Under the pieces are notes generated by a model. The model was not told the origin of the DNA. It saw only the letters and a list, made by a program, of their open reading frames with translations, and did no database searches. A stretch of 64,000 nucleotides of DNA from Terriglobus sp. RCC_193 (GTDB lineage Bacteria > Acidobacteriota > Terriglobia > Terriglobales > Acidobacteriaceae): contig NZ_JBFUPK010000001.1 in NCBI RefSeq assembly GCF_041355105.1, positions 124,001 to 188,000 of the forward strand, given 5' to 3'. Positions 1 through 64,000 of the stretch are shown one piece after another (positions within the stretch are counted from its first letter, which is position 1; every line of letters begins with the position of its first letter). Both the position numbers and the translations under genes were made by a program.

Positions 1-376
1 GCAGAATGCCCGGCGGCAACTGGCGAAGCTCATATTGCGATGCTGCCGTGACCTGGGCATTGGCGGTGTCAAGTGAGGCGCCGGGTTGCAGGAAGACGCG
101 GATTACGGCATATCCGTTATAGCTGGTGGATTCCGTGTGCTGGATGTTGTCCACCAGCGTCGTCAACGCCTTTTCATACGGCGTGGTGAGCCGTCCTTCT
201 ACTTCTTCCGGATTCAGGCCCGTATAGGTGAAACCAATCGAGATAACCGGGATGTTGATGTTCGGAAAGATGTCCGTGGGGGTGCGCAGGATCATGATGG
301 GCGCTGCCAGCAAGATCAGCAGCGCCAGCACGATAAAGGTGTAGGGGCGGGTTAGCGCAACCTTGACGATCCACAT
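1..376 (-). CDS. RND efflux transporter, N-terminal part (cut by window edge)
   Basis: The reverse strand reads a continuous frame that begins MWIVKVALTRPYTFIVLALL and runs off the left edge after about 125 residues. It has the inner-membrane helix followed by a porter-domain start (TPTDIFPNINIPVISI, then GLNPEEVEGRLTTPYE) typical of AcrB/MexB-type pumps, which export small molecules using the proton gradient. About 90% of the protein lies outside the window. The start at 376 is preceded by GAGG. The frame stays open to an ATG at 466, which would add 30 residues (ending ARDNHR). I prefer 376 because a regulatory dyad lies at 469-487. It is divergent from a LysR gene that probably controls it. 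Family confidence is high; the substrate cannot be told. Confidence 0.85.
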   Translation of the reverse strand, partial: MWIVKVALTRPYTFIVLALLILLAAPIMILRTPTDIFPNINIPVISIGFTYTGLNPEEVEGRLTTPYEKALTTLVDNIQHTESTSYNGYAVIRVFLQPGASLDTANAQVTAASQYELRQLPPGIL

Positions 377-468
377 CCGGTGGTTATCCTCGCGGGCCGC
401 AGATGCGGCCTTCTGTACTATCAGATTCCCCGACCACTGGATTTGCACGTGGTTTCTTCCGTGCATAA

Positions 469-487
469 CTATCGGAAAAACCGATAG
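469..487. promoter_or_regulatory. LysR-type operator dyad between lysR and RND gene
   Basis: A perfect 7-bp inverted repeat, CTATCGG-AAAAA-CCGATAG, lies between the divergent RND and LysR genes. It contains the T-N11-A layout (T472, A484) that defines LysR-family boxes. Its end is 9 bp upstream of the LysR ATG. By family knowledge such dyads bind the LysR protein and serve autorepression and activation of the divergent target. Binding itself is inferred. Confidence 0.6.
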
Positions 488-496
488 CATGCAGGA

Positions 497-1396
497 ATGG
501 AACTCCGACACCTGCGTTACCTTGTGGCCGTAGCAGAGCAGCAAAGCTTCAGCCGGGCAGCGGCTCATCTACATGTCTCCCAGTCTGCTATCAGCGAGCA
601 GATGGCTGATCTGGAGGACGAGGTTGGTGTGCGACTGTTGGAACGGGGTCATCGACGAACGGCTTTAACAGAACCCGGCAAGATATTTCTGGAACATGCG
701 CAACGTGTGCTGGAGACGAGCCGTACCGCCGTCCTGGAGGCACAACGCGCCGAACGCGGCCAGGTGGGGACGCTTCGCATCGGTTTTTTTGCCGGTGGTG
801 TAGGTGATGGCTTTCCTGCGCTCATTCGGAATTTTCGCGACACGCACCCGGGTGTGGAACTAACGCTCATGGAGATGCACGTTGCGGAGCAGTGGCGCGC
901 TCTGCAGGATGGCCGGATCGATCTCGCATTCACACGTGTACCGGAGCCGCAGATGCGCCGCGACATCCGCTATGAAGTCATCCAGCATGACCCGATGGTG
1001 GCAATTCTGCCGCTTAACCACCCCCGCGCATCGGCGAAGCGGCTGGATGTGAAGGATCTCTCGGGTGAGCGCTTTGTCGTCTCGTCTCGCGGCACATCGC
1101 CCAGTGTCTATGACAAGGTCATTGAACTTTGTATGACAGCCGGGTTCACACCGGAGATCGCTAGTGTCTCTACGGTATGGAGCAGTGTCATTCTCATGGT
1201 GCAATCAGGAGAAGGCGTTTCGATCCTGCCCTATAACCGGCAGCAGATCGGTTTTCGCGACCTCGCCTTCGTTCCGCTCAAGCAACAAAACGCATTTGTG
1301 GAACTCTGCGTCTGCTGGGCGGCACGGCGCGACCGTGTTCTGCTTCGTAACTTCCGCGAGATGGCGAAGGAGCATGTCCGTACCGGCCGTTTATAG
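497..1396 (+). CDS. LysR family transcriptional regulator
   Basis: This 299-residue protein begins MELRHLRYLVAVAEQQSF, the standard N-terminal winged helix-turn-helix of LysR regulators. The recognition helix segment is AAAHLHVSQSAISEQMADLE. Residues from about 90 onward form the periplasmic-binding-protein-like effector domain, starting GTLRIGFFAGG. Length is normal for the family. It is divergent from an RND efflux pump and faces a T-N11-A dyad at 469-487, so local control of the pump is the simplest reading. The effector is unknown. Confidence 0.9.
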   Translation: MELRHLRYLVAVAEQQSFSRAAAHLHVSQSAISEQMADLEDEVGVRLLERGHRRTALTEPGKIFLEHAQRVLETSRTAVLEAQRAERGQVGTLRIGFFAGGVGDGFPALIRNFRDTHPGVELTLMEMHVAEQWRALQDGRIDLAFTRVPEPQMRRDIRYEVIQHDPMVAILPLNHPRASAKRLDVKDLSGERFVVSSRGTSPSVYDKVIELCMTAGFTPEIASVSTVWSSVILMVQSGEGVSILPYNRQQIGFRDLAFVPLKQQNAFVELCVCWAARRDRVLLRNFREMAKEHVRTGRL

Positions 1397-1487
1397 GCCG
1401 ACAGGTTTACTGTGGTGATTCCGCAGTGACCGTGTGTGCTCTTGTCGGCGTCTACATACATAAGCTTTAAGAAGAGAGGACTTCCCC

Positions 1488-1997
1488 ATGCGCCTTCGTC
1501 ACGTTGCCGCCACTGTTGCACTTTCCATCTTTTCCATCATCTGCGGTGCTAAGGCGCATGCGCAGACAGCGATTTACGCGCAGGTCACAGGGCAGTCGAA
1601 TGACCTGACGAGCGGCAATGGTTACTTCTGGGGTCCGACCTTCGGCATCTATCAGGATCGGCACAGTCTTGCGCTGGTGCACATCGGATACGATGTGCGC
1701 GGCTCCATCCTGAAGAACGGCAATGCGCAATTCTCCAGCGGCCTGGGTGGCATCCGCGCCTCCATCGTGCCGCACGTTATCCCCATCAAGGTTTATGGTG
1801 AGGCTCTAGGCGGCGTCGGTATCGTCAGCAATGGCTCCAGCTCCACCAATTTCCAATACCAGATCAACGGCGGTGTGGAGTACACGCTGCTGCCGCACAT
1901 TGACTGGCGTGCACTGGAAGTCGCTTACAACGGGTATTCCGGAAATACCGGCGGCCATCCCGTCGCACTTTCCACGGGAATCGTCTTCAGGCTATAA
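1488..1997 (+). CDS. Small outer-membrane beta-barrel protein
   Basis: This 169-residue protein has a clear Sec signal peptide of about 25 residues (ending AKAHAQ). The mature part has alternating hydrophobic/polar strands and many glycine and aromatic residues, and ends GIVFRL, consistent with a small eight-stranded-type barrel. A purine-rich ribosome site (AGAGAGGA) precedes the ATG. Similar short barrels are common in Acidobacteriota, but I do not recognise a named family. It stands alone between lysR and a flavoprotein gene, with no clear operon partner. Function is unknown. Confidence 0.6.
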   Translation: MRLRHVAATVALSIFSIICGAKAHAQTAIYAQVTGQSNDLTSGNGYFWGPTFGIYQDRHSLALVHIGYDVRGSILKNGNAQFSSGLGGIRASIVPHVIPIKVYGEALGGVGIVSNGSSSTNFQYQINGGVEYTLLPHIDWRALEVAYNGYSGNTGGHPVALSTGIVFRL

Positions 1998-2054
1998 ATC
2001 GCCTGTTGGAATGCGGACTGAAGTGGTCGGCATGATAACCTATAAGTCACCACG

Positions 2055-3209
2055 ATGAGCACTGATACGCAGAAATACACACGCAATAGCCCTTACGAAT
2101 CGAAGATGCTGGTCAACCAGGTGTTGACGGACCGCGACTCCGAGAAAGAAACCCGTCACATTGAACTGGCGTTGGAAGAGGGCATGGCCTACACGCCCGG
2201 CGACGCTGTCGGAATCCAGCCCACCAACCGCGACAGCGAAGTGGAAGCTGTTCTGAAGGCGCTCAACTTCAAGGGCGACGAGAAGGTCCTCGACTTCTTC
2301 AAGAAAGAAGATACGCTGGACAATGCGCTGCGTACCAAGCTGCACATTGGCAAGCTGACCCGCGGTAGCGTGAACAGCTACGCCAAGATTGCACCGGAGT
2401 CTGTTCCCGGCCTGGACTTCCTGAAGTCGCTTGCCGGACAAGACAATAAATCGCGTGCCGAAGAGTATGTCTGGGGACGTGAATTCCTCGATCTCATTAC
2501 GGAACACCCCGGTGGTATCACCGATCCGCAGCAGCTTTTCACTGTGTTGCAGCGCCTGACGCCGCGCATGTATTCCATCGCGTCTTCGCAGGCGAAGCAT
2601 CCTGATGCCGTGCACACCACGGTGCGCGTGGTGCGTTACCACACGCATAACAGGGACCGTCAGGGCCTGTGCTCCGGTCACCTGGGCGAGCGTGCTGATG
2701 AGGGCGCCATCATGCCCATCTTCCTGCATGCCAACGCGAACTTCCGTCTGCCGGAAGACACGGAAACCCCCGTCATCATGGTGGGGCCGGGAACCGGTGT
2801 GGCTCCGTTCCGTTCCTTTCTGCAGCATCGCCAGGCGCACGGCCACCAGGGCAATAACTGGCTCTTCTTTGGCGAGCAGCGCGAAGCATCGGATTTCCTC
2901 TACAAGCAGGAGTTTCAGGGCATGTTGAAGGACGGCACATTGACTCGTCTGGACACTGCTTTCTCACGCGATCAGACGAAAAAGATCTATGTGCAGGATC
3001 GTATGCGCGAGAACCAGAAAGAGTTGTGGTCGTGGCTGGAACGCGGTGCGTACTTCTACGTTTGCGGCGATGCTTCACGCATGGCCAAGGACGTGGAACA
3101 GACCCTGCTCGACACGATTGCCGACGGTAAGGACTGCAGCCCGGAACACGCACAGGAATATCTGAACGACCTTAAGAAGCAGAAGCGTTATCAACTCGAC
3201 GTGTACTAA
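2055..3209 (+). CDS. CysJ-type NADPH flavoprotein reductase lacking a flavodoxin domain
   Basis: The 384-residue protein matches the FAD/NADPH half of diflavin reductases such as sulfite reductase alpha subunit. It starts with the connecting/FAD region (YTPGDAVGIQPTNRD), then the FAD-binding motif RMYSIASS. Next come the nucleotide-binding GPGTGVAPFRSFLQ and the terminal YVCGDASRMAKDVE, and it ends with the usual aromatic tail (QLDVY). There is no N-terminal FMN flavodoxin domain. It would pass electrons from NADPH through FAD to a separate partner. No sulfite reductase haemoprotein is nearby, so the acceptor is open. Followed by a hairpin at 3232-3257. Confidence 0.85.
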   Translation: MSTDTQKYTRNSPYESKMLVNQVLTDRDSEKETRHIELALEEGMAYTPGDAVGIQPTNRDSEVEAVLKALNFKGDEKVLDFFKKEDTLDNALRTKLHIGKLTRGSVNSYAKIAPESVPGLDFLKSLAGQDNKSRAEEYVWGREFLDLITEHPGGITDPQQLFTVLQRLTPRMYSIASSQAKHPDAVHTTVRVVRYHTHNRDRQGLCSGHLGERADEGAIMPIFLHANANFRLPEDTETPVIMVGPGTGVAPFRSFLQHRQAHGHQGNNWLFFGEQREASDFLYKQEFQGMLKDGTLTRLDTAFSRDQTKKIYVQDRMRENQKELWSWLERGAYFYVCGDASRMAKDVEQTLLDTIADGKDCSPEHAQEYLNDLKKQKRYQLDVY

Positions 3210-3227
3210 GTTTGAGCATAGACACAA

Positions 3228-3419
3228 TCAGAAAGGCACCCCGTAAAGGGTGCCTTTTCTCTTTCTCGTAGGCGTAAAATATACATTCGCTGGCGTGTGC
3301 TCCTTCCACAGATGAAACAGAGATGCGATGAAGCACAGCAGAATCAAAGGGACTGTGAAGAGGTGAAATTTCGGGTCGAAGCGTCCGTGATTCTGGTAAT
3401 TCTGCGGTGCAGGCATCAT
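3228..3419 (-). pseudogene. Truncated remnant resembling the DUF6526 N-terminus
   Basis: A 63-codon minus-strand frame begins MMPAPQNYQNHGRFDPKFHL, followed by a hydrophobic helix (LFTVPLILLCFIASLFHLW). That start looks like the DUF6526 membrane proteins, which by my recollection are roughly 130-150 residues. Here the likeness ends after about 48 residues. The remaining codons (TPTRKRKGTLYG) read through the terminator hairpin and make no sense as a continuation. I read it as a 3'-deleted gene. A short real protein cannot be excluded. It is divergent from endonuclease IV. Confidence 0.4.
3232..3257. terminator. Intrinsic terminator after the flavoprotein reductase
   Basis: A 10-bp perfect stem (AAAGGCACCC / GGGTGCCTTT) with a 6-nt loop is followed by a T-rich run, 22 bp after the reductase stop. 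It also lies inside the 3' end of the small minus-strand remnant at 3228-3419, so it could stop transcription from both sides. Confidence 0.75.
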
Positions 3420-3463
3420 TCGTTCCTTCTGAATTGGTTCTTAAGAAGCACCCACAGTCTCGC

Positions 3464-4366
3464 ATGGCCTGCCTTGTCCGCTACCATGAAAATGTGGCTT
3501 CTTTGAATACTCCCCGACGCATCGGCATTCACCTTTCCACCAGCGGTGGCACCTGGACGGCCGTGCAGCGTGCGGTCGACTGCGGCGCCAACTGTTTCCA
3601 GATTTTTTCGTCGTCACCGCGACAGTGGAAGCCTTCCGTTGTGAGTGCTGCTGATGCGGAAAAGATGCGCACACTGCGCGCGCAACACAATATCTCGCCA
3701 CTGACGATTCATGCGTCGTACCTGATCAATCTCTGTTCACAGAGCGAAGAGGTGCGAAAGAACTCAACCGCAGCCTTTCGCGGTGAAGTGGAGCGTGCGC
3801 TCGCGCTAGGTGCAGATTTTCTCGTCTTCCATCCCGGTTCATGGAAGGGCCTGACACGCGCTGAAGCACTGCAGCATGCGGCGGAGAATATCGAACGCGC
3901 CATCGATGGTCTTGACTGCCAGAGCTCGCAACTCCGGATCCTCATCGAGAACACGGCAGGAAGCGAGTTCAGCATGGGCGGCAAACTCGATCAGGTGGCT
4001 GACCTGCTGCACATGCTGGACCGTTGCGCTTCGGTTGATGTCTGCCTGGACACCTGCCACACGCATGTTGCGGGATATGACATCGTTACCGCGGTAGGCT
4101 ATGAAGAAACGGTGGCGCTGATTGAAGAAAGCTTCGGTACAAAGCGTGTGAAGGTGTGGCACTGCAATGACGCGAAGGCACCGCAGGGCAGCAAACTTGA
4201 TCGCCACGAACACATCGGCGACGGCACTATCGGTCCAGAGCCGTTCCGCCGTATTCTGCGTGATCCACGCTTTGCTCATTGCGCCTTCATCGCAGAAACG
4301 CCGGTAGACGAGCCCGGCGACACACTTCGCAACGTCAGCATCCTGCGCACTCTGGCTGCCGTGTAG
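3464..4366 (+). CDS. nfo: Deoxyribonuclease IV (apurinic/apyrimidinic endonuclease)
   Basis: This is a TIM-barrel AP endonuclease that cuts 5' of abasic sites in base-excision repair. Family features seen: RIGIHLSTSGG near the start, NCFQIFSSSPRQWK, HASYLINL, FHPGSW, ILIENTAG, DTCHTHVAGYD, HCNDAKAPQGSKLDRHEHIGDG and AETP near the end. These carry the His, Glu and Asp ligands of the trinuclear zinc site. The start is uncertain: I use ATG 3464, but homologues usually begin just before RRIGIH, so GTG 3491 is a real alternative. The frame also opens from GTG 3407. No good ribosome site marks any of them. Confidence 0.9.
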   Translation: MACLVRYHENVASLNTPRRIGIHLSTSGGTWTAVQRAVDCGANCFQIFSSSPRQWKPSVVSAADAEKMRTLRAQHNISPLTIHASYLINLCSQSEEVRKNSTAAFRGEVERALALGADFLVFHPGSWKGLTRAEALQHAAENIERAIDGLDCQSSQLRILIENTAGSEFSMGGKLDQVADLLHMLDRCASVDVCLDTCHTHVAGYDIVTAVGYEETVALIEESFGTKRVKVWHCNDAKAPQGSKLDRHEHIGDGTIGPEPFRRILRDPRFAHCAFIAETPVDEPGDTLRNVSILRTLAAV

Positions 4367-4370
4367 GCCA

Positions 4371-4401
4371 GCGCAAATTGGCGTTGCAGCTTCATTTGCG
4401 C
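4371..4401 (+). terminator. Weak hairpin after nfo
   Basis: An 8-bp perfect stem GCGCAAAT / ATTTGCGC with a 15-nt loop begins a few bases after the nfo stop and is followed by CTTGCTT. The long loop and poor T-run make it a weak terminator candidate. Confidence 0.35.
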
Positions 4402-4442
4402 CTTGCTTAGAATCGCCTCACCGCAAGGGAAAGGCGTGTCTT

Positions 4443-5237
4443 ATGCTGTCCCGCTTGTTTGTCGTTGCATTGTTCTCTTCTTCTGCTGTGGTTGCGGCAT
4501 CCGCGCAGCACCAGCCAGGTACGTTCGCCTATATCCATACGACGCAGCAGACGCTGGCGGACGGCACGCATATTATGCGTGCCACACATACCGTAATGAT
4601 TCGCGATGCGTATGGTCGCACTCGGAATGAGAATGAGGTGCAGATGCCGGGGCGTTCCATCACGCGTAGCGTGAGTATTGTGGACCCAATCGCCGGCGTG
4701 ACGTACTTCTATCAGGAAGACGAAGGGAAGAATGTGCCGCACACGTACATTCGTTTCGAAATGCATCGGTCTGCGCAGAATCCTGGTCTGCGAACGTTGC
4801 CTGCAACCCCACCGTCATCGGGCGTTGTCGCTGGGCCATCGTCTTTGGGAACCGGAGTTGTTACCGGCATGGCCGGAGGGATGGTGTCCGGCGGTGCTGT
4901 GCCTGTGAGTCAGACAGGTGTAGTGGCGGAGATGCGCCCGGAGGTCAAGAATGAAGACCTTGGTTTTGATACGGTGCAGGGGATTTCCTGTAAGTCACAT
5001 CGGACGACGGAAACCTATCCGGTGAATTTCTTCGGCAATGACCGGCCCATCGTCATTACGCGAGAGAACTGCATGTCCGTGGGAAGCGGTGGCATGCTGG
5101 TGCGGAATGTGAATGACGATCCGCGCACGGGAACACAGACGATGCTGCTGGAGTCTGCCACCTTTGCGGACCCCGCAGCAAACGTTTTTCAGCCTCCGCC
5201 GGACTATACGGAACGCAAGCAAAACCAGTCGCAGTAG
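4443..5237 (+). CDS. Secreted protein, paralogue of the next gene (unknown function)
   Basis: This 264-residue protein has a Sec signal peptide ending in ASAQ at about residue 22. An N-terminal module carries TLADGTHIMRATH and RDAYGRTRNENEV, then a glycine/valine-rich linker, and a C-terminal module with FFGNDRPIVITRENC and DDPRTGTQTMLLESA. The same modules occur in the gene at 5330, so the two arose by duplication. This copy has two cysteines (in ISCKSH and RENCMS) where the neighbour has none, perhaps a disulfide. I know the pattern from acidobacterial secreted proteins without assigned function. Likely periplasmic. Confidence 0.6.
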   Translation: MLSRLFVVALFSSSAVVAASAQHQPGTFAYIHTTQQTLADGTHIMRATHTVMIRDAYGRTRNENEVQMPGRSITRSVSIVDPIAGVTYFYQEDEGKNVPHTYIRFEMHRSAQNPGLRTLPATPPSSGVVAGPSSLGTGVVTGMAGGMVSGGAVPVSQTGVVAEMRPEVKNEDLGFDTVQGISCKSHRTTETYPVNFFGNDRPIVITRENCMSVGSGGMLVRNVNDDPRTGTQTMLLESATFADPAANVFQPPPDYTERKQNQSQ

Positions 5238-5329
5238 GCAGAGTGAAAAATTTCTCCCTGTCCTGTGCCACTTTCTACACGCATCCTCGTCTTTAGTTAT
5301 CAGACCGTCCTACTTCAGGAGCTCGAACT

Positions 5330-6208
5330 ATGAAACTGCATCTGCTTTCCGCTTCGGTTTTGCTGGCCGCGCTGCCGGTCCTGGCCCAGGGACCTTCCGG
5401 GCCGGGTGTCCACCCGTTTGCTCCCGGAGGTCCCGGTCCTATGGGCTTCCGCTTTGGACATCAGCCGGTAACGAATGCACCGTATTCCGCTTCTTTCATC
5501 ACCACGGCGACGGAGAAGCTGCAGGATGGCACCACGCTGACACACACTGTTACGCGCACTGTTTCGCGCGATTCGCTGGGCCGTACTCGTGAAGAGATCA
5601 CCTTCCCCGCGCATGGTGCGGACACGCAACCGCATACGATGATCACCATCTTTGACCCCGTCGCGAAAACCATCACAACGCTTCGTACGGAAAAGAAAAT
5701 CGCTGTTGTGCGCGCCATTCCCCAGCCAAGCGGTGATCGTGGGCCAGGACGTCGTGGACCCGGTATGCCGCCGCAGCCGCCTGCAGATGACAACGCGCAG
5801 GGCGGTCTTCATCGCGGACCTCGTGATAACAAGAACGTTGCCACCACCGATCTGGGCAGCAAGACGATTGGCGGTGTCGTGGCCACGGGCAAGCGCATCA
5901 CCCGCACCATTCCCGCAAATACGATGGGCAACACTGCACCCATCGTCACCACGCATGAGGAATGGTTCTCGCAGGACCTGAAGGTGGAACTCAGCCGTTC
6001 AGACGTGAATCCATTCCGCGGCACAGATACCATGACGGTCAGCGGTCTCACCAAGGCGGAACCGGCTGTGGCTCTGTTCCAGGTGCCGGCCGGCTACACC
6101 GTGCAGGCTGCGTCGGATCGTGGCTTCGGACGTCGTGGCTTCGGAGGTCCCGGAGGCCCGCGTCGCGGAGGCGACAATCCACCCCCGGCCCCTCCGGCAG
6201 GGATGTAA
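5330..6208 (+). CDS. Secreted protein, paralogue of the preceding gene (unknown function)
   Basis: This 292-residue protein has a signal peptide of about 20 residues (ending VLAQG). It shares with the previous gene the motif KLQDGTTLTHTVTRT, the element RDSLGRTREEI, the segment ITIFDPVAKTITTL, and the C-terminal NTAPIVTTHEEWFSQDLKVE and LFQVPAGYT. Its linker and tail are rich in Gly, Pro and Arg (GRRGPGMPPQPP; FGRRGFGGPGGPRRGG). The Arg/Gly tail suggests surface or polyanion contact, but that is speculation. Only 92 bp separate the two genes. It ends in a bidirectional hairpin. Confidence 0.6.
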   Translation: MKLHLLSASVLLAALPVLAQGPSGPGVHPFAPGGPGPMGFRFGHQPVTNAPYSASFITTATEKLQDGTTLTHTVTRTVSRDSLGRTREEITFPAHGADTQPHTMITIFDPVAKTITTLRTEKKIAVVRAIPQPSGDRGPGRRGPGMPPQPPADDNAQGGLHRGPRDNKNVATTDLGSKTIGGVVATGKRITRTIPANTMGNTAPIVTTHEEWFSQDLKVELSRSDVNPFRGTDTMTVSGLTKAEPAVALFQVPAGYTVQAASDRGFGRRGFGGPGGPRRGGDNPPPAPPAGM

Positions 6209-6222
6209 ATACGTCAGTAACA

Positions 6223-6257
6223 ATAGGAAAAGGGACGGGCAACCGTCCCCTTCCTAT
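6223..6257. terminator. Bidirectional terminator between convergent genes
   Basis: An imperfect stem of about 15 bp (ATAGGAAAAGGGACGG / CCGTCCCCTTCCTAT) with a 4-nt loop GCAA lies between the plus-strand gene ending at 6208 and the minus-strand gene ending at 6276. The T/A-rich flanks suit termination in both directions. Confidence 0.7.
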
Positions 6258-6275
6258 TTCCATTGAGAACTTAAA

Positions 6276-7262
6276 TCAGCGGCCGCCCAATGCTCCACCA
6301 GTCCTCTTCATCACCTGGCGCACAATCGCGGAGTATGTCTCTGCAATTTTCAGCTTGAGGTCAATTTGCCGGTCATAGGGCTGACGCTGGATAGGCATGT
6401 ATGGCTCCAGCTTCTTCGTAATCTGGTCAATGTTCAGGCCCGTGTTGCTCTGAATTACCGCGAAGATGCCTTTGTCGTCCGGCGAGAAGTGTTTCGCCGC
6501 ATTCCACTTCTGCAGATTCTCGCCGCCTGTCCCGGCGCGCCAGATGCTTTGACTGGTATGCAGTTCCACATCGCCTGGCTGTGGAAACGCGTGGAATTGG
6601 TCAATCAATCCCTGCTGCTCCGCGTTCAGCCAGTACAGCGTGTACTCGGTCCAATCCATGGCATAGCGCTGCAGCAATACCTTCATCCACGGAATGCCGA
6701 ACATCTCCTCCAATCGCTTGTGCAGACTGCGGCACAGCGTTGCGGAGAGTGTTACCGGCGTCAGCCAAATGCCATCTTCTTCGAGATGCGGATTCTGCTG
6801 AAGCAACTCTGCAGACGATTTCCAGAAAGTTTCCTCGATCTTGCGTGACTGCATATGCGTTAGCGCCTTGCCACCGGGCAGTAATGTGTCCAGGGTGAAC
6901 GGATGCGTGGCAAATGTGTCCGGATCAAAGACGAGAAAGTATTCTGTGTTGATCAGTTCCGAGCCGTACAGCTTGATGATCTGCTGCCGGTGCCAGTTGC
7001 GAATCTGGTGGCGCTGGTTGAATTCCTGAAACACGCCAAAGTGTTCGCTCTCGTCCACGATCTCAATCGGGAAGTCGCTCCATGCCTGGGAGTATTTCTT
7101 CGCGGCTTCCACTTCATCGTGAGGAACAACGATCAGGAAGCGGTCAAAGATATCCGGCGTGGAGAAATGCCGCAGGGAAGAGAAGAGAATGTCGCAACGG
7201 GGAATATTGTCGGCGTAGTGCCGTCCGGTGGTTTTCAGCGGCATTACGGCGCTCAACTTCAT
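6276..7262 (-). CDS. DUF6492 family protein, glycosyltransferase-like
   Basis: This 328-residue cytoplasmic protein begins MKLSAVMPLKTTGRHYADNI. The early Rossmann-like strand (FLIVVPHDEVEAAKKY) and the acidic motif FLVFDPDTF (about residues 109-117) resemble the nucleotide-sugar DxD site of GT-A enzymes. It matches my memory of DUF6492, found in polysaccharide loci. Its start overlaps the stop of the chain-length gene by ATGA, so the two are translationally coupled. The most likely role is adding a sugar to the exopolysaccharide. Activity is inferred from fold and context only. Confidence 0.65.
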   Translation of the reverse strand: MKLSAVMPLKTTGRHYADNIPRCDILFSSLRHFSTPDIFDRFLIVVPHDEVEAAKKYSQAWSDFPIEIVDESEHFGVFQEFNQRHQIRNWHRQQIIKLYGSELINTEYFLVFDPDTFATHPFTLDTLLPGGKALTHMQSRKIEETFWKSSAELLQQNPHLEEDGIWLTPVTLSATLCRSLHKRLEEMFGIPWMKVLLQRYAMDWTEYTLYWLNAEQQGLIDQFHAFPQPGDVELHTSQSIWRAGTGGENLQKWNAAKHFSPDDKGIFAVIQSNTGLNIDQITKKLEPYMPIQRQPYDRQIDLKLKIAETYSAIVRQVMKRTGGALGGR

Positions 7263-9289
7263 GCTGTCCCTCGTCCCAGCAGCAGGCGATAAAGCCAGCC
7301 GGGGATATAGTATTTGCGACCCGTCATCACCAGCCCATCGACGTTGCCGCCGATGTAGCTGGCCTGCGACAGGATCGTTTCGGCAACGGGCTTGCGTGTG
7401 ACTTCTGCAGCCAGGATCAGCACCGTCAGATCGGCGACGGTGGTCAATTCCAGGCTTTCAAACCACTGATAGGCGGGTGGCGCTGTCACCACAATGTAGT
7501 CGTAGGTGGAACGCAGTTCGTGGAAGAGATTGATCAGGCGCGATCGTGTCATGGTCATGCCCACGGTGATCACTGCATCCTTCGTCAAAGGACGCAACGC
7601 CAGCGATGAGCCTTCGATCGGTGTGTCGCCATTTTCCTCCATGCGCACCAGCGCCACGCGCCCCGGCGACCGCGGTTCCAGTGCCTCTGTCAATCCTCGT
7701 GCGACGAGGCTCATGCCGCCTTCGTTCTGCGCGGTCAGCAGAAGAATTGCTTTGCCCTGACCACCGGTGGGAACGGAATCGGCTGCGGCAATCAGGCGGC
7801 CAAACGCGCGCCTTGCTGTCTGTTCCGGAGCGCTCCGTCGCGCAATGTCGGAGAGCACCGGCAGACGCAGGCTGCGTTCTGCCTCATCCGGTGAAAGGAA
7901 CGTCTCGCGCATGCTGGATGCGACCACAATTACGACAATCGTGATCAGAAGGGAAGCGACGATGGCGGCTGCGATGAACAGCAGTCGCGAATTTGTGCGT
8001 TTGCGCGGTACCGTGGGCGTTTCGATCATGCGCACGTTCGTTGTGCCAGAGGTCATCGTCTGATTCTGTTCAACGCGCGCCTTCTCCACCTGCTCGGCAT
8101 AGTTTTTTGCCGTCTCCGCCAGCAGATCGCGCTGCGAAGTAAGGCGTGCCAGAGTGTCGTTCACGCTGACAAGATCCTTCAGCTTTCCCTGCGATGCGGC
8201 TACCTGTGTCTGTAATACGGTGTAACGTCCCTGCGCTCCGGCAAGCGTAGCCTGCGCCTGCGAAAGCTGGCCATTGATCTGATCTTTGAAATTGTTGTAG
8301 CCCACGCGCGTCGCCACGGAGACCTGTTTCTTCTGCTGCTCAATTGACGTTTCCAACTGCGCAATCTGCGCATCCACCTGTGTGACAAAGGGAGAAGTCG
8401 GCAGATAGCGCGACATCAGGTCCGCACGCTTTGCATGGAGCTTGAACAGGTCCGCCTCCATAGTGCCAATAGTGCGCGCTGCTTCCGTGTTGTCACGGTA
8501 CAGCTCCACTTCCTGCGGCACGCGCGATGCGTTGCTCTGCAATACATCCACAGTGCGCCGCGCATCGGCAACCGCTGTTTCGGCCTCTGCCATGCGCTGT
8601 CGCAACTGCCCGTCCAACTGCACGGCGGAGTCAATCTGGCCTTTCACATCCACCACGCCATGCTGCTTCTCATAGGCTTCAATCTGCCCGTTCGCGGCGT
8701 CCAGTTGTGCACGAATGTTGTCGCGCTGCTGGGTCAGGAATGCCACGCGGCCTGAGGTAAGAATCTCCGAGCGCTCCTCAAAGTACACGGCCAGCAGAGT
8801 CTTCAGCGCAGCGGCTGCACGCTGTGGATCGCGGTCGCGATACGTTACTTCAATCACATCGCCGGTTTCCAGCTTGGAGACTTTCAGATGGCTTTCAAAT
8901 TCCGTCAGGCGCTTATCGAAGACATCAGACGAAACACGTGCGCCCAATTCGCGGCGGATCACGTCGCGGTGTAGCTCCGCACTCTCCAGAAGCTGTTGTT
9001 CCACGTCTGCTGCGGGAGGTGCCGTAAGCGAACGCGCATTTGGAATGCCGCCGGACTGCAGGTCGTACACACCGCCGTTTAGTGCCAGCAGGCGTGCGCG
9101 CGCCATGTAGGACGGGGGCAGCAATAACGCCACCAGCACGCCGATCAACAACAGTACCGTCGCCAGCAGGAATGCCAGGCGGCGATAGTAAAACGCAATA
9201 TTCAGTAGATCGCGGAGGGATGGGGAACGCAGCCCCGGGGTGGGAGGCGGAATGTTGACCGAAGGAGTCGGGTTAAGAATTGTCGTCAC
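7259..9289 (-). CDS. Wzz/GumC-type polysaccharide co-polymerase with degenerate kinase domain
   Basis: This 676-residue inner-membrane protein controls chain length and export of polysaccharide. It has an N-terminal transmembrane helix (about 40-60) and a Wzz domain (YMARARLLALNGG onward). A long coiled-coil periplasmic region spans about 180-400, and a second helix sits near 430-460. A cytoplasmic C-terminal region (about 510-676) is shaped like a BY-kinase domain. The Walker A position reads TAQNEGGMS rather than GxxGxGKS/T, and the YDYIVVTAPP segment has Thr where kinases have Asp, so it is probably inactive. The start is GTG at 9289. It is divergent from the Wza-like gene. Confidence 0.85.
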   Translation of the reverse strand: MTTILNPTPSVNIPPPTPGLRSPSLRDLLNIAFYYRRLAFLLATVLLLIGVLVALLLPPSYMARARLLALNGGVYDLQSGGIPNARSLTAPPAADVEQQLLESAELHRDVIRRELGARVSSDVFDKRLTEFESHLKVSKLETGDVIEVTYRDRDPQRAAAALKTLLAVYFEERSEILTSGRVAFLTQQRDNIRAQLDAANGQIEAYEKQHGVVDVKGQIDSAVQLDGQLRQRMAEAETAVADARRTVDVLQSNASRVPQEVELYRDNTEAARTIGTMEADLFKLHAKRADLMSRYLPTSPFVTQVDAQIAQLETSIEQQKKQVSVATRVGYNNFKDQINGQLSQAQATLAGAQGRYTVLQTQVAASQGKLKDLVSVNDTLARLTSQRDLLAETAKNYAEQVEKARVEQNQTMTSGTTNVRMIETPTVPRKRTNSRLLFIAAAIVASLLITIVVIVVASSMRETFLSPDEAERSLRLPVLSDIARRSAPEQTARRAFGRLIAAADSVPTGGQGKAILLLTAQNEGGMSLVARGLTEALEPRSPGRVALVRMEENGDTPIEGSSLALRPLTKDAVITVGMTMTRSRLINLFHELRSTYDYIVVTAPPAYQWFESLELTTVADLTVLILAAEVTRKPVAETILSQASYIGGNVDGLVMTGRKYYIPGWLYRLLLGRGTA

Positions 9290-9384
9290 TCAAAACCGCT
9301 TCGTATTTTTCCCGGAAAAGTAGAGAGGCATACGGGCATCTCCGCTGGAACGCCCTGTCTGTGCTTCTCTCGTGACCTGCACCA

Positions 9385-9401
9385 TTATTTAGGCAATAAT
9401 A
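9385..9401. promoter_or_regulatory. Small AT-rich dyad between the divergent EPS genes
   Basis: The 6-bp perfect inverted repeat ATTATT-TAGGC-AATAAT is in the 153-bp gap between the Wzz-like (minus) and Wza-like (plus) genes. The AATAATAAC part could also be a -10 region. It is a candidate operator or promoter by position only. Confidence 0.25.
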
Positions 9402-9442
9402 ACACTCAACATCACTCTGGATGAGAGATGTGGAGGGCAGAA

Positions 9443-10195
9443 ATGGTCCCGGTTTATCTACGGAAAAACAGGCGCATCTTCTGCCGTTTTGCAGCTCTTT
9501 TGTGTGTGTGGATGTCCCTCGCGGCTTCTGGCCAGACACCTGCCGCATCACCGCAGGCTGCTTCCGCACCTCCGGCACATTACATCCTGGAGGAATATCG
9601 CCTCGCCCCCGGCGATGAACTTTCCATCAACTTTCCCAACAATGCCGAACTGAATCACGTAGGCCCTGTCGGTCCGGATGGCCGTGTTCCCATTCCGCTC
9701 CTGGGCAATGTTCTGCTGGCAGGCGATACGTCCACACAGGCCGCTTCTGTTATTGCTAACGCGCTGCGCGACGCAGGGATTGCCGCTAACGCTGTTCCGG
9801 ATATCACTATCGTTCGTTATGGCACGACGGTCTATGTGGGAGGCCAGGTGAAGTCACCCGGCGCCATCCAACTGGCATCGGGTATGGATGTTTTGCAGGC
9901 CATCATCGCCGCCGGCGGCATGATGGACACGGCTCGTACGGGGCAGGTGGCTATCATTCGCCGCACATCGGACAATCACGCGAATGTTTTCTATGTCAGC
10001 GTGAAGGACTACACCAAGGGGCGTCCTAATGCCGCCATCGCCACGCTGGAACCGCGCGATGTGGTGTTTGTCCCCCGTAGCAAGATCACGGAAGTGGACA
10101 TGTGGGTCGACGAATACATCAATAAGACGATCCCCTTCAGCCGCAGCCTGGGCTACAGCTTTGGCAACTATCCCGTGACCACGGTGGCCAAGTGA
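9443..10195 (+). CDS. Wza-type polysaccharide export outer-membrane protein
   Basis: About 250 residues. A signal peptide (positively charged YLRKNRR, then a hydrophobic core ending ASGQT) precedes a Poly_export domain with YRLAPGDELSINFPNNAEL and VGPDGRVPIPLLGNV. A SLBB-like region follows (TVYVGGQVKSPGAIQLASGM and AGGMMDTARTGQVAIIRR). Such proteins form the outer-membrane exit channel for capsule or EPS. ATG 9443 is chosen because GGAGGG lies 5-6 bp before it; ATG 9428 would place that site inside the gene. The stop overlaps the next GTG start (GTGA), so it is coupled to the polymerase-like gene. Confidence 0.88.
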   Translation: MVPVYLRKNRRIFCRFAALLCVWMSLAASGQTPAASPQAASAPPAHYILEEYRLAPGDELSINFPNNAELNHVGPVGPDGRVPIPLLGNVLLAGDTSTQAASVIANALRDAGIAANAVPDITIVRYGTTVYVGGQVKSPGAIQLASGMDVLQAIIAAGGMMDTARTGQVAIIRRTSDNHANVFYVSVKDYTKGRPNAAIATLEPRDVVFVPRSKITEVDMWVDEYINKTIPFSRSLGYSFGNYPVTTVAK

Positions 10196-11499
10196 TCCAG
10201 CAGCAACGGGTGCCTGCGTTCGTTCTACAGCGCACGCAGAAGACATTCCATTTGCCCGTTGTCGCCATCGATTCACCGGATGAACTGCCCGTCCGCTGGC
10301 CGTATTTTCTGCTGTTGTTTACAGTGCTGCCGCTCTTCGGCGAAGTCTTCCACTATCTGAAAATCCTGCCGCCCATGTGGGCGCTGTCCAAGGCGTTCCC
10401 CATCCTTACGCTGCCGCTGTGCTTCTTCGCCATGAAAGATGGCCCTGCGCCGCGCGGCTCACGGCAGATTCTGCTCTCGCTGTTGTATTTGTTTCTCGTA
10501 CCCAGCTTCACGGCGGTCTTCTCCTTCCAACAGAATTTCTTCCTTGGGCTCACCTCACAAGTGAAGCTGTTGCCTATCCTGTACTTCTTTTCCTTTACCG
10601 GGTTTCTGCGGCTGGTGAAGCCCACCTCCAGCGAAATTGCAAAGGGTTTTCTTTACTGGGGCTTGTTGCTCTTCACGTTATTGATCCTGTTATGGATTTT
10701 CGTGCCGCAGTCCGTGTATGAAGTGCTGCATAAAGCTGGGGACGCACCAATGTTCAGCCACGACAGCCGCGGCAACCGCATCCGTATGCCGTTTCTCTTC
10801 GGCACCATTGGTATCTTCTACTGCTTCCGCCGTTTCTTCGCAGAGAAGAAGGTGTGGTGGCTGCTGGCGACCATTGCGGGCTTTGCCGCGGTGATGGGAC
10901 TGATTCGCATGCGCGCTGCTGTGTTGGGTCTATCGCTGGTGTTTGCGATGAACATGCTGCGCTTCTCCAAACCGAAGACGCGCATCCTCATTCTCGCTTT
11001 GTTACCCTTTGCTGCTGCTGCACTGCTGTCGGTGCCTTACGTTGCGTCCACTTTCGATACCGGCGCACAGGCTGGATTTGATATTCGCAATGGAACGATT
11101 GAAAAAGCCATCGCCTTTCTTGGTAGCGATCCCCTGCGATGGATGATCGGTGTCGGCTCTATTACTCCGCTGGATACCACTGGTTTCATCCGCTATTTCA
11201 ATCATTCGTTTTTTCTTGCGGACATCACCTGGCTTGGCATCACGTTTGAATTCGGGCTCATCGGCGCGGTGCTTCTTCTGATGCTTCCCGTGCGTGGCCT
11301 ATGGGAATCGCGCTACGTTCGCGCTTCGCGCCAGGGAGCCTTTCTCGGATCGTTGCAGGATTACCTCATCTACGCCATCCTCATCTCCACCGGTTATCCA
11401 CTCACCATGGCGCCCGGCGAATTCGCTATGATCCTCGCCATTCTGGTGCATGAAAGCGCCCGTTATGGCGCGAACGACCCAAGGTTCCGATATCCATGA
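10192..11499 (+). CDS. Polysaccharide polymerase/O-antigen ligase-like membrane protein
   Basis: This 435-residue protein has about ten hydrophobic helices, beginning after a 35-residue cytoplasmic stretch at WPYFLLLFTVLPLFGEVF. A longer periplasmic-type loop lies around residues 285-345 (TGAQAGFDIRNGTIEK through SITPLDTTGFIRYFNHSFF). This is the layout of Wzy polymerases and WaaL ligases, whose sequences diverge too much for a firm call. It starts with GTG overlapping the wza-like stop and ends by ATGA overlap with the GH44 gene, so it is in the same transcription unit. Joining repeat units in the periplasm is the inferred role. Confidence 0.6.
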   Translation: MIQQQRVPAFVLQRTQKTFHLPVVAIDSPDELPVRWPYFLLLFTVLPLFGEVFHYLKILPPMWALSKAFPILTLPLCFFAMKDGPAPRGSRQILLSLLYLFLVPSFTAVFSFQQNFFLGLTSQVKLLPILYFFSFTGFLRLVKPTSSEIAKGFLYWGLLLFTLLILLWIFVPQSVYEVLHKAGDAPMFSHDSRGNRIRMPFLFGTIGIFYCFRRFFAEKKVWWLLATIAGFAAVMGLIRMRAAVLGLSLVFAMNMLRFSKPKTRILILALLPFAAAALLSVPYVASTFDTGAQAGFDIRNGTIEKAIAFLGSDPLRWMIGVGSITPLDTTGFIRYFNHSFFLADITWLGITFEFGLIGAVLLLMLPVRGLWESRYVRASRQGAFLGSLQDYLIYAILISTGYPLTMAPGEFAMILAILVHESARYGANDPRFRYP

Positions 11500-13100
11500 G
11501 AACTTTGCCGCTTATTCTCAGCGCTTCTCTGTGCACAACTTGCTATGGACAGCAGAATGCACCGCGCGTGACGAACATTACCGTGGATGCCAGCCGCAAT
11601 CGCCATCCCATCAGTCCACTCATCTATGGCGTAAACTTCGGCACCACCAGGCAGCTTCAGCTTCTGCGCGCGCCGGTGAATCGACTCGGCGGCGCGGCAG
11701 CCGAGGTCTACGATTACCAATCCGGCGCGCGTAACGCGGGCAATAACTGGTTCTACGAAAGCTATCCCTCAAACAAGGCAGACATACTTGCGCAGTATGG
11801 CGAAGACTTTGTCGCACTCACGCAAGGTGCCGGTGCCGACAGTATGATCACCATCCCCATGATGGGGTGGGTGGCGAAGCTTGGTCCGAATCACGCACGT
11901 CTGTCCAGCTACTCCATTGCGAAATACGGCCTGCAGAAATCCACGGACGCACAGGGAATGACCGAAGCCGGCAACGGCATCCGGCTCGATGGCAGCATCA
12001 TTCATAACGATTCCAACGATGCTATGCAGCCAGATACACCCGCGCGCGAAGCCACATGGGTGCGGTCGCTGTTGAAGAATCGCCGCACTGGTGAAACGCG
12101 CTACTACCTCTTGGGCAATGAGCCATCGCTCTGGCATGAAAATCGCCGCGATGTGCATCCCGAAGGCGTACATGCCTCGGAGCTATTGGCGAAAACATTG
12201 GCTCTCGCTGATGCGATTCACAGGGCCGATCCTGCTGCAAAGATTGTTGGCCCGGAAGAGTGGTCGCCCATTGGCACACTCAACAGTGGTTTCGATATTC
12301 AGCTTCAGTCCTCAAAGGGAACCGCTACTCCCGATCGTGTCCGCGAAACTGGCGGTATGGATTTGCTGCCGTGGCTGCTCCGCAAATGGAAGGGCGCAGG
12401 GCATCCGGTCGACATGGTGAGTGTGCATTACTATCCACAGAGTAATCAGTACAGCGACGACGTCAGTGAACCCATGCAACTTCTGCGCAATCGCTCCACG
12501 CGCGGTCTGTGGGACGCGAACTATCACGATGTTCCATGGATTCCTGTCAACACCGCACTGATCCCATCGCTGCGTGCTATGGTCGATCGCGATTACTTCC
12601 GCGGAACGCCCATTGCCATCACCGAATACAACTGGGGCGCGGACAAACACATGAACGGTGCCACCGCGCAGGCGGATGTTCTTGGCATCTTCGGACGCGA
12701 AGGCCTTTCGCTGGCAACGCGCTGGATCGCACCGCCGGATGGTTCACCGACCTTCTTCGCTATGCAGATGTATCGCAACTACGACGGCCGCAGCGGCAGC
12801 TTTGGCGATGTGAGCATTGCAGCATCCGCGCCCGACCCGGATACCATCAGCGCATTTGCCGCGGAACGCAATGCAGACCACGCTATTACAGTGATGGTCA
12901 TCAATAAACAACTCCACGAAGCTGCAAATATTCATGTTTCACTGCGTAGTATGCCAGACTCCGGCACAGTGGAGACGCACACACTTTCGTTAGGCAAGTT
13001 ATCGACTTCTTTGCCAACCGGGTACCGCAACGGCGTAATTTCATCCGTTCTTCCCGCGCAAAGCATTACTCTGTTCGTTGTGCATGGACATGGCAGCTGA
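11496..13100 (+). CDS. Glycoside hydrolase family 44 (endoglucanase-type)
   Basis: This 534-residue exported hydrolase has a signal peptide of about 18 residues (ending CYGQQ). The GH44 TIM barrel shows SPLIYGVNFG and RLGGAAAEVYDY. The acid/base motif YLLGNEPSLWHENRRDVHP has Glu at about 209, and the nucleophile motif IAITEYNWGADKH has Glu at about 377. A C-terminal beta-sandwich follows from about 440. GH44 enzymes cut beta-1,4-glucan and xyloglucan chains. It sits inside the export operon by ATGA overlap, so it more likely trims or releases the cell's own polysaccharide than digests food. That role is inferred. Confidence 0.88.
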   Translation: MRTLPLILSASLCTTCYGQQNAPRVTNITVDASRNRHPISPLIYGVNFGTTRQLQLLRAPVNRLGGAAAEVYDYQSGARNAGNNWFYESYPSNKADILAQYGEDFVALTQGAGADSMITIPMMGWVAKLGPNHARLSSYSIAKYGLQKSTDAQGMTEAGNGIRLDGSIIHNDSNDAMQPDTPAREATWVRSLLKNRRTGETRYYLLGNEPSLWHENRRDVHPEGVHASELLAKTLALADAIHRADPAAKIVGPEEWSPIGTLNSGFDIQLQSSKGTATPDRVRETGGMDLLPWLLRKWKGAGHPVDMVSVHYYPQSNQYSDDVSEPMQLLRNRSTRGLWDANYHDVPWIPVNTALIPSLRAMVDRDYFRGTPIAITEYNWGADKHMNGATAQADVLGIFGREGLSLATRWIAPPDGSPTFFAMQMYRNYDGRSGSFGDVSIAASAPDPDTISAFAAERNADHAITVMVINKQLHEAANIHVSLRSMPDSGTVETHTLSLGKLSTSLPTGYRNGVISSVLPAQSITLFVVHGHGS

Positions 13101-14490
13101 TACTCGCGAACCTTCCAACTCCTCTGCGTCACGCGCCGGTGCCCTTACCCGTACGCTGGCCACGGCAAGCACGCGCCTGTTGGATTTACCTACGCGCTAC
13201 GGCCTGCATTTTCTCATCGCCTTGCGTCTTGGTATTGAGGATGTGGGCGCGTTCTACATTGTCTTCAGCGTCATGACCATGGCCTCAGGACTGGGGCGGC
13301 TGGGCGTGGACCGTGCGATGACGCGTGAAGTCGCTGCTGCGTTGGGGCGCGATCTTCCCAGCACCGCGCGTCGTATCGCATGGCGCGGCATGCGCCTCAC
13401 GCTACTGAACTCCGCACTGATTACTCTGGCCTTGGTATTGCTCGCGAAACCGATCGCCTTATACCTCCTGCACAAACCAGCAATGGCGATTCCGCTGGCG
13501 ATTGGTGCGATCTCCATCTTCCCGCAGAACATCGCCAATGCAGCAGCCGGTGTGCTGGCAGGTCTGGGCCGTGTGGCCACCAGCCAGATGATCTATCAGT
13601 GGTTGTGGCCGGCGATCTTCTGCGCCGGTGCACTCGTGTTTCATCTGGATGTCAATCGCACACTGCTGCTGATTGTGGCAGCCATGCTTTTGAATGCGGT
13701 CTTTGGCGTGGCGCTCATGTTGCGTGTGTTGCCAGTGCGACATGCGGAACATCAGGCGCTGGATGTGCCTTCACTGTCACGTCTCGGTGTGCAGTTATTC
13801 AGTGCGGAGCTTCTGCAACTTGCGATTTCTTCCGCTCCGCCTTTCATCCTTGGCATCGCGGCCTCCACGACAGAGGTTGCCCGCTACGCTGTGGTGTGGC
13901 GCATTGTGCTTCTGTTGAACCTGCTGGTTTCCGCAATGGCTGCTGTCGCTTCGCCGCAGTTTGCTGCTGCGTCTGCGCGTGGTGATCGTGCAACGCTGCG
14001 CCGCGTTGCGCAGCAGACGGTTGGTGTAACGGTTGTTCTCTCTGTGCTGCCCACGCTTTTCCTTGCGATCAATCCGGTGTTCTTCCTCAGCCGTTTCGGA
14101 GCGGGTTACGCACCAGCAGCTCCGGCCATGCGCATCCTTCTGCTTGGTCAGTTTTCTCTTATCCTGTGCGCGGGCGTTCCGGAACTGCTGGGTATGACGG
14201 GCCACGCCCGCACCCTGCTGAAGATCAATGCTGTTTCCATGACTGTTCTTCTACTGGGTTTGGGTGTGCTCACACCGCATTTCACGGATGCAGGAGCTGC
14301 GGCAGGAACGGCGCTTGCCATGCTGGTGAATGCCATTGGAGTCAGCTTTGCCGCGAAGCATGACCTGGGTCTTATGCCTCTTTGGAATGTTCTTCAGGAT
14401 GGTCGTTTACAGCTTCGTCAACGACTTAGCCCAGCCACTCCTGAAGACGCACCGATTGATGAAGATATCACCGACACCAGCAATGTCTAA
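13084..14490 (+). CDS. Wzx-type polysaccharide flippase
   Basis: About 468 residues with some 12-14 hydrophobic helices and no large soluble domain. The N-terminal segment has TRYGLHFLIALRLGIEDVGAF and the conserved-type GRLGVDRAMTREVAAALGRD of MATE/polysaccharide-transport proteins. Helices continue to about residue 430, then a hydrophilic tail. It would move the lipid-linked repeat unit across the inner membrane. It overlaps the end of the GH44 gene. Starts at TTG 13078, ATG 13084 and ATG 13090 are all possible; no ribosome site decides. Context supports the call strongly. Confidence 0.8.
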   Translation: MDMAADTREPSNSSASRAGALTRTLATASTRLLDLPTRYGLHFLIALRLGIEDVGAFYIVFSVMTMASGLGRLGVDRAMTREVAAALGRDLPSTARRIAWRGMRLTLLNSALITLALVLLAKPIALYLLHKPAMAIPLAIGAISIFPQNIANAAAGVLAGLGRVATSQMIYQWLWPAIFCAGALVFHLDVNRTLLLIVAAMLLNAVFGVALMLRVLPVRHAEHQALDVPSLSRLGVQLFSAELLQLAISSAPPFILGIAASTTEVARYAVVWRIVLLLNLLVSAMAAVASPQFAAASARGDRATLRRVAQQTVGVTVVLSVLPTLFLAINPVFFLSRFGAGYAPAAPAMRILLLGQFSLILCAGVPELLGMTGHARTLLKINAVSMTVLLLGLGVLTPHFTDAGAAAGTALAMLVNAIGVSFAAKHDLGLMPLWNVLQDGRLQLRQRLSPATPEDAPIDEDITDTSNV

Positions 14491-14611
14491 CAGCGATTCC
14501 GCTTTGGGAACGCAATATCTTCGACGCGTTGTTTTCTATTGAAATCGCAGGAAAATGCATGTTTCCGGTGCTATACTTCGGCTATTCCCGCTAAAGGTCA
14601 GCGATTCCTGA

Positions 14612-15382
14612 ATGTCGGCAGAAACACCATTGTCAGTAAGGAATCTGCCGTATCAGCCAGGCACCATCGACGAAGTCGCGATGCGTGTGGTGCAGCATGC
14701 AGAGGCAAAGGGACCCACACATCTTGTCATCGCGATTAACGGACAGGTCTTTGTGCTCGCCCATCAGCAGCCTCGCTTTGCCGATGTGATTCGTCGCGCA
14801 GAGGAAGTTGTTCTCGACGGCATCTCCGTTTTTCTGGCCACGCGCGCACTGCGTGATTCTCATGCACATCGAGTGCAGGGCGTGGAGCTGGTCACACGTA
14901 TCTGCGAATGCGCAAATGCATACTCGCAGCGCGTGATGCTGCTGGGCGGTCGTCCCGGCGCGGGTGAGAAGATGAAGGAACTCCTCGCAGAGACATGCCC
15001 GAATCTGATCGTTGATGTGTATTGCCCACCATTTGGTTTTGAGCGCACGGAAGAAGGTTTGGAAGCTGTACGCGAGGCCATTCGCAACTTCGCCCCCGAT
15101 ATTCTCTTCGTTGCTTTCGGCGCGCCCAAGCAGGAGTTCTTCATGGACCAGCACATTCGTCTTATGAATGTGCCTGTTGCAATGGCCGTAGGTGGCAGCT
15201 TTGAGATGATCAGCGGCATGGTTCGCCGCGCTCCCGCATGGATGCAGATGATCGGCATGGAGTGGCTTTTCCGGACCATCCTGGAGCCGCGCCGCCTGCT
15301 CTGGCGTTACGTTTATACGAATACGGTCTTTATCTGGCTTTTCCTGTGCGAGCGGTTTTCGCGCGTGGAAACAAACGCATAA
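14612..15382 (+). CDS. WecG/TagA/CpsF family (GT26) glycosyltransferase
   Basis: This 256-residue protein shows the family pattern: INGQVFVLAHQQPRFADVI, VLDGISVFLATRAL (the Asp-containing catalytic region), HRVQGVELVTRICE, LLGGRPGAGEKM, VAFGAPKQEFFMDQH and AVGGSFEMISGMVRRAPAWM. The C-terminal stretch GMEWLFRTILEPRRLLWRY is the membrane-surface tail. Members transfer N-acetylmannosamine(uronic acid) or related sugars to lipid-linked intermediates. It follows the flippase gene by 121 bp and precedes the heptose genes. The exact sugar is unknown. Confidence 0.92.
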   Translation: MSAETPLSVRNLPYQPGTIDEVAMRVVQHAEAKGPTHLVIAINGQVFVLAHQQPRFADVIRRAEEVVLDGISVFLATRALRDSHAHRVQGVELVTRICECANAYSQRVMLLGGRPGAGEKMKELLAETCPNLIVDVYCPPFGFERTEEGLEAVREAIRNFAPDILFVAFGAPKQEFFMDQHIRLMNVPVAMAVGGSFEMISGMVRRAPAWMQMIGMEWLFRTILEPRRLLWRYVYTNTVFIWLFLCERFSRVETNA

Positions 15383-15435
15383 GTCGCACGCTCATTTTGT
15401 GCGTTGATCTTTTCGGAAAGGGATCATCGAACGCC

Positions 15436-16470
15436 ATGCCCCTCTATCGCGCACGCGCCCCGCTTCGTCTCGGTCTTGCTGGCGGTGGCACAGACGTTTC
15501 TCCTTACTGTGATCTCTTCGGTGGAGCTGTTCTCAACGCCACCATCAGCCTCTTCGCACATACCACGCTACAGACGAACACGGACAACTGCATCCGGTTC
15601 ATCGCGCAGGATCTGAACATTGTGGAAGAGTTTCCTGTGGACGCTCCTATTCCAGAGGACAACAAACTCTCACTGCATCGCGGTGTTTACAACCGCATGA
15701 TTAGCGATTATCGCAATGGCAAACGCGAGCCGCTGACACTCATCACGCATTGTGATGCGCCTGCAGGCAGTGGTCTTGGATCGTCGTCCACCATGGTCGT
15801 CTCCATGTTGCGCGCATTTGATGAAGCATGGAGCCTCGCTCTCGGCGAATACGATCTTGCACAGCTTGCCTTCGCGATTGAGCGTATCGACATCGGCCTG
15901 CATGGTGGTCGGCAGGACCAGTACGCGGCAGCCTTCGGCGGATTCAACTTCATGGAGTTCCATGACACGACGCAGGTATTGGTCAACCCGCTGCGTGTGC
16001 GGTCGGACATCATCGCGGAACTCGAAGCATCATTGATTCTCTTCTACACCGGTAAATCGCGCTCTTCCGCGGCCATCATCGAAGAGGAATCGAAGAACGT
16101 CCGCGACAAGAACGAAGACGCTATGGACGCGATGCATCGTACGAAGCAGGAAGCCTTCCACATGAAAGCTGCTCTGCTTCGCGGTGAAGTACACGTTATG
16201 GGCGACATCATGAAGGAGGCGTGGCGGCAAAAGAAGCGTCTCGCATCCAGTATTTCCAACGCCACCATTGACGCGCTCTACGACACGGCACTCCGCGAAG
16301 GCGCATACTGCGGCAAGGTCTCCGGTGCAGGTGGCGGCGGTTTCATGATGTTCCTCGTCGATCCTGCGCGGCGACTACGTGTGGAAGCTGCATTGAACGT
16401 AACCGAAGCGGGCCGCACCGTGGCGTGTAGCTTCATGGGCGAAGGCGCTACGGCATGGCGCGCACGATAA
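15436..16470 (+). CDS. hddA: D-glycero-alpha-D-manno-heptose 7-phosphate kinase (GHMP)
   Basis: This 344-residue GHMP kinase begins MPLYRARAPLRLGLAGGGTD, the family start. The ATP-binding motif is PAGSGLGSSSTMVVSML, followed by IERIDIGLHGGRQDQYAAA, and the C-terminal motif is GKVSGAGGGGFMMFL. HddA phosphorylates D-manno-heptose 7-phosphate at C1 on the way to GDP-heptose. The pairing with an HddC-like nucleotidyltransferase 19 bp downstream supports this over fucokinase or other GHMP enzymes. The frame is open upstream to 15238, but homology begins at ATG 15436. GmhA and GmhB are not in the window. Confidence 0.85.
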   Translation: MPLYRARAPLRLGLAGGGTDVSPYCDLFGGAVLNATISLFAHTTLQTNTDNCIRFIAQDLNIVEEFPVDAPIPEDNKLSLHRGVYNRMISDYRNGKREPLTLITHCDAPAGSGLGSSSTMVVSMLRAFDEAWSLALGEYDLAQLAFAIERIDIGLHGGRQDQYAAAFGGFNFMEFHDTTQVLVNPLRVRSDIIAELEASLILFYTGKSRSSAAIIEEESKNVRDKNEDAMDAMHRTKQEAFHMKAALLRGEVHVMGDIMKEAWRQKKRLASSISNATIDALYDTALREGAYCGKVSGAGGGGFMMFLVDPARRLRVEAALNVTEAGRTVACSFMGEGATAWRAR

Positions 16471-16489
16471 CAGAACGGAGCGACGCCTG

Positions 16490-17194
16490 ATGGAAGCCAT
16501 TATCCTTGCCGGGGGGAAGGGAACGCGCCTTGCTGGCGTTGTTCCCAATCTGCCTAAGCCCATGGCACCCATCGCCGGGAAACCGTTTCTTTGGTATCTT
16601 CTGCAATCGCTGCAGCAACAGGGATTCACTCGCGTCATTCTCTCAATCGGCCACCTCGCCGCAGAGATTCGCAATGGCTTCGCACATCGGGATGGCCCGC
16701 TGGAAGTTATCTTCTGCGAAGAAAACGAACCGCTTGGGACCGGCGGAGCGATTCGTGCTGCAATGCGCATGGCACAGGGTGAATCCGTCTTCGTTCTCAA
16801 CGGTGACACCTTCGCCACTGTGGATTACGCTGCGATGCAGCAACAACATGTTGCTACGGCGAGCACACTTAGTCTTGCATTGATGCCGGTTCCTGACACC
16901 ACACGTTATGGCGCAGTTCAGGTGGACGGAACACACGTGATGGGCTTTTCAGAGAAGGGGCGTTCCGGTCCGGGTTACATTAACGCAGGCGTTTATCTTA
17001 TGCAACGCAATCTGCTGGAAACTCTCCAGCTGCCAGAACGGTTTTCCTTTGAAGAGCAGGTACTCATGCAGTATCTTCGCGACCTGCGTCCCACTGCATT
17101 TCTTGCCAGCGGATACTTCATCGACATTGGAATCCCGGAAGACTACGCACGTGCACAGGAAGAGCTCCCTCGCCAGATGTTCTTCAAGGAATAA
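16490..17194 (+). CDS. hddC: D-glycero-alpha-D-manno-heptose 1-phosphate guanylyltransferase-like
   Basis: This 234-residue nucleotidyltransferase begins MEAIILAGGKGTRLAGVVPN, with the NTP-binding signature and PKPMAPIAGKPFLWYLL. It continues with ENEPLGTGGAIR and FVLNGDTF, the metal-binding Asp. The TRYGAVQVDG and INAGVYLM segments and the C-terminal GYFIDIGIPEDYARAQEEL fit the HddC/RmlA-like group. Following HddA directly, it most likely makes GDP-D-glycero-D-manno-heptose for the polysaccharide. Substrate is inferred from context; mannose-1-phosphate or glucose-1-phosphate enzymes look similar. It is the last gene of the EPS run. Confidence 0.82.
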   Translation: MEAIILAGGKGTRLAGVVPNLPKPMAPIAGKPFLWYLLQSLQQQGFTRVILSIGHLAAEIRNGFAHRDGPLEVIFCEENEPLGTGGAIRAAMRMAQGESVFVLNGDTFATVDYAAMQQQHVATASTLSLALMPVPDTTRYGAVQVDGTHVMGFSEKGRSGPGYINAGVYLMQRNLLETLQLPERFSFEEQVLMQYLRDLRPTAFLASGYFIDIGIPEDYARAQEELPRQMFFKE

Positions 17195-17318
17195 ATAGCC
17201 AGCAACCCAGGTCACTTTGGCCGTTTGGACTGGCAGCGAATGTCACGCGTGAAGCGTAATGCGCCATCGATCTCTGCTCTTCCCTATGCAATGACAGCAT
17301 CATCCTCCATCCGACATA

Positions 17319-17966
17319 ATGGATGCTATGTCTGATGGCACACAGCGCCAGTCCAATGCGGACCGCGTCAAGCACGAATTATTGAGCCGCATCATGGATG
17401 GCCGCATGGCTCCCGGCCAGCGCATCGTGGAACTCCAGATCGCGAATGAAATGAAGACCAGCCAGGGACCCGTGCGCGAGGCACTGCGCGAACTGGAGGC
17501 GATGGATCTCATCATCACGGAACCTTACAAGGGGACGCGCGTTCGCGAGATCACGCCCAAGCAGGTAGAGGATGCCTATGACGTTCGTGCAGCACTGGAG
17601 CGGCTCGCCGCGGTTTCTGCTGCAAAATACTTCAAGGGCAATGTTGTGACATTGCGTAAACAGGCGAGCGCGGTAGAATCGGCGGCACGGCAGAAGAACC
17701 AAAGTGCCTACGGCCATCATGATGTGCAGTTCCATCGCATGATCGTTGCTGCTGCAAACAACCGCGCGTTGTTACGAAGCTGGGAAGCACTGGCGTATGA
17801 AGTGCGCATTGCCACGCGTCTCGGCAAAACACATGTTGATTTACTGGAAGCGCAGGCCATTCACTGGCAGGTTATTGAAGCCCTGGAAAAAGGCAACGGT
17901 GCCGCTGCCGGTCGCATGTTGGCAGCCAATGTTGTTACAGCTTTCCACCCTCACGATTCCCCTTAA
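17319..17966 (+). CDS. GntR family transcriptional regulator (FCD subfamily)
   Basis: This 215-residue protein has an N-terminal winged helix with RVKHELLSRIMDGRMAPGQR and SQGPVREALRELEAMDLI, the FadR/GntR signature. An all-helical FCD ligand domain starts at about residue 85 and contains HHDVQFHRMIVAAANNRALL, which carries family metal-binding histidines. It lies 12 bp upstream of a sugar isomerase-like gene, so a sugar or sugar-acid inducer is likely. ATG 17319 and ATG 17328 are both possible starts. Confidence 0.88.
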   Translation: MDAMSDGTQRQSNADRVKHELLSRIMDGRMAPGQRIVELQIANEMKTSQGPVREALRELEAMDLIITEPYKGTRVREITPKQVEDAYDVRAALERLAAVSAAKYFKGNVVTLRKQASAVESAARQKNQSAYGHHDVQFHRMIVAAANNRALLRSWEALAYEVRIATRLGKTHVDLLEAQAIHWQVIEALEKGNGAAAGRMLAANVVTAFHPHDSP

Positions 17967-17978
17967 GGACTTTGCACT

Positions 17979-18944
17979 ATGAAATTAGGTCTTCTCACAG
18001 CAGTGTTCGGCCAACTGAACTTCGACCAGCTTCTGGAAGAGTTGAAGAAGTATCCGCAATTACAGGCTCTTGAATTTGGCACAGGTAACTTCCCGGGCGA
18101 TAGCCATGTTGGTCTTGACGATCTTCTTGCCTCACCGCAGCGTGCCAAGGATTTCCGCCGCCGCGTGGAAGATACCGGCCGCATCATCAGCGCGCTCTCC
18201 TGTCATGGCAATCCCATCCATCCTGACCCCGCGGTTGCTGCGCGAGAAGATAAGATAATTCGCAAAACTATCCAGCTTGCGCAACTGCTGGAAGTGCCCG
18301 TGGTGAACACCTTCAGCGGCTGCCCCGGCGCGGGCCCGCAGGACAAGATTCCGAACTGGATCACAACCCCCTGGCCGCCGGAATATTCTGATGCTCTGGA
18401 CTGGCAGTGGAACGAACGCGTGATTCCTTACTGGAAAGAAACAGCCACCTTCGCTGCGGACCACGGCATTCGGGTCGCGCTGGAAGCGCATCCTGGCTTC
18501 GTGGTGTACAACCCCGAGACGGCACTGCGACTGCGTGAAGCTGCGGGCAAGAGCATCGGCGTGAACTTCGACCCGAGCCATTTCTGGTGGCAGGGAATCG
18601 ACATTCCCACAGCCATCGCAGACCTTGGCGAGGCCATCTTCCACTTCCATGCAAAAGATGTCTTCATCTCTCCGAACAACCGCGCCAAGAACGGCGTGCT
18701 GGACACGAAGAGCTATCGCCACATGCCGCAGCGTTCGTGGCTCTTTCGTTCCGTCGGCTGGGGGCACGGCGAACTCGAATGGAAATCCATCGCTTCCGCT
18801 CTGCGGCTTGCAGGCTACGACTACGTTCTCTCCATTGAGCATGAGGACGCGCTTGCCAGCATCCACGAAGGCTTAAGCTCTGCCATCAACATGCTTACAC
18901 GCGTCCTGCTGACCGAACCGCAGGTGGAGCCGTGGTGGACGTAG
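17979..18944 (+). CDS. Sugar phosphate isomerase/epimerase (xylose isomerase-like TIM barrel)
   Basis: This 321-residue AP_endonuc_2-type barrel begins MKLGLLTAVFGQLNFDQLLE. The metal ligands sit in recognisable positions: RVALEAHPGF (Glu), VNFDPSHFWWQG (Asp and His), FHFHAKDVF (His) and SIEHED (Glu). Such proteins act on sugars or inositol-type polyols in the cytoplasm. It probably forms an operon with the GntR gene 12 bp upstream and ends at a strong hairpin. No signal peptide. The precise substrate cannot be read from sequence. Confidence 0.8.
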   Translation: MKLGLLTAVFGQLNFDQLLEELKKYPQLQALEFGTGNFPGDSHVGLDDLLASPQRAKDFRRRVEDTGRIISALSCHGNPIHPDPAVAAREDKIIRKTIQLAQLLEVPVVNTFSGCPGAGPQDKIPNWITTPWPPEYSDALDWQWNERVIPYWKETATFAADHGIRVALEAHPGFVVYNPETALRLREAAGKSIGVNFDPSHFWWQGIDIPTAIADLGEAIFHFHAKDVFISPNNRAKNGVLDTKSYRHMPQRSWLFRSVGWGHGELEWKSIASALRLAGYDYVLSIEHEDALASIHEGLSSAINMLTRVLLTEPQVEPWWT

Positions 18945-18970
18945 GGGAACCGGTTGCATGAAATGCAAAC

Positions 18971-19005
18971 AGAAAGGGGATGCGAAGAACTCGCATCCCC
19001 TTTCT
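18971..19005. terminator. Strong bidirectional terminator
   Basis: A perfect 15-bp stem (AGAAAGGGGATGCGA / TCGCATCCCCTTTCT) with a 5-nt loop lies between the convergent sugar isomerase-like gene and MFS gene. A T-rich tail is only moderate on either side, but the stem is very stable. Confidence 0.8.
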
Positions 19006-19022
19006 ACTGTTGTTGTGATCGT

Positions 19023-20288
19023 TTAGATAGTGCCTTCTGCTACAGCCGTGCCTGTTGTGGCTTCCACCACCAGTGGCGTGGTGCTCAGCGTGGAATCCGC
19101 GTCGTCTTCGTTGTCCTTGAAGATGGCGGTGAACAACACCAGAACCACCAGAGACAGGCCTGCCGCCACGATCCAGATGGCGTGCCAGTTGTGCGCTGTG
19201 GTGCCATCGGCCAGTGTGGTGGCATACTTGTCCACCACCACACCGCTGAGCCATGCGCCCACCAGCATGCCCACACCATAGGTGATCAGCGTGATCAGGC
19301 CCTGTGCGGCGCTGCGGTAGGCCAGCGGAGCCTTACGATCGGTGTAGATCTGGCCTGTGACGAAGAAAAAGTCATAGCAGATGCCGTGCAGCAAAATGCC
19401 AAGCCATAACATCCACACGCCCGAGCCGGGGTTGCCATAAGAGAAGGCAACGTAGCGAAGCACCCATGCCAGCATGCCGCTGACCAGCATCCACTTCACG
19501 CCCAGGCGGCGGAAGAACCATGGGATGAGCAACATGCAGCCAAGTTCGCTCATCTGGCCACCGGTCATGATGCCGGCTGCGTTGTGCACCTGCAGCTGGT
19601 TCAGGAAAGGGTTGGTGAAGGCATAGTAGAACTGCAGCGGAATGCAGATGAGGAATGACGCAATCGCGAAGATCAGGAAGCTCTTATCGCGGAACATGCG
19701 GCGCACTTCCACCGGGAATAGATTGCCCACGGAGAAGGGTTCCGTAGCCTGCGGTGGTGTGGACGGCAACGTCAACGAATAGAAGGCCATGACCACGGAG
19801 GCAATCGCGGAGATGCGCAGTGGCAGGGCAGTAGCGTCGGCGTGGAAGTAGCTGATCAGCAGGCCAGCACAGATCCAGCCAATGGTGCCCAGCACACGGA
19901 TGGGTGCGAACTCCGTCTTGGGGTTATTGATGTGGCGGAAGGCAACCGTATTTGCCAACCCCAGCGTGGGCATGAAGAGTACCGCGTAAGTCAGGATGAT
20001 GCCGTATAGCGGACCGTAGTGTGTCTGGTTCGACGCCAGATATAGCAGCACGGCGCCAATGAGATGCAGCAGTGCCAGCATGTACTGCGCGGGCATCAGG
20101 TTATCGGCAACCCATCCTGCAAGAAACGGCGAGACAAGCGCGCCAATGGCGGTGCTACCTACAATCCACCCGGTTTGCACACCGGAGAAGTGCAGCGTCT
20201 GGCTCACCCAGGTGCTGACGGTCACATACCATCCACCCCAGATGAAGAACTCCAGGAACATCATCGCTGCCAGTTTTACCTTGGTCAT
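19023..20288 (-). CDS. MFS transporter, nucleoside:H+ symporter (NupG/XapB) type
   Basis: About 421 residues and 12 membrane helices. It begins MTKVKLAAMMFLEFFIWGGW, followed by YVTVSTWVSQTLHFSG, which is characteristic of the NHS nucleoside symporter group. Further matches are VGSTAIGALVSPFLAGWVAD and RVLGTIGWICAGLLI. The C-terminal tail is acidic and hydrophilic (KDNEDDADSTL). It would import nucleosides or a related polar solute with protons. I place the start at 20288, not at the open-frame start 20492, because the extra 68 residues are not membrane-like and homology begins at MTKVKL; a GGAG precedes it. Confidence 0.82.
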   Translation of the reverse strand: MTKVKLAAMMFLEFFIWGGWYVTVSTWVSQTLHFSGVQTGWIVGSTAIGALVSPFLAGWVADNLMPAQYMLALLHLIGAVLLYLASNQTHYGPLYGIILTYAVLFMPTLGLANTVAFRHINNPKTEFAPIRVLGTIGWICAGLLISYFHADATALPLRISAIASVVMAFYSLTLPSTPPQATEPFSVGNLFPVEVRRMFRDKSFLIFAIASFLICIPLQFYYAFTNPFLNQLQVHNAAGIMTGGQMSELGCMLLIPWFFRRLGVKWMLVSGMLAWVLRYVAFSYGNPGSGVWMLWLGILLHGICYDFFFVTGQIYTDRKAPLAYRSAAQGLITLITYGVGMLVGAWLSGVVVDKYATTLADGTTAHNWHAIWIVAAGLSLVVLVLFTAIFKDNEDDADSTLSTTPLVVEATTGTAVAEGTI

Positions 20289-20491
20289 TCGGGCTTTATC
20301 TCCATGGAATGCGGCGATCACCGCAGAAAGATTCGCAATTTGGCGTGCCTCGTGAGCATAGCCTGTGGCTGGATGCAGAAGCAATGCGCGTCGCGCTTCC
20401 AGCGGTAAATTGCGTACCTGCCGCATAGGAACCTTGAGGCGTAAACTGCGTCTAACAACATAGGGCTTCGTGCGCCCGGGAGCTTCCTCCA

Positions 20492-21691
20492 ATGAAATTG
20501 AAGAATCTGGTTCTCCTTACCACCCTTGCCGCCGTTCCGGTCGTGCCCGTGGTTGCGCAGACCTCCGGTCAGCAGACGCCTACCTCTACCACGTCCTCTA
20601 ATCCCGGCAATACGCCGCAGTCGAAGTCGCCCACCAACGGCGGACCTACCGGCGACGGCCCGGTGACGGCCTCGAAGGATGATCTGGAGAAGGCGCGCGC
20701 GGAAGCTGCGAAGAATAATAATCAGCCCATTCCGGAACCCGGCGACGAGCTGAAGAAGGACATCAAGAAGGGCTCTACGGAGGACGTCAACGCCACCGGT
20801 ACGCGCGACATCGGTGGTCGCGGCCTGGGGAACTGGTTTTCAACGGACTGGGAAGTTCGCAACGGTAAGTCCTACGCGGTCGAAATCGAACGTTCCTCGC
20901 ACCTCATCACAGATCCCGTCATTGTCGAATATGTGAACCGTGTTGGCCAGAACATCGTGAAGAACTCCGATGCCAAGGTGCCGTTCACCATCAAGGTTAT
21001 CGATTCCGACGAGATCAACGCCATGGCTTTGCCCGGTGGTTTTTTCTACGTGAACAGCGGCCTCATCCTGGCCGCGGACAATGAAAGCGAACTCGCCGGT
21101 GTGATGGCGCACGAGATCGCGCATGTGTGTGCGCACCACGCAGCCCGCCAGATGACGCGTCTGGAGTACATGCAGCTTTCCACCGTGCCCCTGATCTTCA
21201 TGGGCGGCTACACGGCATACGGCATCTACGAGGCATCGCAGCTGGCCATTCCGCTTGGCTTTCTGAAGTTCTCGCGTAACTTTGAGGCGGAAGCCGACTA
21301 CCTCGGCATTCAATACGCCTATCGCTCCGGGTACGATCCTCAGGGCCTTATCACCATGTTTGAAAAGCTGGACGCGTTAGAGAAGCGCAAGCCTGGCGTT
21401 CTGGCACGCGCCTTCTCTGACCACCCGCAGACACCGGATCGCATTGATCGTTCTGAGCAGGAGATTGCCACTATCCTGCCCTCGCGTCCGGATTATCTGG
21501 TCACGTCGTCTGAATTCGACGACATCAAGGCACGGCTGGCTCGCATTCAGAACAAACGCAAGGTCGACGGTGGCAAGGACGGCAACAAACCCACGCTGCG
21601 CCGCACCACTGCCAGTAACAACGACCCGGCCAGCACGCAGGACAGCGGCAATAGCAATGACAACCGCCCGGTGCTCAACCGCCGCGATTAA
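20492..21691 (+). CDS. M48 family zinc metalloprotease, secreted
   Basis: This 399-residue protein has a signal peptide (MKLKNLVLLTTLAAVPVVPV, cleaved near VVAQ) and a Ser/Thr/Pro/Asn-rich low-complexity stretch to about residue 100. The M48 domain carries the zinc motif HEIAH at about 207-211 and the third ligand in FEAEADYLG. A polar Lys/Asn-rich tail follows. It resembles the protease half of BepA/LoiP-type periplasmic enzymes that degrade misfolded outer-membrane proteins, but has no TPR domain. Divergent from the MFS gene; a hairpin follows. Confidence 0.87.
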   Translation: MKLKNLVLLTTLAAVPVVPVVAQTSGQQTPTSTTSSNPGNTPQSKSPTNGGPTGDGPVTASKDDLEKARAEAAKNNNQPIPEPGDELKKDIKKGSTEDVNATGTRDIGGRGLGNWFSTDWEVRNGKSYAVEIERSSHLITDPVIVEYVNRVGQNIVKNSDAKVPFTIKVIDSDEINAMALPGGFFYVNSGLILAADNESELAGVMAHEIAHVCAHHAARQMTRLEYMQLSTVPLIFMGGYTAYGIYEASQLAIPLGFLKFSRNFEAEADYLGIQYAYRSGYDPQGLITMFEKLDALEKRKPGVLARAFSDHPQTPDRIDRSEQEIATILPSRPDYLVTSSEFDDIKARLARIQNKRKVDGGKDGNKPTLRRTTASNNDPASTQDSGNSNDNRPVLNRRD

Positions 21692-21710
21692 CCTCTCTTC
21701 CGTGACTCGA

Positions 21711-21735
21711 AAAGGCCCGCAACCAGCGGGCCTTT
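21711..21735 (+). terminator. Hairpin after the M48 protease gene
   Basis: A perfect 10-bp stem AAAGGCCCGC / GCGGGCCTTT with 5-nt loop AACCA begins 19 bp after the stop. The T-run is short, yet position and symmetry suit an intrinsic terminator upstream of the riboswitch. Confidence 0.7.
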
Positions 21736-21805
21736 CGTATGCGGTAAAGAAGCAGAATGATATTCTTGTTGAGGAAACGCAAAATCTAACCTATCGATTT
21801 TCGAT

Positions 21806-21846
21806 CCGGACGAGACGCGCCGTACCCGGTAAGGACAAGACGACGC
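21806..21846 (+). ncRNA. Guanidine-III riboswitch (ykkC-III)
   Basis: This 41-nt leader element closely follows the guanidine-III aptamer as I remember it: CCGGACGAG, then GCGCCGTACCCGGT, then AGGACAAGACG, ending CGC. The two CCGG blocks can form the pseudoknot, and GCGCCGT can pair with the 3' ACGACGC except at one C-A position. The element ends 16 bp before the start codon of a SugE/Gdx-type guanidinium exporter, exactly the gene this class controls. Guanidinium binding near the ribosome site is expected to turn translation on. Identification rests on recalled consensus plus context. Confidence 0.85.
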
Positions 21847-21862
21847 AGCGGAGCGTCTCTTC

Positions 21863-22186
21863 ATGTCGAACCCCTGGGTTCTTATCTTTGTCGCGGGTCT
21901 TCTTGAAACCACATGGGCCGTTGGCCTGAAATACACACATGGTTTCACTCGCCTGTTTCCCAGCATCTTTACTCTCATCGCTCTCGCAGGCAGCATGTAT
22001 CTGCTGGCCCGTGCAGCGCAGACGCTTCCTATTGGTACTGCATACGCTGTGTGGGTAGGCATCGGCGCTGTGGGAGCAACCATCCTCGGCATTGCACTTT
22101 TCGATGAGCCGGCAACAGCTCCGCGCCTGCTCTTCCTCACGATGTTGATCGGTTCCATCCTTGGCCTGAAGTACACGTCGCACTAA
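21863..22186 (+). CDS. gdx: Guanidinium exporter, SMR family
   Basis: This 107-residue protein has four helices and the Gdx/SugE signature. It starts NPWVLIFVAGLLETTWAVGL with the essential membrane Glu (ETTWAVGLKYTHGF), followed by LARAAQTLPIGTAYAVWVGI and GAVGATILGIALFDEPATAP. Gdx works as a dual-topology dimer exchanging guanidinium for protons across the inner membrane. The KYTHGFTRL motif sets it apart from the multidrug EmrE type. Its leader carries a guanidine-III riboswitch, which confirms the substrate class. It is a single-gene unit ended by a hairpin. Confidence 0.93.
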   Translation: MSNPWVLIFVAGLLETTWAVGLKYTHGFTRLFPSIFTLIALAGSMYLLARAAQTLPIGTAYAVWVGIGAVGATILGIALFDEPATAPRLLFLTMLIGSILGLKYTSH

Positions 22187-22218
22187 AGGTTTCTTCACTT
22201 GCGTTTCTTCTGAACGGA

Positions 22219-22251
22219 AAGCAGGACCGTTGCACAGATGCGGTCCTGCTT
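22219..22251 (+). terminator. Terminator after gdx
   Basis: An 11-bp perfect stem AAGCAGGACCG / CGGTCCTGCTT with an 11-nt loop, followed by CTGCTTTGC, begins 33 bp after the gdx stop and before the GH43 gene. Confidence 0.65.
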
Positions 22252-22309
22252 CTGCTTTGCGCTTGTTTGCGTGGAGCAATACCGCGTTGCCGATCTACAA
22301 TCAACCGCA

Positions 22310-23317
22310 ATGCGTATTCGAACCCTTCTTGCCACGCTTCTTTTCGCGGCCACAGCCACGGCGCAGTCCACTTTTACGAATCCGGTGCTCGATCACGGTC
22401 CTGATCCGTGGGTGATTCGTTACAAGGGTTCGTATTTCTACATGAACACCACCGGCAAAGACCTGCAGATTCGCAAGACCACGGACATGGCTGTTCTGGA
22501 TAAGGCTGCGCCGGTCATCGTGTGGACACCCGAACCAGGTCACGAATGGTCAAAGGAACTATGGGCGCCGGAACTGCATCGCTGGGGCAATAAGTGGTAC
22601 ATCTACTTCGCCGCGGACGCTGGCAAGAATGAAGATCATCGCATCTATGTCGTCGAGAATCCGTCGGACGATCCCACGCAGGGCACATGGATACTGAAGG
22701 GGAAGGTTGCCGATAGCACGGACAAGTGGGCCATTGACGCATCTGTCTTTGAGCATCGCGGTCAGCATTACATCATCTGGTCGGGCTGGCAGGGCGATCA
22801 CGACGGCGAACAGGATATCTTCATCGCGCATATGAGTAACCCGTGGACCATCGACAGTCCACGCACACTCATTGGCAAGCCAACATATGAGTGGGAGTTG
22901 CACGGCGATCTGCCGGGACGCCACGTCAACGTGAATGAAGGCCCGGAGTTCCTGCCGCATGGTGATAAGGTTTTCGTCACCTTCTCCGCGAACGGCTGCT
23001 GGACAGACTTCTATTCGCTGGGCGAACTGGAAGTGAAGGCAAACGCGAACCTGCTCGACGCAAAGAGCTGGACGAAGATCGATCATCCGTTCTTCACCAC
23101 CGAACCATCAGCACACGCTTACAGCCCCGGCCACAATGGATTTTTCACTGCGCCCAACGGTCAAAACTGGATCATCTATCACGCCAATCCAGAGGCAGGA
23201 CAGGGCTGCGGCAATCACCGCTCGCCCCGCATCCAGCCATTTACCTGGAACGCGGATGGTACGCCGAATTTCGGCAAGCCAGTGCCCATTAACCAGCCCA
23301 TGCCTTCCCCGAGGTGA
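22310..23317 (+). CDS. Glycoside hydrolase family 43 protein
   Basis: This 335-residue secreted five-bladed propeller hydrolase has a signal peptide ending TATAQS at about residue 20. Family landmarks: NPVLDHGPDPWVIRYKGSYF (catalytic base Asp), WAPELHRWGNKWYIYFAA, KWAIDASVFEHRGQHYIIWS (pKa-modulating Asp) and VNEGPEFLPHGDKVFVTFS (acid Glu). GH43 enzymes release arabinose or xylose from plant hemicellulose. The frame opens earlier, but ATG 22310 gives the intact signal peptide. It stands alone after gdx. The exact specificity is not decided by sequence. Confidence 0.88.
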   Translation: MRIRTLLATLLFAATATAQSTFTNPVLDHGPDPWVIRYKGSYFYMNTTGKDLQIRKTTDMAVLDKAAPVIVWTPEPGHEWSKELWAPELHRWGNKWYIYFAADAGKNEDHRIYVVENPSDDPTQGTWILKGKVADSTDKWAIDASVFEHRGQHYIIWSGWQGDHDGEQDIFIAHMSNPWTIDSPRTLIGKPTYEWELHGDLPGRHVNVNEGPEFLPHGDKVFVTFSANGCWTDFYSLGELEVKANANLLDAKSWTKIDHPFFTTEPSAHAYSPGHNGFFTAPNGQNWIIYHANPEAGQGCGNHRSPRIQPFTWNADGTPNFGKPVPINQPMPSPR

Positions 23318-23324
23318 CAATCGG

Positions 23325-23749
23325 ATGCACGTCAGTCTCACACGCCTGCGTATTCGCTCCCTGCGTTTTCTTCCCGGGTTCGTGGTGTATGCGCTGCGGT
23401 CGGAATCGCAGGTACGCAGCGCGGCAGGCTTTCGCAAAGGCTCGCTGCTGCCGGACCGCAAGCTTACTTTCTGGACTATGACCCTGTGGGACAGTCCAGA
23501 GAGCATGCGTGCGTATATGACCTCCGGAGCGCACAAGGCAGCCATGCCAAAGCTATTGCATTGGTGCGATCAGGCCTGCGTAACGCATTGGGAGACGGAT
23601 GAAGATGAGTGCCCTCATGGGAGTATGCAGCCTCTCGCATGCGAAGCCAGGGACGTCCCTCTAAGGTGCTTCATCCGGCGTCCGGTCACGTTGACCTTAC
23701 CTTTGATCCGCCGCGTCTGCGTCCGTTCAAACCCATCAAGCCGCGCTAA
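23325..23749 (+). pseudogene. Frameshifted monooxygenase-like (spheroidene/DUF3291-like) small protein
   Basis: The frame begins MHVSLTRLRIRSLRFLPGFV, continues through SLLPDRKLTFWTMTLWD and MRAYMTSGAHKAAMPKLL, then degrades near 23613 into a low-quality tail. Switching frame at that point gives a sensible continuation, SWEYAASRMRSQGRPSKVLH then VDLTFDPPRLRPFKPIKPR, stopping at 23749. One missing C in GAGTGCCC (expected GAGCTGCCC) would restore ...DEDELPSWEY.... So this is one gene with a single-base deletion, either a true pseudogene or an assembly error. The family fits small dimeric alpha/beta-barrel oxygenase-like proteins; substrate is unknown. Confidence 0.65.
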
Positions 23750-23785
23750 GCGAAAACCTTCGAACCAAACTGGAATCCAATCATC

Positions 23786-24808
23786 ATGAGTGATCTTGTT
23801 CTTGTCACCGGCGGCACTGGCTTTGTCGGTATCCACTGCATCGTCGCGTTGTTACGCCAGGGCTATCGTGTTCGCACGACGGTACGTTCGCTTGATCGCA
23901 GTCATGAAATCAGCAATATGCTGGCGTGTGCAGGTCTGGGTGATAGCCATGTTGAATTCTGTACGACTGACCTTACTTCTGACACAGGTTGGCCCGAGGC
24001 CGTTGCAGGCTGCCGTTATGTACTCCACGTGGCTTCGCCGTTCTTCTTTGGCAAGGATGAGAAGACCATGGACCTGACCACACCCGCTCGCGAGGGCACA
24101 CTTCGTGTTCTTCGCGCAGCACGCGATGCAGGTGTGGAGCGAGTCGTTCTAACCAGTTCCTTTGCCGCTATTGGCTATGGGCATCCGGATCGTTCCACAT
24201 CTTTTACGGAAGAAGACTGGACCAACGTAGACGGCGATGACGTGAGTCCATACATCCGCAGCAAAGCCATTGCCGAACGTGCCGCATGGGACTTCCTTGC
24301 GCGCGAAGGTGGCAATCTTCAACTTGCATCGGTTAACCCGGTTGGCATCTTCGGTCCTGCACTTGGTCCAAAGCTCTCGACGTCGGTGCAGATTCTTCAA
24401 CGCATGTTGAAAGGCGAATTTCCCGGTGTTCCCCGCATCGCGTTTGGTGCCGTCGATGTTCGCGATGTCGCTGACCTCGAACTCCTTGCCATGACACATC
24501 CTGAGGCCAATGGCCAACGCTTTCTCGCTATCAGCGGTAACGCTGTCCCGTTTATCGAATACGCAAATATCCTGCGCCAACACCTTGGTGCACGTGGTGC
24601 AAAGCTGCCCAAACGCGAAGTGTCGGATTGGATGATCCGTGCCTTCGCGGTCATCAGGCCAGAGGCAAAAGACCTGGTCCCGCAGCTTGGCAAACGTCGT
24701 CAGACAACGTCTGCGAAAGCGCAGCAACTCCTCGGCTGGCAACCGCGTTCTGTTGAAGAAGCCCTCAACTCCAGCGCCGACAGCCTCTTTGATCTCGGTC
24801 TCGTGTAA
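23786..24808 (+). CDS. NAD(P)-dependent SDR reductase, dihydroflavonol reductase-like
   Basis: This 340-residue extended SDR has the nucleotide-binding motif LVTGGTGFVGIHCIVALL. It then shows RTTVRS (NADP-type Arg), VLHVASPFFFG, RVVLTSSFAAIGYG, and the YxxxK catalytic pair in SPYIRSKAIAERAAW. The C-terminal part is the substrate domain typical of DFR/aldehyde-reductase-like enzymes. It would reduce a ketone or aldehyde in the cytoplasm; the natural substrate is unknown. It follows the frameshifted gene by 36 bp, so both may have been one transcription unit. Confidence 0.85.
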   Translation: MSDLVLVTGGTGFVGIHCIVALLRQGYRVRTTVRSLDRSHEISNMLACAGLGDSHVEFCTTDLTSDTGWPEAVAGCRYVLHVASPFFFGKDEKTMDLTTPAREGTLRVLRAARDAGVERVVLTSSFAAIGYGHPDRSTSFTEEDWTNVDGDDVSPYIRSKAIAERAAWDFLAREGGNLQLASVNPVGIFGPALGPKLSTSVQILQRMLKGEFPGVPRIAFGAVDVRDVADLELLAMTHPEANGQRFLAISGNAVPFIEYANILRQHLGARGAKLPKREVSDWMIRAFAVIRPEAKDLVPQLGKRRQTTSAKAQQLLGWQPRSVEEALNSSADSLFDLGLV

Positions 24809-24835
24809 GCAAGAAAACCAGCGAAGCTTACACGA

Positions 24836-24878
24836 ACGAAGTTCGTCATCCTGAGCGAAGCCGAAGGACCTGCTCTCC
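24836..24878. repeat. Intergenic repeat copy, inverted relative to others
   Basis: The stretch containing GTCATCCTGAGCGAAGC and GAAGGACCTGC is the reverse complement of a unit (GCAGGTCCTTC ... GCTCAGGATGAC) found in forward orientation near 46670, 53505, 54750 and 62970. It lies between the SDR and TIGR03435 genes. Confidence 0.75.
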
Positions 24879-24940
24879 TTTGTGCTTTGTGCAATGCCAA
24901 AGGAAGAGCGGAAAACGATCTGCGCTAAGCTGGAAGCGCC

Positions 24941-25819
24941 ATGCGAATCTTTGCCGGACTTGTCGCAATCCTTTGCCTCGCACTTCCCATCGCGGCACAG
25001 CAGAAACTCGCTTTCGACATCACCTCCGTGCGCGAGAACAAATCCGGCATCGGTCCCGGGAGCAAAGAACCGAATACCAATGTCCCACTCGGCCCCGGCA
25101 ATGTTTACTCGCCTACCGGTGGCCAGCTTAATCTGCGCAATATTGAATTTCTTCAGATCATCTCCTTCGCGTGGAAACTGACGCTGCCGCAGCGCGATGC
25201 TTTCCGCGATATGGCCCCACCATGGGCACGCGAAGCGCGTTTCGACATTCAGGCGCGCACCGACAAGTCCGATGTCACCAAGGACGAACTTCGTCTCATG
25301 ATGCGTTCCTTGCTTGAGGAACGCTTCGGCCTCGTCGTCCATTACGAGACCCGCACTGCATCCGTGTATTCGCTCCAACTCCTCAAGCCAGATACCTTTG
25401 GCCCGCACTTCCGCAAACACACCGGCACGTGTTCCACCGACTTCAAGGGCAAGACGACCGACGATGCGGATGCCGAAGGTTATCCCCAGGTGTGCGGCGG
25501 TCTCTTGATGCTTGCGGGCAGCAACAGCACGCACTTCCGCATCGGTGCACGTGATATGCCCATCACCGTCTTTGCCACTTCATTGACCGGTTGGGGCGAC
25601 CTCGGTCGCCCTGTCGTGAACGACACTGGCATTACCGGCAACATCGACTTCATCCTCGACTTCATCCCTCCCTACGCGCAGGCAGCCGCTGGAGCAGACG
25701 TGGAAGGGCAGGGCTTTCAGGAAGCACTGCACAAGCAACTGGGAGTGAAACTGGAGCCGCAGAAACAGCCGGTGCCGGTTCTCGTACTCGACCACATCGA
25801 TCATCTTTCAGAGAATTAA
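24941..25819 (+). CDS. TIGR03435 family secreted protein
   Basis: This 292-residue protein has a signal peptide (MRIFAGLVAILCLALPIAAQ) followed by KLAFDITSVRENKSG, the hallmark start of TIGR03435. Other family parts are LNLRNIEFLQIISFAWKLT, RFDIQARTDKSDVTKDELRL, MMRSLLEERFGLVVHYETR, and a C-terminal GRPVVNDTGITGNIDFILDF. The family is greatly expanded in Acidobacteriota such as Solibacter; its function is not established. Two cysteines (GTCSTD and PQVCGG) may pair in the periplasm. It ends just before the DUF6351 gene. Confidence 0.88.
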   Translation: MRIFAGLVAILCLALPIAAQQKLAFDITSVRENKSGIGPGSKEPNTNVPLGPGNVYSPTGGQLNLRNIEFLQIISFAWKLTLPQRDAFRDMAPPWAREARFDIQARTDKSDVTKDELRLMMRSLLEERFGLVVHYETRTASVYSLQLLKPDTFGPHFRKHTGTCSTDFKGKTTDDADAEGYPQVCGGLLMLAGSNSTHFRIGARDMPITVFATSLTGWGDLGRPVVNDTGITGNIDFILDFIPPYAQAAAGADVEGQGFQEALHKQLGVKLEPQKQPVPVLVLDHIDHLSEN

Positions 25820-25842
25820 GACAGCGCGGTTATCATGCTGCC

Positions 25843-27981
25843 GTGCTCATTCGGACAGCTTTTCTCGCAGCAGGATTAATCGCCGCCACATCTCCCGCGC
25901 TTTCGCAGACCACGCTCAAAGCCATCTCAACAGATGCATCGCTGGTCACTGGCGGCGACGTTCTTGTGGAGTTGCACACGCTTGCGTCCAAGCCGTCCGT
26001 CACGCTTAACGGCACAGACGTCAGTCGCGCTTTCCACGCAGAAGGGCACAGTGATTATCTCGCGCTCGTCACCGGTCTGCGCAACGGAGCGAACACGCTG
26101 CGCAGCGGAACCGTATTGCTCACGCTGACGAACTACCCCATCGAAGGCCCTGTTTTCTCCGGCCCGCGCATGGCACCCTTCATCTGTCAGACCAACGATT
26201 TCAAACTTCCTGACGGAACAGCGCTGGGGAAACCGCTGGATGAAAACTGCTCCGTTCGCACAGTGGTTCAGTACGTGTATCTGCCGAAGAACTCTTTGCA
26301 ATTCAAACCGCTGAAAGACCTCACCAAGGTCCCGCGCGACGTCGCCATCACCACTACGGCTTCCGGCAACACCGTCAACTTCATCGTCCGCGTGGAAACC
26401 GGAACCATGGATCGCGGCATCTACCAGAACGCTGTTCTCCACGATCCCACCAGCGAACCGCAACCCACGCCGTTCGCCCCGCCGCGTGGATGGAACCACC
26501 ATCTGGTCGCGTTGCAGGGTTCAGGCTGTCCGGGCGGATGGTATGTGCAGGGTACTGCGCTCGGTGTCTCCACGCTGGATCGCGAACGGCTCGCACAGGG
26601 CGACGCACTTTTCTCCAACACGCTCAACCACACCAGCAACTCCTGCAATGCCATCCTGGCCGGTGAAGCCACCGCTATGGGCAAAGAACATTTCATCGAA
26701 ACCTTCGGCGTGCCCGACTGGACGATCTCCATCGGAGGTTCTGGCGGTGCGTATACGTCATTGCAAATCGCCGATGCCTTCCCCGGCCTGATTGACGGTG
26801 TGATGATCCGCGCGACTTTCCCAGATGCGCTGGCCATTGCGCTGGCCGGACTCGATGCGCATCTGCTGATGCATTATTTTCAGGCCACCGCGCCGCTTGC
26901 GCTCACCGGCATGCAGCAGGCAGCTATCGGTGGTTATCCCTCCGTTGACGCCATGATTGATGCGGCAAATCAAGCGCAACGCACCGACCCCGTCCCGCAC
27001 CGCGACGACATCAAGGGCTATCTCTCTGCCATGTGGAAAGACGCGGTCCCGCGGCAACTCCGCTATGACCAGGATAAGAATCCCTCGGGCGCACGGCCTA
27101 CTATCTTTGACTGGGCACGCAACGCCTACGGTGTCGATCCGCAGACGGGCTTCGCTCTCCGCCCGTTCGACAACACGGGCGTGCAATACGGTCTCAGCGC
27201 GCTGAATCGCGGTGTCATCACCACCACGCAGTTCCTCGATCTGAACGAAAAGATCGGCGGCGTCGACAACGATTCCAACTACATTCCCGCACGTACTGCA
27301 GGTAACCTCGATGCTATCCGCCGCACATACCAGTCCGGACTCATGCTTAGTGGCGGAGGCGGCCTCGCCTCCATTCCCATCGTCGACGATGGCACATCCA
27401 AAGAAACGGGCGGCTATCACTACGGTTGGTTTCATTTCGCTTTGCGCGATCGTGTCCGCCAGGCCAACGGTAGTTCGGCGAACATGGTCTTCTGGCGCAA
27501 CATCGTGACTGACGCCGCATCGCAGGACCTGCTGAACCACTGGATCACGGCCTACAAATCCGATACTCGGCCCGGCACACAACGTGACAAAGTCCTTCGC
27601 AACAAGCCCTCTGGCGGCGTTGATGGATGCTTCACCGAGGGCCGTTTCACCCGCGACGAACTCGTCTTTCAGGACGCCACAAGTCCCTGCCAGCGCGACT
27701 ATCCCGTCTACTCCAATGCGCGTCGTGAAGCCGGCGGCCCGCTCGCAGGCAACATCCTAAAATGCACGCTCAAACCCATTGACCCCGCTGATTACAAGAC
27801 GTCGCTCAGTGTCGATGAGCTTGCGCGCCTGAAAACCATCTTTCCCAACGGCGTTTGCGATTGGTCCAAACCCGGTGTTAACCAGGTGCCGCTTATCCCC
27901 TGGCCATCTTTCGGCCCATCGCCCAGGAACCTCGTCTACCAGCCACCTGCCATCGAAAATTCAGCAAAAACGCTAAAATAA
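25843..27981 (+). CDS. DUF6351 family secreted protein (alpha/beta-hydrolase-like)
   Basis: About 712 residues. With GTG 25843 the protein starts with a signal peptide (LIRTAFLAAGLIAATSPALS, ending QT). A beta-rich N-terminal region (TLASKPSVTLNGTDVS; LTNYPIEGPVFSGPRMAPFI) precedes a hydrolase-like core with HHLVALQGSGCPGGW and WTISIGGSGGAYTSLQIAD. The latter is a G-x-S/G-x-G elbow reading GGSGGA. Paired cysteines suggest disulfides. I recognise this as DUF6351, mostly in soil bacteria, with no settled substrate. The frame extends upstream to 25591, but that part overlaps the TIGR03435 gene and lacks protein-like content. Confidence 0.75.
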   Translation: MLIRTAFLAAGLIAATSPALSQTTLKAISTDASLVTGGDVLVELHTLASKPSVTLNGTDVSRAFHAEGHSDYLALVTGLRNGANTLRSGTVLLTLTNYPIEGPVFSGPRMAPFICQTNDFKLPDGTALGKPLDENCSVRTVVQYVYLPKNSLQFKPLKDLTKVPRDVAITTTASGNTVNFIVRVETGTMDRGIYQNAVLHDPTSEPQPTPFAPPRGWNHHLVALQGSGCPGGWYVQGTALGVSTLDRERLAQGDALFSNTLNHTSNSCNAILAGEATAMGKEHFIETFGVPDWTISIGGSGGAYTSLQIADAFPGLIDGVMIRATFPDALAIALAGLDAHLLMHYFQATAPLALTGMQQAAIGGYPSVDAMIDAANQAQRTDPVPHRDDIKGYLSAMWKDAVPRQLRYDQDKNPSGARPTIFDWARNAYGVDPQTGFALRPFDNTGVQYGLSALNRGVITTTQFLDLNEKIGGVDNDSNYIPARTAGNLDAIRRTYQSGLMLSGGGGLASIPIVDDGTSKETGGYHYGWFHFALRDRVRQANGSSANMVFWRNIVTDAASQDLLNHWITAYKSDTRPGTQRDKVLRNKPSGGVDGCFTEGRFTRDELVFQDATSPCQRDYPVYSNARREAGGPLAGNILKCTLKPIDPADYKTSLSVDELARLKTIFPNGVCDWSKPGVNQVPLIPWPSFGPSPRNLVYQPPAIENSAKTLK

Positions 27982-28002
27982 AGGGCAGGGAAATAACGAA
28001 TT

Positions 28003-28425
28003 ATGATGACCAACACCAATCCGCTCTACACCGACGAGCACGCAGCCGCCGGGACCAAAGAGCCCATGCCCGCTATCGAGACGTGGCAGAACCAGTTCCG
28101 CTCCTACGAGATACTCATCGACGACCCGGAGTTTACCAGCGTGTGTCCCCGCACCGGCCTGCCGGACTTCGGCCACATCATCATCCGCTACATGCCAAAG
28201 GACAAGTGCCTGGAACTGAAGAGCCTGAAAGAATATCTCTTCTGCTACCGCAACCTTGGCATCTTCCAGGAAAACATCTGCAACCGCATCCTTGACGACA
28301 TGGTCACTGCCTGCGATCCCATCTGGGCCGAGGTCAAAGGTGACTTCCGCCCCCGTGGCGGTATCAGCACTGTGGTTACGGCGACCTATCCGCGCCCGCA
28401 CGATCAAACCACACCGCCCAGGTAA
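28003..28425 (+). CDS. queF: NADPH-dependent 7-cyano-7-deazaguanine reductase
   Basis: This 140-residue type I QueF reduces preQ0 to preQ1 in queuosine synthesis. The catalytic Cys and Asp lie in FTSVCPRTGLPDFGHI (Cys about 48, Asp about 55). The NADPH/substrate motif ELKSLKEYLFCYRNLGIFQE is present, followed by FRPRGGISTVV. Length is normal for unimodular QueF. It lies 21 bp after the DUF6351 gene, so may share its transcript, and ends before a hairpin. No preQ1 riboswitch is seen upstream. Confidence 0.95.
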   Translation: MMTNTNPLYTDEHAAAGTKEPMPAIETWQNQFRSYEILIDDPEFTSVCPRTGLPDFGHIIIRYMPKDKCLELKSLKEYLFCYRNLGIFQENICNRILDDMVTACDPIWAEVKGDFRPRGGISTVVTATYPRPHDQTTPPR

Positions 28426-28454
28426 GTCACTGACCGGTTGTGTCATGAAACGCG

Positions 28455-28485
28455 AAAACGGACCCACTTCAAACGGGTCCATTTT
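28455..28485. terminator. Terminator after queF
   Basis: An 11-bp stem with one mismatch (AAAACGGACCC / GGGTCCATTTT) and a 9-nt loop is followed by CTTT. It lies between the convergent queF and GNAT genes. Confidence 0.75.
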
Positions 28486-28535
28486 CTTTGGCAGAACTTT
28501 GCTTTTATCACCAGGACAAAGTGGTCACCGCGTGT

Positions 28536-29531
28536 TCATCGACTATTCCGAGTCCACACATTCGCACGGAACGCCAGCCGCGTCCGAAATCCAAGGCTTT
28601 CATACAGCCCTTTTGCTGGAGTGTTTGCTTCGGTCACCGTGAGCGTAATGGCTCGCGTACCCTTTTGTGCCAGTTGCGTGGCCACATGCCTCAGCAGCAT
28701 CCTGCCCATTCCATAGCCACGCCGCCTTGGCGACACGCAAAGCTGCGTGATGTGTGCCACGCCAACATCCACTTTTGATACCAGCGCGATGGCCTCGAGC
28801 TGACTGCTACGTTCATCCCTCACGACAAAGCTGTTTTCCGCATCGAATACGCCGCATCCGGGAAAACGCACAATGTTGTGCAGGAACCGCAGCGATCCCT
28901 GTACGGTGCGGTATTGATCGTTGATATTGGAGTCGCCGTGGGCTTCATACGCGCGATGGATCAGGTCGCCCGCGGGCTGATAGCAGGGGGCCGTCCAGCG
29001 CACCAGCTTTAGATGTTGCGGCAGCTTCGGTAGCACCTCGTCCTCACGCCGAACCAGACTTCCTTCTGGAATCAGCTCTCGCATATCCGGCAGATTCACT
29101 TCCATGAACAGACGTGCGTGTGCATGAAACTCGTGTTCCTCGAACGGCTCCTGCAATTCGCTGCTCTCCAGCAGCAACTGCGATTCGATCCTGTCTACGC
29201 CCGGCGTATGTTGCAACATGGGCAGCAGGTGATGCAGCAGTGTGATCTCCAACTCGCGAGCATCTTCGCCTACAGCGAACACGTCGCCCACCACGGCCTT
29301 CTGCGTTTCATAGACGGAAAAACAATACCCATGCACCGCGCCCGTAGTGCGTTCCACCGCCACAAATCCCGGCAAAATGCGCGAATCCAGATAGCCCAGC
29401 AGCAGCGCGATGGATTCGGAATAGTCCCATCGCAGCCTGTCATGCCACAGCCGCCCCTCTTCCGCCAGCAATTCGCGGAGGTCGCGGCCCGTATACAGCC
29501 GCAGATCACGTATGTCGTATCGTTCCAGCAC
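28536..29531 (-). CDS. GNAT family N-acetyltransferase
   Basis: This 331-residue protein has its recognisable GNAT domain in the C-terminal half: AHITQLCVSPRRRGYGMGRM is the acetyl-CoA pyrophosphate-binding motif, then TLTVTEANTPAKGLYESLGF. The N-terminal half is a second, weaker GNAT-like fold (GFVAVERTTGAVHGYCFSVY), so it may be a tandem or fused acetyltransferase. The substrate, protein or small molecule, is not evident. It follows the GT39 gene by 76 bp on the same strand, in the rbfA-nrnA direction. Confidence 0.8.
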   Translation of the reverse strand: MLERYDIRDLRLYTGRDLRELLAEEGRLWHDRLRWDYSESIALLLGYLDSRILPGFVAVERTTGAVHGYCFSVYETQKAVVGDVFAVGEDARELEITLLHHLLPMLQHTPGVDRIESQLLLESSELQEPFEEHEFHAHARLFMEVNLPDMRELIPEGSLVRREDEVLPKLPQHLKLVRWTAPCYQPAGDLIHRAYEAHGDSNINDQYRTVQGSLRFLHNIVRFPGCGVFDAENSFVVRDERSSQLEAIALVSKVDVGVAHITQLCVSPRRRGYGMGRMLLRHVATQLAQKGTRAITLTVTEANTPAKGLYESLGFRTRLAFRANVWTRNSR

Positions 29532-29607
29532 GTCTTCCCATCGCTGAGAGTAGACGGTTTTGTCTTTGTTTTGCAGGGTTTATGTAATTGGGGAACCTCT
29601 TTGGTTC

Positions 29608-31476
29608 CTACTGCAGGGCATCCACGTGATACACCGCGAGACCCTGCCACACATTCACAAACATCAGCTTGTAATGTCGCCAGGGTAGCAGCTTCTGCAG
29701 CAGGGCCGTATCGCCCGAACGAATCACCAGGATGTGTTCCTCGTTGGGAACGCCTGTGATTACGCTTTGTTTCTCTGTAGCGGACTCTTCCTGCAGGTAG
29801 TGGCGCAGTGGCTGGTTGCGATAAAAGCACAGCCCGTAATCCGTATCGCGTCGGATGTGGTGGGTCACCAGAAGCTTCACATCCGGCGCCATCTGCTGAA
29901 TCTGTCGTGCCATGGGCCGCGCCGAATAGTTCTCATCCAGCAGCCAACCGTTACGGTGCAGCAGGAAAAATAGCAGGCATAACACCGGCACTAAAGTCAG
30001 TGGTCGTAGCCACTGCAGTCCAAACCGCCGTGTAAGAAGCACGATCGCTACGCCTGTCACCAGCGCAATTGATGCGGCCCACACCAGTGTTGGCAATGGT
30101 GGAATCATGCGTTGATACACCATGTACTGCGGGCACAGCAGTAGCACGAACGTCAGGATGCCGCACATCACTCCATGTGACACCATCAGCCAACGTGGCA
30201 ATCCGGCGCGACGCACGCGATAGAGGTAGTCGCCGGTCAGAATCGTGATCGGGGGAATGGCGGGCAGAATATATCCCGGCAGTTTCGATCCGGAGAACGA
30301 AAAGAACACCACCGGAAAGATGGCCCACAGCACCAGAAACTCAGGGAACGCATCGCCCGCGCGCGTATGTCCCAGGTAACGCGCAGGCTTATGCCGCACA
30401 CGCCACTCTGCCCACGCGATGTCCACGGAATCCCACAGCGCTCGCAACGCCACAACTGTCCACGGCATCAGTGCCAGCAGCAGCACAATCAGGTAATAGA
30501 ACGGGTTCTGATGGTGCTGGTAGCGGTCTGACGCAAATCGCTGCAGATTCTGCTCAAACAGGAAGAACTTGTAAAACGTGGGATTGCGTAACTGCACCGC
30601 GATAAACCAGGGCAGCACGATCGCCAGGAACAGGCAGATGCCCGGCAGCCAGATCATGCGGCGCAGCACCTGCCATTCCCGTCTCAATCCAACAAACAGC
30701 AGGATGATGCTGACAGAAAGAAAGATGGCTACTGGCCCTTTGGCCAACGTGGCGATGCCGCCAAAGAAGTACAGGTCAAACAGCCAGAACTTCTTGCCTG
30801 TCTCGTACCATGCATACCAGCCCAGCATGCCGATGCAGAATGGTGCGGCAAGCTGCATATCCGTGCTTGCACCGCGCGCAAACGCGACAATCGCCACAGC
30901 AGACGCCGTAATCAGTGCAGCATCCAGGTGGCCACCTGCGCGGAATCTCCGCATATGCAGAAAGATCAGGAACACCAGAGCAAATGCGCCAGTAGCACTC
31001 GACAATCGCGCAGCCCAGTCGCTCTTGCCAAACTCCTTGTAGAAGCTCATGGTGCGCCAGTAATACAGCGCTGGCTTCTCCAGCCACGGATGACCGTACA
31101 GGATCGGCGTAATGGTCCCGCCTTCTGCGCAGAGAAAGCTCGCGTGGATGTCCTTCCAACGCAGCGAACGTGGGATTACCCGGGCATCCAATGCATGGCA
31201 GACAGCCGAGTGTTCTTCCAGCATCTCCACTGCAATTTGCGCATATCGCGGCTCATCCGCGCCCACCAGTCCAATCGCCGGTTGTGAAATCACTGCCGGC
31301 CCGACGCGAAATGGCACAAGACCGAAGAACAAGAGCGCCGCCGTTACGACGCACAACACTACCAGCTCGCGCAATGTGCATGCGGCTTCCGTCTGCATCC
31401 ATGCGCGCCAACCCAGCGGCTGCGTGGAAAGATCATCCGGCGGAGTCGCCGATTCGTTCTGTATGGGTTCGTTCAC
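29608..31476 (-). CDS. ArnT-like GT39 family membrane glycosyltransferase
   Basis: This 622-residue inner-membrane protein has about 12 helices. The first large loop carries GADEPRYAQIAVEMLEE, the DEPRYA motif of ArnT/PMT enzymes that use polyprenyl-phosphate sugars on the periplasmic face. GHPWLEKPALYYW and the GIATLAKGPVAIFL helix also fit. The C-terminal 120 residues form a soluble periplasmic domain (HHIRRDTDYGLCFYRNQPLR). It could add a sugar to lipid A or another envelope acceptor. It is in line with nrnA (24 bp apart). Confidence 0.87.
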   Translation of the reverse strand: MNEPIQNESATPPDDLSTQPLGWRAWMQTEAACTLRELVVLCVVTAALLFFGLVPFRVGPAVISQPAIGLVGADEPRYAQIAVEMLEEHSAVCHALDARVIPRSLRWKDIHASFLCAEGGTITPILYGHPWLEKPALYYWRTMSFYKEFGKSDWAARLSSATGAFALVFLIFLHMRRFRAGGHLDAALITASAVAIVAFARGASTDMQLAAPFCIGMLGWYAWYETGKKFWLFDLYFFGGIATLAKGPVAIFLSVSIILLFVGLRREWQVLRRMIWLPGICLFLAIVLPWFIAVQLRNPTFYKFFLFEQNLQRFASDRYQHHQNPFYYLIVLLLALMPWTVVALRALWDSVDIAWAEWRVRHKPARYLGHTRAGDAFPEFLVLWAIFPVVFFSFSGSKLPGYILPAIPPITILTGDYLYRVRRAGLPRWLMVSHGVMCGILTFVLLLCPQYMVYQRMIPPLPTLVWAASIALVTGVAIVLLTRRFGLQWLRPLTLVPVLCLLFFLLHRNGWLLDENYSARPMARQIQQMAPDVKLLVTHHIRRDTDYGLCFYRNQPLRHYLQEESATEKQSVITGVPNEEHILVIRSGDTALLQKLLPWRHYKLMFVNVWQGLAVYHVDALQ

Positions 31477-31500
31477 GGTTTGGGACTGCCGAATCTGAGG

Positions 31501-32553
31501 CTAACAGACAGTCCCGGCGGACGCGGCACGTTCGATCTCTTCGTACATGGCAGCCAGCACACGCGTGACCGAAACATCGAATGGTCCCTCCAGCGTGCAA
31601 CCTGCGGCGTTCCGGTGTCCGCCGCCACCAAGACGGCTGGCCACGGCAGAAACATCCACGCTTGACTTGGATCGCAGGGAAGTCCGAAACCCTACAGGTC
31701 CACCACAGGTTTCCCGCAGAAACACAGCAGCCTCTACGCCTGCAATGGAAATCAGATAATTCACCGTACCTTCAGAATCCTCATCCGTTGCGGAGAATTC
31801 TGTCAGGTCGTCCTGCGTAATCCACGACCATGCCACACCCTGCTCAATCCGTATCCGCGACAGCGCCCGCCCCAGCAGTTGAATGCGGCAGACCGGTACG
31901 CTATAGAGCACGTCGCGCGCCACGCTGTCCGCCTTTGCGCCCAGGTCAATCAGCGCATGCGCCAGGGTAAAGGTATCCGCCGACGTTCCGGGATAGGTGA
32001 ACGAGCCCGTATCGGTCATCAGCGCTGTATATAGGCAGGTGGCAATCGCCGGGGTCACGTCCACACCCAGGGCCATCGCCACCTCAAACACCATCGCCGC
32101 CACCGCCGAGGCCTCTGGATCAATCCAGTTCAAGGTGCCGAAGTGTACTCCGGTCAGGTGGTGGTCGATATTCAGAATGCGCATGGCATCCAGCCCTGTC
32201 AGGCCGGTGCGCAGGGTGCCATCACATTCCAGGACGATGACCACGTCATACGCGGATGCATCCACCTCACGCGCCTGTCGAATCCGCCCAATACCTGGCA
32301 GCGTCCGGTACACCTGCGGTACGGGATCGGCCAGGACCATGTCCACCTCTTTGTCCATGCGGTGCAGAATGCTTCCCATGGCCAGCGTCGATCCCACCGC
32401 ATCGCCATCCGGGCGTGCATGTGACGTTACCAGGAAACGGCGATGCTGCCGTATCTCCTCTGCAATCTGCTGCAAGGGCGTCTCCGCCGGCTCCGGCTGT
32501 GGATCGAAATCCTGCGACACATCATGGGAATAGCGCAAGGGTGTGAACGCCAT
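31501..32553 (-). CDS. nrnA: DHH-family oligoribonuclease/PAP phosphatase
   Basis: This 350-residue DHH/DHHA1 phosphoesterase degrades nano-RNA and may also hydrolyse pAp. Motifs: TSHARPDGDAVGS (motif I), IVLECDG, NIDHHLTGVHFG (the DHH), DTGSFTYPGTSADTF, and the C-terminal DHHA1 box RLGGGGHRNAAGCTLEG. Its start shares one base with the rbfA stop (TGATG), a placement that is common for nrnA beside rbfA in many bacteria. Confidence 0.93.
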   Translation of the reverse strand: MAFTPLRYSHDVSQDFDPQPEPAETPLQQIAEEIRQHRRFLVTSHARPDGDAVGSTLAMGSILHRMDKEVDMVLADPVPQVYRTLPGIGRIRQAREVDASAYDVVIVLECDGTLRTGLTGLDAMRILNIDHHLTGVHFGTLNWIDPEASAVAAMVFEVAMALGVDVTPAIATCLYTALMTDTGSFTYPGTSADTFTLAHALIDLGAKADSVARDVLYSVPVCRIQLLGRALSRIRIEQGVAWSWITQDDLTEFSATDEDSEGTVNYLISIAGVEAAVFLRETCGGPVGFRTSLRSKSSVDVSAVASRLGGGGHRNAAGCTLEGPFDVSVTRVLAAMYEEIERAASAGTVC

Positions 32554-32954
32554 CAGGATGGATTGGCCTCCGTGGCTCCGGCGCGTCGCCGTCCTTCACG
32601 TTTCTTCATCCGCGTCAGCAACGTGGTCATGCGCGCATTAATCTTCTCAGACCGGTCAATATGAAACGATAGATCCGGTAGATGTCGTGTCCCCATACGG
32701 TCGAGCAACTCGGCGCGAATGTAACCCTTGGCCGCGCGCAGGCCGTCGAGAGTGCGCTGCTCATCGCCCTCGTCGCCGTTTACAGCCACATACACATGGC
32801 CGCTCTTACCGCCGGGTTCCAGCGTTACCTCTGTCACCGTCACCGACCCGATGCGTGGATCGGAAAGTTCGCCGTCAATAATGACGCCAATTTCTTCCCG
32901 AAGCGTCTCCTGGACACGGTTCCGATGATGTTCTCTTGCGCGATGCTCCGGCAT
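32553..32954 (-). CDS. rbfA: Ribosome-binding factor A
   Basis: This 133-residue protein binds the immature 30S subunit and helps 16S rRNA 5' maturation, notably in the cold. The KH-like fold is shown by HHRNRVQETLREEIGVII, LSDPRIGSVTVTEVTLEPGG, HVYVAVNGDEGDEQRTLDGL and RHLPDLSFHIDRSEKINARM. The basic tail KKREGRRRAGATEA is typical. It heads a minus-strand run into nrnA. InfB and NusA, often nearby, are not in the window. Confidence 0.95.
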   Translation of the reverse strand: MPEHRAREHHRNRVQETLREEIGVIIDGELSDPRIGSVTVTEVTLEPGGKSGHVYVAVNGDEGDEQRTLDGLRAAKGYIRAELLDRMGTRHLPDLSFHIDRSEKINARMTTLLTRMKKREGRRRAGATEANPS

Positions 32955-33113
32955 GGCAACTTCCCCGTTTCTGACAGTTCAGGATACCAAAGCAGGGGGC
33001 GTGGAAATCGGGGGAATAAAAACTTGGCGTTTCTGGTAACTTCCTGCATTCGTTCCGGTCATGTGAGACGTATTGAAAAGTGACAGGCTGTTTGAGAAGT
33101 AAGGAAAAATCGG

Positions 33114-33635
33114 GTGACGGCAACCGAAGACGAGTTTCGCGACATCGTTGAGAGCCACAGTTCCATGGTCTTTTCCGTGGCCCTGCGGCTTGTCGGCGAC
33201 CGCGGTCTGGCAGAGGAAGTGGCCCAGGATGTCTTCCTGGAGCTGCATAACTGGCTTCCTCGGCTGGAAAGCGCGGACCACGTGCGTCACTGGCTTCGTC
33301 GCGTCGCCACCCACCGTTCGACAGACGCTCTCCGTCGCCGCAAGGTACGGCCAGAGGGCCAGTCCGACGAGTGGGAAGACAAACACGACCGCCCCGGCGA
33401 TTCCGGCGGATCAGACTGCGGTTCTATGGGGGTTGCCATGGAACGTATGCTGCACAGCCTGCCGGAGGCACAACGTACCGTGCTGGTACTTCGTTATGGC
33501 GAAGATCTCACACCGGAAGAGATCGCCCGTACCACCGGTGATCCAGTGGCCACCGTAAAGAGCCATCTGCAGCGCGGCCTGCAACTCTTACGCCGCAAAG
33601 GATCGGTAGTTTTGAAGGAGTATGTCCGTGGATAA
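33114..33635 (+). CDS. ECF-family RNA polymerase sigma factor
   Basis: This 173-residue sigma-70 family factor has region 2 (SMVFSVALRLVGDRGLAEEV, then AQDVFLELHNWL) and region 4 (LPEAQRTVLVLRYGEDLTPE, then EIARTTGDPVATVKSHLQRG). The GTG start at 33114 has AAGGA 8 bp upstream. It directs polymerase to a small regulon and is normally held by an anti-sigma factor. The next gene, overlapping by a few bases and encoding a one-helix membrane protein, is the likely partner. A DUF4252 gene follows. Confidence 0.9.
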   Translation: MTATEDEFRDIVESHSSMVFSVALRLVGDRGLAEEVAQDVFLELHNWLPRLESADHVRHWLRRVATHRSTDALRRRKVRPEGQSDEWEDKHDRPGDSGGSDCGSMGVAMERMLHSLPEAQRTVLVLRYGEDLTPEEIARTTGDPVATVKSHLQRGLQLLRRKGSVVLKEYVRG

Positions 33636-34035
33636 ATTCGAGCGGAACGAACAGATGGAAATCGAGGAGTTGGAGCATGACTTGCGCGCATGTATGCGCC
33701 ACGTTCCCGCCCCGGAAGGATTTACGGATCGCGTTATGCAGCGCGTCGCGACCCGCGAAGCTACACGAAAGCAGAAGAGTCGTCTTGCCGTCTTTGCTTC
33801 GGCCCACAAGCGAGCCGGATGGTGGACTCTCGTTGCCGCAACGCTTCTCTTCGCTATCGGTGGCGACATGGTGCATCTGCACCGCGTCCGCGAAGAACGG
33901 CGCGCGACCGAAGCGCAGCAGCAGCTTGATCTCGCTCTGCAGTTGACCAACCACGCTCTGGATCAGGTGGACACCAGCATGGAGCGCACCAGCGCCGCAC
34001 GCTTCACCCAGATCGCGCTGGAACTGGCGAAATAA
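33628..34035 (+). CDS. Putative membrane anti-sigma factor
   Basis: About 135 residues. The N-terminal cytoplasmic segment (IEELEHDLRACMRHVPAPEG, then FTDRVMQRV) precedes one transmembrane helix (about 65-82, WWTLVAATLLFAIGGDMV) and a helical C-terminal tail rich in Gln, Leu and Glu. GTG 33628 is preferred: GGAG lies 7 bp upstream of it but only 1 bp upstream of ATG 33622. The coding region overlaps the sigma gene, a sign of coupled synthesis. No zinc-binding HxxxCxxC motif is seen, so it is not a ZAS-type anti-sigma. The role is inferred from position. Confidence 0.6.
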   Translation: MDKFERNEQMEIEELEHDLRACMRHVPAPEGFTDRVMQRVATREATRKQKSRLAVFASAHKRAGWWTLVAATLLFAIGGDMVHLHRVREERRATEAQQQLDLALQLTNHALDQVDTSMERTSAARFTQIALELAK

Positions 34036-34068
34036 CTTTTTGAACCCAGGTTTTTGAGGATAAGTACG

Positions 34069-34902
34069 ATGAACGACACTCTTTCTCTCCGGCAATTCTC
34101 AGCAGCTGCCCTGCTGGTCTTCTGTACGACCGCAGGCCACGCACAGACCGCGACCACGTCTTCTGCCGGAAAACCGTATCTGCTGGCCATGCGCAGCGGG
34201 TCTGGCACAACGACACTCACCGCCAGCTTCACCGGCGAAGCTGCCCATGCCTATTCCGTCACGATGCATGACGATGGTTCGACAGAGGTTGCAGAACAGC
34301 CCTCTGTCGTGGGATTCGATCCGCAGGCGAAGGACGAACTCATGGAGGGGCTTGATCGCCTCGGCGCCAATGCCAAGGAACGCAACGAGGTCAACCTCGA
34401 CAAGAACATGATGGCGCTCGGCAACCGCGATGGCCGTTACTCCGAGCTATCTTCGAAGATCGATCTCATCACTGTCCGCAACTATGAGTTTGCATCCAAG
34501 GGCCAGTACCAGAAAAGCGATCTGGACGGGCTGCGCCGCAAGCTGGAAGGCAACGGCTGGTCCCATGTCATCCGGAACGAAAGCGATGGCGAAAGCAATG
34601 ACATTGTCATCAAGAGCGGTGGCGATGGTTTTATCAGCGACATGGTCATTCTCAACGCCGAATCACGTGAAGTGAATGTTGTCCACATTCGCGGCCACTT
34701 CCGTATGGAAGACGTCAACGGCGCGATGGGCCGTGTCATGGGCATCTCTCACGGCGCAGGAGCCAGTGCAATGGGGCCGCTCATGGGTATTACCGGCGGC
34801 AGCCACAGTTCTTCCCGAAGTAAATCAACATCCACAACCTCGGCAACTCCTGCCACACCCGCAACTCCTGCCACGCCGGCGACACCAGCCAGCCCGCGAT
34901 AG
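34069..34902 (+). CDS. DUF4252 domain secreted protein
   Basis: This 277-residue protein has a signal peptide (AALLVFCTTAGHAQ). The C-terminal two thirds match DUF4252: KIDLITVRNYEFASKGQYQK, then SDLDGLRRKLEGNGWSHVIR, then SREVNVVHIRGHF. DUF4252 genes often sit beside ECF sigma/anti-sigma pairs. The last 25 residues are a low-complexity Thr-Pro-Ala repeat (TPATPATPATPATPASP), perhaps a wall-spanning linker. ATG 34069 follows a GAGG; the TTG at 34054 is a weaker choice. Its molecular function is unknown. Confidence 0.75.
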   Translation: MNDTLSLRQFSAAALLVFCTTAGHAQTATTSSAGKPYLLAMRSGSGTTTLTASFTGEAAHAYSVTMHDDGSTEVAEQPSVVGFDPQAKDELMEGLDRLGANAKERNEVNLDKNMMALGNRDGRYSELSSKIDLITVRNYEFASKGQYQKSDLDGLRRKLEGNGWSHVIRNESDGESNDIVIKSGGDGFISDMVILNAESREVNVVHIRGHFRMEDVNGAMGRVMGISHGAGASAMGPLMGITGGSHSSSRSKSTSTTSATPATPATPATPATPASPR

Positions 34903-34931
34903 AGTGCAAGGGAGTTCGATCGCAAATCAAT

Positions 34932-34970
34932 AACAATGCCCCGGTTCACTTTGCGAACCGGGGCATTGTT
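34932..34970. terminator. Strong bidirectional terminator
   Basis: A perfect 16-bp stem (AACAATGCCCCGGTTC / GAACCGGGGCATTGTT) with a 7-nt loop lies between the convergent DUF4252 gene and trhO, with a T-rich end on each side. Confidence 0.88.
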
Positions 34971-34991
34971 GTTAGTAAACAGGGCAAGGGA

Positions 34992-35723
34992 TTAGTCCCG
35001 GATGGAATCTTCCGACCGCAGATCGGAATGCTTCACCGCCACTCGCTCATCGAAGATGTAGCAGTCACCCTTCCACTGGCTCTGTTCCGCCGGAGTTTCC
35101 TCCAGGTAACGCAGAATACCGCCGCGTAGGTGATACACCTCTGGAAAGCCCTGCTGCAGCATATAGGCAGAAGCCTTTTCACAACGGATACCACCCGTGC
35201 AGAACATTGCCACCTTTGTATGCCGTGCTGGATCAAGATGTTCCTGGACCCATTGCGCGAAATCCGAAAACTTCTCCAGGGGCGGCATCACCGCGCCATC
35301 GAAAGTGCCAATTTCCGTTTCGTATGTGTTGCGGGTATCCAGCAGAAGCACATCGGGGCTGGAAATCAGTTCGTTCCAGCGCGCAGATTCCACATAGGTG
35401 CCCGGTCGCGTCGGGTCCACCGGTGAATCCGCGCGAAAGGTAATGATCTCGCGCTTGCGCTTGAACTTCAGGCGACGAAACGGCGGCTTTTCGCTGGAGG
35501 AAAACTTTACTTCTGCGCGGTCTAACCCTGCGCGTTCTCTCAGTAAATTCAGGAATCGTTCCATCGTCTCCGCTGAGCCTGCCATCGTGCCATTGACCCC
35601 TTCCGGTGCCAGCAGCGTGGTGCCGCGCAGATCCGTGAGCGCAAATGTCTCATGCAGTTCGTCACGCAGAGCCTGCGGATCGGTGAGGGCGAAGAAGCGA
35701 TAAAAGGCAGCGACCGTGTACAT
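34992..35723 (-). CDS. trhO: tRNA uridine(34) hydroxylase, rhodanese-type
   Basis: This 243-residue YceA/TrhO protein makes 5-hydroxyuridine at the tRNA wobble position using O2. It begins MYTVAAFYRFFALTDPQALR with an N-terminal acylphosphatase-like domain (GTTLLAPEGVNGTMAGS). The rhodanese domain has LLLDTRNTYETEIGTFDGAV and the active-site loop MFCTGGIRCEKASAYM (Cys about 175), followed by VYHLRGGILRYLEE. The frame opens further upstream to 35777, but homology starts at 35723. Confidence 0.92.
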   Translation of the reverse strand: MYTVAAFYRFFALTDPQALRDELHETFALTDLRGTTLLAPEGVNGTMAGSAETMERFLNLLRERAGLDRAEVKFSSSEKPPFRRLKFKRKREIITFRADSPVDPTRPGTYVESARWNELISSPDVLLLDTRNTYETEIGTFDGAVMPPLEKFSDFAQWVQEHLDPARHTKVAMFCTGGIRCEKASAYMLQQGFPEVYHLRGGILRYLEETPAEQSQWKGDCYIFDERVAVKHSDLRSEDSIRD

Positions 35724-35982
35724 CCTGCTTCCAGTGTAAAAGCCGTGCGGCCGTGACGACCGGTTGCATGGAAACAAAAGGGTTCGTTTGTAGAACGAAT
35801 CTTTATGAAAACGATGATGTTAATAGCCAATCGTCGGCCTATCCCGCGTTCGCGCCGGGGCGCCGGAACAATGCCCAAAAATGGAAATTTACCGAGTGTT
35901 CATCTTGCGATAAACCCTGCTCAGGTCTTCTTGAAGTGAAGATCCCTTAATTCGGCGATCCGTCTCACCCTGGAGTTTCTGC

Positions 35983-36582
35983 ATGCGTGTCATACGTGTG
36001 TTGGCGATGTTCGCCTTCGCGATGCTTTGGTCTGTGTCTGGTACAGGTCAGTCCCGCCACGACTATCTGGCCAACAATGTTCTGCTCATTGTCCGTCACT
36101 CGGAAAAACCGGACAAGTCAGATAAGTCAGTTGACAGCCACGGACTTACGCCGCAGGGCGAGGCGCGCGCCAAGGCTTATGTGAACTATTTCCAGCACTT
36201 TCAGGACGGCGATCTGTCCTTTGCCGTGGATGGTCTTTACGCAGGGGCAGACAGCGACGAAAGTATGCGGCCACGATTGACGTTGGAGCCTCTGCATGCC
36301 GCCACGGGTATGCCTCTCCACAGCGACATTGGCACGAAGGACAATGCGCTGCTGGTGAAGGAACTGCGTGACAGCCCGCATGGAACACATCCGCTGATTT
36401 CATGGCGGCACGGTCAGATTCCAGCATTGCTGGAGGCTTTCGGCGCTTCGAAGACTTTGATACCTGACAGCAAGTGGCCGGACGATGTGTATGACTGGGT
36501 GATTGTCCTGTCGTTCGACGCAAACGGCAAACTCACTTCACAACGGCTGATCCATGAGGACCTGAAGATCGCGCTGCGGTAA
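35983..36582 (+). CDS. Secreted histidine phosphatase family protein
   Basis: This 199-residue protein has a signal peptide of about 22 residues. The branch-1-like motif reads LLIVRHSEKPDKSDKS (Arg-His core, RHSEKP in place of RHGE/Q), with a second His in SWRHGQIPALLEA. The fold is that of phosphoglycerate-mutase/phosphatase proteins, working here in the periplasm. It precedes a two-component system by 22 bp, so is probably co-transcribed with it, and an acid phosphatase lies further on. A phosphate-release role fits the neighbourhood. Confidence 0.75.
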   Translation: MRVIRVLAMFAFAMLWSVSGTGQSRHDYLANNVLLIVRHSEKPDKSDKSVDSHGLTPQGEARAKAYVNYFQHFQDGDLSFAVDGLYAGADSDESMRPRLTLEPLHAATGMPLHSDIGTKDNALLVKELRDSPHGTHPLISWRHGQIPALLEAFGASKTLIPDSKWPDDVYDWVIVLSFDANGKLTSQRLIHEDLKIALR

Positions 36583-36604
36583 GAGCCTGATCGCGGTAAC
36601 GCGA

Positions 36605-37270
36605 ATGAACATACTGGTCATCGAAGACGATACGCGGATTGCAGCCCTGGTGAACCGTGCACTGCGTGAAGAAGGCCACCGTGTGAGCATTTGCTATGAC
36701 GGACATGAAGGTGAGGAGTGCCTGTTAAACGGACAGTTTGACGTCGCTCTGCTGGACATCCTTCTTCCCGGTATTGATGGCTTTACTGTGTTGGAGCGTG
36801 TGCGCCGCAAGTTGTGCAAGACACCCATCCTGATGCTGACGGCGGTGGATGCAGTGCCAAAGATCGTGGATGCTTTCGATCGTGGTGCAGATGATTACCT
36901 GGTGAAGCCATTCATCCTGGAGATCCTGCTGGCTCGGGTAACAGCGCTTGGCCGACGCGTTATTCGCGAAGATCCGCAAGCGCTCAGCGCGGGCGATATC
37001 GTTCTGGATCCGGGCCGTCGAGTTGCTATCCGCAATCGCAAAGAGATCGCGCTGACACGCAAGCAATACGTGCTGCTGGAAACTCTGATGCGCCGCAAAG
37101 GCCTTGTCACTTCGCGCGAGCAGTTAATTGAAGCTGGCTGGGAATTTGCGGCAGACGTAAAGGAGAACACGCTGGATGTGTATATCCACGGGCTGCGCTC
37201 AAAACTTCAGGTAGATCACACGGTGATCCGTACGGTGCATGGCATCGGCTACATCTTTGAAGAGGGATAG
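36605..37270 (+). CDS. OmpR/PhoB-type response regulator
   Basis: This 221-residue two-domain regulator has a receiver beginning MNILVIEDDTRIAALVNRAL (acidic Asp 8/9). The phospho-acceptor is Asp 51 in LLDILLPGIDGF, with Thr in LTAVDAV and Lys 101 in DYLVKPF. The C-terminal winged helix has LTRKQYVLLETLMRRKGLVT and ENTLDVYIHGLRSKLQ, which is OmpR/PhoB type. Such regulators bind direct repeats spaced 10-11 bp. The kinase gene follows 4 bp later, and a matching repeat tract lies at 38693-38741. Confidence 0.93.
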   Translation: MNILVIEDDTRIAALVNRALREEGHRVSICYDGHEGEECLLNGQFDVALLDILLPGIDGFTVLERVRRKLCKTPILMLTAVDAVPKIVDAFDRGADDYLVKPFILEILLARVTALGRRVIREDPQALSAGDIVLDPGRRVAIRNRKEIALTRKQYVLLETLMRRKGLVTSREQLIEAGWEFAADVKENTLDVYIHGLRSKLQVDHTVIRTVHGIGYIFEEG

Positions 37271-37274
37271 GCTG

Positions 37275-38696
37275 ATGCTTTCGGTGCGCGCAAAACTCGC
37301 GCTGTTGTATTCGCTTGTCATGTTCACAGGGCTGGTGCTCTTCGGCATGCTGACGTACGGTCTGCTGCACTATGAACTCATCCAGGGCAAACAAACACAT
37401 CTGGATGGGCGAGAGGCGCGACTCATCAGTCTTCTGCAAACGAATGAGGCTTCGCGTACGCAGGCCAGCATCATCGAGCAGTTGAAGAACTACGCTCTGG
37501 TGACGCACGAAGGCAATCTCTTCCACATACGTAATGCGGATGGCTCGTGGATGTTTCCTACGGATCAACCAGGGCCAGACCTGCCACAATCGGAGGGATG
37601 CGAACATCCAACCTACGGCACGGTCATCCTTCAGGGTGGGCCGGTATTAGTGTTGTGCCATGCCATGTTGCTGAAGGGGCAACCGGTGCGTCTCTACATC
37701 GGTGGCGTGCTGGATGAAGAGGCCATCATCCTCAGCAGGTACCGCAACGCGCTGTTCCTTCTCTTGCCTGCGCTGCTGATTGTGGCATCGGTCAGCGGAT
37801 ATCTTTTGAGCCGCCATGCTTTGAAGCCGGTGGATCGTATTACGCGTGCCGCATTGGAAATTGGTGTTGGCAATCTCTCCAGCAGATTGCCCGTGCCCAC
37901 GGCGCGTGATGAAGTGCAGAACCTGGTGATTGCCTGGAATCAGCTATTGGCAAGGCTTGAAGCTGCGGTGTTGCGACTGAGCCGCTTCTCCGCAGATGCA
38001 TCGCATGACATTCGTACTTCCATCACCGTCATGCTGGCGACGGCACAGCTCTCGTTAATTCGCCCACGCGAAGAAGACGAATATAGGCATGACCTGGAGA
38101 AGATTGTCACGGAGTGCCGCACTGCCACTACGCTGCTGGATGCGTTGCTGACGCTTGCGCAGAGCGACAACTTCATCAATGAAGTGCAGTTTAAGCGGGT
38201 TGATTTATCAGAGTTGGTCGTAAGTGGATGCCGGCGTGTGGAAGACCTTGCCGAATCCTGCAGCATCTACCTTGACTGGCAACTTCCAGAGCAATCGATC
38301 AGCGTTAACGGCGATGAGGTTTTATTGCAGCGCCTGCTCGGCATCCTGCTGGACAACGCGATTCGCTATACGCCGCAGCATGGCGAAATTCGAGTAGAGG
38401 TTTCCTGGGGCGGGATGCGACCGCGCGTTACGGTGCGCGATACCGGTGTGGGCATGCCGGAAAGCGTGCGCGCGCATGTCTTCGATCGCTTTTATCAGGC
38501 GGATCTGCGAGAAGGGAAATCGCGCGCTGGCAATGGTCTTGGCCTTTCCATCGGGAGATGGATTGCAGACGCTCACGGTGCGGATTTAGCGGTGGAAAGT
38601 ACACCTCTTCAGGGGTCCACATTCCACATCGATTTCCCTGAAGGAGACGAACTGCACGTTTCCAGCGAAGCGATTGCGGAGTTGTCTCAATTCTGA
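37275..38696 (+). CDS. Sensor histidine kinase, membrane-bound
   Basis: This 473-residue inner-membrane kinase has a first helix at about 9-30 and a periplasmic sensor of about 125 residues with two cysteines. A second helix lies near 158-180, then HAMP, and the dimerisation helix SRFSADASHDIRTSITVML with His 244. The ATPase domain shows ILLDNAIRYTPQHGE (N box), VRDTGVGMPESVRAHVFDRF (G1) and GNGLGLSIGRWIADAHGAD (G2). The H box has DIRTS where many kinases have ELRTP. It pairs with the regulator 4 bp upstream. Ligand unknown; neighbours suggest phosphate or an organophosphate. Confidence 0.92.
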   Translation: MLSVRAKLALLYSLVMFTGLVLFGMLTYGLLHYELIQGKQTHLDGREARLISLLQTNEASRTQASIIEQLKNYALVTHEGNLFHIRNADGSWMFPTDQPGPDLPQSEGCEHPTYGTVILQGGPVLVLCHAMLLKGQPVRLYIGGVLDEEAIILSRYRNALFLLLPALLIVASVSGYLLSRHALKPVDRITRAALEIGVGNLSSRLPVPTARDEVQNLVIAWNQLLARLEAAVLRLSRFSADASHDIRTSITVMLATAQLSLIRPREEDEYRHDLEKIVTECRTATTLLDALLTLAQSDNFINEVQFKRVDLSELVVSGCRRVEDLAESCSIYLDWQLPEQSISVNGDEVLLQRLLGILLDNAIRYTPQHGEIRVEVSWGGMRPRVTVRDTGVGMPESVRAHVFDRFYQADLREGKSRAGNGLGLSIGRWIADAHGADLAVESTPLQGSTFHIDFPEGDELHVSSEAIAELSQF

Positions 38697-38741
38697 AAAG
38701 GCTCTGAAGCAGACCTGAAATCCATCTGAATTTCAACAGAA
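38693..38741 (+). promoter_or_regulatory. Five CTGAA direct repeats at exact 11-bp steps
   Basis: CTGAA occurs at 38693, 38704, 38715 and 38726, each 11 bp apart, and a fifth copy with one change (CAGAA) is at 38737. The first overlaps the kinase stop codon. OmpR/PhoB regulators bind tandem repeats with one-helical-turn spacing, and a regulator of that type lies just upstream. The tract is about 97 bp before the acid phosphatase ATG, so it is a likely operator for that gene. Binding is inferred. Confidence 0.65.
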
Positions 38742-38837
38742 ATGCGCATAGGCGCGACATCTACAAGGTCAAATTCACAGTCCTGCAATGGTTTTCTCTC
38801 TGTTCTTTCAAAAAGCACCCCTAGTCTCGCCCCTGAT

Positions 38838-39584
38838 ATGACTCAACTCAATCGCTTCACGGCTGCTCTGGGCCTGCTCTTTTGTGCCTCCCTGGCAGCG
38901 CAACAGGCTGCGACAACCCCGCCTTCGCCCAAGGCAGTAAAGACTTCGCGCTTTCTTCTTGGGTCTGCCCTGGATACCAGCCTGATCGTGGGGCATCCTC
39001 CAAGTGATACCTCCGCAGCCACCGTGCGGGAGTTGGAGCAACTGCACAAGCTGGAAGCAGCCCGCACACCGCAGGATGTGCAGGCAGCCCAGGCAGATGA
39101 CGTAGAGCAGGACATTTTCATTTATCGCAATATCTTCGGCAGCGGATTCACGGCGGAGAATCTGCCGCAACTGGCTGCACTTTCCACGGACGTGCATAAC
39201 GAAGAAGCCGTGGCCAGCACACCGCTGAAGAACGCATTCGCGCGTCCGCGACCGTACCAGTTGGATAGCACGCTGCACCCTGCTTGCAAGATCACGACCG
39301 AGCACAACTCCTACCCCAGTGGCCACACGCTCTCCGGCTATCTGTTGGGCTACACGATGGCCTACATCGCTCCTGATAAGAAGGACCTGATCCTGGCGCG
39401 CACAGACGTCTACGCGCAGCATCGGCTGACCTGCGGAGTGCACTACGCCAGTGATCTAGTGGCAGCCCGCGAGATAGCCTCCGCCATGTTCGGCGCAATG
39501 CTTACGAACCCTGTGTTCCGCGCGCGGCTTGTCGCGGCCCAGCAGGAGTTGCAGCAACGACTCACAGTAACGGCGTCACGTTAA
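38838..39584 (+). CDS. Class A nonspecific acid phosphatase (PAP2 superfamily), secreted
   Basis: This 248-residue protein has a signal peptide (about 20 residues, ending SLAAQQ). The phosphatase triad motifs are KNAFARPRPY, SYPSGHTLSGYLL and QHRLTCGVHYASDLVAARE, matching KX6RP-PSGH-SRX5HX3D with small changes. Such periplasmic enzymes strip phosphate from organic esters. It directly follows the two-component pair, with the CTGAA tract between, and precedes a TonB receptor by 57 bp. Confidence 0.88.
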   Translation: MTQLNRFTAALGLLFCASLAAQQAATTPPSPKAVKTSRFLLGSALDTSLIVGHPPSDTSAATVRELEQLHKLEAARTPQDVQAAQADDVEQDIFIYRNIFGSGFTAENLPQLAALSTDVHNEEAVASTPLKNAFARPRPYQLDSTLHPACKITTEHNSYPSGHTLSGYLLGYTMAYIAPDKKDLILARTDVYAQHRLTCGVHYASDLVAAREIASAMFGAMLTNPVFRARLVAAQQELQQRLTVTASR

Positions 39585-39641
39585 GCGCGCCGCTGTTCTT
39601 ACAGCCAGCTTTTACAAACAACATTTTCTCGGAGGTTACGG

Positions 39642-42371
39642 ATGACGAATAGAAAGACTTTGTTGCAGTGTGCACGCGCGCCACTGTTTGCTGTTGGCGC
39701 TGCGTTTCTGGTCACAACGCATATGGCCGTTGCGCAAATAGCTGCGTCCATCACGGGTACAGTTCTGGATGCCAAGGGTAGTTCCATTTCGCACGCCACC
39801 GTTACTATCACCGCTGAAAATGGCGGAGCGGTTGCACGCAGCACGGTCACCGATGCGCAGGGACACTTTAGCGTTACAGGACTGCCCCATGGCCGTTATC
39901 GCGTCGAGGCTGCCTCCACGGGATTTACCTCCACAGTGAAGACTGGCGTGACGGTAGCAGGAAGCGAGGCGACAGACCTCTCCATGACGCTCAACATCGG
40001 ATCGGTAGCGACCGAGGTGAATGTTGAAGCAGACCCAACGCATTCTGTCGCTGCCGCACTTGCTCCCATGGATACACCACTGGATGCTCGTTCTGCGCGC
40101 ACGGTGATTACGCAGCACTTTCTCCGCAACTTTACGTCACCCGTAGCTGACTTTGGCGAAGCTGTGGCGATGGCGCCGGGTACCTTCACAACGAACGGCA
40201 ATGGTGTGGGACTCGGACAATCGAGCACTTACTTCCGCGGCTTTCCTGACGGTAACTACGACATTGATTTTGACGGCATCCCTTTCTACGACACCAACAC
40301 TCCGACGCATCACTCGTGGGCATTTTTCCCATCGCAGTTCCTTGGCGGCATTGATTTCGATCGCAGCCCGGGTTCTGCTTCCACCATTGGCCCCACGCCT
40401 TTTGGTGGATCCATCCATCTTCTATCGAAGCCTGTATCGCCGGTCAGCAACATCCGCGGCAGTGTTGCTTATGGCTCGTTTAATACTCAGCTCTATAACT
40501 TCGAATATGACTCGGGCGGTCTGCTGCCCGGTAAGAAGTTGAACTTTTCCATCGATGTGCATCACATGCAGTCTGATGGCTACCAGACCTTCAATCATCA
40601 GACACGCAATGCGGGTGCCATCAAGGCTCAGTACAAATTCTCAGACAAGACGTATCTTTCGGGATTTTCCGGTGTGATCTGGCTGGATGCGAATACCCCC
40701 AACTTCAATGCAACTCGCTGCCAGATGTATGGCGCACAGAATGGCTATACGTGCACTGGAACGTTGGCGCCCTTTGCGGGTTCGGGAATCAACTTCCTGC
40801 TCACGGATAACTCCGATCCAGTGAACTATCTGAATAATCAGTACAACTACTACCACGTTCCCACAGATTTTGAGTACGTGGGCGTGCATTCAGAGTTTGG
40901 AAAGAATTTCATTCTGGATGTGAAGCCGTATACCTATAACTACGACAACGGCGAGAAATACTCGAATGCCACACCCATCACGGAACTGACTTCCATCAAT
41001 GGCTCCAAAACCTATAACGGTATGCCGATTGCACCATGCAACGTGCAGGTGGCGAAGAAGGGAGTCAGCGCGCTCCCTTGCGGTGTGGATAAGTACAACA
41101 GTTACCGCAAGTATGGTGAGACTTCTACGCTGAGCCAGGTGTCGCGCTTCGGAATCCTGCGCGCAGGCATGTGGTATGAGTGGGCTGCAACTAACCGGCA
41201 CCAGTTTCCTTCTGATCCGCTGAATAACTGGGCCAATCAACCCCTCTCCAACTTCAACGAATCGTTCTGGACAAACTCTTTTCAGCCGTATGCGGAATAT
41301 GATTTTCACGTAACCCGCAAGCTCGACGTAACGGCCGGAACGAAGTTTGCTCACTACAACATTCAGACCAAGCAGTATGCCGACAACGGAAAAACGATTG
41401 GTGGTCTGGGTACAAATGATCCGAATTCCTTCATTACAAATTCGGGCACGTATTCAGCGTGGTTGCCCTCTATTGACGGAAACTACAAGCTCACCAGCAA
41501 CTGGTCTGCCTATGCTCAGTTAGCCACGGGAAGTGTTGTGCCCCCGAGCAAGGTCTTTGACTATAAGCAGAGTGCAACGGGAATACCTGTGAAGACGCAG
41601 CCGAAGCAGCAGCGCTCCACAACCTATCAGTTCGGTAGCATCGTCAAGCTGCGACACGTGACCTTTAATGCGGATTTCTATCACACGCGTTTCCAGAACA
41701 GCTATTCATCCACGCTTGATCCGTCGGGCGAGCCGATCTACTTCCTGCAGCCCAGCTCCATCACCAAGGGCTTTGAAGCAGAGAGCAATATCTACATTGC
41801 GCACGGCTTAAGTGTGTATCTGAATGCAACGGTTGGCCGCGCCACCTATGTGGGCAATCTCGCAGTAAGCTGCACGTCTGGAGCTACGGGCTGCGGTACA
41901 TCGACAGCGCAGTTGACGCTCGCCGCACCTTCCGGTCTGTGGGTCGCCAACACCCCATCGGATACGCAAACGGAAGCTGTGACGTATCAGCACAAAGCGT
42001 GGGACGCAGGTATCTTCAACAAGCGGGTGGGGACGCTGTACCAGGACAATGGTCAGTACCACAATCAGGCAACCATCAATCCCTTCTCCGCGACGAATCT
42101 TTTCTTCAACTACACAGTCCGCAATGGTGGACGATTTGACCAGACCAAGATTCGTCTGAGCTTCAATAACCTCTTTGACCAACACAGCATTACAGGAACC
42201 AGCATCGCGGGTACCGCGTTGACGCAGAACATTGCGGCAAACGGAACCACTTATGTTGACCCGTTCAACACCACTGGACAAACACCCATCAACGGTGGAG
42301 ACAACGTCAGTGTTCTTCCTGGTCGCAGCGTTATGCTCTCGGTTACCTTCGGCCTGTCGCCAAAACGTTGA
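39642..42371 (+). CDS. TonB-dependent receptor with carboxypeptidase-regulatory domain
   Basis: This 909-residue outer-membrane transporter has a signal peptide to about residue 30 and a CarboxypepD_reg-like beta-sandwich (ASITGTVLDAKGSSISHATV through TVAGSEATDLSMTL). A plug includes YFRGFPDGNYDIDFDGIPF and GPTPFGGSIHLLSKPV, followed by a long beta-barrel. The last strand ends TFGLSPKR rather than the common terminal Phe. TonB and ExbBD energise import through such barrels. It is 57 bp after an acid phosphatase, so uptake of a phosphorylated or phosphatase-derived substrate is the inferred job. Confidence 0.88.
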   Translation: MTNRKTLLQCARAPLFAVGAAFLVTTHMAVAQIAASITGTVLDAKGSSISHATVTITAENGGAVARSTVTDAQGHFSVTGLPHGRYRVEAASTGFTSTVKTGVTVAGSEATDLSMTLNIGSVATEVNVEADPTHSVAAALAPMDTPLDARSARTVITQHFLRNFTSPVADFGEAVAMAPGTFTTNGNGVGLGQSSTYFRGFPDGNYDIDFDGIPFYDTNTPTHHSWAFFPSQFLGGIDFDRSPGSASTIGPTPFGGSIHLLSKPVSPVSNIRGSVAYGSFNTQLYNFEYDSGGLLPGKKLNFSIDVHHMQSDGYQTFNHQTRNAGAIKAQYKFSDKTYLSGFSGVIWLDANTPNFNATRCQMYGAQNGYTCTGTLAPFAGSGINFLLTDNSDPVNYLNNQYNYYHVPTDFEYVGVHSEFGKNFILDVKPYTYNYDNGEKYSNATPITELTSINGSKTYNGMPIAPCNVQVAKKGVSALPCGVDKYNSYRKYGETSTLSQVSRFGILRAGMWYEWAATNRHQFPSDPLNNWANQPLSNFNESFWTNSFQPYAEYDFHVTRKLDVTAGTKFAHYNIQTKQYADNGKTIGGLGTNDPNSFITNSGTYSAWLPSIDGNYKLTSNWSAYAQLATGSVVPPSKVFDYKQSATGIPVKTQPKQQRSTTYQFGSIVKLRHVTFNADFYHTRFQNSYSSTLDPSGEPIYFLQPSSITKGFEAESNIYIAHGLSVYLNATVGRATYVGNLAVSCTSGATGCGTSTAQLTLAAPSGLWVANTPSDTQTEAVTYQHKAWDAGIFNKRVGTLYQDNGQYHNQATINPFSATNLFFNYTVRNGGRFDQTKIRLSFNNLFDQHSITGTSIAGTALTQNIAANGTTYVDPFNTTGQTPINGGDNVSVLPGRSVMLSVTFGLSPKR

Positions 42372-42476
42372 TCTTCTCTTCAGGGCGGCGGCGTCACATA
42401 GGCGCAGTCGCCCTATTTTCTTTGGGGGAAAGGACTTCGAAGCGCGCATGTCGTTGGAGATGGAAGAGGGAAGTGA

Positions 42477-42553
42477 TGGTGACCCGGGCAGGAGTCCAAC
42501 CTGCGACCTTCGCCTTAGGAGTGCGCCGCTCTATGCAACTGAGCTACCGGGCC
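42477..42553 (-). tRNA. tRNA-Arg (anticodon CCU)
   Basis: The reverse strand folds as a cloverleaf: acceptor GGCCCGG / CCGGGTC, T8-A9, D-stem GCTC/GAGC, anticodon loop CTCCTAA, T-stem GCAGG/CCTGC, discriminator A and encoded CCA. Two conserved positions are changed together: D-loop 19 is C (AGTTGCATA, usually G18G19) and T-loop 56 is G (TTGGACT, usually TTCGAAT). This keeps the tertiary 19-56 pair as C-G. The anticodon stem GCGCA/GGCGA has mismatches at both ends (G27-A43, A31-G39). Confidence 0.9.
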
Positions 42554-42616
42554 ACGTCCGTTTAGTGTACCTGCTTCCGGGGTGCCGCTTTGGTAAACTT
42601 AATACTTGAGGTTCTC

Positions 42617-43861
42617 ATGCCCGAAATTACCCGCCGGAAGGCCGTCACCGTCAAGATTGGCAACGTTCGCGTCGGCTCCGATGCTCCGGTAGTCGTGCAG
42701 TCGATGACGAACACCGACACCGCCGACATCGAAAGTTCTATTCAGCAGATTGCCGCTCTCGCACGTGCTGGCAGCGAGATGGTACGCGTTACTGTCAACA
42801 ACGATGATGCCGCGAAGGCCCTGCCGTACATCGTGGAAGGTATCCGCAAGAAGGGATGGGAGACACCCATCATCGGCGACTTCCACTACAACGGCCATCA
42901 GCTGCTCGCAAAGTATCCTGACTGTGCACAGGCGCTCGCCAAGTACCGTATCAATCCCGGCAACTGCTCCATCGGTCGCAAGGACGACGACAATTTTCGC
43001 ACCATGATTGAAGTTGCCGTAAAGCATCAGAAGCCCGTCCGCATTGGCGTGAACTGGGGATCGCTGGACCAGGCGCTGCTGACAAAGATGATGGATGAGA
43101 ACAACCAGTTGGCTAATCCTCTGCCTGCGCGTGAGGTCATGCTGGAGACAATGGTGCGCTCCGCGCTGGACAACGCTGCAGCGGCGGAACGTTACGGCCT
43201 TCGTCGTGATCAGATCGTCCTCTCGGCCAAGGTCAGCGGCGTTTGCGACCTGATTGATGTCTATAGCGAACTCGCCTCACGCACGGACCATGCACTGCAC
43301 CTCGGCCTCACGGAAGCCGGCATGGGCATGAAGGGGACGGTGGCTTCTACTGCTGGCCTCGCGCCGCTGCTGCTGAAGGGCATTGGCGATACCATCCGCG
43401 TGTCGCTTACGCCGACGCCGGGCGGCGACCGCAGTGAGGAAGTGCGTTGTGCGCAACAGATCCTGCAGGCACTCTCTATCCGCAGCTTCGCACCGCAGGT
43501 CACAAGCTGTCCCGGTTGTGGTCGCACTACGTCGACGTACTTCCAGATGCTGGCGGAGCAGGTGCAGAACTACATCACGTCGTCGATGCCCGACTGGAAG
43601 GTTAACTACCCCGGCGTCGAAGAGATGAAGCTGGCCGTCATGGGCTGCATCGTGAACGGACCGGGCGAGTCCAAACATGCCAACATCGGCATCTCGCTGC
43701 CGGGTACGTTCGAGGAGCCGAAGGCGCCCGTCTACATTGACGGTAAGCTGGCCATGACTCTCAAGGGCGACCACATTGTGGATGAGTTCAAGGTCATCCT
43801 GGATGACTATGTGAAGAGCCACTACGGCAAAGCGCAGGTGGAAGAGCTGGTCTCCGCGTAG
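42617..43861 (+). CDS. ispG: (E)-4-hydroxy-3-methylbut-2-enyl-diphosphate synthase
   Basis: This 414-residue IspG converts MEcPP to HMBPP in the MEP isoprenoid pathway. It begins [20 protein letters not shown], with the TIM-barrel segment [17 protein letters not shown]. The [4Fe-4S] ligands are in TSCPGCGR (Cys 298, 301) and [15 protein letters not shown] (Cys 344, Glu 351). ATG 42617 has GAGG 7 bp upstream; the frame opens slightly earlier at 42590. It is a single gene between a tRNA and a strong bidirectional hairpin. Confidence 0.96.
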
Positions 43862-43882
43862 TTCACTTACCTGCATATACAC

Positions 43883-43911
43883 AAAGGCGCATGCTCTCTG
43901 CATGCGCCTTT
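43883..43911. terminator. Bidirectional terminator after ispG
   Basis: A perfect 12-bp stem AAAGGCGCATGC / GCATGCGCCTTT with 5-nt loop TCTCT lies between the convergent ispG and flavin oxidoreductase genes. Confidence 0.85.
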
Positions 43912-43927
43912 GCCGTTGGTGCAGGCG

Positions 43928-44932
43928 CTATGAAGGCAGCGTGATCTCCTTCGCTACGTCTGCGAGTATCTCGTAGGAGCGGAGACGGTCTGCCTGCTCA
44001 TAGGTGTCCGTTACTGCGAAGACCTCGTCCACTCCAAGCCAGTCCACCGTGCGCTGTAGCCGTGTCTTCACGCCTTCGCGATCACCTACAACGGCAAGTG
44101 CAAGCCGCGCTGCGACGGCGTCGGCTTCGCTGGAGTTCCATAGGCCTTCCATGGAGTCCACCGGGGGGCGTACCTCGATGGGCTGGTTGCGTATCAGGGA
44201 TAGGAAGCGTTGCTGCGGTGTGGTGAATAGCCGCTTGGCATGTGCTTCGGTGTCGGCGGCGATCACGGGGAGGCCGACCATGGCGTATGGCTTGTCCAGC
44301 ACGTCCGATGGTGTGAAGTGGCGGCGGTAGAGTTCCATGGCCGGTTCCACATACTGCGGTGCGAAGTGTGCCGCGAAGGCGAAGGGCAGACCCAGATGGC
44401 CTGCAAGCTGGGCGGAGTAGCCGCTGCTGCCTAGCAGGGTGATGGGTACGTGGGTGCCTTCGCCGGGGACGGCGTGGACGATCTGGCCGGGCTTGGGGTC
44501 GCCGAGATACTGACGCAGTTCCGCTACCAGGTCGGGGAAGTCGTCGCCGCTGCTGGTGCGGCGGAGGGCGCGCATGGTGGGCATGTCCGAACCAGGTGCG
44601 CGGCCCAGTCCCAGGTCGATGCGGTTGGGATACATGGATGCCAGCGTGCCGAACTGCTCGGCGACTACTAATGGCGCGTGGTTGGGCAGCATGATGCCGC
44701 CGCTGCCAACGCGGATGGCGGATGTCTTATCCGCTACATGACCGATGAGGATGGCGGTTGCCGAACAGGCGAGGCCGCGGATGCTGTGGTGTTCTGCCAA
44801 CCAGAAGCGCTTGTAGCCGAGACGCTCTACGTGCTGCGCCGTTTCCACGCTGCGGGCGATGGCGTTGCCCGTGGATTCGTCGGGACGCATACCAACCAGA
44901 TCGAGTACAGAAACCTGTAATTGCCTGCTCAT
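43928..44932 (-). CDS. LLM-class flavin-dependent oxidoreductase (luciferase-like)
   Basis: This 334-residue protein begins [20 protein letters not shown]. It has the bacterial luciferase-like barrel segments [60 protein letters not shown] and [18 protein letters not shown], typical of the YhbW/alkanal-monooxygenase-like group. FMNH2 or F420 could be the cofactor; substrate unknown. I use ATG 44932, since the 66 residues upstream in the same frame are not family-like. It is divergent from the hydroxyacid dehydrogenase. Confidence 0.88.
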
Positions 44933-44997
44933 GGATATTGGATGATGCTTCGATGGACATCGAACCATAGCCTGGAATGCGGCGATAATGGAGCGAT

Positions 44998-45960
44998 ATG
45001 ACACGCGCCAAAGCCTTTCTGAGCCGACCTTTGCCTGCAACCGTGGAAGCTGCCATTGCGACCCACTTCGATGTCGTTCGCGCGGATGGTGATCGAATTC
45101 TTCCGGCTGCGGAAGTGGTGGAGGGGGCACAGGGTTGCCGGGCGGTGTTTGTGTCGGCCATGCAGCCGATGGGGCGTGAGGTGATCGCGGCGCTGCAGCC
45201 GGAGCTGAAGGCTATTGGCACGGTGTCCGTGGGGTATAACCATGTGGACCTGGATGCCTGCCGGGAGTATGGCGTGAGCGTCTTCTACTCACCGGGTGTG
45301 CTGTCCGATGCGTGCGCCGATCTGGCTGTGATGCTGGTCCTGAACGCCGCGCGTCGCGGACATGAGGCTGAGGCGCTGGTGCGCAGCGGCACATGGCAGG
45401 GTTATAGCAATGTGCAGTTGCTGGGGATCGGGTTGACCGGTCGTCGTGCGGGCATCCTTGGTATGGGCCGCATCGGACAGGCGATTGCTGCGCGTCTGCG
45501 GGGTTTTGGCACGGAGATTCACTACCACAATCGTCGTCAACTCTCCGCTGCGGAGGAGTTGGGTGCGACTTACCATGCGACGGCGGAAGAGCTGTTGCGT
45601 GTGAGTGACTTCCTGGTGTTGTGCGCGCCGGGAACGCCGGAGCTGCACCGCTTCCTGAACCGTGAGCGCATTGCTCTGCTGCCGGAGAACGCTGTGGTGG
45701 TGAATGTGTCTCGCGGCGATACGGTCGATGACGATGCGTTGATTGAGGCGTTGCGGTCAAAGCGTGTGTTTGCGGCGGGGCTGGATGTGTATGCGAATGA
45801 GCCTGCGCTTGATCCGCGGTATATCGAGTTGGAGAATGTGTTCCTGACGCCGCATATTGCCAGCGCTACGACGGATACTCGTCATGCGATGGGGATGCTG
45901 GTGCTGAACGGCATCCTGGCGCATGATGCAGGGGAAATGCCTGAAAATCAGCTTTGCTAG
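44998..45960 (+). CDS. D-isomer-specific 2-hydroxyacid dehydrogenase (glyoxylate/hydroxypyruvate reductase type)
   Basis: This 320-residue NAD(P)-dependent enzyme has the nucleotide-binding motif [20 protein letters not shown]. The catalytic Arg is in [20 protein letters not shown], then Glu in [15 protein letters not shown] and His in [15 protein letters not shown]. The N-terminal [20 protein letters not shown] is the substrate-domain signature. It most resembles glyoxylate or D-glycerate reductases. It starts 65 bp from the divergent flavin oxidoreductase and is followed by a long repeat region. Confidence 0.9.
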
Positions 45961-46240
45961 TGGGGTACCCCTCCACCCTGTTTTGTAGAATCGTCTTTCT
46001 AAAGCCTTTAGCTGTTAGCTTTTGGCTCTTAGCTTGTCCCTTTTTCTATTTTAGTGGTTTGGGGGAAATAACCTGCCAACTCTATTTCTTTTGGTTTGTT
46101 GGGGTTGGGTGGGTTAGGGGCTTGACAGCACTTCGTGCCGTTCTCGAAGTCTTCGACGTTTGGCCAGCCATGGTCGTTCCGTGGGCGCGCGGGGTTTGTC
46201 TCATGCTCCTGTTTATCTTTTTGGCCGCGCGGTTTTCTTG
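45961..46240. other. Gene-free stretch with no clear feature
   Basis: A GT-rich stretch after the dehydrogenase. It holds the short direct repeat TTAGCTGTTAGCTTTTGGCT and a run of Leu/Val-coding triplets that gives a false hydrophobic frame. No ribosome site, homology or RNA fold supports a gene. The modular repeats begin at about 46258. Confidence 0.6.
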
Positions 46241-46257
46241 ATTTGTGAGTCTCTTTA

Positions 46258-46830
46258 CGGCAGGGCTGAAGCCCTGCCCTTCCGAAAGAAGACGCGCTTT
46301 GCGCGATGGAGCTTCGCTGGGAGAGGAACTTCGTTCGTTTGAGCTTCGCTTTTGCGAAGCTGGTTTGGGTTTGTGACTGGAAGGATTTGAATGCGTAGGT
46401 TGCGAGAAGATGCGTTGGGATTCTTCGCTTTGCTCAGAATGACGGTCGTTGACCGTACGAGCTTTGTTGGGATGGTCTTTGATCGTTGGAGCTTCGTAGT
46501 GCTCAGGATGACGGTCTTCGGCCGTTGGAGCTTTGCTGGACGCACTTTGTGCGTTGGATCGCTCCTTTGGAGCGATGCCCAGGTTAACTTCGCGAACCTG
46601 GGGCACCCGGTTTTTTGGCTGCTGGTTTGTTTTGGGCTTCCTGATGCGTTGTAGAGAGTTGAGAGGAATGCAGGTCCTTCAGCTGCGCTTCGCTTCGTTC
46701 AGGATGACGGTCTGCGACCGTATGAGCTTCGCTTTTGCGAAGCTGGTTTGGGTGGTGGCTGGAAGCTTGTGGCGGTCTTGGCAGGATTAGGGTTCGTCGG
46801 GATTCTTCGCTTTGCTCAGAATGACGGTAT
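46258..46830. repeat. Mosaic of hairpin-forming intergenic repeats, array 1
   Basis: This gene-free stretch is built of short palindromic modules shared with the arrays near 53 and 54.7 kb. Examples: GGCAGGGC-TGAA-GCCCTGCC (46259-46278) and GCTTCGC-TTTT-GCGAAGC (46343-46360). A 75-bp three-hairpin unit lies at 46539-46613, and a GCAGGTCCTTC...CAGGATGACG unit begins near 46669. Loops are mostly TTT, TTC or TTTT. Modules recur in similar but not identical order. No protein-coding content is convincing in any frame. Confidence 0.85.
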
Positions 46831-46863
46831 TTGACCGTTTGGAGTTCGCCTGATGCGAGGGGT

Positions 46864-47847
46864 TCAGCTTTTCTTCAGGCGGGCGGCCAGGTCGGTCGCG
46901 GCGGATTGCCAGTCGGGGAAGCGGAATTGGAAGCCGTGTTTCAGCAGGAGTGCGGGAGATACCCAGCGGCTTTTGAAGACGAGTTCCGGTTCTGTGCGGA
47001 TGGCCCAGAGTGCGGGGCGCATGAGGAACTCTGGGGCCGGGAGACCGATGGGCATGTGCCATGCTCGGCGCAGCGTGCGCATGAAGCGGCGATTGATGGG
47101 AGCTTCCGGCGCAGCCAGATTGATGATGCCGCCGGTTTCTTCTGTTATCTCCGGGCGCGTCAGGAGAAGATTGATGGCGCGTATGAAGTCGAGTTCATGC
47201 ATCCAGGAGACGTGTTGTTCCCCTGAGCCCTGCGTTCCACCAAGTCCGAGGCGGGTGATACGCGAGAAGACTGCGAAGACGCTGCCGGGGCTGGGCGACA
47301 TGACGAGCGATGTGCGGAGCGCTACTCGTTGCGTGTGCGGTAGTGTTTCTGCGAAGAGAGCTTCTTCCCACTGCGCGCCGACGTCGACGGAGAATGAATA
47401 GGTTTCAGGGAGTGAGGCGGATTCGCGTTTGCCGCGTTCGAAGGGGCGGTCGCCGAGTTCACCGTCGAACTCGTCCTGCGCATGGTCATGGGCGTCGCGA
47501 TAGATGGTGGCGGTGGATGCGTTGAGCCAGATGCGTGGTGGTGTGGGTGAAGCTGCGATGAGTTTGCCGAGAAGCTGTGTGGGCAGGATGCGTGAGTCGA
47601 GAATTTCGCGGCGGTGCTTGGGCGTGTAGCGTGTGTTGACGATGCGGCCGGATAGGCCGATGACTGCGTCTGCGCGATGCAGTTCGGAGACCCAGGGGCC
47701 TTCCGTGATGCCGTCCCATTGGAGTGTTTGCCAGGGTGCGGGTTCTGGGTTGCGAGAAAGAACTGTGACCTGATGGCCTGCTTCGGTGAGATGGCGAGCC
47801 AGAACGCGACCGACTTGTCCGCTGCCGCCAGGGATAAGAATGCGCAT
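46864..47847 (-). CDS. TIGR01777 family SDR-like epimerase
   Basis: This 327-residue protein has the nucleotide-binding start MRILIPGGSGQVGRVLARHL, then DAVIGLSGRIVNTRYTPKHR and RIWLNASTATIYRDAHD. The family's EEALF...R.ALRTSLV segment follows, and a C-terminal DUF1731-like region (LPAPEFLMRPALWAIRTEPE; SRWVSPALLLKHGFQFRFPD). The family (E. coli YfcH) binds NADP but its substrate is unknown. It follows repeat array 1 and is followed on the same strand by the intergenic gap to a HAD gene upstream. Confidence 0.88.
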   Translation of the reverse strand: MRILIPGGSGQVGRVLARHLTEAGHQVTVLSRNPEPAPWQTLQWDGITEGPWVSELHRADAVIGLSGRIVNTRYTPKHRREILDSRILPTQLLGKLIAASPTPPRIWLNASTATIYRDAHDHAQDEFDGELGDRPFERGKRESASLPETYSFSVDVGAQWEEALFAETLPHTQRVALRTSLVMSPSPGSVFAVFSRITRLGLGGTQGSGEQHVSWMHELDFIRAINLLLTRPEITEETGGIINLAAPEAPINRRFMRTLRRAWHMPIGLPAPEFLMRPALWAIRTEPELVFKSRWVSPALLLKHGFQFRFPDWQSAATDLAARLKKS

Positions 47848-47900
47848 GTCCTCATCCTATGGGAGAAGCGGTTCCCGTTCAGAGAGTTCGTTAACTTCCT

Positions 47901-48569
47901 TTACGGTCTGTTTGCAATCACGAGTGAAACTGCAAGCCGATCGCCCTGCGGAACAATCGACACCGAGCGGAAGTCCTGTACTAGCAATTCATGCTGCAGT
48001 TGCTCTGCGGGCATTGTTGTCAGCAGTCCTACAACCTGCATTCCCGCGCGAAGCGCTGCGTCGATGCCGGGTCGTGTGTCTTCAAATACCAGGCAGTCTT
48101 TGGGTTGCACGCCTAGTGTTTCCGCGGCTTTTAAGAAGCCTTCTGGATCTGGCTTGCCTTTGCTGATCTCATCCACTGGCACCAGAACCTCTGGTATTGG
48201 TAAGCCCGCAGCGCCTACACGGGCTGTTGCTAATTTTCTCCAGGCGGATGTGACGATTGCCCATGGATGTCCCTGCACTGCATTCACAAACTCCGCCGCG
48301 CCCGGAATGGCGATCACACCCTGCAGATTGGTTTCTTCATGCACTACAAGCTCTGCAATGTCCGCCGCATGATCCTGCCCGGGTAGGAAGTGTTCCATCG
48401 TTGCAGATGCAGGACGCCCATGCGAGAACCTGAGGATGGAATCCAGTTGAAGTCCATAGCGCGATGCCCATTTGGCCCAGCCCTGCTCGACCACTGCTGT
48501 TGAGTCAACGAGTGTGCCATCCATATCGAACAAGACGGCCTTGCACCAGATCGTTACGCGTTGATCCAT
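47901..48569 (-). CDS. HAD-superfamily phosphatase (subfamily IA)
   Basis: This 222-residue hydrolase has the nucleophile motif KAVLFDMDGTLVDST (Asp 15 and 17). A helical cap follows, then motif II in WAIVTSAWRK, motif III Lys in DEISKGKPDPEGFLKAAETL and motif IV in CLVFEDTRPGIDAALRAGM. It resembles small-sugar-phosphate phosphatases such as GPP/YfbT/2-deoxyglucose-6-phosphatase. The exact substrate is unknown. Cytoplasmic, single gene, 53 bp upstream of the TIGR01777 gene on the same strand. Confidence 0.88.
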   Translation of the reverse strand: MDQRVTIWCKAVLFDMDGTLVDSTAVVEQGWAKWASRYGLQLDSILRFSHGRPASATMEHFLPGQDHAADIAELVVHEETNLQGVIAIPGAAEFVNAVQGHPWAIVTSAWRKLATARVGAAGLPIPEVLVPVDEISKGKPDPEGFLKAAETLGVQPKDCLVFEDTRPGIDAALRAGMQVVGLLTTMPAEQLQHELLVQDFRSVSIVPQGDRLAVSLVIANRP

Positions 48570-48654
48570 TCTTTTGCTTTGCTCCTCACACAGAGTCTCC
48601 CAGGGGGAGGCCCTTTATCAGCGTGAGCGATGCGAGCCATTCTGTCCAATAAGT

Positions 48655-48690
48655 CATCGGCAGGCGCCTCGGATGAGACACCTGCCGATG
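48655..48690 (-). terminator. Terminator of the second TonB receptor gene
   Basis: A 12-bp stem with one G-T pair (CATCGGCAGGTG / CGCCTGCCGATG, reverse strand) and a 12-nt loop lies 20 bp downstream of the receptor stop. Confidence 0.65.
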
Positions 48691-48709
48691 TTGATTTATA
48701 GGATCGGAA

Positions 48710-51505
48710 TTAGAAGCTGTAGCGAAGGCCGCCTTCGATGCGTCGACCATTGTCGCCCTGGGTGGCTCGGCCGAAGGTAGGTGAACCTACGACGCTGCCT
48801 ACGTTGGTGACGTTGAGATGGTTCAGCACGTTGGAGCTGCGGATGTTTGCCGTGAGCGATTGCGGATGTTCCGCCTTGGCATTGTGCGTGAGTTTGAAGG
48901 TGCGCTGCAGGTTAGTGTCCAGATAGAAGGTCCAGGGCTGGACGCCTGCGTTGCGGCCGATGGTGGCGCCTGTGCCTGAGGTGCCGAGCAGGCCGTATTG
49001 CGTCTGGTAGGCGCAGTTGGTTGCGATCGTGGCGGAGCAGATGGGCGTGCCGGTGGAGGCGATGAAGGGACGGTCGTTGAAGTTGCCGTCGCCGTTGTTG
49101 TCAAAGCCGGTGGTGAGGTTGAACGGCGTGTCGCCCTGTGAGTTGAGGTTGGCGCTGAGCTGCATGGCGTATGGCAGTTTCGCGGTGGCGTTGCCGAAGA
49201 CTTCCCATAGAGCGTTGCCGGAGCGGCGTGCGTATTCGCCTACGTTCGAGCCGGTGCGCTGCGGCGTGTAGAAGGGACTGTCGTTGGTGTCGTCAATGAC
49301 ATTCACTCGCACACTGCCTGCGGAGAACTGGATGTACTTCAGGCTTTGATTGGAGAGGCCGAGGAAGATGACGTTGCCGTAACCGCGACCGTTCGATTGC
49401 CACTGAAGGATGTTGACGTTCTGCTGCAGAGGACGCGGGCCCAGCGGCTGGCCGTTCAGAGGCGAGTTGATGTTCTGTGTGCGTGTGTAATGCCACAGTT
49501 GCGCGATGTAGTAGTCCGCAGAGATGGACCAGTTTTTACCCATAGTGTGGCTGAAGCCCAGGTTCTGAATGCTGAAGAACAGGTTGGGCAGGTGCGGTTC
49601 CACGTTACGGATGGACTGAAGCGGTGTGGCTCCGGTGAATGGGTTGCAGGTGTCGGGGTTGAAGGTGCCGGAGCAGGTTGGTGAGTAAATGAGGCTGGTG
49701 GTGCGCTGGACACCGTCGTTGTCCAGCAACTGCGCCCAGCTATGTGCAGAGAAGCGGCCGGAGAACATGCCGGCGTGTGCATGCAGTGTCCATTTGGAGT
49801 CTTTGTCCGGCGCCCACGAGAGGCCGAAGCGCGGATTGAAGTTGTTATGCACCATGGGCTTGCTCTGCGTGTAATAACGCAGGCCCCACGCGAAGTGGAG
49901 ACGCGGCGTAACCTTCCAATCGTCCTGGAAGAAGAGGGCGAGGCGGTACTGCGACAGGTTGATGGTGGGGTTGCCGGCGATGTTGGAATACTGCGTGGGC
50001 GAGCCGCCTGCCCAGCCATTGAGCGCGCGCACGTACTGCTCGACGCCGGTGATGGTCTGCGTTTGGCCGGTGGGGTTGTGGTTGGCATCGAGGACGGGTG
50101 CGGTGCCGCCACCGAAGAGCCATGTGCCGTTGAAGTTGGTGGTGTAACGGAAGCGCTCGCGGAGGACCTCAGACTGGATGCCGAATTTGAGGAGATGCTT
50201 GTCGAGGTTGATGATGGCGTCGTCGTCGAACTCGACGTCGACCTCGTGGTCGCGGAAGGCACCATTGGTGTTGCCACCGCCGGTGAATGCGCCGGCGACC
50301 TGAAGCTGGGGCTTGAGGGAGTTCGGGGTCTGGTCCTTGCCGTCAAACTCGAAGCCGAGGCGGGCTTCATGCATGATCTTGGGCGAGATGACGGTCACGT
50401 TGGTGATGTGGAGTGTGTGATCGTACTGCTTGTTGGCGTAGGCGTTTTCAGGGAGCGTGGTGCCGCCCGCGCCCATGTTCTGCTGGTCGTTGTGCCATGC
50501 GTTGAAGCTGACGATGAAGGTGTTCTTGTCGTTAAGTTGCCAGTCGACTTTCGCCATGCCGATCCAGCGGCTTTGTGTGGTGGGTACGTTGGCGAGGACG
50601 GGCGTCAGGTTGCCGGACGCGTCGACGGTGACGGCGTTGATGGCGGCGAAGTTGTCGACGGTGCGGTGCTCCAGGTTGAGAACGAAGTCTGACCCTTTTT
50701 TGCGGATGGGGCCGGTGAGTTCAAAGCCGTAGCGCTGCTTGCCAAGTGCGGCGCGGCTGACGGCGAAGGGATCACGCGCATTCATCCATGCGCTGGAATT
50801 GGTGGCGAAGAGAGCGCCGTGATACGACGGTTGGCCGGGCTTGGTATAGATCTGGACCTGTCCGCCGCCGAAGGGAGGGTTGCGATATTCGGCGGAGAAG
50901 AGATCGGGGTTGACCTTGATGTAGGCGATGGAAGATTTCGGCGGGAGCGTGGAGTTGTTGTCGCCGCTGACGAAGCCGTCGATGGAGATGGTGGTGTTGC
51001 CGGGGGCGCCGCCTGCGGCTGCGGCCATTTGCTGGAGCTGGCGCAGCAGGTCGTCGGGGTCATCCGCGAGGGATTGCAGGCGCTTGCCGGAGATGGTCTG
51101 GCTGGGGCCGGTGGCCGTAGCGGAATTGACTGCGGCGGGATTGTCGTCGTCCGTGTCCGCGACGTCGACGGTGGTTTGTACTTCTTGTGGCTGCAGTGTG
51201 AGGGAGAGTTCGCTGGCGTGAGGGAGTGTGACGGGCATCATCAGGGGGGCGAAGCCGCTGAAGGTGACCTGGAGCGTATGGCGGCCTGCAGGCACGCAGG
51301 CGATATGGAAGCGGCCTGCGGCATCGCCGAGGACGGGGGCGGTGTCGTCAATTTGTACCGACGCCCCGGGGATGATGGCGGCGGTGGAGTCATGCACCAG
51401 GCCGGAAAGCGGCGTGCATTTGGACTGCGCGCCTGCCGCAGCAGAGAGTGCAAGCGCGGGTGTAACCGCCGTAACCAGGGCGAACAAATTCAGTTTCACA
51501 GTCAT
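48710..51505 (-). CDS. TonB-dependent receptor, Oar-like, with carboxypeptidase-regulatory domain
   Basis: This 931-residue outer-membrane protein begins MTVKLNLFALVTAVTPALAL with a signal peptide. A beta-sandwich domain follows (PLSGLVHDSTAAIIPGASVQ, GRFHIACVPAGRHTLQVTFS), then a plug with TISIDGFVSGDNNSTLPPKS. The barrel ends in a terminal Phe (RIEGGLRYSF). This matches the large acidobacterial Oar-like receptors. The neighbour upstream is an MFS transporter, so a small nutrient may be imported in two steps. The start at 51505 is used because GAGAG precedes it; the frame opens earlier at 51550. Confidence 0.88.
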   Translation of the reverse strand: MTVKLNLFALVTAVTPALALSAAAGAQSKCTPLSGLVHDSTAAIIPGASVQIDDTAPVLGDAAGRFHIACVPAGRHTLQVTFSGFAPLMMPVTLPHASELSLTLQPQEVQTTVDVADTDDDNPAAVNSATATGPSQTISGKRLQSLADDPDDLLRQLQQMAAAAGGAPGNTTISIDGFVSGDNNSTLPPKSSIAYIKVNPDLFSAEYRNPPFGGGQVQIYTKPGQPSYHGALFATNSSAWMNARDPFAVSRAALGKQRYGFELTGPIRKKGSDFVLNLEHRTVDNFAAINAVTVDASGNLTPVLANVPTTQSRWIGMAKVDWQLNDKNTFIVSFNAWHNDQQNMGAGGTTLPENAYANKQYDHTLHITNVTVISPKIMHEARLGFEFDGKDQTPNSLKPQLQVAGAFTGGGNTNGAFRDHEVDVEFDDDAIINLDKHLLKFGIQSEVLRERFRYTTNFNGTWLFGGGTAPVLDANHNPTGQTQTITGVEQYVRALNGWAGGSPTQYSNIAGNPTINLSQYRLALFFQDDWKVTPRLHFAWGLRYYTQSKPMVHNNFNPRFGLSWAPDKDSKWTLHAHAGMFSGRFSAHSWAQLLDNDGVQRTTSLIYSPTCSGTFNPDTCNPFTGATPLQSIRNVEPHLPNLFFSIQNLGFSHTMGKNWSISADYYIAQLWHYTRTQNINSPLNGQPLGPRPLQQNVNILQWQSNGRGYGNVIFLGLSNQSLKYIQFSAGSVRVNVIDDTNDSPFYTPQRTGSNVGEYARRSGNALWEVFGNATAKLPYAMQLSANLNSQGDTPFNLTTGFDNNGDGNFNDRPFIASTGTPICSATIATNCAYQTQYGLLGTSGTGATIGRNAGVQPWTFYLDTNLQRTFKLTHNAKAEHPQSLTANIRSSNVLNHLNVTNVGSVVGSPTFGRATQGDNGRRIEGGLRYSF

Positions 51506-51661
51506 TCTCTCGAAAATCGTTGGTCTTACAGGGGGTAACAACCGGCTCACGCGTCCGGCTTCAAAAAGAGATGAAGCGTAGTACGCAAGCGATGTGGGAT
51601 TGGTTCCTGTAGATCAGTACGAAAATGCAGCGGTGAGAGAAGCAGAAATTTTCGTTGTGGA

Positions 51662-52912
51662 TCAGGAATGTTGCGGGATGGGGGATGCTGTGGAGGTGTC
51701 GCGGGGTGCGAAGCGTGCTCCTCCCCATTGCAAAATGGACGACGCGACCAGTGCGATGACGGACACGCCGAGGCCGATGTGCAGATTGCTGTGGTCGCTG
51801 ACGAAGCCGATGATGCGTGGCGATGGCACGTCGCCGAAGAGGTGGATGAGGAAGAGTTGACCCGCAAGGGCGGTGGCGCGGACGCGTGCGCTGACCGAGT
51901 TCACAATGGCCGCGTTGACTGGGCCGCTGCCGAGGAAGAGTGCCAGTTCTGCGATGGCCAGCGATGGCAGCATGAACGACTTTGGTCCGAAGAAGCAGAG
52001 CAGTGCGAACGGGATGCACAGGGCCGGACCGATGGCGCAGACCCAGTAGAGAGCGCGGTGGTCGGTCCTGAGCCATCGCTGCGCCCACCATCCGCCGATG
52101 GCTGTGCCGAGAATGCCGGTTACGGCGGTGATGGCTCCCACGGAGAAGCCCGCCGATGTGGCGGACATACCCGCTTCACGCTGGAGGAAGCTGGGAATCC
52201 ATGCGCTGATGCCGCCGATGGTGAAGGTGGTCATGGCGTAGCCCATCGTGGCGGTGAGGTAGGCGGGGTTTTTCAGCAGGTCGAGGACTGCGGAGGACTT
52301 TTTCTTTTCGCTGCGGGTGTCGGATTCGCCGCGTTCCGGTTCACGCAGAAAGAACAGGATGACAACTGCGATGAGGACACCGGGGATGGCGGAGATGTAA
52401 AACGCCGAGCGCCAGCCGTGATTCTGGCCGACCCATCCGCCGAAGCTGTAGCCAAGCGCCGCGCCGACAGGGATGGCGACGTTGAAGATGGTGAGGGCGC
52501 GGTTGCGTTGCGAGGGCGGGTAGTAGTCGCTGAGAAGCGCTGGGCCGTAGATGCCGAAGCTGGCTTCGCCGATGCCGAGTGCGGCATGGCGGAAGAGCAG
52601 GCCGTCGAAGTTATGCACCATTGCAGTGAAGAGATTGGTGCCGCTCCAGAGCAGAGCGCCGATGACGATGAGGGGCTTGCGGGGGAAGTGGTCGCCCAGC
52701 CAGCCGGTGAGCGGCGCCGCGATGATGTAGGTGAGGAAGAAATACATGGTCAGAGCGCCGATGCGCTCGTCGGAGACGTGGAACTCTGCCTTGATCATCT
52801 CCTGCACGCCGGGCAGGATGTAGCGGTCAATATAGTTGACGAGGTTGAGCGAGGTGAGCAGCACCAACGCGACGGTGGCGGCTTTTGCGTTGGCTTTAGT
52901 CTCTGCGGTCAT
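51662..52912 (-). CDS. MFS transporter (spinster-like)
   Basis: About 416 residues and 12 helices. Helix 1 carries LVLLTSLNLVNYIDRYILPG, followed by LTGWLGDHFPRKPLIVIGAL (the MFS motif A), AALGIGEASFGIYGPALLSD (motif C-like) and SQRNRALTIFNVAIPVGAAL. This pattern fits the spinster-type group. The transported compound is unknown. It lies 156 bp upstream of the TonB receptor on the same strand. A 433-codon open frame on the opposite strand is a composition artefact. Confidence 0.86.
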   Translation of the reverse strand: MTAETKANAKAATVALVLLTSLNLVNYIDRYILPGVQEMIKAEFHVSDERIGALTMYFFLTYIIAAPLTGWLGDHFPRKPLIVIGALLWSGTNLFTAMVHNFDGLLFRHAALGIGEASFGIYGPALLSDYYPPSQRNRALTIFNVAIPVGAALGYSFGGWVGQNHGWRSAFYISAIPGVLIAVVILFFLREPERGESDTRSEKKKSSAVLDLLKNPAYLTATMGYAMTTFTIGGISAWIPSFLQREAGMSATSAGFSVGAITAVTGILGTAIGGWWAQRWLRTDHRALYWVCAIGPALCIPFALLCFFGPKSFMLPSLAIAELALFLGSGPVNAAIVNSVSARVRATALAGQLFLIHLFGDVPSPRIIGFVSDHSNLHIGLGVSVIALVASSILQWGGARFAPRDTSTASPIPQHS

Positions 52913-52964
52913 CGCGACGAGGATAGCAGGTTTTATTGGCCTGCCGGGTTGCATTCCCTCAGCG

Positions 52965-53690
52965 GCTGAAGCCGCTCTCTACCAGCGCTTCTTAGGGCGC
53001 CCTTCCGAAAGAGGACGCACTTCGTGCGTTTGAGCTTCGCTTTCGCGAAGCTGGTTTGGGTTTGTGGCTGGAAGGATAGGGCGGGACTTTGGCCCTTTGT
53101 TTTTGCGGGGCCGACTTACCTGGGCCTTCGGCCCAGGCTAATATGTCGGCGCGCCTTTGGCGCTTGTTGCTGCGGATGTTCTGGAGGTATTGGCTATGCA
53201 GCGTCCTCGGGATTTTTCGCTTTGCTCAGGATGACGGTCTTTGGCCGCAGGAGTTTCGCTTGCTCAGGATGACGGTCTTTGGCCGCAGGAGTTTCGCTTG
53301 CTCAGGATGACGACCTTTGGCCGCTGGAGCTTCGCTTGCTCAGGATGAACGACCTTTGGCCGCTGGAGCTTCGCCGGACGCACTTCGTGCGTTGGATCGC
53401 TCCTTTGGAGCGATACCCAGGTTAGCTTCGCGAACCTGGGGCACCCGGTTTCCGATGCTGATGTATTTGGGTGTCCTGAGACGTTGTAGAAGGTTGAGAG
53501 GAAAGCAGGTCCTTCAGCTTCGCTTCGCTCCGTTCAGGATGACGACCTTTCGGTCGTATGAGCTTTGCTGAGGTACGCGCTTGGTCGTTCGGACTTCGCT
53601 TAGGACGAGGTCCCTGGGCATTCGAGCTTCGCACAGAATGACGTCCCTTGGTTCGTTCGGACTTCGCTTAGGATGACACACTTTGCGTGT
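52965..53690. repeat. Mosaic of hairpin-forming intergenic repeats, array 2
   Basis: A gene-free stretch of the same modules as array 1. It holds a copy of GAGCTTCGC...GCGAAGCTGGTTTGGG at about 53031 and the unit CTGGGCC-TTC-GGCCCAG with GGCGCGCCTTTGGCGC at 53115-53165. The four-copy 38-bp tandem repeat is at 53222-53374. The 75-bp three-hairpin unit is at 53376-53451, and the GCAGGTCCTTC unit near 53505. No coding signal is convincing. Confidence 0.85.
53222..53374. repeat. Four-copy 38-bp tandem repeat
   Basis: Units begin at 53222, 53260, 53298 and 53336, exactly 38 bp apart, each starting TTGCTCAGGATGA and ending GAG(T/C)TTCGC. Copies 1 and 2 are identical. Copies 3 and 4 change GGTCTTTGGCCGCAGG to GACCTTTGGCCGCTGG, and copy 4 has one extra A. 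Recent local duplication within a repeat array is the simple reading. Confidence 0.9.
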
Positions 53691-53705
53691 ATGACCTTCT
53701 CTTGT

Positions 53706-54053
53706 TTACGCCGTCTTCAGCCGTTTGCCGAGGACTTCAGCGATGCCGATGGAGGCGATGCCGATGATGACGTGCGTGATCTGGATGTAGGGCAGGTCTG
53801 GGCGGCCGATGTGGGTGAGTTGCAGGATGCCGATGACTGGCAGCAGGATGGCCATGAGGATGGTGCCTGCCGCGAGGCCAACTGCGCGTCCGAGGCCCAT
53901 GAGGGCGAGCACGATCATCAGCAGTGAGATGGCGAAACCGATGTACATGTGTACGCTGATGGGCCACGCCACCACGTGGAAGTAAAACGCGACGCCAGTG
54001 ATGAGGTTCACAAGCCACAGCAGGCGGATGGTCATGAGTGTGCCTTTGAGCAT
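53706..54053 (-). CDS. Small four-helix membrane protein, unknown function
   Basis: This 115-residue protein has four hydrophobic segments (LWLVNLITGVAFYFHVVAWP, HMYIGFAISLLMIVLALMGL, LAAGTILMAILLPVIGILQL, ITHVIIGIASIGIAEVL) and a short Lys/Arg tail (GKRLKTA). Histidines in FYFHVVAWPISVHMYIGF and QLTHIGRPDL and ITHVII could bind haem, as in small cytochrome-b-like quinol proteins, but no pattern is decisive. MTIRLLW at 54035 is another possible start. It is next to DUF503 on the same strand. Confidence 0.6.
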   Translation of the reverse strand: MLKGTLMTIRLLWLVNLITGVAFYFHVVAWPISVHMYIGFAISLLMIVLALMGLGRAVGLAAGTILMAILLPVIGILQLTHIGRPDLPYIQITHVIIGIASIGIAEVLGKRLKTA

Positions 54054-54102
54054 GTCAGTATCGTACCGCGCCCGGGCATGGCTCTGTGGCGAAATGTCGC
54101 GG

Positions 54103-54396
54103 TTAGTCGAGGATGTCGATCTGGGTGTCGAGGACGTTTGCTCCCAGGCCTGTGGCCAGGCGGTTGACGGCGTCTTCTACTTCGTGGAGCTGGCCCTGGA
54201 GGTAGTCGCGACTGCTGTGGATGGCTGCGATGCCGATGGTGGCGCGGTTCCACATGGGTGTTTCGTCGAGTTCGGCTACGGAGATGTTGAAGCCGTGGCG
54301 GAGTTTGTCCTTTAATGAACGCACGACCTGACGGCGGTCCTTGAGGGATTGCGCGTGCTCAATGGCGATTTCGATGGTGAGCGTGGCGATGGGCAT
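54103..54396 (-). CDS. DUF503 family protein
   Basis: This 97-residue cytoplasmic protein has the family pattern IATLTIEIAIEHAQSLKDRR, then QVVRSLKDKLRHGFNISVAE, then ATIGIAAIHSSRDYLQGQLH. DUF503 (YlxP-like) genes often sit near rbfA and infB and have a ferredoxin-like fold of unknown role, possibly ribosome linked. Here it is apart from rbfA (at 32.6 kb) and beside a small membrane protein gene. Confidence 0.85.
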   Translation of the reverse strand: MPIATLTIEIAIEHAQSLKDRRQVVRSLKDKLRHGFNISVAELDETPMWNRATIGIAAIHSSRDYLQGQLHEVEDAVNRLATGLGANVLDTQIDILD

Positions 54397-54474
54397 GTTT
54401 GGGCTTCTTGGAAGGATTTTATGCTTCGTGGGAGATTCCCCTCAGTGGCTAAAGCCCCTTGCGTGTTTGGGCCT

Positions 54475-54994
54475 TTGCGGCAGGGCTGAAGCCCTGCTCT
54501 TCCGAAATAAAGACGCATTTCATGCGTATGAGCTTCGCTTTGCGAAGCTGGTTTGGTTTTGTGGGTGGAAGGGATAGGGCGGGCCTTTGGCCCTTGGGTT
54601 TTCGATAAGCCATCTTACCTGGGCCTCCGGCCCAGGCTAATATCTTGTCGCGCCTTTGGCGCTTAATGCAGTGGCTCCCTTTCGTTGTCGGAAAAGGGCA
54701 GTTGGCGCCCTGGTGGCGTCTCTATGGCGTTTGTAGTGCGGGGAAGGAATGCAGGTCCTTCGGCTTCACTTCGTTTCGCTCAGGATGACGGTCTTAGACC
54801 GTATGAGCTTCGCTTCGCGAAGCTGGTTTGGTTTTGTGGGGGGAAGGGGTTTGCGTTTGTGGTTGCAGGAAGTGTATTGGGGTTCTTCGCTTTGCTCAGA
54901 ATGGCGGCCTTTGGCCGTATGAGCTTCGCTGGACGCACTTCGTGCGTTGGATCGCTCTGGGAGCGATACCCAGGTTAGCTTCGAGAACCTGGGC
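54475..54994. repeat. Mosaic of hairpin-forming intergenic repeats, array 3
   Basis: A gene-free stretch upstream of pstS, again with the shared modules: GGCAGGGCTGAAGCCCTGC (about 54479), GCTTCGCTTTGCGAAGC (about 54533), CTGGGCC-TCC-GGCCCAG plus CGCGCCTTTGGCGC (54614-54664), the GCAGGTCCTTC unit (about 54750) and a shortened copy of the three-hairpin unit (54931-54994). The last lies about 25 bp before the candidate Pho box. Confidence 0.85.
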
Positions 54995-55020
54995 GACCAG
55001 ATCCTGATCCGTACTCTGGC

Positions 55021-55042
55021 GTTCATGGTGTGTTCATGGCGA
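55021..55042 (+). promoter_or_regulatory. Candidate Pho box upstream of pstS
   Basis: Two 11-bp direct repeats, GTTCATGGTGT and GTTCATGGCGA, sit back to back about 100 bp before pstS. PhoB/PhoP-type regulators bind direct repeats of 11 bp, and GTTCA cores are known from actinobacterial PHO boxes. A third, poorer copy may precede them. Position in front of a Pst operon supports phosphate-starvation control; this is inference. Confidence 0.4.
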
Positions 55043-55141
55043 TGGGCTACTGTGGGGCAGGCGTTCCGTGTGAGACGATGTTGGCAGGCGGCGCGGGCGT
55101 GGGTTCGGCTGCTGGATTTCCGTTTTTTCTCAGGGGTGGTT

Positions 55142-56182
55142 TTGCTTCGTCGGGTCGCAGGGATGTGCGCTCTGCTGTTGTGGATTGGCTGTGGCGCGGT
55201 TGCCGCGGCACAACAGATGACGCTGACCGGAGCAGGCTCGACCTTTGCCTATCCTCTGTATTCCAAATGGGCTGCCGAGTATCTGAAGACGCATCCGCGG
55301 ATCCAGGTGAATTACCAGAGCATTGGCTCCGGTGGTGGCATTCGGCAGGTGAGCATTGGCACCGTGGATTTTGGCGGTACCGATGGGCCGATGACGGATT
55401 CGCAGTTGGCCGAGGCGCGGAACAAATTGAATGGCGCCAGCATTCTGCACTTCCCGACGGCTTTGGGTGCGGCTGTGCCGGTTTATAACCTGCCTGGAGT
55501 TTCGGCGGAGCTGAACTTTACCCCGGCGGCGCTGGCGGGGATTTTTCTGGGAACGATTCAGAAGTGGAATGATCCGGCGATTGCGCAGGCGAATCCTGGC
55601 GTGAAGCTGCCGAATGAGTTCATCCTGGTAATTCATCGCGCGGATGGCAGCGGGACCTCGTTCCTGTGGGTGGATTACCTGGCGAAGGTGAACCCGGCGT
55701 TCGCGGCGAAGGTGCGGGTGTCCACGTCGCCGCATTGGCCGGTGGGGCTGGGCGGCAAGGGGAATGAGGGCGTTGCCGGGCTGGTGCGGCAGATGCCGAA
55801 TTCGATCGGCTATGTGGAACTGGTCTATGCGTTGAACAGCCACATGCTGTACGGCAGGATTCAGAATCGCGAGGGGCAGTTTGTTAAGGCGGATCTGAAT
55901 TCGGTGTCGGCGGCGGCTACGGCAATGTCGAAGCTGATGCCTGCGGATTTTCGCGCGGACATTACGAACCCACCGGGAGTGGGCAGCTATCCTGTGTGCA
56001 GCTTTACGTGGATGCTGTTGCCGACGAAGATGGCGGATCGCGCAAAGGGCGCGGCGCTGAAAGAGTTTTTGACGTGGGGTTTGACGGAAGGGCAGCGGTA
56101 TGGAGCTGCGCTTTCGTATGCGCCGCTGTCGAAGGATATTGTGGATCGCGAGTTGCAGGCGCTGAAGCTGCTGCAGTACTGA
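55142..56182 (+). CDS. pstS: Phosphate ABC transporter substrate-binding protein PstS
   Basis: About 346 residues. A signal peptide with a hydrophobic core (MCALLLWIGCGAVAA) and cleavage near AQQ precedes the PstS fold: LTGAGSTFAYPLYSKWAAEY, NYQSIGSGGGIRQVSIGTVD and FGGTDGPMTDSQL. VIHRADGSGTSFLWVDYLAK and GNEGVAGLVRQMPNSIGYVE follow. These are the phosphate-binding loops. I choose TTG 55142 (AGGGG 5-6 bp upstream, RR before the core); GTG 55136 and ATG 55163 are alternatives. First gene of the pst run, 10 bp before pstC. Confidence 0.93.
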   Translation: MLRRVAGMCALLLWIGCGAVAAAQQMTLTGAGSTFAYPLYSKWAAEYLKTHPRIQVNYQSIGSGGGIRQVSIGTVDFGGTDGPMTDSQLAEARNKLNGASILHFPTALGAAVPVYNLPGVSAELNFTPAALAGIFLGTIQKWNDPAIAQANPGVKLPNEFILVIHRADGSGTSFLWVDYLAKVNPAFAAKVRVSTSPHWPVGLGGKGNEGVAGLVRQMPNSIGYVELVYALNSHMLYGRIQNREGQFVKADLNSVSAAATAMSKLMPADFRADITNPPGVGSYPVCSFTWMLLPTKMADRAKGAALKEFLTWGLTEGQRYGAALSYAPLSKDIVDRELQALKLLQY

Positions 56183-56192
56183 AGAGATGGGA

Positions 56193-57179
56193 ATGACAAC
56201 CACAGAGACATCGTCGGAGATGGTTGCGCAGCGTGCGGGAGCGATGAAGTTGTCGTTCACGGAGCGACTGCGCAAGGGCGATGAGGCGGCCTATCTGATT
56301 ACCATTTGCGCTGCGCTGACGGTGGTTTTGATTACCGGGTTGCTGGCGCAGCACCTGTGGGTGAATTCGGCGCTCTCGCGGCATCAGTCAGGATGGCATT
56401 TTCTTTGGAGCAGCGATTGGGACCCGGGCAGCGAGATTTTCGGCGCTCTGCCGTTTATCTATGGGACGCTTGTTACCAGCGTGCTGTCGCTGGCGATTGC
56501 GATTCCAATTGGATTGGGTGCGGCAATTTTTCTGGCGGAGATGGCACCTCGGAGTGTGAGCGATGTGCTCACGTTCCTGGTAGAACTGCTGGCGGCTGTG
56601 CCGAGTGTGATCTTCGGGTTGCTGGGTATCTTTGTGCTGGTGCCAATCCTGAGCAACTACGTGGTGCCGCCGCTACGCGCATTGTTTGGTTGGTTACCTA
56701 TCTTTCAGGGCGCGTTCTATGGCGTGAGTTATTTCTCCGCGTCGGTGGTGCTGGCGATCATGATTGTGCCGTTCATTGTGTCGATCTCGCGCGAGGTGCT
56801 GTTAAGTGTGCCGGCATCGCAGCGTGAGGCGATGATGGCGCTGGGCGCGACGAAGTGGGATGTGACGTGGCGCGCGGTGGTTCCGTATGCCAGTCGCGGC
56901 ATTATGGGCAGCGTGTTTCTGGCGCTGGCGCGTGCGCTGGGCGAGACGATGGCCGTGACCATGGTGATTGGTAATGTGCCGGATGTGCATCTGTCGCTGC
57001 TGGCGCCGGGATACACGATTGCGTCTGTGATTGCGAATGAGTTCACCGAGGCGACGGGCGATCTTTATATTCACGCGCTGATTGAGCTTGGTTTGGTGCT
57101 TTTTGTGACGACCATGCTAATTAATGCAGCTGCGCGTCTACTGATGCTGCGTTTTAAGGTGCAGGAGGTGAATGCGTGA
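56193..57179 (+). CDS. pstC: Phosphate ABC transporter permease PstC
   Basis: About 328 residues and six helices. The N-terminal cytoplasmic segment is followed by a first helix (AAYLITICAALTVVLITGLL). The periplasmic part has FLWSSDWDPGSEIFGALPFI, and the ABC permease loop is AMMALGATKWDVTWRAVVPY followed by GETMAVTMVIGNVPDV. It forms the channel with PstA. ATG 56193 has GAAGAG 6 bp upstream, better than ATG 56187. The stop overlaps the next start (TGATG). Confidence 0.95.
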   Translation: MTTTETSSEMVAQRAGAMKLSFTERLRKGDEAAYLITICAALTVVLITGLLAQHLWVNSALSRHQSGWHFLWSSDWDPGSEIFGALPFIYGTLVTSVLSLAIAIPIGLGAAIFLAEMAPRSVSDVLTFLVELLAAVPSVIFGLLGIFVLVPILSNYVVPPLRALFGWLPIFQGAFYGVSYFSASVVLAIMIVPFIVSISREVLLSVPASQREAMMALGATKWDVTWRAVVPYASRGIMGSVFLALARALGETMAVTMVIGNVPDVHLSLLAPGYTIASVIANEFTEATGDLYIHALIELGLVLFVTTMLINAAARLLMLRFKVQEVNA

Positions 57180-57619
57180 TGAGACTCGTGTTTTCTGCCG
57201 TGCCGTTGTTGTTGATTGCGCTGCTGGGCTGTGACAACACGTTTGATGAGACAGCGAAAAATCCCTCTGCCGAGACGGTTCGGCAGTATGTGGAGAGCGG
57301 CTGGATGCCGCACGGGGTGCCGCAGAATCTGCGAGCCGTGAAGGTGAGCGGCGACACGGATGCCGAACGTTTTGTGGGCACATTCACCAGCGATGCAACG
57401 GATGCCTTCCTGGCGAAATGCACGCTGGTGAAGGATGGGTTCGTTGTGGAAACCGGGTTGCCGAAGTGGTTTCCGGATGAGGTGCGCGCTACGAATTCGT
57501 CCGATGCGCTGCGCCGGGATGGCTACCAGACCTACACGTGTAAAGACGACTTTGCTGTGATTCGCAAAGGTTCAGATAAGACGGTCTGGTTCTGGTCGGA
57601 CCGGGAGGATGACGACTGA
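57179..57619 (+). CDS. Lipoprotein of unknown function inside the pst operon
   Basis: This 146-residue protein has a lipobox-type signal (LIALLGCDN, Cys 18). Asp follows the Cys, which by the Lol rule of enterobacteria would keep it in the inner membrane. The mature part has SAETVRQYVESGWMPHGVPQ, KCTLVKDGFVVETGLPKWF and a second Cys in QTYTCKDDF. I recognise no family. It is translationally coupled on both sides: its ATG overlaps the pstC stop and its stop overlaps the pstA start. A role in phosphate uptake is inferred from that alone. Confidence 0.75.
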   Translation: MRLVFSAVPLLLIALLGCDNTFDETAKNPSAETVRQYVESGWMPHGVPQNLRAVKVSGDTDAERFVGTFTSDATDAFLAKCTLVKDGFVVETGLPKWFPDEVRATNSSDALRRDGYQTYTCKDDFAVIRKGSDKTVWFWSDREDDD

Positions 57620-58476
57620 TGGCGTCGCCTGCGTATCCTCCGAAACGCCGCCGGGTGGTGAACGCGGTGATGCTCACGTTGACCGGGCTTTGCACGCTGC
57701 TGGTGGTGAGTGTGCTGTTCTTCATCCTGGGCTATCTTGCGTGGCATGGCGCGCGTTCGCTGAACTGGGACTTCTTCACAAAGCTGCCTGCTCCTGTTGG
57801 ACAGGAGGGCGGTGGCATGGCGAATGCACTTATCGGTTCGCTGAAGATGCTGCTGATTGCGAGCGCGATTGGTATTCCCATCGGCATGCTGGCCGGGATT
57901 TATCTTGCGGAGTTTGGACGCGGTTGGCTGTCGGGGCTGGTGCGTTACATGACCGACCTGCTGAATGGTGTGCCGTCGATTGTGATGGGCATCTTTGTGT
58001 ACACGCTGGTGGTGCTGCCGATGCGGCATTTCTCCACTCTGGCGGGTGGCATTGCGCTGGGCATCATGATGATTCCGATTGCGCTGCGGTCGACGGAAGA
58101 GTTTCTGTGTGGTGTGCCGAACAGTATGCGTGAGAGTGGATTGGCTCTTGGCGCGAGCAAGGCGCAGACCGTGTTCACGGTGATTGTGCCTGCGGCGATT
58201 ACGGGTATTGTTACGGGCATCATGCTGAACCTGGCGCGTGTGGCGGGCGAGACGGCTCCGCTGTTGTTCACGGCGTTTGGTAACCAGTTCTGGAGCAGGG
58301 GCGTGAACGAGCCGACGGCTTCGCTGCCGGTAATGATTTTTAACTACGCGATTTCACCGTATGAGGATTGGCATCGGCAGGCGTGGGCCGCGGGCTTTGT
58401 GTTGTTGATGGCGGTGCTGGCGATCAACATTGTGGCGCGTTTGATTTTGCAGCGCGGACGACGGGTGAGCCGATGA
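57619..58476 (+). CDS. pstA: Phosphate ABC transporter permease PstA
   Basis: This 285-residue protein has six helices. Landmarks are [80 protein letters not shown] and the coupling loop [20 protein letters not shown] followed by [20 protein letters not shown]. Pairs with PstC. It starts on the stop of the lipoprotein gene (TGATG) and ends by ATGA overlap with pstB. Confidence 0.95.
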
Positions 58477-59276
58477 GTTCGCTGGCGAGTGTGTTTGTGC
58501 CGCAGGGTGCGGTAGCGGAGGATTTTCTGCATCCGCAGTTCACGGCACGCGATGTGAATTTTTATTACGGTGGCTTTCATGCATTGCATGACATTTCGAT
58601 TGTGTTTCCTGCACGAAAAGTTACGGCACTGATTGGGCCTTCAGGCTGCGGCAAATCGACGTTCCTGCGCATTCTGAACCGCATGTATGAGACGGTGCCG
58701 CACACGCGTATCTCTGGCGATGTGTTGCTGGGCGAGCAGAACCTGTTTGACTTTGATTCAATTGTGCTGCGCCGCAAGGTGGGTATGGTGTTTCAGAAGC
58801 CCATGCCGTTCTTTAAGACAATCTATGACAACGTGGCGTATGGGCTGCGGGTGAATCATATTGTGAGCCGCGGCGATATCGATGCACGTGTGGAGCAGAG
58901 CCTGCGGCGTGCGGCGCTGTGGAATGAAGTGAAGGATCGTTTGCATTCATCGGCACTTGGATTGAGCGGCGGACAGCAGCAGCGACTTTGCATTGCGCGT
59001 GCGCTGGCGATTGATCCGGAGGTGTTGCTGATGGATGAGCCGTGCTCGGCGCTTGATCCGATTGCAACAGCGAAGATTGAAGAGTTGATGGTGGAGTTGA
59101 AGGAACAGTGCACCATCATTACCGTGACGCACAACATGCTGCAGGCGGCGCGTGTGGCGGATTACACGGGATTCTTCATGGCGGGAAGGCTGATGGAGTT
59201 TGATGCTTCGCGTGTGATCTTCCAGCGGCCTGCGCGGCGCGAGACGGAAGAGTATGTGACCGGTCGCTTCGGCTGA
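58473..59276 (+). CDS. pstB: Phosphate ABC transporter ATP-binding protein PstB
   Basis: This 267-residue ABC ATPase energises PstSCA. Walker A is GPSGCGKST (about 55-63), the Q loop [20 protein letters not shown], signature [20 protein letters not shown], Walker [21 protein letters not shown] and the switch His in [20 protein letters not shown]. The ATG overlaps the pstA stop. The frame opens earlier inside pstA, but 58473 is the homologous start. No phoU follows. Confidence 0.95.
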
Positions 59277-59296
59277 TTGCTGCCGAGTAGCTTCTT

Positions 59297-59336
59297 CAGG
59301 GAACAGGGAACAGGGAACAGGGAACAGAGAACAGGG
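59297..59336. repeat. Heptanucleotide tandem repeat (CAGGGAA)
   Basis: The 7-bp unit CAGGGAA occurs four times perfectly from 59297, then once with one change (CAGAGAA), then CAGGG. It lies in the gap between pstB and the cytochrome gene. A 7-bp unit is not a multiple of three, so copy changes could shift any frame across it, but it seems to be intergenic. Confidence 0.9.
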
Positions 59337-59389
59337 TGCGGCGTTATGCGGCGTGTTGGATTGTGCTGTCGTCGTGCAAGAATGCTGCG

Positions 59390-60361
59390 GTGAAATCCAT
59401 TGCATGGTTTGCTGTTGCCAGTGTGGTTGCGGGTTCTCTGCTGCCTTTGTCTCTTCGTGTTCATGCGCAGAAGAATGCGGGTGAATCGCTGCCGGTGTGG
59501 GCGTGGCCGTTGTTGCCGCCCGGTACGTCTTCTGCGCCCGGAGTGCGGCCTGCCGGTGAAGTGAAGCATGTTCCCGGCAGTTCGGCTTCGTATACGGATA
59601 AAGAGATTCCGAGCCTGTTTCTGGTGCCGGACTGGTTTCCGCAGGAGCATCCGGCGATGCCACAGGTGGTGGCGGTGGGGCGTGCGCCGGGTGTAAATGC
59701 GTGTGGGCATTGCCATCTGCCGACGGGCATGGGACGGCCCGAAAACATGAGCGTGGCCGGGCTGCCGAAGGGCTACATGATGGAGCAGATGGCGGACTTT
59801 CGTGATGGTTTGCGGAAGTCGTCGGAGCCTCGTTTTGGATCGACGGAACACATGATTCTGACGGTGCAACATGCCACGCCGGAGGAGATTGAGGCCGGTG
59901 TGGACTACTTCGCTTCGTTGAAGCCGGTGAAGTGGATCCGCGTGGTGGAGACGGATCGTGTGCCAGTGACGAAGGTGGGTGCGTTGATGATGGTGGTTGC
60001 CGATGCTGCGAAGACAGAGCCGATTGGCGATCGTGTGCTGGAAGTGCCGGAGGACCTGGAGCAGACGGAGTTGCGCAATCCTCACTTGGGATTTGTGGCG
60101 TATGTGCCGGTGGGTTCGTTGAAAAAGGGAAAAGCACTGACGCAGACTTGCGTTGCCTGTCATGGGAAGGATCTGCGTGGTGTGGGCGATGTGCCGTCGA
60201 TCGCAGGCAGGTCACCGAGCCAGATGACACGGCAGTTGATTGATTTTCAGACGGGCGCGCGCAACGGAAAACATGCCGTGATGATGAAGCCGGTGGTGCA
60301 GGGGATGACGTTGCCGCAGATGGTGGCGATAACGGGATACCTGGCATCGCTTCGGCCCTGA
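59390..60361 (+). CDS. Secreted dihaem cytochrome c
   Basis: About 323 residues. The signal peptide is MKSIAWFAVASVVAGSLLPL, cleaved near VHAQ. Two haem-attachment motifs are present: CGHCH (about 105-109) and CVACH (about 254-258). The second is followed by KDLRGVGDVPSIAGRSPSQM, as in cytochrome c4/class I proteins, and each half has a distal Met-containing region. It would carry electrons in the periplasm. The start is GTG 59390; a GTG at 59336 is in the repeat and gives a poor leader. It is separate from the pst run. Confidence 0.82.
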   Translation: MKSIAWFAVASVVAGSLLPLSLRVHAQKNAGESLPVWAWPLLPPGTSSAPGVRPAGEVKHVPGSSASYTDKEIPSLFLVPDWFPQEHPAMPQVVAVGRAPGVNACGHCHLPTGMGRPENMSVAGLPKGYMMEQMADFRDGLRKSSEPRFGSTEHMILTVQHATPEEIEAGVDYFASLKPVKWIRVVETDRVPVTKVGALMMVVADAAKTEPIGDRVLEVPEDLEQTELRNPHLGFVAYVPVGSLKKGKALTQTCVACHGKDLRGVGDVPSIAGRSPSQMTRQLIDFQTGARNGKHAVMMKPVVQGMTLPQMVAITGYLASLRP

Positions 60362-60453
60362 AATCTGCTTGATTGGCTGCGGATATCCGATGGTAGGATG
60401 AAATCTTCCATACATCGCATCACAGTTGGGCCAAGGCCCACAAGGAGTAACGC

Positions 60454-62310
60454 ATGGCCAGATTTCTGGTTCGTATGCTCGCTGCCAGTTGCCTGGCTGT
60501 TGTACCGGCAATGGCGCAGGCACCCGCTGTTTCTGACGTGAACACGCAGTTGCGCGCGCAGGAGACGAAGGATTCGCAGTTGATGTGGTGGCTGCACGAG
60601 GTTACCGATGTGTACGGTCCTCGGCTGACGGGTTCGCCGGGATTGAAGGCTGCGCAGGACTTTGCCGTGAAGCAGATGAAGGCGTGGGGTTTTCAGAATG
60701 TTCACCTGGAGCCGTGGAACTTCAACCATGCGGGATGGCAGAACTATGAGACGGTGGCAAATGTTATCGCTCCGTTCCAGCAGCCGCTGAATGTGCGTGC
60801 GGTATCGTGGACGCCGGGAACGAAGGGCATGGTTGAGGGTAAGGTGCTGGTGGTGGAGCCGCCGCTGCCACCTCCTGTGGCTCTTGGTCGTGGCGGTGGA
60901 TTTGGACGTGGTGGCGGGCCTTCGCCGGAGGAGTTGAAGGCGATGGAGCAGGCGGGAACCTCTGCTGCGCCGATGCCTGCGGCCAAGCCGGAAGAGCATA
61001 AGCCGGTAACGCAGGCGGAACTGGATGCCTATCTTGCTTCCATCAAGGACAAGGTGAAGGGTTCAGTCATTTTCTACGGACCGCATATTGAAGTGCCGGA
61101 GAACTTTGCTCCGGCAACGCTGCGTCGCCCGGATGAGACATGGGAGCAGCAGGCTGGTCGCCGTGGTGGATTCCCCACGCCGCAAACGCCACCGAAGACA
61201 GAGGGCCTGACGCTGGCAGAGGTCACGGGGCAAGTGAACAAGTTTCTGATTGCAAACGGCGCGCTGGCTGAGGTGAAGGACTCGGGCCGTGCGTATGGCA
61301 TTGTGCTGCAGCAGTCGACTGCTGGTTATAACGAGAACCCGGATAGCCCGAATCTGCCGACTGTTGTGATGGGTAATGAGGACTATGGCCGCATCTATCG
61401 CACGACGAAGATCGACCACATTCCGGTGACGGTCCGCCTGAATATCAAGAACGAGTTTTATCCCGCGGGTAAGACTGTTTACAACGTGGTCGGCGAGTTG
61501 CCGGGTACGGACAAGAGCGACGAAGTGGTGATGGCGGGTGGTCACTTTGATTCGTGGAACCCAGCTACGGGCGCTACGGATAATGCTGCCGGAAGCACGG
61601 TGGCTGTGGAAGCTCTGCGATTGATTAAGGTGCTTAACCTTCCGCATCGCCGTACGATCCGCGTGGCGCTGTGGAGCGGTGAAGAGCAGGGTCTATATGG
61701 TTCGTTGGCGTATGTGGCGCAGCACTTTGGCAGTGCGGAAAATCCGAAGCCGGAGTGGTACAAGCTGGATGCGTATCTGAACCTGGATGACGGTACGGGT
61801 AAGCCGCGCGCTGCAAGCGTATTTGGCCCGCCGGAGGCTGCGGCGATGGTGCAGAGTGCGATGGACAACTTTAAGGACTGGGGTTTCTATCACGCGAGCC
61901 CAACGGTTGGCCGACAGACCGGCGGTACGGACAGCACTTCATTCAACAATGCGGGTTTGCCGGGTGTTGGCTATAGCCAGGACCCGTTTGACTACAACAC
62001 CTACACGCATCACACCAGCTTTGATACGTACGAACGCATTTATGAGCCGGACATGCGTGAGGCCGCAGTGGAAGAAGCGCTGACGCTGTATTCGCTGGCG
62101 AATGCAGACCAGATGGTGCCGCGTTGCTCGGCTGCGACAATGCCTGCGCCTCCTGTGCCGAATGCCCGTGTGATTGCTGCCAGGAAGAGCACGCTGCCAC
62201 GCACGCCGGTGGAGGAGTTCATGCTGCCGGAAGGGGCGAAGGCTCCGGAACGTCCGAGTGCTTGCACTGCAGTGCAACCGAAAGAAGCTGCTCCGGTTTC
62301 CTGGAAGTAG
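60454..62310 (+). CDS. M28 family zinc aminopeptidase/carboxypeptidase Q-like, secreted
   Basis: This 618-residue protein has a signal peptide to about residue 22 (VVPAMAQ). An N-terminal part (TDVYGPRLTGSPGLKAAQDF) leads into a protease-associated-like insertion with a Gly/Arg/Pro-rich stretch (ALGRGGGFGRGGGPSPEELK). The M28 core has MAGGHFDSWNPATGATDNAA (His and Asp ligands), ALWSGEEQGLYGSLAYVAQH (catalytic/bridging Glu), YLNLDDGTGKPRAA (Asp) and the distal His in NTYTHHTSFDTYERIYE. It cleaves peptides in the periplasm or outside. Single gene ended by a strong hairpin. Confidence 0.9.
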   Translation: MARFLVRMLAASCLAVVPAMAQAPAVSDVNTQLRAQETKDSQLMWWLHEVTDVYGPRLTGSPGLKAAQDFAVKQMKAWGFQNVHLEPWNFNHAGWQNYETVANVIAPFQQPLNVRAVSWTPGTKGMVEGKVLVVEPPLPPPVALGRGGGFGRGGGPSPEELKAMEQAGTSAAPMPAAKPEEHKPVTQAELDAYLASIKDKVKGSVIFYGPHIEVPENFAPATLRRPDETWEQQAGRRGGFPTPQTPPKTEGLTLAEVTGQVNKFLIANGALAEVKDSGRAYGIVLQQSTAGYNENPDSPNLPTVVMGNEDYGRIYRTTKIDHIPVTVRLNIKNEFYPAGKTVYNVVGELPGTDKSDEVVMAGGHFDSWNPATGATDNAAGSTVAVEALRLIKVLNLPHRRTIRVALWSGEEQGLYGSLAYVAQHFGSAENPKPEWYKLDAYLNLDDGTGKPRAASVFGPPEAAAMVQSAMDNFKDWGFYHASPTVGRQTGGTDSTSFNNAGLPGVGYSQDPFDYNTYTHHTSFDTYERIYEPDMREAAVEEALTLYSLANADQMVPRCSAATMPAPPVPNARVIAARKSTLPRTPVEEFMLPEGAKAPERPSACTAVQPKEAAPVSWK

Positions 62311-62325
62311 TTTTCATTCCTAACC

Positions 62326-62368
62326 AAAGCAAAGAGGCCAGCCGGACATCGGCTGGCCTCTTTGCTTT
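62326..62368. terminator. Very strong bidirectional terminator
   Basis: A perfect 19-bp stem (AAAGCAAAGAGGCCAGCCG / CGGCTGGCCTCTTTGCTTT) with 5-nt loop GACAT lies between the convergent M28 peptidase and YjbQ genes. Confidence 0.92.
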
Positions 62369-62395
62369 CGGCTTTCGTGTCTGGTGTTGGCGAAG

Positions 62396-62812
62396 TTATT
62401 CGCCGATGAGGTGGAGGACGATCTCGCGCCAGTGCGGATGCGTGCGGTGTTCGAAGAGATAGATGCCTTGCCAGGTGCCTAAGACGAGATTGCCGTTGGC
62501 CATTGGTATGGAGAGTTGCACCTGGGTTAAGGCGGTCTTCAGATGCGCGGGCATGTCGTCGGGGCCTTCGTCCGTGTGTTCGTAGGGGCCGTTCTCCGGG
62601 GCGATGCGGCTGAAGTAGGACTTGAGATCGCGGCGCACGCTGGGGTCTGCGTTTTCCTGGATCAGCAGCGAAGCGGAAGTATGACGGCAGAAGACGGTGA
62701 GAAGGCCGGTTTGCATCTGCTGGTTTCTGATCCATGCCTCGACGTTCGAGGTGAATTCGTAGAGGCCCTGGCCTCGGGTTGTGATTTCGAGTTTATGTAT
62801 GGATTGCTTCAA
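62396..62812 (-). CDS. YjbQ family (UPF0047) protein
   Basis: This 138-residue protein has the family pattern: QGLYEFTSNVEAWIRNQQMQ, TVFCRHTSASLLIQENADPS, VRRDLKSYFSRIAPENGPYE, GPDDMPAHLKTALTQVQLSI and LGTWQGIYLFEHRTHPHWRE. Members are small trimeric proteins with conserved His residues and weak thiamine phosphate synthase activity in vitro; the physiological role is open. Cytoplasmic, single gene. Confidence 0.92.
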   Translation of the reverse strand: MKQSIHKLEITTRGQGLYEFTSNVEAWIRNQQMQTGLLTVFCRHTSASLLIQENADPSVRRDLKSYFSRIAPENGPYEHTDEGPDDMPAHLKTALTQVQLSIPMANGNLVLGTWQGIYLFEHRTHPHWREIVLHLIGE

Positions 62813-62964
62813 GCGCCTGCCTCTGCTTTAAGGATATCTCTGTTACGAGATGCGTTCGAGGTGGCGGAAAGTTAGTTCGCGTTCCTAATCAGTTTCAGGT
62901 ACTGCATGGGGCCGATTCCGTTCGTGGAGAATGCTTTGAGTGTCCTGGTGCATTGCAGAGGGCA
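62813..62964. other. Gene-free gap upstream of the YjbQ gene
   Basis: The first half of a 322-bp gap between two minus-strand genes. No coding signal, RNA fold or repeat stands out here. The YjbQ promoter probably lies in it, but no clear -35/-10 pair is seen. Confidence 0.5.
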
Positions 62965-63080
62965 CAGAAGAATGCAGGTCCTTCGACTTCGCTCAGGATG
63001 ACGGCCTTTGGCCGTACGAGCTTCGCTGAGATACAAGGATGACGATTTTCGAATCGTAGGAGCTTTGCTTAGGAAGCAAG
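62965..63080. repeat. Intergenic repeat copy near the right edge
   Basis: Holds the unit GCAGGTCCTTCGACTTCGCT then CAGGATGACGGCCTTTGGCC and GTACGAGCTTCGCTGA, followed by a degraded second copy (GATGACGATTTTCGAATCGT, AGGAGCTTTGCTTAGG). Same family as the arrays at 46, 53 and 54.7 kb. Confidence 0.8.
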
Positions 63081-63086
63081 GCATAA

Positions 63087-63112
63087 AAAGGACGGGCCGA
63101 AGCCCGTCCTTT
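63087..63112 (-). terminator. Terminator of the last gene, UUCG loop
   Basis: A perfect 11-bp stem (AAAGGACGGGC / GCCCGTCCTTT) with a 4-nt loop. In the direction of the gene the loop is TTCG closed by C-G, an extra-stable tetraloop, and TTTTTATG follows. Confidence 0.88.
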
Positions 63113-63134
63113 CTGAGTGATACTGCGATACAAG

Positions 63135-64000
63135 TTACTTCAGCGAGTTGAGATACTTGTAGTCGACTTCGGCGGCCTGCATGGCGGGCATGCGGCTGTA
63201 GGGGCCTTCCTGTTCCACGAAGATGTGCTCGATGCCCTTGCCCTTTACGGTGGCGAAGATTTCCTTGTAGTTCACGACGCCGGTGCCGATCTCTGCACCC
63301 TTGGGTGCGTTGGGGCCGGTGGCGGCGCCGGGTTCGATGGCGAGGAAGTCCTTGATGTGCAGCATGCGGATGCGACCCGGATAACGGTTGATGTACTCGG
63401 AGGGTTTGTGGCCTGCGACGGTGATCCATCCGCAATCGATCTCGAAGAAAACCTTGTCCTTGTCGGTGTTCGAGATCAGATAGTCATAACCGGGCTTGCC
63501 GTTGTCGTCTGCGAATTCCATCGTGTGGTTGTGCGCGGCGAAGCGCAGACCGCTGGTCTTGGCTGCGGCGCCAACCTTGTTCATGGCTTCGGCGAGTGCC
63601 TTGAACTCGTCCGGTGTCATGGGTGCGAGCATGGTGCGCATGATCTTGGCCATGGCGGCGCGACGGTCATCCTGTGACATGCTGCTCATGTCCGGCATGG
63701 AGGAGGCAAGAATCTGCTTGGGCACGGATGACGTGGCGTAGGTGCAACCGAGCGTATGCGCGTCGTCGAATGCCTTGTTGAGGTTGTTCATGTCGAACTG
63801 CAGATGTGCGCTGGGACACTTGATGCCGTTGTCGTCGAAAATTTTGCGCAGGGCGGCGGCGGTCTTCGCGGAGCCGAAGCCGGCGGTTTCCACTTCCTTG
63901 TAGCCAATGGTGGCAAGCTGCTTGATGGTGGCTTCCGCATCCTTGCCCAGGTCAGCGTTCACCACATAAAGCTGGATGCCGATGGGCAGGCCGAGCGGTG
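63135..64000 (-). CDS. Sugar phosphate isomerase/epimerase, secreted-type (cut by window edge)
   Basis: The visible part is 288 codons. The frame continues past 63965 with PLGLPIGIQLYVVNADLGKD and runs off the right edge, so the start and any signal peptide are outside. The TIM-barrel segments are QLATIGYKEVETAGFGS, CPSAHLQFDMNNLNKAF, RFAAHNHTMEFADDNGKPGY, FFEIDCGWITVAGHKPSEYI and MLHIKDFLAI, with Glu near the end (IFVEQEGPYSRMPA). They match AP_endonuc_2-type sugar enzymes, often exported in Acidobacteriota. Substrate unknown. It is unrelated in detail to the isomerase at 17979. Confidence 0.85.
   Translation of the reverse strand, partial: PLGLPIGIQLYVVNADLGKDAEATIKQLATIGYKEVETAGFGSAKTAAALRKIFDDNGIKCPSAHLQFDMNNLNKAFDDAHTLGCTYATSSVPKQILASSMPDMSSMSQDDRRAAMAKIMRTMLAPMTPDEFKALAEAMNKVGAAAKTSGLRFAAHNHTMEFADDNGKPGYDYLISNTDKDKVFFEIDCGWITVAGHKPSEYINRYPGRIRMLHIKDFLAIEPGAATGPNAPKGAEIGTGVVNYKEIFATVKGKGIEHIFVEQEGPYSRMPAMQAAEVDYKYLNSLK

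Follow-up and report, generated by a model that had tools for sequence, protein, structure and literature searches.

The question raised by this locus is what a short run of direct repeats, lying just behind a two-component system, is there for. The locus belongs to a window of 64,000 nucleotides from Terriglobus sp. RCC_193, which is the whole stretch of DNA analysed. The reading preferred here, with a probability of about 0.8 and judged from sequence comparison, is that the adjacent two-component regulator uses the tract as its operator and thereby controls the neighbouring genes for secreted or outer-membrane proteins. It is read as a docking strip because many relatives keep such a strip beside the orthologous regulator.

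The putative operator array occupies positions 38693 to 38741 of the + strand and comprises CTGAA at 38693, 38704, 38715 and 38726 and CAGAA at 38737, that is CTGAA-N6-CTGAA-N6-CTGAA-N6-CTGAA-N6-CAGAA with steps of exactly 11 bp; the assignment rests on the sequence, on shuffles and on conservation. Both the exact grid and its beginning on the kinase stop codon had been described in the initial annotation and hold, the first CTGAA unit covering the stop codon of the kinase frame (37239-38696). From the five copies counted there the four CTGAA stand but the fifth is weak, as CAGAA was identified at that place in L025 alone among 19 aligned relatives, and L026 has CAGGA. The pattern CTGAA-N6-CTGAA-N6-CTGAA with up to two mismatches gave three overlapping matches, against a mean of 0.06 in 100 dinucleotide shuffles, none of which reached three. 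With up to one mismatch the pattern is unique to the tract in its own genome (4,217,690 bases, nine contigs), where the backward-read control pattern gave no match. The array at this locus exists, then, and is the only one of its genome. Single CTGAA-N6-CTGAA pairs were found at four other places of the genome, with no winged-helix neighbour within 1.5 kb on either side. One single CTGAA pair of the window, at 46863-46878, is located at the 3' end of a coding frame.

The presumed binder is an OmpR/PhoB-type response regulator of 221 aa encoded at 36605 to 37270 (+ strand), with the receiver (PF00072, Response_reg) and the winged helix (PF00486, Trans_reg_C) both above the Pfam cut-off, so that the regulator of this type announced upstream of the tract is confirmed. 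Its recognition helix, KENTLDVYIHGLR, is almost invariant across orthologues. The partner is a sensor histidine kinase of 485 aa as listed (37239 to 38696, + strand; Pfam HAMP, HisKA and HATPase_c). Five residues of the region preceding HAMP (H54, H90, C121, C140 and H141) do not vary in any of the 27 kinases aligned, namely that of the window and 26 relatives with more than 50% identity. These invariant histidines and cysteines of the sensor region suggest a metal or redox signal, probably a better fit than phosphate.

Orthologues of the regulator were searched in 398 family genomes with a profile made from four of these proteins; at E values of at most 1e-75 they were identified in 26 genomes, with 30 matches in total. 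The 30 loci are the window and 29 relatives (L025-L027 and L072-L097), where L095-L097 are second copies with 50-57% identity. A scan of relatives for 11-bp repeats had been set beforehand as a test, and was run as three CTKAA at 11-bp steps, with up to one mismatch in all, within 1.3 kb after the kinase. The triple was present in 16 of 30 loci, which are related by descent and hence not independent counts. No other spacing from 5 to 30 was found at any of the 30 loci, with the exception of four loci at 22, which is twice 11, and the same triple test on the reverse strand gave 0 in 30. Sixty letter orders of the motif produced 26 locus hits overall, 16 of them from the true order, and in a ranking of all 1024 pentamers by loci CTGAA came first (10) and CTTAA second (6). 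L095 has no kinase match and its search start was guessed; the one-mismatch triple seen there is outside the 16. Among the orthologue loci lacking the triple, an exact 11-bp pair was present in 4 of 11, and spacings of 13 and 21 in one each.

Neither triple nor pair was identified in 9 of the 30 loci (L072, L082, L084, L089, L090, L091, L092, L096 and L097). L091 ends at a contig edge, and the regulators of L072, L082 and L084 have 66-69% identity with the helix intact or with one change. Distant regulators, with 43-52% identity (L028-L035, L096 and L097), have no array. Overall, about half of the related loci retain the array beside the regulator, with its 11-bp spacing and in a single orientation.

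The same array is present in the congeners G003 and G013, and in G007 it is shorter yet in register; in a four-genome alignment the longest run of identical columns falls inside it. A second set, of named genomes, covered the best 80 of 396 relatives and overlaps the family genomes, thus not being independent of them. Here exact 11-bp triples were identified in 6 of the 14 loci with at least 60% identity and, within the flanks searched, in none of the 66 more distant ones (36-51%). The carriers include Edaphobacter lichenicola, Granulicella mallensis and Granulicella sp. strains. Spacings of 7, 12, 14 and 21 were found in one locus-strand each among these best 80 of 396.

The repeat unit, to judge by its letters, is CTKAA, a PmrA/QseB-like half-site. 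In the 20 loci with a triple or a pair there are 63 exact units, 35 being CTGAA and 28 CTTAA, and both G and T occur as third base at each of the first four unit places. Base 6 is A in 30 units, G in 23, T in 7 and C in 3, and base 10 is A in 43 of 63. Allowing one mismatch, five units are present in two loci (the window and G003), four in 7, three in 7 and two in 4. Four half-sites may be the usual number, given that an extra unit lies 10 bp before the array in three loci when read by eye: an exact CTTAA in L074 and L077, both scored as three, and a CTTAA-like unit with one mismatch in L027.

That the tract is a tandem repeat which arose by chance or mutation and has no function is scarcely credible. 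Near-perfect, minisatellite-like CTGAA arrays do exist in L166, L208, L209 and L214, and the missing array at nine loci would suit this explanation as well; against it, conservation is limited to the five-base core, which holds across genera, and to the spacing, and the six bases between cores vary. Tandem Repeats Finder (36000-41000, score 30) reported no array, which indicates that the repetition is confined to the core.

Downstream of the tract is a PAP2-type acid phosphatase, probably secreted, with its likely start at 38838 (38838 to 39584, + strand; PAP2 1e-12; PhoC model 73.8 bits for a cut-off of 430). The frame opens at 38742, and the in-frame ATG at 38838 is the likelier start because it begins an apparent signal peptide and agrees with two congeners. 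The tract does precede an acid phosphatase gene, as had been noted, but at a distance: with this start it ends 96 bp upstream of the gene and the gap between kinase and phosphatase is 141 bp. Between the array and the phosphatase start the four-genome alignment reveals a second, partly conserved stretch, TTCACAGTCCTGCAATGGTTTTCTCTC (38774 to 38801, + strand), possibly promoter-related. A sigma-70 consensus scan near the tract, including this stretch, gave no promoter match. The following gene encodes a TonB-dependent receptor with an N-terminal CarboxypepD_reg domain by domain search (39642 to 42371, + strand), with 76-79% identity in three congeners; its profile gave no relative among solved structures at 1e-3.

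Whether such repeats lie before phosphatase or TonB genes was part of the check proposed beforehand; this is borne out for the second gene and much less so for the first. The TonB receptor (at least 38% identity over most of the length) is the commonest downstream gene, at 19 of 29 relative loci, whereas the phosphatase was matched at just 9 of 29 and is not a constant neighbour. The TonB gene lies downstream in 13 of the 15 relatives bearing a triple, six of these 13 being without phosphatase, and the four pair loci have the TonB gene in all cases and the phosphatase in none.

A small protein, probably secreted, travels with the locus (35983 to 36582, + strand): 11 of 29 relatives have a match to it, variously placed and oriented. 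Neither Pfam nor NCBIfam gave a match for it at 0.001, and from its VRHSEKP motif we take it to be histidine phosphatase-like. In L086, L087, L088, L093 and L094 the small secreted gene is on the opposite strand between the kinase and the array; the array there separates this divergent gene from the TonB gene and could act on one of them or on both. The controlled gene is therefore uncertain, with the TonB gene, the commonest neighbour, as a candidate target, and the operator reading is held less firmly given the ambiguity in these five relatives.

The same loci bear on the idea that the array regulates its own two-component genes, or works as RNA in the 3' end of the kinase. The overlap with the kinase stop codon in the window would fit it; in relatives, however, the tract is off the kinase end, and in the five loci just named it is beyond an opposite-strand gene, which makes this idea very unlikely.

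The operator reading is favoured by the distribution of the arrays. Of the 26 orthologue genomes, 16 have an exact CTKAA triple; the regulator locus itself bears one in 15 genomes, and just two triples (G198:C29 and G392:C1) lie away from it. This supports the earlier proposal that the tract is a site of the adjacent regulator. In the whole family an exact triple occurs anywhere in 42 of 398 genomes, including 26 of the 372 without orthologue. Two further points in favour are the near-invariant helix, with the equivalents of N188, V192 and H195 of PmrA retained (as far as the available part of PMC4660055 defines these positions), and the off-locus arrays that precede other winged-helix genes. 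The points against are the nine loci without triple or pair, the replacement of the PmrA contacts N196 and R210 by G and H (contacts according to the same part of that source) and the lack of a sigma-70-type promoter beside the tract.

Under the operator reading, the kinase would sense a signal, probably metal or redox through its invariant histidines and cysteines, and would phosphorylate the regulator, which would then dimerise. The winged-helix domains would bind head to tail, one per CTKAA, on a single face of the helix, so that four or five half-sites could load two or more dimers side by side and act as a steep switch. We infer this arrangement, with one domain per unit and dimers side by side, as the natural model. 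The output would be transcription of the adjoining cell-surface genes, which in the window are those of the PAP2 phosphatase and the TonB receptor. By analogy with PhoB and PmrA sites, activation appears likelier than repression. The arrays found beside orthologous regulators, ranging from two to five units, offer a natural series for relating unit number to cooperativity.

In the OmpR/PhoB family tandem direct repeats spaced at 10-11 bp are the usual arrangement, and the tract very probably is, by its sequence features, a further example of this already known switch type: the regulator has the winged helix, and the direct repeats are conserved with the exception of 9 of the 30 loci. Known Cus and Cop sites differ from the tract in being inverted-repeat-like. 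The likeness to CusRS/CopRS systems lies in the two best-scoring NCBIfam models, TIGR01387 (CopR type) and TIGR01386 (heavy-metal sensor), and in the invariant histidines and cysteines of the sensor. Membership in CopR/CusR was rejected, both scores being under the cut-off (182.6 of 279.2 bits for the regulator, 258.2 of 292.55 for the kinase), with 34.8% identity to E. coli CusR.

The remaining comparisons apply to the parts available of the papers cited. PmrA binds head to tail a box CTTAAT-N5-CCTAAG (PMC3973317), where N188, N196 and R210 read bases and T187, V192 and H195 are in contact (PMC4660055). For QseB a predicted CTTAA-N4-CTTAG site was bound in EMSA (PMC10714720). In both cases the site resembles CTKAA, which refines the initial annotation, where the motif had been linked to no named regulator. 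Among the four E. coli regulators compared QseB is the nearest (40.9% identity), followed by BasR (39.0%), CusR and PhoB (30.8%). BasR/PmrA shares with the tract the head-to-tail CTTAA-type half-sites 11 bp apart; the tract family differs in having mostly three to five units, G or T as third base and other neighbour genes. At the PmrA-equivalent sites T187 is replaced by E, H193 by Y, N196 by G and R210 by H, which changes two of the three base-specific contacts and keeps N188. Identity with PmrA/BasR was discarded on this residue set and on the NCBIfam score (168.7 bits, cut-off 330). From QseB the tract differs in spacing and copy number of the repeats, and identity with it was discarded as well (160.5 bits, cut-off 345); no NCBIfam cut-off was reached by the regulator. 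A ColR-type site was dropped because the ColR consensus has a T-tract core (PMC2689224). The cyanobacterial SphR recognises three tandem CTTAACCT boxes (8+3) with 3-bp linkers and a period of 11 bp, its targets including a phosphatase (PMC1906773). Period and phosphatase are the likeness to the tract, whereas the CCT end is missing, base 6 being C in 3 of 63 units, and the genome that bears the tract has one array only. PhoB/SphR identity was rejected with a PhoB score of 149.8 bits (cut-off 296.2), the period being that of the CTTAACCT box and the box itself being absent.

Among the papers listed by the literature searches, which covered few subscription papers, no account was found of this system, nor of arrays of CTGAA in Acidobacteria. 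For a two-component system of Acidobacteriaceae that these searches did not find described, the tract supplies a DNA code and a single well-marked target region, so that the signal and the surface genes of the system become open to experiment.

Arrays of the same kind were also found away from the regulator orthologues. The family search gave 31 off-locus places with exact triples, 12 of which adjoin a winged-helix gene (just before it, one divergent) according to a first winged-helix model. This model was built partly from six of the test loci, and a model rebuilt without any test-locus sequence gave 9 of 31. The control loci, 30 of the 48 places listed for the backward-read pattern (two of them overlapping), gave 0 of 30 with both models, over 84 kb against 91 kb for the off-locus places. 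One further family place, L036, has no winged-helix gene. The order and class places have one at 7 of 7 with both models, and ten further class places at three with the first model or two with the rebuilt one. Both reductions, 12 to 9 and 3 to 2, correspond to the L139/L163/L165 family, with Pfam calling Trans_reg_C in L139, and to L203. These cases are not all independent, as L146/L164, L167/L168, L139/L163/L165 and L037/L039/L040 resemble orthologues. Six genomes contained 8 to 23 winged-helix domains each, few enough that a chance neighbourhood should be rare.

Genes with an N-terminal OmpR-type winged helix are immediately preceded by CTKAA or CTGAA arrays with 11-bp steps in L142, L145, L146, L160, L164, L139/L163/L165, L037-L043, L206 and L207. 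Eight array-adjacent proteins were scanned, and Trans_reg_C was identified in all of them and TPR or PD40 repeats in four. These features make it likely that the arrays are operators by which one-component regulators, several of them carrying TPR or PD40 repeats, mark their own promoters. To our knowledge the targets of one-component winged-helix regulators are mostly unknown, and this link gives a way to predict their operators.

These arrays also feed the suspicion that another winged-helix regulator, PhoB-type or one-component, binds the tract of the window and that the two-component system is incidental. The 12 (or 9) off-locus cases, the order and class tracts and the phosphatase downstream agree with this, as do the tandem SphR boxes in the part of PMC1906773 available. 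It is nevertheless unlikely, because the triples of orthologue genomes sit at the regulator locus in 15 of 26 and elsewhere twice, more sites would be expected of a global regulator than the single triple of this genome, and the C-C-T end known from that part of the SphR paper is absent. The adjacent regulator is kept as the preferred binder.

A motif-blind set of 24 genes, most of them one-component, combined 19 of 20 that were fetched with five others; in L354 and L372 the domain does not lie at the N-terminus. An upstream triple of any pentamer was found at lag 11 in 5 of 24 and at every other lag in one at most; single-base shuffles gave a mean of 0.185 and a maximum of 1 at lag 11 (200 shuffles), and the other 19 genes have no lag-11 triple upstream. 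The five are L329 (own genome C1, about 256969) and L369, which resemble orthologues, with CTGAG; L366, with a TGAGG-like triple; L374, with CTGAA with one change; and L360, with CCTCA. Upstream of 50 two-component-type regulators lag 11 was found in 1 of 50, not more often than other lags, which indicates that such regulators do not generally carry the array at their own promoters.

A wider proposal is that in Terriglobia the CTGAR/CTKAA 11-bp arrays would be an operator code shared by unlike winged-helix regulators, namely this two-component regulator and large one-component TPR/beta-propeller proteins marking their own promoters, with arrays of three, four or five units being read by an open-ended head-to-tail chain of domains and not by single dimers. 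This is put forward tentatively, with the odds somewhat against it, and is held less firmly in view of the stricter winged-helix model and of the 50 two-component-type genes. The 19 of 24 motif-blind genes that have no lag-11 triple likewise speak against a general code. Apart from these arrays, CTGA-rich repeats resembling minisatellites and not operators were seen in L222 (own genome C2, about 972661), L208, L209, L214 and L166.
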